Made by a program: the position numbers and the translations under genes | Shown here: positions 1-11,150 of the stretch, one piece after another | Position numbering within the stretch: the first letter of the stretch is position 1 | How the letters are laid out: every line of letters begins with the position of its first letter | The notes under the pieces: generated by a model | What the model was told of the DNA's origin: nothing | What the model saw: only the letters and a program-made list of their open reading frames with translations | Database searches by the model: none | Source: Flavobacteriales bacterium | GTDB lineage: Bacteria > Bacteroidota > Bacteroidia > Flavobacteriales > Parvicellaceae | Assembly: GCA_014239715.1 (NCBI GenBank) | Contig: JAAZYJ010000352.1 | Span: 1-11,150, forward strand | Length of the DNA: 11,150 bases | Direction: 5' to 3'

Positions 1-61
1 CGCGGTTGGTCAAAGTAGAGTAATTCTCAAATTGTTGAACAACCTAATTGCCCGTGTGGGA

Positions 62-187
62 TTACATTTTTAGCAGCTCGATCATTTTGTTGATCTTCGG
101 TTCTAAATTCAAATATATCATATACACTCCGGGCTCAACACTTGGTAAATAACAAGCATTTACATTAACTTTGCTCTCTCTTATTCA
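62..187 (-). pseudogene. Possible remnant of a T9SS type A sorting-domain C-terminus
   Basis: Reading the minus strand, about 40 codons are open between a TGA near 187 and the TAA at 62-64. The tail contains LPSVEPGVYMIYL followed by a charged segment ending in ELLKM. A pattern of hydrophobic strand, 'GVY' turn, hydrophobic strand and basic/hydrophobic end is what C-terminal sorting domains of type IX secretion cargo look like in Bacteroidota. No start codon or upstream passenger domain is present: the reading frame is closed on its N-terminal side and the VOC gene begins at 216 on the other strand. I infer a leftover 3' end of a larger secreted-protein gene. It could equally be chance similarity over a short stretch. 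Confidence 0.3.
142..173 (+). promoter_or_regulatory. Bacteroidetes-type promoter for the VOC gene
   Basis: TAACTTTG at 166-173 matches the -7 consensus TAnnTTTG of the Bacteroidetes primary sigma factor exactly. A TTG at 142-144 lies 21 nt upstream, within the usual spacing for the -33 element. Transcription would begin a few bases after 173, giving a leader of roughly 35 nt before the ATG at 216. The match is seen directly; its use as a promoter is inferred. Confidence 0.6.
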
Positions 188-215
188 GAAGGAATAATGC
201 CGAAATTGAGATGAT

Positions 216-1289
216 ATGGGAAACAAATTGATATATGGCATTCAACAGATCGGTGTTGGGGTTGATGATGCCCGTAAAGCTTTTGAATGGTATGCAACCC
301 GATTAGGGTCTGATGTCCCGGTATTTGAAGACAACAATGTTGCGACTTATATGGCGCCATATATGGGTGGAACCCCACATAAGAAAAGAGCGATTCTTGC
401 GCTGAATTTGCAAGGTGGCAGCGGCTACGAGATCTGGCAATACCTTGATAGGACTCCTGCAAAACCTGAAAACCCAATTCAACTGGGAGATTTGGGGATC
501 AATTGTGCATTTGTCAAAACCAGGAACATTGATTCTACATACCAAAGATTACATACCCTGGGTGAGAAATTGGTTACAGATATAGTTCATGAGCCTGACG
601 GTAAGAGAAGCTTTTATATCAAAGATCCTTACGGGAACCTACTGAAGATCAAAGAGTCTGATTCTTGGTACACAGATAAAGGTGGAGATGTTGGTGGAAT
701 TTATGGCTGTTCGATCGGAGTAACTGACATCGATAAATCATTGAAGCTGTATTCGGATATTTTAGGGTATGACCAAGTGATCTATGATGAAACCGCAAGA
801 TTTAAAGACCTTCAAGGATTACTAAACGGTGAGTGTAAATTCAGAAGAACTCTACTCACCCATAAGGCTGAAAGGGTTGGTGGGTTAAGTAAATTATTCG
901 GACCAAGCCAGATCGAGCTGTTGCAATGTCTCGAAAACGAACCTAAAAAGATCTTTAAAGACAGGTATTGGGGAGATATCGGATTTATTCATCTGTGTTT
1001 TGATATACGCAACATGAAAGATCTCACTAAAGAATGTGAAGAAAAAGGATTCCCGTTCAAAGTGCTAAGTCCGGATTCATTTGATATGGGGGATGCCAAT
1101 GGTCATTGGGGCTATATCGAGGATTGCGACGGAACACTGATCGAATTTGTAGAAACGCATAAAATTCCGTTGATCAAACAACTTGGCTTTAGCATAGATC
1201 TAAAAAAAAGAGACCCACTAAAGCCTCTGCCAGGCTGGATGATAAAAGCCATGAGCCTAAAACGCGTAAAGAAGTTTCGTCAGGAGTAA
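216..1289 (+). CDS. Two-domain VOC (glyoxalase/bleomycin-resistance/dioxygenase fold) protein
   Basis: A 357-residue protein with two VOC modules in tandem, roughly residues 5-148 and 160-314, followed by a basic tail. Each module opens with the strand-helix signature (GIQQIGVGVDDA at 8-19; IYGCSIGVTDID at 162-173) and closes with an aspartate-glycine type turn (DPYGNLLKI, 137-145; DCDGTLIEF, 303-311). VOC proteins use paired beta-alpha-beta-beta-beta units to bind a metal and act as lyases, isomerases, dioxygenases or binding proteins. In module 2, H259 and E310 sit at plausible metal-ligand positions. In module 1 the residue where the usual Glu falls is K144, and the first-strand His is Q11, so that half is probably not a normal metal site. 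The substrate is unknown. The ATG at 216 is preferred to the out-of-frame ATG at 211. A promoter lies just upstream, and 177 bp separate this gene from the next, so it may be transcribed alone. Confidence 0.85.
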   Translation: MGNKLIYGIQQIGVGVDDARKAFEWYATRLGSDVPVFEDNNVATYMAPYMGGTPHKKRAILALNLQGGSGYEIWQYLDRTPAKPENPIQLGDLGINCAFVKTRNIDSTYQRLHTLGEKLVTDIVHEPDGKRSFYIKDPYGNLLKIKESDSWYTDKGGDVGGIYGCSIGVTDIDKSLKLYSDILGYDQVIYDETARFKDLQGLLNGECKFRRTLLTHKAERVGGLSKLFGPSQIELLQCLENEPKKIFKDRYWGDIGFIHLCFDIRNMKDLTKECEEKGFPFKVLSPDSFDMGDANGHWGYIEDCDGTLIEFVETHKIPLIKQLGFSIDLKKRDPLKPLPGWMIKAMSLKRVKKFRQE

Positions 1290-1346
1290 TACCTGTCACC
1301 GGCCACACTAGCAGACTAACGAAGTTTTACGTTATTCAAGACAAAG

Positions 1347-1361
1347 GCAGCAGGTAGCTGC
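1347..1361 (+). terminator. Small GC-rich hairpin after the VOC gene
   Basis: GCAGC (1347-1351) and GCTGC (1357-1361) form a perfect 5-bp stem around the loop AGGTA, about 60 bp after the VOC stop. It has no T-rich tail, so a terminator role is only a possibility. Confidence 0.25.
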
Positions 1362-1411
1362 GCATAACTGTCACACCGGAATATATTAATAAATTCACTT
1401 ACCTTTACCCA

Positions 1412-1455
1412 ACGACAATGCGCACACTATGTGCGACATACATAGTATTTGTCGT
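1412..1455 (+). promoter_or_regulatory. Nested inverted repeat in the leader of the membrane-protein gene
   Basis: The inner stem pairs ATGCGCAC (1418-1425) with GTGCGaCAT (1431-1439) around the loop ACTAT, with a single bulged A. The outer stem pairs ACGACA (1412-1417) with TGTCGT (1450-1455), leaving a 10-nt bulge at 1440-1449 on the 3' side. It ends 11 nt before the ATG at 1467. It could be an RNA structure controlling translation or a DNA operator. A strict TAnnTTTG box is not visible here; TAGTATTTG at 1443-1451 is one base too long. The pairing is seen; the function is inferred. Confidence 0.4.
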
Positions 1456-1466
1456 GATAAATAACC

Positions 1467-1895
1467 ATGAAACCGCTAATTAAAAATGTTTTGGCCATTA
1501 TTGCCGGATGGCTGAGTGGTAGTGTGATCAATATGGTACTCATCCAGGTTGGCCATTACTTAATCCCGATAGAAGGTGTTGATCCGAATGACATGGAAGC
1601 TCTAATGGCTGTCATGCCAACGTTAGATGCTGAGTATTTTCTATTCCCTTTTTTAGCACACGCTTTAGGCGCTCTGATTGGCGCAACCATTGCCGGATTG
1701 ATAGCAGCGACCCACAAAATGAAAATTTCATTGTGTATCGGTGTCCTATTCCTAATAGGAGGAATTGTCGTCAACTATATGGTGGGAGGACCAACTTGGT
1801 TCGTAGTCTTAGACATTGTTGTGGCCTATATTCCTATGGCATGGTTCGGTTGGAAATTATCCAAGATAAGTATCAAGAAAAACAGATTAAATTAA
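1467..1895 (+). CDS. Small four-helix integral membrane protein, function unknown
   Basis: A 142-residue hydrophobic protein with four predicted membrane segments at about residues 7-28, 56-81, 87-104 and 109-128. A longer polar stretch (about 33-55, with GVDPNDMEA) lies between the first two helices, and the C-terminus is lysine-rich (KISIKKNR) and probably cytoplasmic. Glycine- and alanine-rich helix faces (HALGALIGATIAG, 65-77) suggest tight helix packing. I recall similar uncharacterised proteins in Bacteroidota and Proteobacteria but no named family. There is no lipobox or catalytic motif. The gene lies 87 bp before the HDO gene on the same strand, so it could be the first gene of that operon, for example a membrane partner or exporter, but nothing in the sequence proves a link. 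The structured leader (1412-1455) suggests its own regulation. Confidence 0.75.
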   Translation: MKPLIKNVLAIIAGWLSGSVINMVLIQVGHYLIPIEGVDPNDMEALMAVMPTLDAEYFLFPFLAHALGALIGATIAGLIAATHKMKISLCIGVLFLIGGIVVNYMVGGPTWFVVLDIVVAYIPMAWFGWKLSKISIKKNRLN

Positions 1896-1982
1896 GTTAA
1901 CAAAAAACATATTCCCTACTACAAATAATCGCCATTGATACGAATGTCAGTTCGAAACATTGGCCAACATTAAAAATAACAT

Positions 1983-2744
1983 ATGCATCAAATTGAAAAA
2001 TTACTCCAGGAGGCGCTGGAGCACAAAGCCATAAACCACCCTTACCTACTAGCCCTAGAAAATGGCGAATTCACAGACACAAAAGCAGCATTAAAGGACT
2101 TTGCAGTCCAATACTCAGGTTATACCGAGTGGTTTCCCAAATACCTTACCGCAGCTATATCTAAAATGAACAATGCTGAGCATCGTTCCCATCTTATTGA
2201 TAATCTCAGTGAGGAAAGCGGACAATTGGATGAGGATGAGTTAAAGTTCTTAACCGAAATTGGAATACAGTCTGAATGGGTCAACGGAATTCCACATCCT
2301 GAACTGTTTAGAAGGTTTTGCCAATCAATAGACATTGAGTCAGACAATAGCCTTGACATAACTGTTGAAATATGGCGAGAATTATTTCTGAATGTTATGT
2401 ACAACGGATCAGCAGCAGAGGCTATTGGGGCTATCGGCCTAGGAACCGAAAGCGTGGTAAAACACATTTATAAATTCTTTACAAATGCAATTCAGAGTCA
2501 TACAGATCTGGATCGGGAAGACTATGTGTTTTTTGAACTTCATTCTGAAATTGACGATGAGCATGGCAAGATCATGATCCAAATTGCTGAAGATTTTCTA
2601 AATGAATCCTCGAACAACTATAATGAGCTTCGAAAAGGCATGCTGAAAGCACTAAATCTTAGAGTCCTCTTTTGGGACATGATGTATGAACGCGCAAAAA
2701 ATCTGAATTATGAAAGTCGAAGAGAATACCAAGAGGCTTTATAA
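1983..2744 (+). CDS. Heme-oxygenase-like diiron oxidase (HDO; iron-containing redox enzyme family)
   Basis: A 253-residue, mostly helical protein. The third core helix carries H187-x3-D191-x2-H194 (ELHSEIDDEHG), the hallmark of the HDO superfamily (CADD, UndA, SznF, BesC). Further likely iron ligands are E77 or E78 (NLSEESG), H105 (in PHPELFRRF) and E156 (in GLGTES). The spacings H105-E156 (51) and E156-H187 (31) agree well with CADD (54 and 32, from memory). Between the first Glu and H105 there is an extra stretch of about 20 residues (81-104) compared with CADD. HDO enzymes assemble a labile diiron centre that activates O2 for N-oxygenation, C-C cleavage or fatty-acid decarboxylation; the substrate here cannot be told. 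The TenA/PqqC fold is the alternative, but the full ligand set argues for a metal oxidase. The 3' end overlaps the methyltransferase gene by 35 bp, which suggests co-translation. Confidence 0.8.
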   Translation: MHQIEKLLQEALEHKAINHPYLLALENGEFTDTKAALKDFAVQYSGYTEWFPKYLTAAISKMNNAEHRSHLIDNLSEESGQLDEDELKFLTEIGIQSEWVNGIPHPELFRRFCQSIDIESDNSLDITVEIWRELFLNVMYNGSAAEAIGAIGLGTESVVKHIYKFFTNAIQSHTDLDREDYVFFELHSEIDDEHGKIMIQIAEDFLNESSNNYNELRKGMLKALNLRVLFWDMMYERAKNLNYESRREYQEAL

Positions 2745-3474
2745 TAACCAGGCCGATGACTGGAACCGTAAAGAGCCGGTGCTACTATCTGATTATTCAG
2801 CTCGTCCCTTTGTTCTGAATTTGTGTGAACCTATTGCAGGCCTGGATATTCTGGATCTTGGCTGCGGTGAAGGATATGTTGGTCGAGAGCTGATAAAACG
2901 AGGCGCTCGACAAGTAGATGGTATGGATATCTCAGAAAAAATGATAGAACACGCCATCTTGCAAAAGGATGAACAAAACATTGAAAATGCAAGCTATACG
3001 GTTCAGGACATTACAAGTTTGCAAATCGATGACCAAGAAGAATACGACCTTGTAATTGCCATGTTTCTCTTCAATTACCTGAATTTAGAAGAAACACAAT
3101 CAACAATGGAAAAAGTGTTCAAACTTTTGAAACCAAACGGACATTTTGTTTTTTCAGTTCCTCACCCACTTTTGGCATTTTTGAAGAAAGATAAATACCC
3201 TTTTTACTTTGAAGTTAAAGGAGGGTACTTCTCTGGCAGAAACTTGTTATTCCCGGGTGAAATATGGAGGCGCGACGGAAAACCAGTACACGTACAATGT
3301 GTTCACAAAACCGTTGAGGATTACTTCTCTTGCTTGAAAAATTCAAATTTCAAGTCTATGCCAGATGTTCATGAGCTGCGAATCAGCGAAGAGCATATAC
3401 AGCTCGACGAGTCATTTTTTAGGCCGCTTAAAGACCTGCCTCTTCATATGGCGTTTAAGATTCAAAAAACATGA
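2710..3474 (+). CDS. Class I SAM-dependent methyltransferase
   Basis: A 254-residue protein with a Rossmann methyltransferase core. Motif I is ILDLGCGEG (47-55), the acidic residue after strand 2 is D73 (GMDIS), motif II-like D100 precedes the adenine contact region, and the post-motif strand EYDLVIAMF lies at 111-119. LLKPNGHFVFSVPHP follows as motif III and strand 5. This is the UbiE/COQ5-like methyltransf_11 type, which transfers a methyl group from S-adenosylmethionine to C, N or O of small molecules; the acceptor is not predictable. The ATG at 2710 lies inside the end of the HDO gene (35-bp overlap) and the stop overlaps the oxygenase ATG as ATGA, so the three genes are very probably one translationally coupled unit. 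Starting at 2710 keeps the N-terminal segment (YNNQADDWN) that commonly precedes motif I in this family. Confidence 0.88.
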   Translation: MKVEENTKRLYNNQADDWNRKEPVLLSDYSARPFVLNLCEPIAGLDILDLGCGEGYVGRELIKRGARQVDGMDISEKMIEHAILQKDEQNIENASYTVQDITSLQIDDQEEYDLVIAMFLFNYLNLEETQSTMEKVFKLLKPNGHFVFSVPHPLLAFLKKDKYPFYFEVKGGYFSGRNLLFPGEIWRRDGKPVHVQCVHKTVEDYFSCLKNSNFKSMPDVHELRISEEHIQLDESFFRPLKDLPLHMAFKIQKT

Positions 3475-4406
3475 TCGAAACGACTGCTCTGGAAAAATTA
3501 AGCTGGAATGACAGAGTTCCTTCAACTGAAGATTTTGTGTTTCACATACCGGAAGATTGGATCACAAGTTGTCCTAATATTTTTCTTGATGACGGGAATA
3601 TTATACCTGAAGTACTTCAATCAAGATCCAACCAGCTATTCCTTAGTAAAGTTGCTCAATGGACACAATTACATCTAAACAAACTGGAAAGGTCACCTGG
3701 ATTGATCATATTCAAAGTGAATGCTTCCCACGTTGATGATGTGCAATTAAAATCACTCTATTACTTCATCACTAAAGGATTCGGAGAGCTAAACAATCGT
3801 TACGGAGAATTATTCGAAGTAAAGGACCGAAAACTTGATTACACCAAAGAGGCCATCCCCGTATCCAAAACCAAAGCATCAACCGGTTTCCATACCGACA
3901 GTACGGCTATGAAATACAATCCGGATATTGTTGGGTTGCTTTGTCTGTACCCGTCAAAAACAGGAGGCATATCCAAATTGGCTAATGCATCTGATCTGTA
4001 TAGGTGGATGCAAAAAAACCACCCTGACAGAGTCGACATATTGAAAGAAAAGATCATTCGAGATGTGATCACTCCCGGCCAGAACACCGACAAAAAGGCC
4101 ATTTTAAAAAATCGATTTCCCGTGTTCTGCGTAGATCAAGACTCCTTTCAATTCAGATATATGAGATATTGGATCATAACCGGACACGAACGTACACAAA
4201 CACAAATTGCCCCGGAATTAATTGCGGCACTAGACAACATCGACGAATATTTAAGCAATCCTGAAAACGTCTTGGACTATCGTTTAGATCGAGGAGACAT
4301 TATGCTGGTCAACAACCATTTCATCTGTCACAATAGAACGGCATACGAGGACACTCAGGACGGAGGGAAACAACGAACCATGATACGTGCCTGGATCAAT
4401 AAATAA
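3471..4406 (+). CDS. TauD/TfdA-type Fe(II)/2-oxoglutarate-dependent oxygenase
   Basis: A 311-residue protein with the facial-triad iron ligands H141-x-D143 (GFHTDS) and H287 (FICHNR), and a 2-oxoglutarate-binding Arg (R302 or R306 in QRTMIRAW), all in the normal order for the TauD/TfdA/clavaminate-synthase-like fold. GLLCLYPSKTGG (155-166) and DRGDIMLVNN (273-282) are further family signatures. Such enzymes hydroxylate, desaturate, epoxidise, cyclise or halogenate unactivated C-H positions; halogenases replace the Asp with Ala or Gly, so D143 argues against halogenation. The substrate is unknown, but being coupled by an ATGA overlap to a methyltransferase and behind an HDO suggests tailoring of an amino-acid-like metabolite. 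A decayed paralogue lies at 6837-7335. The next gene is convergent, so transcription probably ends soon after 4406. Confidence 0.88.
   Translation: MIETTALEKLSWNDRVPSTEDFVFHIPEDWITSCPNIFLDDGNIIPEVLQSRSNQLFLSKVAQWTQLHLNKLERSPGLIIFKVNASHVDDVQLKSLYYFITKGFGELNNRYGELFEVKDRKLDYTKEAIPVSKTKASTGFHTDSTAMKYNPDIVGLLCLYPSKTGGISKLANASDLYRWMQKNHPDRVDILKEKIIRDVITPGQNTDKKAILKNRFPVFCVDQDSFQFRYMRYWIITGHERTQTQIAPELIAALDNIDEYLSNPENVLDYRLDRGDIMLVNNHFICHNRTAYEDTQDGGKQRTMIRAWINK
3862..3977 (+). repeat. 8-bp direct repeat bounding the segment deleted in the paralogue
   Basis: TATCCAAA occurs at 3862-3869 and again at 3970-3977, exactly 108 bp apart, inside the intact oxygenase gene. The pseudogene copy has one TATCCAAA (7147-7154) with the left flank of the first repeat and the right flank of the second. 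This is what slippage or short-homology recombination would leave. Confidence 0.7.
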
Positions 4407-4464
4407 TACGGTGTCCATAAACGGAGTAAGTGAAAACAAGTTACATCCTTGTGCAGGCTAAGTA

Positions 4465-4489
4465 TTCCCAGTGTTGTTTACATTGGGAA
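4465..4489. terminator. Hairpin between convergent genes, possible bidirectional terminator
   Basis: TTCCCAGTG (4465-4473) pairs with CATTGGGAA (4481-4489) around a 7-nt loop, nine pairs including one G-U. It lies between the ends of the oxygenase gene (+, 4406) and the lipoprotein gene (-, 4533). No clear T tract follows on either strand, which lowers confidence. Confidence 0.4.
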
Positions 4490-4532
4490 ATATAGAAACA
4501 GAATATGATCCACTTACAGCCATTCTTGGAAT

Positions 4533-5132
4533 TTACGGTGTAATCAGGTTGAACTGATCGATCTCTGATTCTGACATAAAATGGATGTCATCTGCAGGTG
4601 CAGCATTTATAATGAAATAATACAACGCTTCTGCATCTGCTACTGGATAACCGCAAAACACATAGTGATCTATGTAAATCTGATGTGAAGAATGGCCAAC
4701 AGGATAATCAGTAGCTTCCCGATTGCCTGAACTCCAGGCATGGACCCCTATTTTTCCACCGGGCTCCCTAGTTCTAACAATTCCTGATAAAAATAAATCG
4801 ACCGCACCTGATTCAATTACACCATCGAATGGTAAATGCGTATTCATATTATGGTTTCGGAGTATTTTAGCTGCCTCAAAAAGAGATTCATCGTCTCTCG
4901 ACCCCGGGCATTCTCCAAACTTAACCATGCGTATGTTCGGATATTTTTCAATCACCTTCTGAAATTGTTTGCTTACGCGAGATCCCATGTCACCATTTAC
5001 GAATAATGTTGTGTCATTTTCAACATAAAAAGGACCGAAACGATCTTCATATCCCTTGTTACATCCACTTAGCGAAAGTGCAAACGCAGAAAATACTAAT
5101 AAACTGAATCTGAAACAAACATGTGCTTCCAT
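4533..5132 (-). CDS. Lipoprotein with ClpP/crotonase-like fold, putative serine hydrolase
   Basis: A 199-residue protein with a hydrophobic signal segment (about 9-22) and lipobox L21-S-G-C24, so it is probably a lipid-anchored envelope protein. The rest resembles a ClpP/crotonase-type domain: a strand-turn VNGDMGSR (45-52), a strand MVKFGECPGSRDDES (69-83) where such proteins have the oxyanion-loop region, then VIESGAVDLFLSGIVRT (105-121) and IGVHAW (128-133). S108 aligns with the catalytic Ser of ClpP-like proteases and H131 with the catalytic His. The third triad member is not clear. The C-terminal segment AAPADDIHFMSESEI (177-191) looks like a conserved family feature. The Cys/Ala residues that usually flank the catalytic Ser are replaced (E-S-G), so activity is uncertain. 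It lies 40 bp downstream of the SRPBCC gene on the same strand and may be the last gene of that unit. The n-region is poor in basic residues (only R8). Confidence 0.6.
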   Translation of the reverse strand: MEAHVCFRFSLLVFSAFALSLSGCNKGYEDRFGPFYVENDTTLFVNGDMGSRVSKQFQKVIEKYPNIRMVKFGECPGSRDDESLFEAAKILRNHNMNTHLPFDGVIESGAVDLFLSGIVRTREPGGKIGVHAWSSGNREATDYPVGHSSHQIYIDHYVFCGYPVADAEALYYFIINAAPADDIHFMSESEIDQFNLITP

Positions 5133-5172
5133 GTAGAGGGAAAATACGAGAACTTTTGGTAAGACTCAAACA

Positions 5173-5631
5173 TTACGCGAAAAGCTCGTCGATTTTAGTG
5201 AAACGATAATCGAATATCTGATTGAGATTTCGATCAATTAATACGTGGTTGGCCAATCTTCCAAATAGCCCAAAAGGAGGTTGATAGCTGACAATATCTA
5301 TCATTTTTGTCCCCTCCGAGTGCTCCTCAAGAATGTGTTCATGGTGCCACAGTTTGTACGGCCCGATCCGTTGCTCGTCTACAAAGTATTTTTGTTCATT
5401 AACATGAGTAATCTCTGTTACCCAAGTCATAGGTAAACCAAACAAGGGAGTTACTTTATAACCTATAATCATTCCCGTATAAATTTTGTTATTTTCAAGC
5501 TCAGTAGTGATCGAAAACCCCATGTAAGGAGGGGTAATGATTTGAAGGTTTAAAGGATCGGAGATAAAATCCCAAATTTCTGCTACCGGTCGTTTGACTA
5601 TTTGTTCTTTTTTAATTTGATATAGGGCCAT
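5173..5631 (-). CDS. SRPBCC (START/Bet v1-like) family protein
   Basis: A 152-residue single-domain protein. It opens with the usual strand-helix of the polyketide cyclase/dehydrase and lipid-transport superfamily (QIVKRPVAEIWDFISDPLNLQIITP, broken into strand 9-14 and helix 15-30). Several long beta strands follow (YTGMIIGYKV, TWVTEITHV, KMIDIVSYQPP), with a closing helix at about 130-150 (LIDRNLNQIFDYRFTKID). This helix-grip fold forms a deep pocket for hydrophobic ligands. No catalytic residues can be assigned. From memory, close relatives are sometimes labelled 'cell division inhibitor' and lie next to an SDR and photolyase genes; only the SDR is here. The start is 30 bp after the SDR stop on the same strand, consistent with one operon. 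Confidence 0.8.
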   Translation of the reverse strand: MALYQIKKEQIVKRPVAEIWDFISDPLNLQIITPPYMGFSITTELENNKIYTGMIIGYKVTPLFGLPMTWVTEITHVNEQKYFVDEQRIGPYKLWHHEHILEEHSEGTKMIDIVSYQPPFGLFGRLANHVLIDRNLNQIFDYRFTKIDELFA

Positions 5632-5661
5632 GTATAGTGATCTTAACTTATTATCAGTTGG

Positions 5662-6357
5662 TCAATCTATCGTTGAACGGCCTCCGTCCACATGCATTAT
5701 TTGTCCTGTTATCCATGACGAACTTTCTGTCAACAAAAAATAGGAAAGGGCTGCAATGTCTTGAGGCTGTCCAATGCGTTTTAGTGGATGACTTGTCGAT
5801 TGATGCTCCATCTTTTTATCAGAGTTTAAGAAGTTTTGAGATAAGGTGGATTTAGTAAGTGAAGGGGCAATGCAGTTTACCCTAATTTTGGGTGCCAACT
5901 CTGCTGATAATGACTTAGTAAGCCCCTCCAACGCTCCTTTTGAAGTAGAGACTACAGAATGAAAATCAAAACCACGTTGGACCGCTACTGTAGAGTAAAA
6001 TATTACCGAACCGTTTTCACTTGCCTTCAGCGGTTTCAGGGCATATTGTAACGACCTGATAGCACCTAATACCTGCAGTTCAAAATCTGTGCGATAAACA
6101 TCAAGCCCGGTTCGGTTGAATGGCTTCAGGTTTATTGCTCCCGGCAAATAGGCAAACCCATCCAGCTTATCCGGAAGAATGTCTGCAGTGATGTCATCCT
6201 CTAGTACGTTTAAATAAAATTTCACCAAACGCTCAGATTCAATGTCTATGCTTCTGGAAAAATAGGATGCGTATACAATTGATCCTGAAGCTAAAAGTTT
6301 TTGTATCAATTCGTTGCCTATAGCTGAGCTTCCTCCTATTACTAAATACTTTTTCAT
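5662..6357 (-). CDS. SDR-family protein with the catalytic Tyr replaced by Val
   Basis: A 231-residue Rossmann protein of the short-chain dehydrogenase/reductase family. The nucleotide-binding loop is GGSSAIG (8-14), and a catalytic-type Ser is present at S122 (IFYSTVAV). The Lys is present at K140 (STSKGALEGL), and the C-terminal part has the classic IRVNCIAPS (158-166) and WITGQIMHVDGG (215-226). In the YxxxK motif the Tyr position is V136; the codon reads GTC in the sequence. From memory, a subfamily found near photolyase genes has hydrophobic residues at this place, so this may be an inherited trait rather than a recent mutation. Without the Tyr, ordinary alcohol/ketone redox chemistry is doubtful; NAD(P) binding or another reaction is possible. 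Its ATG overlaps the stop of the upstream small membrane protein gene (ATGA, 6354-6357). Confidence 0.85.
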   Translation of the reverse strand: MKKYLVIGGSSAIGNELIQKLLASGSIVYASYFSRSIDIESERLVKFYLNVLEDDITADILPDKLDGFAYLPGAINLKPFNRTGLDVYRTDFELQVLGAIRSLQYALKPLKASENGSVIFYSTVAVQRGFDFHSVVSTSKGALEGLTKSLSAELAPKIRVNCIAPSLTKSTLSQNFLNSDKKMEHQSTSHPLKRIGQPQDIAALSYFLLTESSSWITGQIMHVDGGRSTID

Positions 6358-6575
6358 AGTCTAGTAAAGGACACCATACTTTTGCTCTCTAATTGATTTG
6401 TTGTTGAATAATTTAAGGCATCTAGCTCACCATCAACCTTTCGCAAAGTCTGGCGACTGACTTGAGTTTCTTCTTTCTTTTGAATTTGATGCTGCTTCCA
6501 GATCATTCGTAACAGAAAAAACAAGTAGCTCAAAAAAATAAAAGTTCCTATTATAAAAAGAATCGTATTGCTCAT
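6354..6575 (-). CDS. Small single-pass membrane protein
   Basis: A 73-residue protein with one hydrophobic helix at about residues 4-24 (NTILFIIGTFIFLSYLFFLL) followed by a basic patch (RMIWKQHQIQKK) and a polar, probably cytoplasmic, tail. The positive-inside rule predicts the N-terminus outside. No family is recognised. It overlaps its upstream neighbour by ATGA at 6572-6575 and the SDR by ATGA at 6354-6357, so it is tightly coupled to both, which supports it being real despite its size. Confidence 0.65.
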   Translation of the reverse strand: MSNTILFIIGTFIFLSYLFFLLRMIWKQHQIQKKEETQVSRQTLRKVDGELDALNYSTTNQLESKSMVSFTRL

Positions 6576-6748
6576 ATCTTATCGTTTTTGACTAGCCGAA
6601 TAAATAATGCAAAGCCAAGTATAGAAGGCACCCAAATGCCTACAAAAATTCCTTCTTCTCGCTGTCCGGTAAACCAAAGAGTTACCGAAAGGAAGAAACT
6701 GATTATTGCCAACACAACAGGGTAGTATTTTTGCAGAAAATTCATCAT
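6572..6748 (-). CDS. Small two-helix membrane protein
   Basis: A 58-residue protein starting MMNFLQKYYP with two hydrophobic helices, about residues 9-27 and 34-52, separated by a short loop TGQREEG. The loop and following VGIWVPS look conserved-protein-like, though I know no named family. An upstream in-frame TTG at 6784 would add 12 residues (YSCTPLKTRLV after the initiator), but TTG starts are unusual here and that stretch overlaps the candidate -7 promoter box, so ATG at 6748 (or the adjacent ATG at 6745) is preferred. It is the first gene of the minus-strand unit; its stop overlaps the next start by ATGA. Confidence 0.6.
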   Translation of the reverse strand: MMNFLQKYYPVVLAIISFFLSVTLWFTGQREEGIFVGIWVPSILGFALFIRLVKNDKI

Positions 6749-6773
6749 AACTAATCTTGTTTTTAAAGGTGTA

Positions 6774-6781
6774 CAACTATA
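6774..6781 (-). promoter_or_regulatory. Weak candidate -7 element for the minus-strand operon
   Basis: On the minus strand TATAGTTG matches the Bacteroidetes -7 box TAnnTTTG except for one base. It lies about 25 nt before the ATG at 6748. A -33 TTTG at the right distance is not clear. It sits at the head of the divergent region shared with the oxygenase pseudogene. Confidence 0.3.
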
Positions 6782-6836
6782 CAACAGTCAAAACCACATA
6801 AATGTTTAATGAAAAGAAGGGAATCCTAAACAATAT

Positions 6837-7335
6837 AGATTGGTAATTACAGATTTACCCATATTTTTCTCCTTGACGGAAATATTTCCCTGGAAGTTCT
6901 TCAATCGGAACCCAACCAGCTATTTCTGAAAAAAAGTAGCTCGACGGACGCAACTGCATCTTAACAAGCTGGAAAAGTCACCTGGTTTGATCATTTTCAA
7001 AGTCAACGCTCTCCTTAGTAAGGATCAACAATTAAAATCGCTCTATTACTTCATAACTAAAGGAATCAAAGAGCTATACAATCGTTACGAGGAATTATGC
7101 GAGGCAAAGGACAGAAAACTTAATTCCACCAAAGAGGCTATACATGTATCCAAATTGGCTAATACAACTAACCTGTATGACGGATGTAAAAAAAATCACC
7201 CTGACAGAGTAGAAATATTGAAAGAAAAGATCATTCGAGTCGTGATCACCACGGGCCAGACCACAAATAAAATGCAATTTTAAAAAATCGATTTCCTGTT
7301 TTCAGCTTAGCTCATGACTTGCATTTTTTGGTCAA
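6837..7335 (+). pseudogene. Decayed paralogue of the TauD-type 2OG oxygenase gene
   Basis: This stretch aligns with the oxygenase gene at 3471-4406 from about codon 29 to about codon 225. Readable parts include FLLDGNI and EVLQSEPNQLFL in one frame, then IIFKVNA, QLKSLYYFITKG, TKEAIHVSK, KNHPDRVEILKEKIIR in another. By eye, 68 of 94 aligned residues in the second part are identical. Lesions are: a run of seven A (6929-6935) where six keep frame; an exact 108-bp in-frame deletion at the TATCCAAA (7147-7154) that removes residues equivalent to about 132-167, including the HxD iron ligands; a one-base loss near 7268-7276 that leads to TAA at 7281-7283; and no recognisable sequence for the distal His and Arg. 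The N-terminal about 28 codons are also missing. A 98-codon open stretch (6987-7283, TTG start) survives but cannot make an active oxygenase. Confidence 0.88.
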
Positions 7336-7352
7336 AATATTGCACTTTACGT

Positions 7353-7373
7353 TCAACTTTTCAAGAAAATTGA
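7353..7373. promoter_or_regulatory. Imperfect palindrome upstream of the FIST gene
   Basis: TCAAcTTTTC (7353-7362) and GAAAATTGA (7365-7373) form an inverted repeat around AA with one bulged C, 47 bp before the ATG at 7420. It may be an operator for the FIST-kinase pair or just an AT-rich palindrome. No clear TAnnTTTG box was found in 7336-7419. Confidence 0.25.
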
Positions 7374-7419
7374 CTTACTGAGTATTTAAAGTGGACATTC
7401 GCGGCACTAACACATTCCA

Positions 7420-8529
7420 ATGTATACTAATCCCAACAACCACGAAGAGCTAACGAAAATATTGTCCGCTCAAGAGTTAAAGAAAAAGGACGTTTTCTGT
7501 CTTTATATCGCAGAGAAAAACTCGATCAATCTGGACCTGTTATTTCAGGATCTGAATGAACGGAATATTCCGTTTATGGGTGGTGTATTTCCTGCCATCA
7601 TAAATGGGGACACAAAATATGAGGAAGGTATTGTGATCTCTGTCCTTGAGAATGTTGATTCCATACATTTAGTCGAAGGCCTGGATAGTAGTAATATTGA
7701 AATACCCGATTTTGATCTGGATGGTGAAAAAAAGTACTGTGCGCTCACTTATGTAGATGGTTTGTCGCAGAACATTGCACAGTTCTTAAGCAATTTATAT
7801 GACACATATGGAAGTAAGGTCAGTTACCTTGGTGGAGGGGCTGGATCTTTGAGCTTTGTTCAAAAACCATGTGTGTTTTCGAATGAGGGCTTCATGGAAG
7901 ATGCAGCACTTATTGCATTGATCGAGACTAGCACGGCTTTAGGTGTTTCGCACGGCTGGGACAGAATTAAAGGTCCATTAGTTGTTACAAAATCAAATAA
8001 GAACATAGTTGAAGAGATCAATTGGCAACCTGCATTTCCTATTTATAAGGAATTGGTTGAAGAAGATTCTGGGCAAGAAATCGGTATAGATAACTTTTTT
8101 GACGTTTCCAAAGCTTATCCTTTTGGCATGCACAAAGACTATGCCGAGCAAGTTGTTAGAGACCCTATTGCTGTCAATGAAGACAATGCCCTGATCTGTG
8201 TCGGTGAAGTGCCGGAAAACACGGTAATGGATTTGCTTCGAGGAGATAATAACCATTTGATCGAAGCTGCAGAAAAAGCAACTCTAGAATGTTGCAAACA
8301 CGGTCTGAAACAATACAATAATTGCATCATAGTCGATTGCATTTCCAGAGCAATTTTCATGGAAGATGATTTTGAAAAGGAGCTGCAAATGGTGGGAGCT
8401 TCCTTGAAAAACAATTTTACAAATGTAAATATTTCAGGAGCTCTTACTTTAGGAGAGATCTCTTCGTATGGAAATGGATATATGGAATTTTTCAATAAAA
8501 CTATTGTAGTTGGGTTACTGTATGAATAA
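7420..8529 (+). CDS. FIST-domain sensory protein
   Basis: A 369-residue soluble protein with an N-terminal FIST domain (about 25-195) and a FIST_C domain (about 205-350). Recognisable landmarks are GGVFPAI (54-60), YLGGGAGSL (136-144), the acidic/hydrophobic strand DAALIALIETSTALGVSHGW (161-180), VVTKSNKNIVEEINWQPA (188-205) with the downstream YKELV, and the closing GALTLGEISSYGNGYMEFFNKT region that is typical of FIST_C. FIST domains are proposed to bind small ligands, possibly amino acids, and to feed signalling proteins. There is no signal peptide or membrane helix, so it acts in the cytoplasm. Its stop overlaps the start of the histidine kinase gene by 8 bp, which makes a functional sensor-kinase pair very likely. 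Confidence 0.88.
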   Translation: MYTNPNNHEELTKILSAQELKKKDVFCLYIAEKNSINLDLLFQDLNERNIPFMGGVFPAIINGDTKYEEGIVISVLENVDSIHLVEGLDSSNIEIPDFDLDGEKKYCALTYVDGLSQNIAQFLSNLYDTYGSKVSYLGGGAGSLSFVQKPCVFSNEGFMEDAALIALIETSTALGVSHGWDRIKGPLVVTKSNKNIVEEINWQPAFPIYKELVEEDSGQEIGIDNFFDVSKAYPFGMHKDYAEQVVRDPIAVNEDNALICVGEVPENTVMDLLRGDNNHLIEAAEKATLECCKHGLKQYNNCIIVDCISRAIFMEDDFEKELQMVGASLKNNFTNVNISGALTLGEISSYGNGYMEFFNKTIVVGLLYE

Positions 8530-9763
8530 AGAAACTGAAATTGTTCGAGATATTTTTTTCCTATATGAACTGTCTTTATCTGTAGGGAGGTCGCTAGATA
8601 TAGAAGAAAACTGCCATCGTTTTATCAGGACATTATTAGCCCGGAAAAACTATGACAGAGCAGAGGTCTTTTTTCGTGGCACGGGGGATGAGAGTGATAT
8701 TTTTTCCAGAATCTATTCTTTTCCAGGCATTGACGAGCACATCAAATGTTCCATTTCTCCCTCAGTGCTTGATGGACTACTTGATGATCTAAATGGAATC
8801 GCATCTGTCAATGGGGATAAATATTTTGATCGTATCCATACTGATTCAAAAGCCGATGGCGGAGAATATTTGCTGCTCAGACTGAAAGATAAGGGGCTGG
8901 TTAAGTTGTATTCAAGCAGCAGAAAGGACAAGATCTCAGACTTCGAAATAAATCAACTTAGCACTGTAATGGAAATATTTGCGACTTCCATTGAGGCATG
9001 TTTGCATCACGAGCTTTCAATAAAGGAAATTGAGCACCGAATTGAAGTCGAAGATGCTCTTTTTGCAGAACAGAAGATCCACAAGATCAAATCTCGTTTT
9101 GTTGCTGCTGCGTCGCATCAATTTCGGACACCACTTGCTGTAATTCGATCCAATTCAGACCTTTTGCGCATGGTAATTGATAAGGCAGACATTAAGGAGA
9201 AAGAACAGCTGGATAGAATTTCGAGTCGAATCGATGGAGAAATATCCAAGATGGTCATTCTGATGAACGACCTGCTGGAATCAGAGAAAGTAGATGAAGG
9301 TGCGATCAATGTCAATAAAAGCTTAATTGACACAACGGAATTTGTAAAGGATGTGGTTAATCGTCATAGTGACCTACAAGAAGACGGAAGGCAAGTGAAT
9401 TTTCAACAGTCGGGTGTAGTGAAAACTATCCGTACAGATCCAAAATTATTTTCCAACGCTTTGGGAAATCTGATTTCAAATGCCTTAAAATATTCCAAAG
9501 ATTCTAACCCTGTAGTAGATATTAACTATTCTCTTTCGGAAGTTCGCATTAAAGTTTCTGACACTGGTATTGGGATTCCTCAGAAGGAACATTTGAATCT
9601 GTTTCAACCTTTTTTCCGTGCAGAAAATGTGGGAGATACTCCGGGAACAGGACTTGGACTTTCCATTGCCAAAAAATTTATTGACTTGCTTGGAGGGAAA
9701 ATAGAAGTGGCTAGTGCCTTGAACAAAGGTGCAACATTCACGATACACCTGCCCTATAGCTAA
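8522..9763 (+). CDS. Soluble sensor histidine kinase paired with FIST
   Basis: A 413-residue protein counted from the ATG at 8522; an in-frame TTG at 8510 is less likely. Residues about 1-165 form a GAF-like sensor region with no membrane helix, then a coiled-coil linker (about 164-190). The HisKA dimerisation domain has phosphoacceptor H199 in ASHQFRTPL. The HATPase_c domain has an N box NALGNLISNALKY (312-324), G1 DTGIGIP (347-353), an F box FQPFFRA (361-367) and G2 GTGLGLS (375-381), so it should be catalytically competent. Being cytoplasmic, it probably receives its signal from the FIST protein encoded just upstream (8-bp overlap). No receiver domain or response-regulator gene is present in this window, so the output partner lies elsewhere. 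The 3' end overlaps the convergent MmuM gene by 4 bp. Confidence 0.92.
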   Translation: MNKETEIVRDIFFLYELSLSVGRSLDIEENCHRFIRTLLARKNYDRAEVFFRGTGDESDIFSRIYSFPGIDEHIKCSISPSVLDGLLDDLNGIASVNGDKYFDRIHTDSKADGGEYLLLRLKDKGLVKLYSSSRKDKISDFEINQLSTVMEIFATSIEACLHHELSIKEIEHRIEVEDALFAEQKIHKIKSRFVAAASHQFRTPLAVIRSNSDLLRMVIDKADIKEKEQLDRISSRIDGEISKMVILMNDLLESEKVDEGAINVNKSLIDTTEFVKDVVNRHSDLQEDGRQVNFQQSGVVKTIRTDPKLFSNALGNLISNALKYSKDSNPVVDINYSLSEVRIKVSDTGIGIPQKEHLNLFQPFFRAENVGDTPGTGLGLSIAKKFIDLLGGKIEVASALNKGATFTIHLPYS

Positions 9764-10677
9764 CGATCACCTTTGTGAATTACTTTTTGCCGAATAGCCC
9801 CGATGTGGTCAGGTCCGATTCTGCAGCAACCGCCAATGATGTCAGCACCTAGTGCGATCCATTCTTCTGCCATCCGCGTAAATAGTTCAGGGTCAGAAAC
9901 CCCCATCCAGGTTTTACTTTTTGCGTTGTAGGCTTCTCCTGAATTTGGGTAGATGACTATTTTTTTCGAGGCGGCCTGTTTTTTAATTGCCCTTATCAAG
10001 GTAGAAATGTGCGTCGGAGCTGTGCAATTTACCCCTATGGCAAAGACCTTTGGGTGGTCGGCAAAAAGAGAAACGCAATCTTCGATAGCTGTTCCATCAT
10101 TCAGCTGTTTCCCGTTTTTGCAAGAGAAGGAGACCCAGGCAGGTTTACTAGCCTGCATCAATAGTCCGCTAAGAACTTTGGCTTCCTGAAAGCTGGGAAT
10201 GGTTTCACAGGCAATAAGATCCGCATTGGAATTGTCCAACAATCTGACCCTACCAGAATGAAATTCTTTGAGCACTTCATCGGATACTCCATAGTCACCC
10301 CGATATTCAGATCCATTGGCCAGATATGCGCCATAAGGACCAACACTGGCAGCAACAAGCGGCTTCGTATTAATTAGCCCCAATGTCAATGCGCGTTCAA
10401 TTGCCCTTTCTGCTAGATGCACGGATCTTAAGAGCAGTGCTTCGGATGCCTTTTGGTCATGTCCCATGTCCATGAAGCCCTGTACAGATGCCTGATAGCT
10501 TGCCGTTGTAATGCATTGAGCACCTGAAACCAGGTAGGCACAATGTGCTTGAATGATCGCCTCCTGATCCGTTTCCAATAACTGAGCAGACCACAGCTTA
10601 TTGTTCAGGTCATGGCCATTACTTTCCAGAACATTTGATAGTCCTCCGTCAATCAATAAAGGGTAATCAATTCTCAT
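9760..10677 (-). CDS. mmuM: Homocysteine S-methyltransferase (MmuM-type)
   Basis: A 305-residue TIM-barrel enzyme of the Pfam S-methyl_trans family. The N-terminus LLIDGGLSNVLESNG (7-21) is the usual 'DGG' opening. Zinc-binding cysteines are C218 (GVNCTAP) and C284-C285 (IGGCCRIGP). TTASYQAS (57-64) and YPNSGEAYN (243-251) are MmuM signatures. It transfers a methyl group from S-methylmethionine or SAM to homocysteine, giving methionine, in the cytoplasm; length and ligands are those of a complete enzyme. The start ATG at 10677 is 9 bp after the stop of the DUF1643-like gene, so the two are probably co-transcribed. Its stop codon overlaps the kinase stop region tail-to-tail. Confidence 0.92.
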   Translation of the reverse strand: MRIDYPLLIDGGLSNVLESNGHDLNNKLWSAQLLETDQEAIIQAHCAYLVSGAQCITTASYQASVQGFMDMGHDQKASEALLLRSVHLAERAIERALTLGLINTKPLVAASVGPYGAYLANGSEYRGDYGVSDEVLKEFHSGRVRLLDNSNADLIACETIPSFQEAKVLSGLLMQASKPAWVSFSCKNGKQLNDGTAIEDCVSLFADHPKVFAIGVNCTAPTHISTLIRAIKKQAASKKIVIYPNSGEAYNAKSKTWMGVSDPELFTRMAEEWIALGADIIGGCCRIGPDHIGAIRQKVIHKGDR

Positions 10678-10686
10678 CTGCTCAAA

Positions 10687-11150
10687 TTAGGGTAAGGCGA
10701 TCAATTCATCCGTGTATCCCCAGATCTGACCGTGTTTAGGATTTTCAGACCTGGACAATTTATCTACGTAATACACATCATTCTGATTTTCATTCAACAT
10801 TTCCATTACCAGAGATTTCAATTTTTCGTATGCATCACGTAGCCCCTTCGGATGATTCCCCCAGGCGATGATCACATTTTTATGCTTTTGACAAAGGTTA
10901 CTTATGATCTCTATATTCTTTCTGTCGATCAAATCGTCTTTCATGAATTTCAATTGATCTGAATAGGTCTGGTAATTCGGGATAAGGTTTACGATGGTTA
11001 TGTTCCCGATGTTTTTCAATACAGCATATTTACCTTCGTTACGGTAAATATAATTGCTCACGTTGAAAACGGTTTTGTCGGAAATTTCAAGGTTTGCCCG
11101 ACTTGGGTTCTTGAGTATAATGATAATTCCTTCCTGTTTGGTTGGGTCAA
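10687..11150 (-). CDS. DUF1643-like protein, 5' end beyond the window
   Basis: The minus-strand frame ending at 10687 stays open to the window edge. A GTG at 11061 looks like a start but is internal: the 29 codons before it (11148-11062) read as good protein, with IIIILKNPSRANLEISDKTV, matching the 'LNPS.A....D.T' opening of DUF1643 proteins. Downstream come ITIVNLIPNY, NVIIAWGNHPKGL and GQIWGYTDELIAL, the other DUF1643 landmarks (VNL..., AWG..., final short strand). About 153 codons are visible; a few to a few dozen N-terminal residues are missing. DUF1643 has no established function. It is immediately upstream of mmuM with a 9-bp gap, but a functional tie is not evident. Confidence 0.8.
   Translation of the reverse strand, partial: DPTKQEGIIIILKNPSRANLEISDKTVFNVSNYIYRNEGKYAVLKNIGNITIVNLIPNYQTYSDQLKFMKDDLIDRKNIEIISNLCQKHKNVIIAWGNHPKGLRDAYEKLKSLVMEMLNENQNDVYYVDKLSRSENPKHGQIWGYTDELIALP

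Follow-up and report, generated by a model that had tools for sequence, protein, structure and literature searches.

A conserved trio of overlapping oxidase, methyltransferase and oxygenase genes as a candidate small biosynthetic pathway in bacteria

Three genes that overlap one another on a contig from a Flavobacteriales bacterium raise the question of whether they form a functional unit and, if so, what such a unit might make. The window, by which we mean the whole 11,150-nucleotide stretch of DNA analysed here, encodes a 253-aa haem-oxygenase-like dimetal oxidase/oxygenase (HDO; 1983..2744; Haem_oxygenas_2 PF14518, E 7e-20), a 254-aa class I SAM-dependent methyltransferase (MT; 2710..3474; Methyltransf_25 PF13649, E 9e-21) and a 311-aa TauD-type Fe(II)/2-oxoglutarate (2OG) oxygenase (TauD; 3471..4406; PF02668, E 2e-26). 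All three lie on the plus strand, and the ORF coordinates bear out the overlaps described in an earlier sequence-only reading: the MT gene shares 35 bp with the HDO gene at its start and 4 bp with the TauD gene at its end, an MT/TauD overlap that recurs in the gene maps of L001, L005, L006, L010, L020, L037, L042 and L044. Since profile searches (E <= 1e-3) returned 315 HDO and 172 TauD homologues, the genes of the trio are more than chance ORFs; the MT profile gave at least 4069 matches, remote methyltransferases included. The closest relatives reach 94% for the HDO and 83% for TauD on a 46-kb contig, and 99% for the MT on contigs as long as 54 kb.

The same reading had proposed that recurrence in distant taxa with gene order kept would mark the trio as a system, and this is what we found. 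When 72 genome loci picked by an HDO profile were taken together with the window, HDO, MT and TauD occurred in the same order and on the same strand in 25/73 loci from five phyla, while six Microcystis loci beyond these 25 carried the trio as an HDO-cupin fusion, in which the cupin stands between HDO and MT. TauD was present in 39/43 loci with an MT, and in the remaining four the contig stops about 1 kb or less from the HDO. Because the 72 loci were picked by the HDO profile, these counts describe HDO-bearing loci only. As an independent check we used three phylum samples chosen by the MT, scoring in each genome the 6 to 9 candidates that ranked best at first look. Here an HDO was found in all 17 MT genomes (adjoining the MT in 14, elsewhere in 3), and in 14/14 after removal of three seed genomes; three further genomes with weak methyltransferase matches (E 4e-28 to 1e-15) were left out of the MT family count. 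The pattern across phyla is one of MT dependence on an HDO. The protein distances of HDO, MT and TauD are also correlated (r 0.75-0.82 vs a highest permuted value of 0.32). Taken together, the trio is a real, conserved system, and its members neither lie apart nor fall into known separate families as a rule. Exceptions exist: in three planctomycetes and in a further four genomes MT-TauD stands apart from the HDO, and in a cyanobacterial branch MT-HDO lacks a nearby TauD. As metagenome bins supply most of the genome loci, absences should be read with caution, and the names given by submitters (e.g. Chryseobacterium gleum) may be wrong.

Neither phage carriage nor, as the rule, plasmid carriage accounts for this distribution: phage records yielded zero matches to HDO or MT, the two proteins searched, and plasmid records matched the HDO in only 3 cases and the MT in 1. 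Among 19 chosen flanking genes no enzyme family was common as a rule, so no transporter or precursor gene can be tied to the trio; this set included two esterase/hydrolase-like proteins and five genes with a Por_Secre_tail sorting domain, one of the five below cut-off. Neither HDO-MT-TauD nor MT-HDO-H-NOX is described in the titles and abstract openings listed from the open PMC library, which is weak evidence of absence, as subscription journals fall mostly outside that search.

The active sites of all three enzymes are intact at the level of conserved motifs (alignments A1-A4 comprise chosen rows only: 20, 14, 18 and 19, respectively). The window HDO has the haem-oxygenase fold of the HDO superfamily and is predicted to carry its full set of 3 His / 3 carboxylate dimetal ligands, assigned by alignment to the ligand residues of CADD. 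In the 185 aligned HDOs, made up of 120 matches listed of the 315 plus 65 locus ORFs, E78, H105, E156, H187 and H194 are present in 185/185, and position 191 is D in 178 or E in 7. An additional D/E at position 86, within an insert between E78 and H105, occurs in 177/185 and may or may not correspond to the seventh carboxylate (3H/4C) on the auxiliary helix of SznF-type N-nitrosourea synthases. In fold the HDO comes closest to HrmI, a lysine N-oxygenase, with CADD matching equally well; SznF is absent among the fold matches listed, which says nothing on kinship. The HrmI, CADD and BesC matches do not tell N-oxygenation from C-C cleavage. Of the >10,000 members of the superfamily, only about a dozen had known functions when reviewed (PMC13108848).

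The window MT is 46-77% identical to 17 chosen relatives, and its SAM-binding motif I (DLGCGEG; L48, D49, G51, C52, G53, E54 and G55) is invariant in the 18 rows of A3. Its closest solved structures are the N-specific ToxA (E 5.5e-18) and then a related methyltransferase (E 1.1e-16); among the 25 of 70 NCBIfam matches listed no equivalog reaches its cut-off, the best scoring 65 bits vs 180. In the TauD, the HxD...H iron triad (H141, D143, H287) is invariant in 19 rows, as are R302 and R306, the candidate 2OG-binding arginines expected of the TauD/TfdA family. Its neighbours in these comparisons act on amino acids, betaines and phosphonates, and it scores well below the equivalogs for gamma-butyrobetaine hydroxylase (56.4 bits, cut-off 414.75), trimethyllysine hydroxylase (44.5 bits, cut-off 268.3) and TmpA (44.3 bits, cut-off 400).

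That the trio has no cupin or assembly-line gene, as the sequence-only reading had it, holds for the window, where the HDO ends at 253 aa without the C-terminal cupin, with its 3-His iron site, of SznF-type enzymes. Within the same HDO family, however, one sister clade does have a cupin partner. This partner accompanies 30/42 tree rows within the clade and 0/25 outside it (tree midpoint rooted, with long-branch warnings for L064, L037, L010 and L018), as HDO-cupin pairs or, in Microcystis, as a fusion. About 150 residues precede the cupin domain in the cupin protein, whose profile gave no SznF match among the 60 PDB sequences listed. A cupin encoded elsewhere can be set aside for the genomes of MT-bearing loci that were searched: 23/26 have none (the genome of L002 being outside this set), and the other 3, both Microcystis and that of L043, have theirs in-locus.

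The best functional lead comes from genes that are candidate sensors of nitric oxide (NO); the sequence-only reading of the trio mentions neither these nor the TauD relic that precedes them in the window. In the window, a degenerate partial copy of TauD (6861..7319, plus strand), identified by blastn against the trio gene (80% over 295 columns to 3577-3869 and 83% over 175 columns to 3970-4143), has lost both ends and a 100-bp internal piece coding the iron-binding HxD. A gene for a NosP-like FIST_N + FIST_C protein (7420..8529, plus strand; PF08495 E 5e-24, PF10442 E 2e-21), a candidate NO sensor, starts 100 bp past this relic and overlaps that of a sensor histidine kinase (8510..9763, plus strand; HisKA + HATPase_c), its candidate partner, the pair lying 3 kb downstream of the trio. 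The only NCBIfam match of the FIST protein is NosP NF041558 (E 3e-17), at 62.7 bits, far below its cut-off of 450; the kinase matches, though not as its best hit, the NahK/ErcS near_NosP family NF041832 (E 1e-33, below cut-off).

Elsewhere, an MT and a distant HDO lie directly upstream of H-NOX in 14/30 H-NOX loci, all from one cyanobacterial family, which we would guess to be the Nostocaceae; this amounts to 14/17 of that family's loci whose H-NOX is >=76% identical to that of L110, a member of the Alr2278 family (E 5e-73). These loci span about 1.5 kb either side of H-NOX, so more distant partners would be missed. The HDO beside H-NOX is only about 20-26% identical to the trio HDO family, lacks a neighbouring TauD and could catalyse a different reaction. 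H-NOX is also found near the module in two lineages besides this family. Across 40 module genomes, 6/20 H-NOX genes lie inside module loci against an expected 0.058, in a test that took four cyanobacterial genomes as one lineage; 4/6 of these cases belong to one lineage, and the association was noticed and then tested post hoc. H-NOX is absent from 24/40 module genomes, 0/27 of their FIST genes lie in a module locus, and most trio genomes have no such NO sensor near the trio. Since NO sensor genes do adjoin the unit in some lineages, what the trio makes may have a part in nitrogen-oxide chemistry or signalling.

From these observations we infer a pathway that we hold tentatively, with confidence somewhat below even for the reading as a whole. 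The trio would be a translationally coupled mini-pathway in which the HDO, using its dimetal centre and O2, N-oxygenates a small substrate derived from an amino acid, at an amine or guanidine nitrogen. The MT would act immediately before or after the HDO step, methylating the same nitrogen or the oxygen of the new N-O group, and TauD would then hydroxylate or desaturate the methylated product, making MT and TauD tailoring steps dependent on the HDO. In the sister clade, the cupin that joins the HDO probably acts on the N-oxygenated intermediate by rearranging it, and an N-N product of the kind made by SznF is possible. Whatever the pathway makes would fall within nitrogen-oxide chemistry, being NO-releasing, NO-mimicking or NO-regulated, which would explain why H-NOX and NosP-like sensor kinases stand beside the genes in some lineages. 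A bolder version, which we consider improbable, places the MT-HDO pair at the centre of a so far unrecognised route, independent of NOS, to NO or an NO-releasing signal in several phyla, tuned by TauD or cupin according to lineage and read by adjacent H-NOX/NosP-like kinases.

It is quite possible, though we lean against it, that the HDO instead acts on an amino or fatty acid by oxidative C-C cleavage, desaturation or ring closure, in the manner of BesC, MboA, PolF or UndA, with MT and TauD tailoring the fragment and the NO sensors regulating the genes or being incidental. The top fold match to an N-oxygenase, HrmI, tied as it is with CADD, argues against this, and both the cupin pairing of the sister clade and the H-NOX pairing in cyanobacteria point to nitrogen-oxide chemistry. 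In a further, somewhat unlikely variant the product has nothing to do with NO, and nearby H-NOX/NosP-like kinases switch the pathway as one of several outputs. Both H-NOX and NosP figure in published abstracts as regulators of biofilm and communal behaviour, and the lack of a sensor near the genes in most trio genomes agrees with such a role; against this, 14/17 of the cyanobacterial family's loci with an L110-like H-NOX have MT-HDO directly upstream, and in other lineages the module has sensors from two unrelated families in its vicinity, a pattern with which regulation alone is still compatible.

CADD, which makes p-aminobenzoate from its own Tyr and Lys, is the best PDB sequence match of the window HDO, which also matches TIGR04305 below cut-off, and these results would suit a self-sacrificing cofactor enzyme with incidental neighbours. 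In the window HDO, however, the sacrificed residues Y27 and K152 (PMC13108848) are replaced in the alignment by L22 and F166, which rejects a CADD-type p-aminobenzoate synthase, and the dependence of the MT on an HDO across phyla also speaks against such a reading, leaving it highly improbable. A chance patchwork of unrelated genes might be suspected from the rarity of the family, as HDO, MT and TauD each turned up in 1/395 Bacteroidota genomes, namely the seed. This reading is refuted, and its probability left negligible, by a gene order, overlaps and correlated distances that persist across several phyla.

Returning to the N-oxygenating pathway that we prefer, the trio amounts to a small testable system that needs two or three soluble enzymes and does without an assembly line; it has relatives in culturable hosts, including Microcystis strains such as NIES-4325 (L034) and Indioceanicola profundi (L088). 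Were the NO link true, the unit would become a candidate for producing or modulating the signal detected by a well-studied bacterial NO sensor family, and the position of MT-HDO in front of H-NOX would be explained.

Several known systems resemble parts of this arrangement. In sequence and fold, the window TauD has some of its best matches in the FrbJ / TmpA / gamma-butyrobetaine hydroxylase group, yet it lies far below every curated equivalog cut-off; FrbJ acts late, on an N-oxygenated phosphonate. The known H-NOX/kinase NO-sensing pairs have their counterpart in the Alr2278-family H-NOX found after MT-HDO in cyanobacteria, and NosP/NahK, like the window, combines a FIST_N + FIST_C protein with a kinase, here in overlapping genes. 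In the ham/mgo/pvf clusters (fragin, valdiazen), as in the sister clade, the HDO gene (HamA) overlaps a cupin gene (HamB), and related cupin-less operons exist, according to PMC5878181. The same text places an NRPS-like protein, an AurF-type N-oxygenase and a cyclase in the ham cluster (PMC5878181), none of which was seen adjoining the trio, and its passages on these clusters name no methyltransferase or TauD. HrmI, an HDO that converts the lysine side chain to a nitro group, has too low an identity to the window HDO for its substrate to be transferred. In streptozotocin synthesis SznE, an N-methyltransferase, is partnered by the HDO SznF, much as MT and HDO are in the trio, whereas the window trio has a TauD-type oxygenase and no cupin. 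This analogy, raised in the sequence-only reading, has become stronger than could be seen from the window, because HDO-cupin pairs or fusions occur in the sister clade, and the Microcystis fusion has the same domain order, HDO then cupin, as that given for SznF in PMC11705231.

The three genes encode a haem-oxygenase-like dimetal oxidase/oxygenase (HDO; 1983-2744, plus strand; Pfam Haem_oxygenas_2), a class I SAM-dependent methyltransferase (MT; 2710-3474, plus strand; Pfam class I methyltransferase) and a Fe(II)/2-oxoglutarate oxygenase (TauD; 3471-4406, plus strand; Pfam TauD), and these coordinates agree with the 35-bp HDO/MT and 4-bp MT/TauD overlaps described in the sequence-only reading. 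Each is from a known superfamily, and no model among the NCBIfam matches listed for the three proteins (for MT, 25 of 70) reached its cut-off. Glyoxalase-fold proteins adjoin the trio in the window (216-1289) and in a related locus, L001 (2892-3602), with none among the other flanking genes tested; a 199-aa protein encoded at 4533-5132 on the minus strand has no Pfam match at E 0.01.

All comparative results were drawn from the genomes of relatives rather than from the window's own whole genome. Searching the species-genome collection once with an HDO profile yielded 72 loci; of the 73 including the window, 25 carry HDO-MT-TauD in the same order on a single strand. By record titles these span Bacteroidota, Planctomycetota, Verrucomicrobiota, Gemmatimonadota and Kiritimatiellota, so that the recurrence in distant taxa and in conserved order proposed earlier as a check on the trio was indeed found. 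MT was present in 43/73 loci and was accompanied by TauD in 39 of them, the contig ending ~1 kb or less from HDO in the other four; at six loci (L011, L018, L026, L027, L043, L070) MT-TauD adjoins HDO on the opposite strand. HDO-cupin-MT-TauD was seen in 6/73 loci, all from Microcystis, where a single 503-aa frame encodes both HDO and cupin. A further 21 loci have HDO-cupin but no MT; 5 of these include a GNAT or PaaE-like gene and the other 16 are plain. HDO stands alone in seven, in six of which the contig extends <250 bases beyond the gene, and the remaining loci, the opposite-strand arrangements among them, are smaller patterns. In 33 loci HDO, MT and TauD were all found as ORF matches 120 aa or longer, and across these their pairwise distances correlate at 0.75, 0.77 and 0.82 (maximum of 1000 permutations, 0.32).

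Selecting by MT only (MT profile, E <= 1e-60, three phylum samples) identified carriers in 1/395 Bacteroidota (the seed), 7/291 Cyanobacteria and 9/294 Planctomycetota genomes, and within the Bacteroidota sample HDO and TauD were each likewise found in that one MT genome only. HDO was present in 17/17 MT genomes (14/14 without the three seed genomes) and adjoins MT in 14, the other three being planctomycetes with HDO on another contig (E about 1e-81). TauD adjoins MT in 8/9 planctomycetes, the ninth MT lying at a contig end, and in 3/7 cyanobacteria. The remaining four cyanobacterial genomes have a distant HDO next to MT (23-26% identity to the trio HDO family), and the 20 kb fetched showed no TauD, indicating that this version does without TauD. 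We regard it as settled, with hardly any doubt left, that HDO, MT and TauD form a single pathway unit.

HDO, with the cupin, can nevertheless stand without MT and TauD. Among 19 genomes lacking MT or TauD at the fetched HDO locus, four encode both elsewhere, side by side in every case, and TauD is absent from the remaining 15. Since all 17 MT genomes have HDO while HDO loci without MT/TauD exist, MT depends on HDO and not the reverse, which suggests that HDO is the first-acting enzyme.

In a 67-row HDO tree, all 30 cupin-linked rows fall inside one 42-row clade (support 99/89); the 25 rows outside it have MT in 25/25 loci and a cupin in none. The HDOs of five Bacteroidota trios, L001-L005, group with that of the window (99/86). 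When 26 genomes with MT-bearing loci were searched in full for a cupin, three had one, each time inside the locus; the 26 included four of the five closest relatives of the window, and none of these four has a cupin. Invariant in the cupin are H175, H177, E180 and H215, a set compatible with a cupin metal site; the cupin profile did not reach SznF, the streptozotocin HDO-cupin, among the PDB sequences listed. A PaaE-like ferredoxin reductase, plausibly an electron donor for HDO, adjoins HDO-cupin in L021 (13240-14310; domains tested in this locus), L022, L012 and L017. The fused Microcystis loci (L020, L024, L025, L030, L032, L034) are preceded closely by a dndE-like gene (PF08870) and followed closely by one of the nitroreductase family (PF00881), both tested in L020 and with homologues in 6/6 loci. 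One HDO(-cupin) subclade (L053, L058-L062, L064, L069), with no MT or TauD in its loci, shares GSHPx-like and Schlafen/AlbA genes that are conserved across it (tested in L061); some of its loci also hold MFS genes and genes for class IV aminotransferases. A distant relative lies on a plasmid of the alphaproteobacterium Indioceanicola profundi (L088, 7152-14586), where HDO (33%) adjoins MT (45%) next to genes for flagellar proteins and a glycosyltransferase. Downstream come two genes that lack a Pfam match and look like those of an ATP-grasp protein and a 2OG enzyme, and after these the genes for a second methyltransferase and a DegT aminotransferase; the substrate there may be sugar-linked.

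Genes for nitric oxide (NO) sensors also lie near the module in some lineages. Four large cyanobacterial genomes have an H-NOX family gene and then a kinase gene after MT-HDO, with domains tested in one locus, L110, of which the other three hold homologues; the L110 H-NOX groups with Alr2278 (E 5e-73). Within the family of that genome, at a guess Nostocaceae, 29 of 80 genomes have H-NOX (32 genes, 30 loci viewed), and MT-HDO lies directly upstream in 14/30 loci: 14/17 where H-NOX is >=76% identical to that of L110 vs 0/13 at 59-68%. MT and the distant HDO stand directly upstream of H-NOX and kinase in L109-L112, L117-L120, L164-L166, L168-L172, L176, L179 and L181. Outside cyanobacteria, H-NOX lies ~5 kb or less from the module in L066 and in L007 (Saprospiraceae), the latter with its kinase. 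H-NOX occurs in 16 of 40 module genomes and is absent from 24; module loci contain 6 of its 20 genes, where 0.058 would be expected, in three lineages (post hoc P about 1e-5). In the window, 3 kb downstream of the trio, a FIST_N/FIST_C protein (7420-8529; sole NCBIfam match NosP, far below cut-off) is encoded by a gene overlapping that of a histidine kinase (together 7420-9763), making them a candidate NO-sensing pair. None of the 27 FIST genes in the 40 module genomes lies inside a module locus, which, like the 24 genomes lacking H-NOX, counts against the sensor association and leaves the window as the one FIST example observed. A degenerate TauD copy (6861-7319; about 80-83% DNA identity to the intact gene) lacks the 100 bp that encode the iron-binding HxD motif; 100 bp separate its end from the FIST gene, a placement that may mean that FIST-kinase was once directly preceded by a TauD gene.

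Tentatively, we favour a pathway in which HDO would N-oxygenate an amine or guanidine of a small amino-acid-derived substrate, MT would methylate and TauD would hydroxylate, giving a product that would belong to nitrogen-oxide chemistry. Its main rival, in which HDO performs C-C cleavage or desaturation, we consider only somewhat less likely. The titles and abstract openings listed in searches of an open literature library yielded no description of the TauD-bearing trio, its spread or its NO-sensor neighbourhood, and no report was found of MT-HDO as a partner of the well-studied H-NOX family. The methyltransferase-HDO(-cupin) logic that the trio shares is already known from streptozotocin. HDO-cupin neighbours, with and without cupin, are described from the ham, mgo and pvf clusters (PMC5878181), and SznF is an HDO-cupin fusion (PMC11705231; PMC13108848), as are the fused proteins of the Microcystis relatives.
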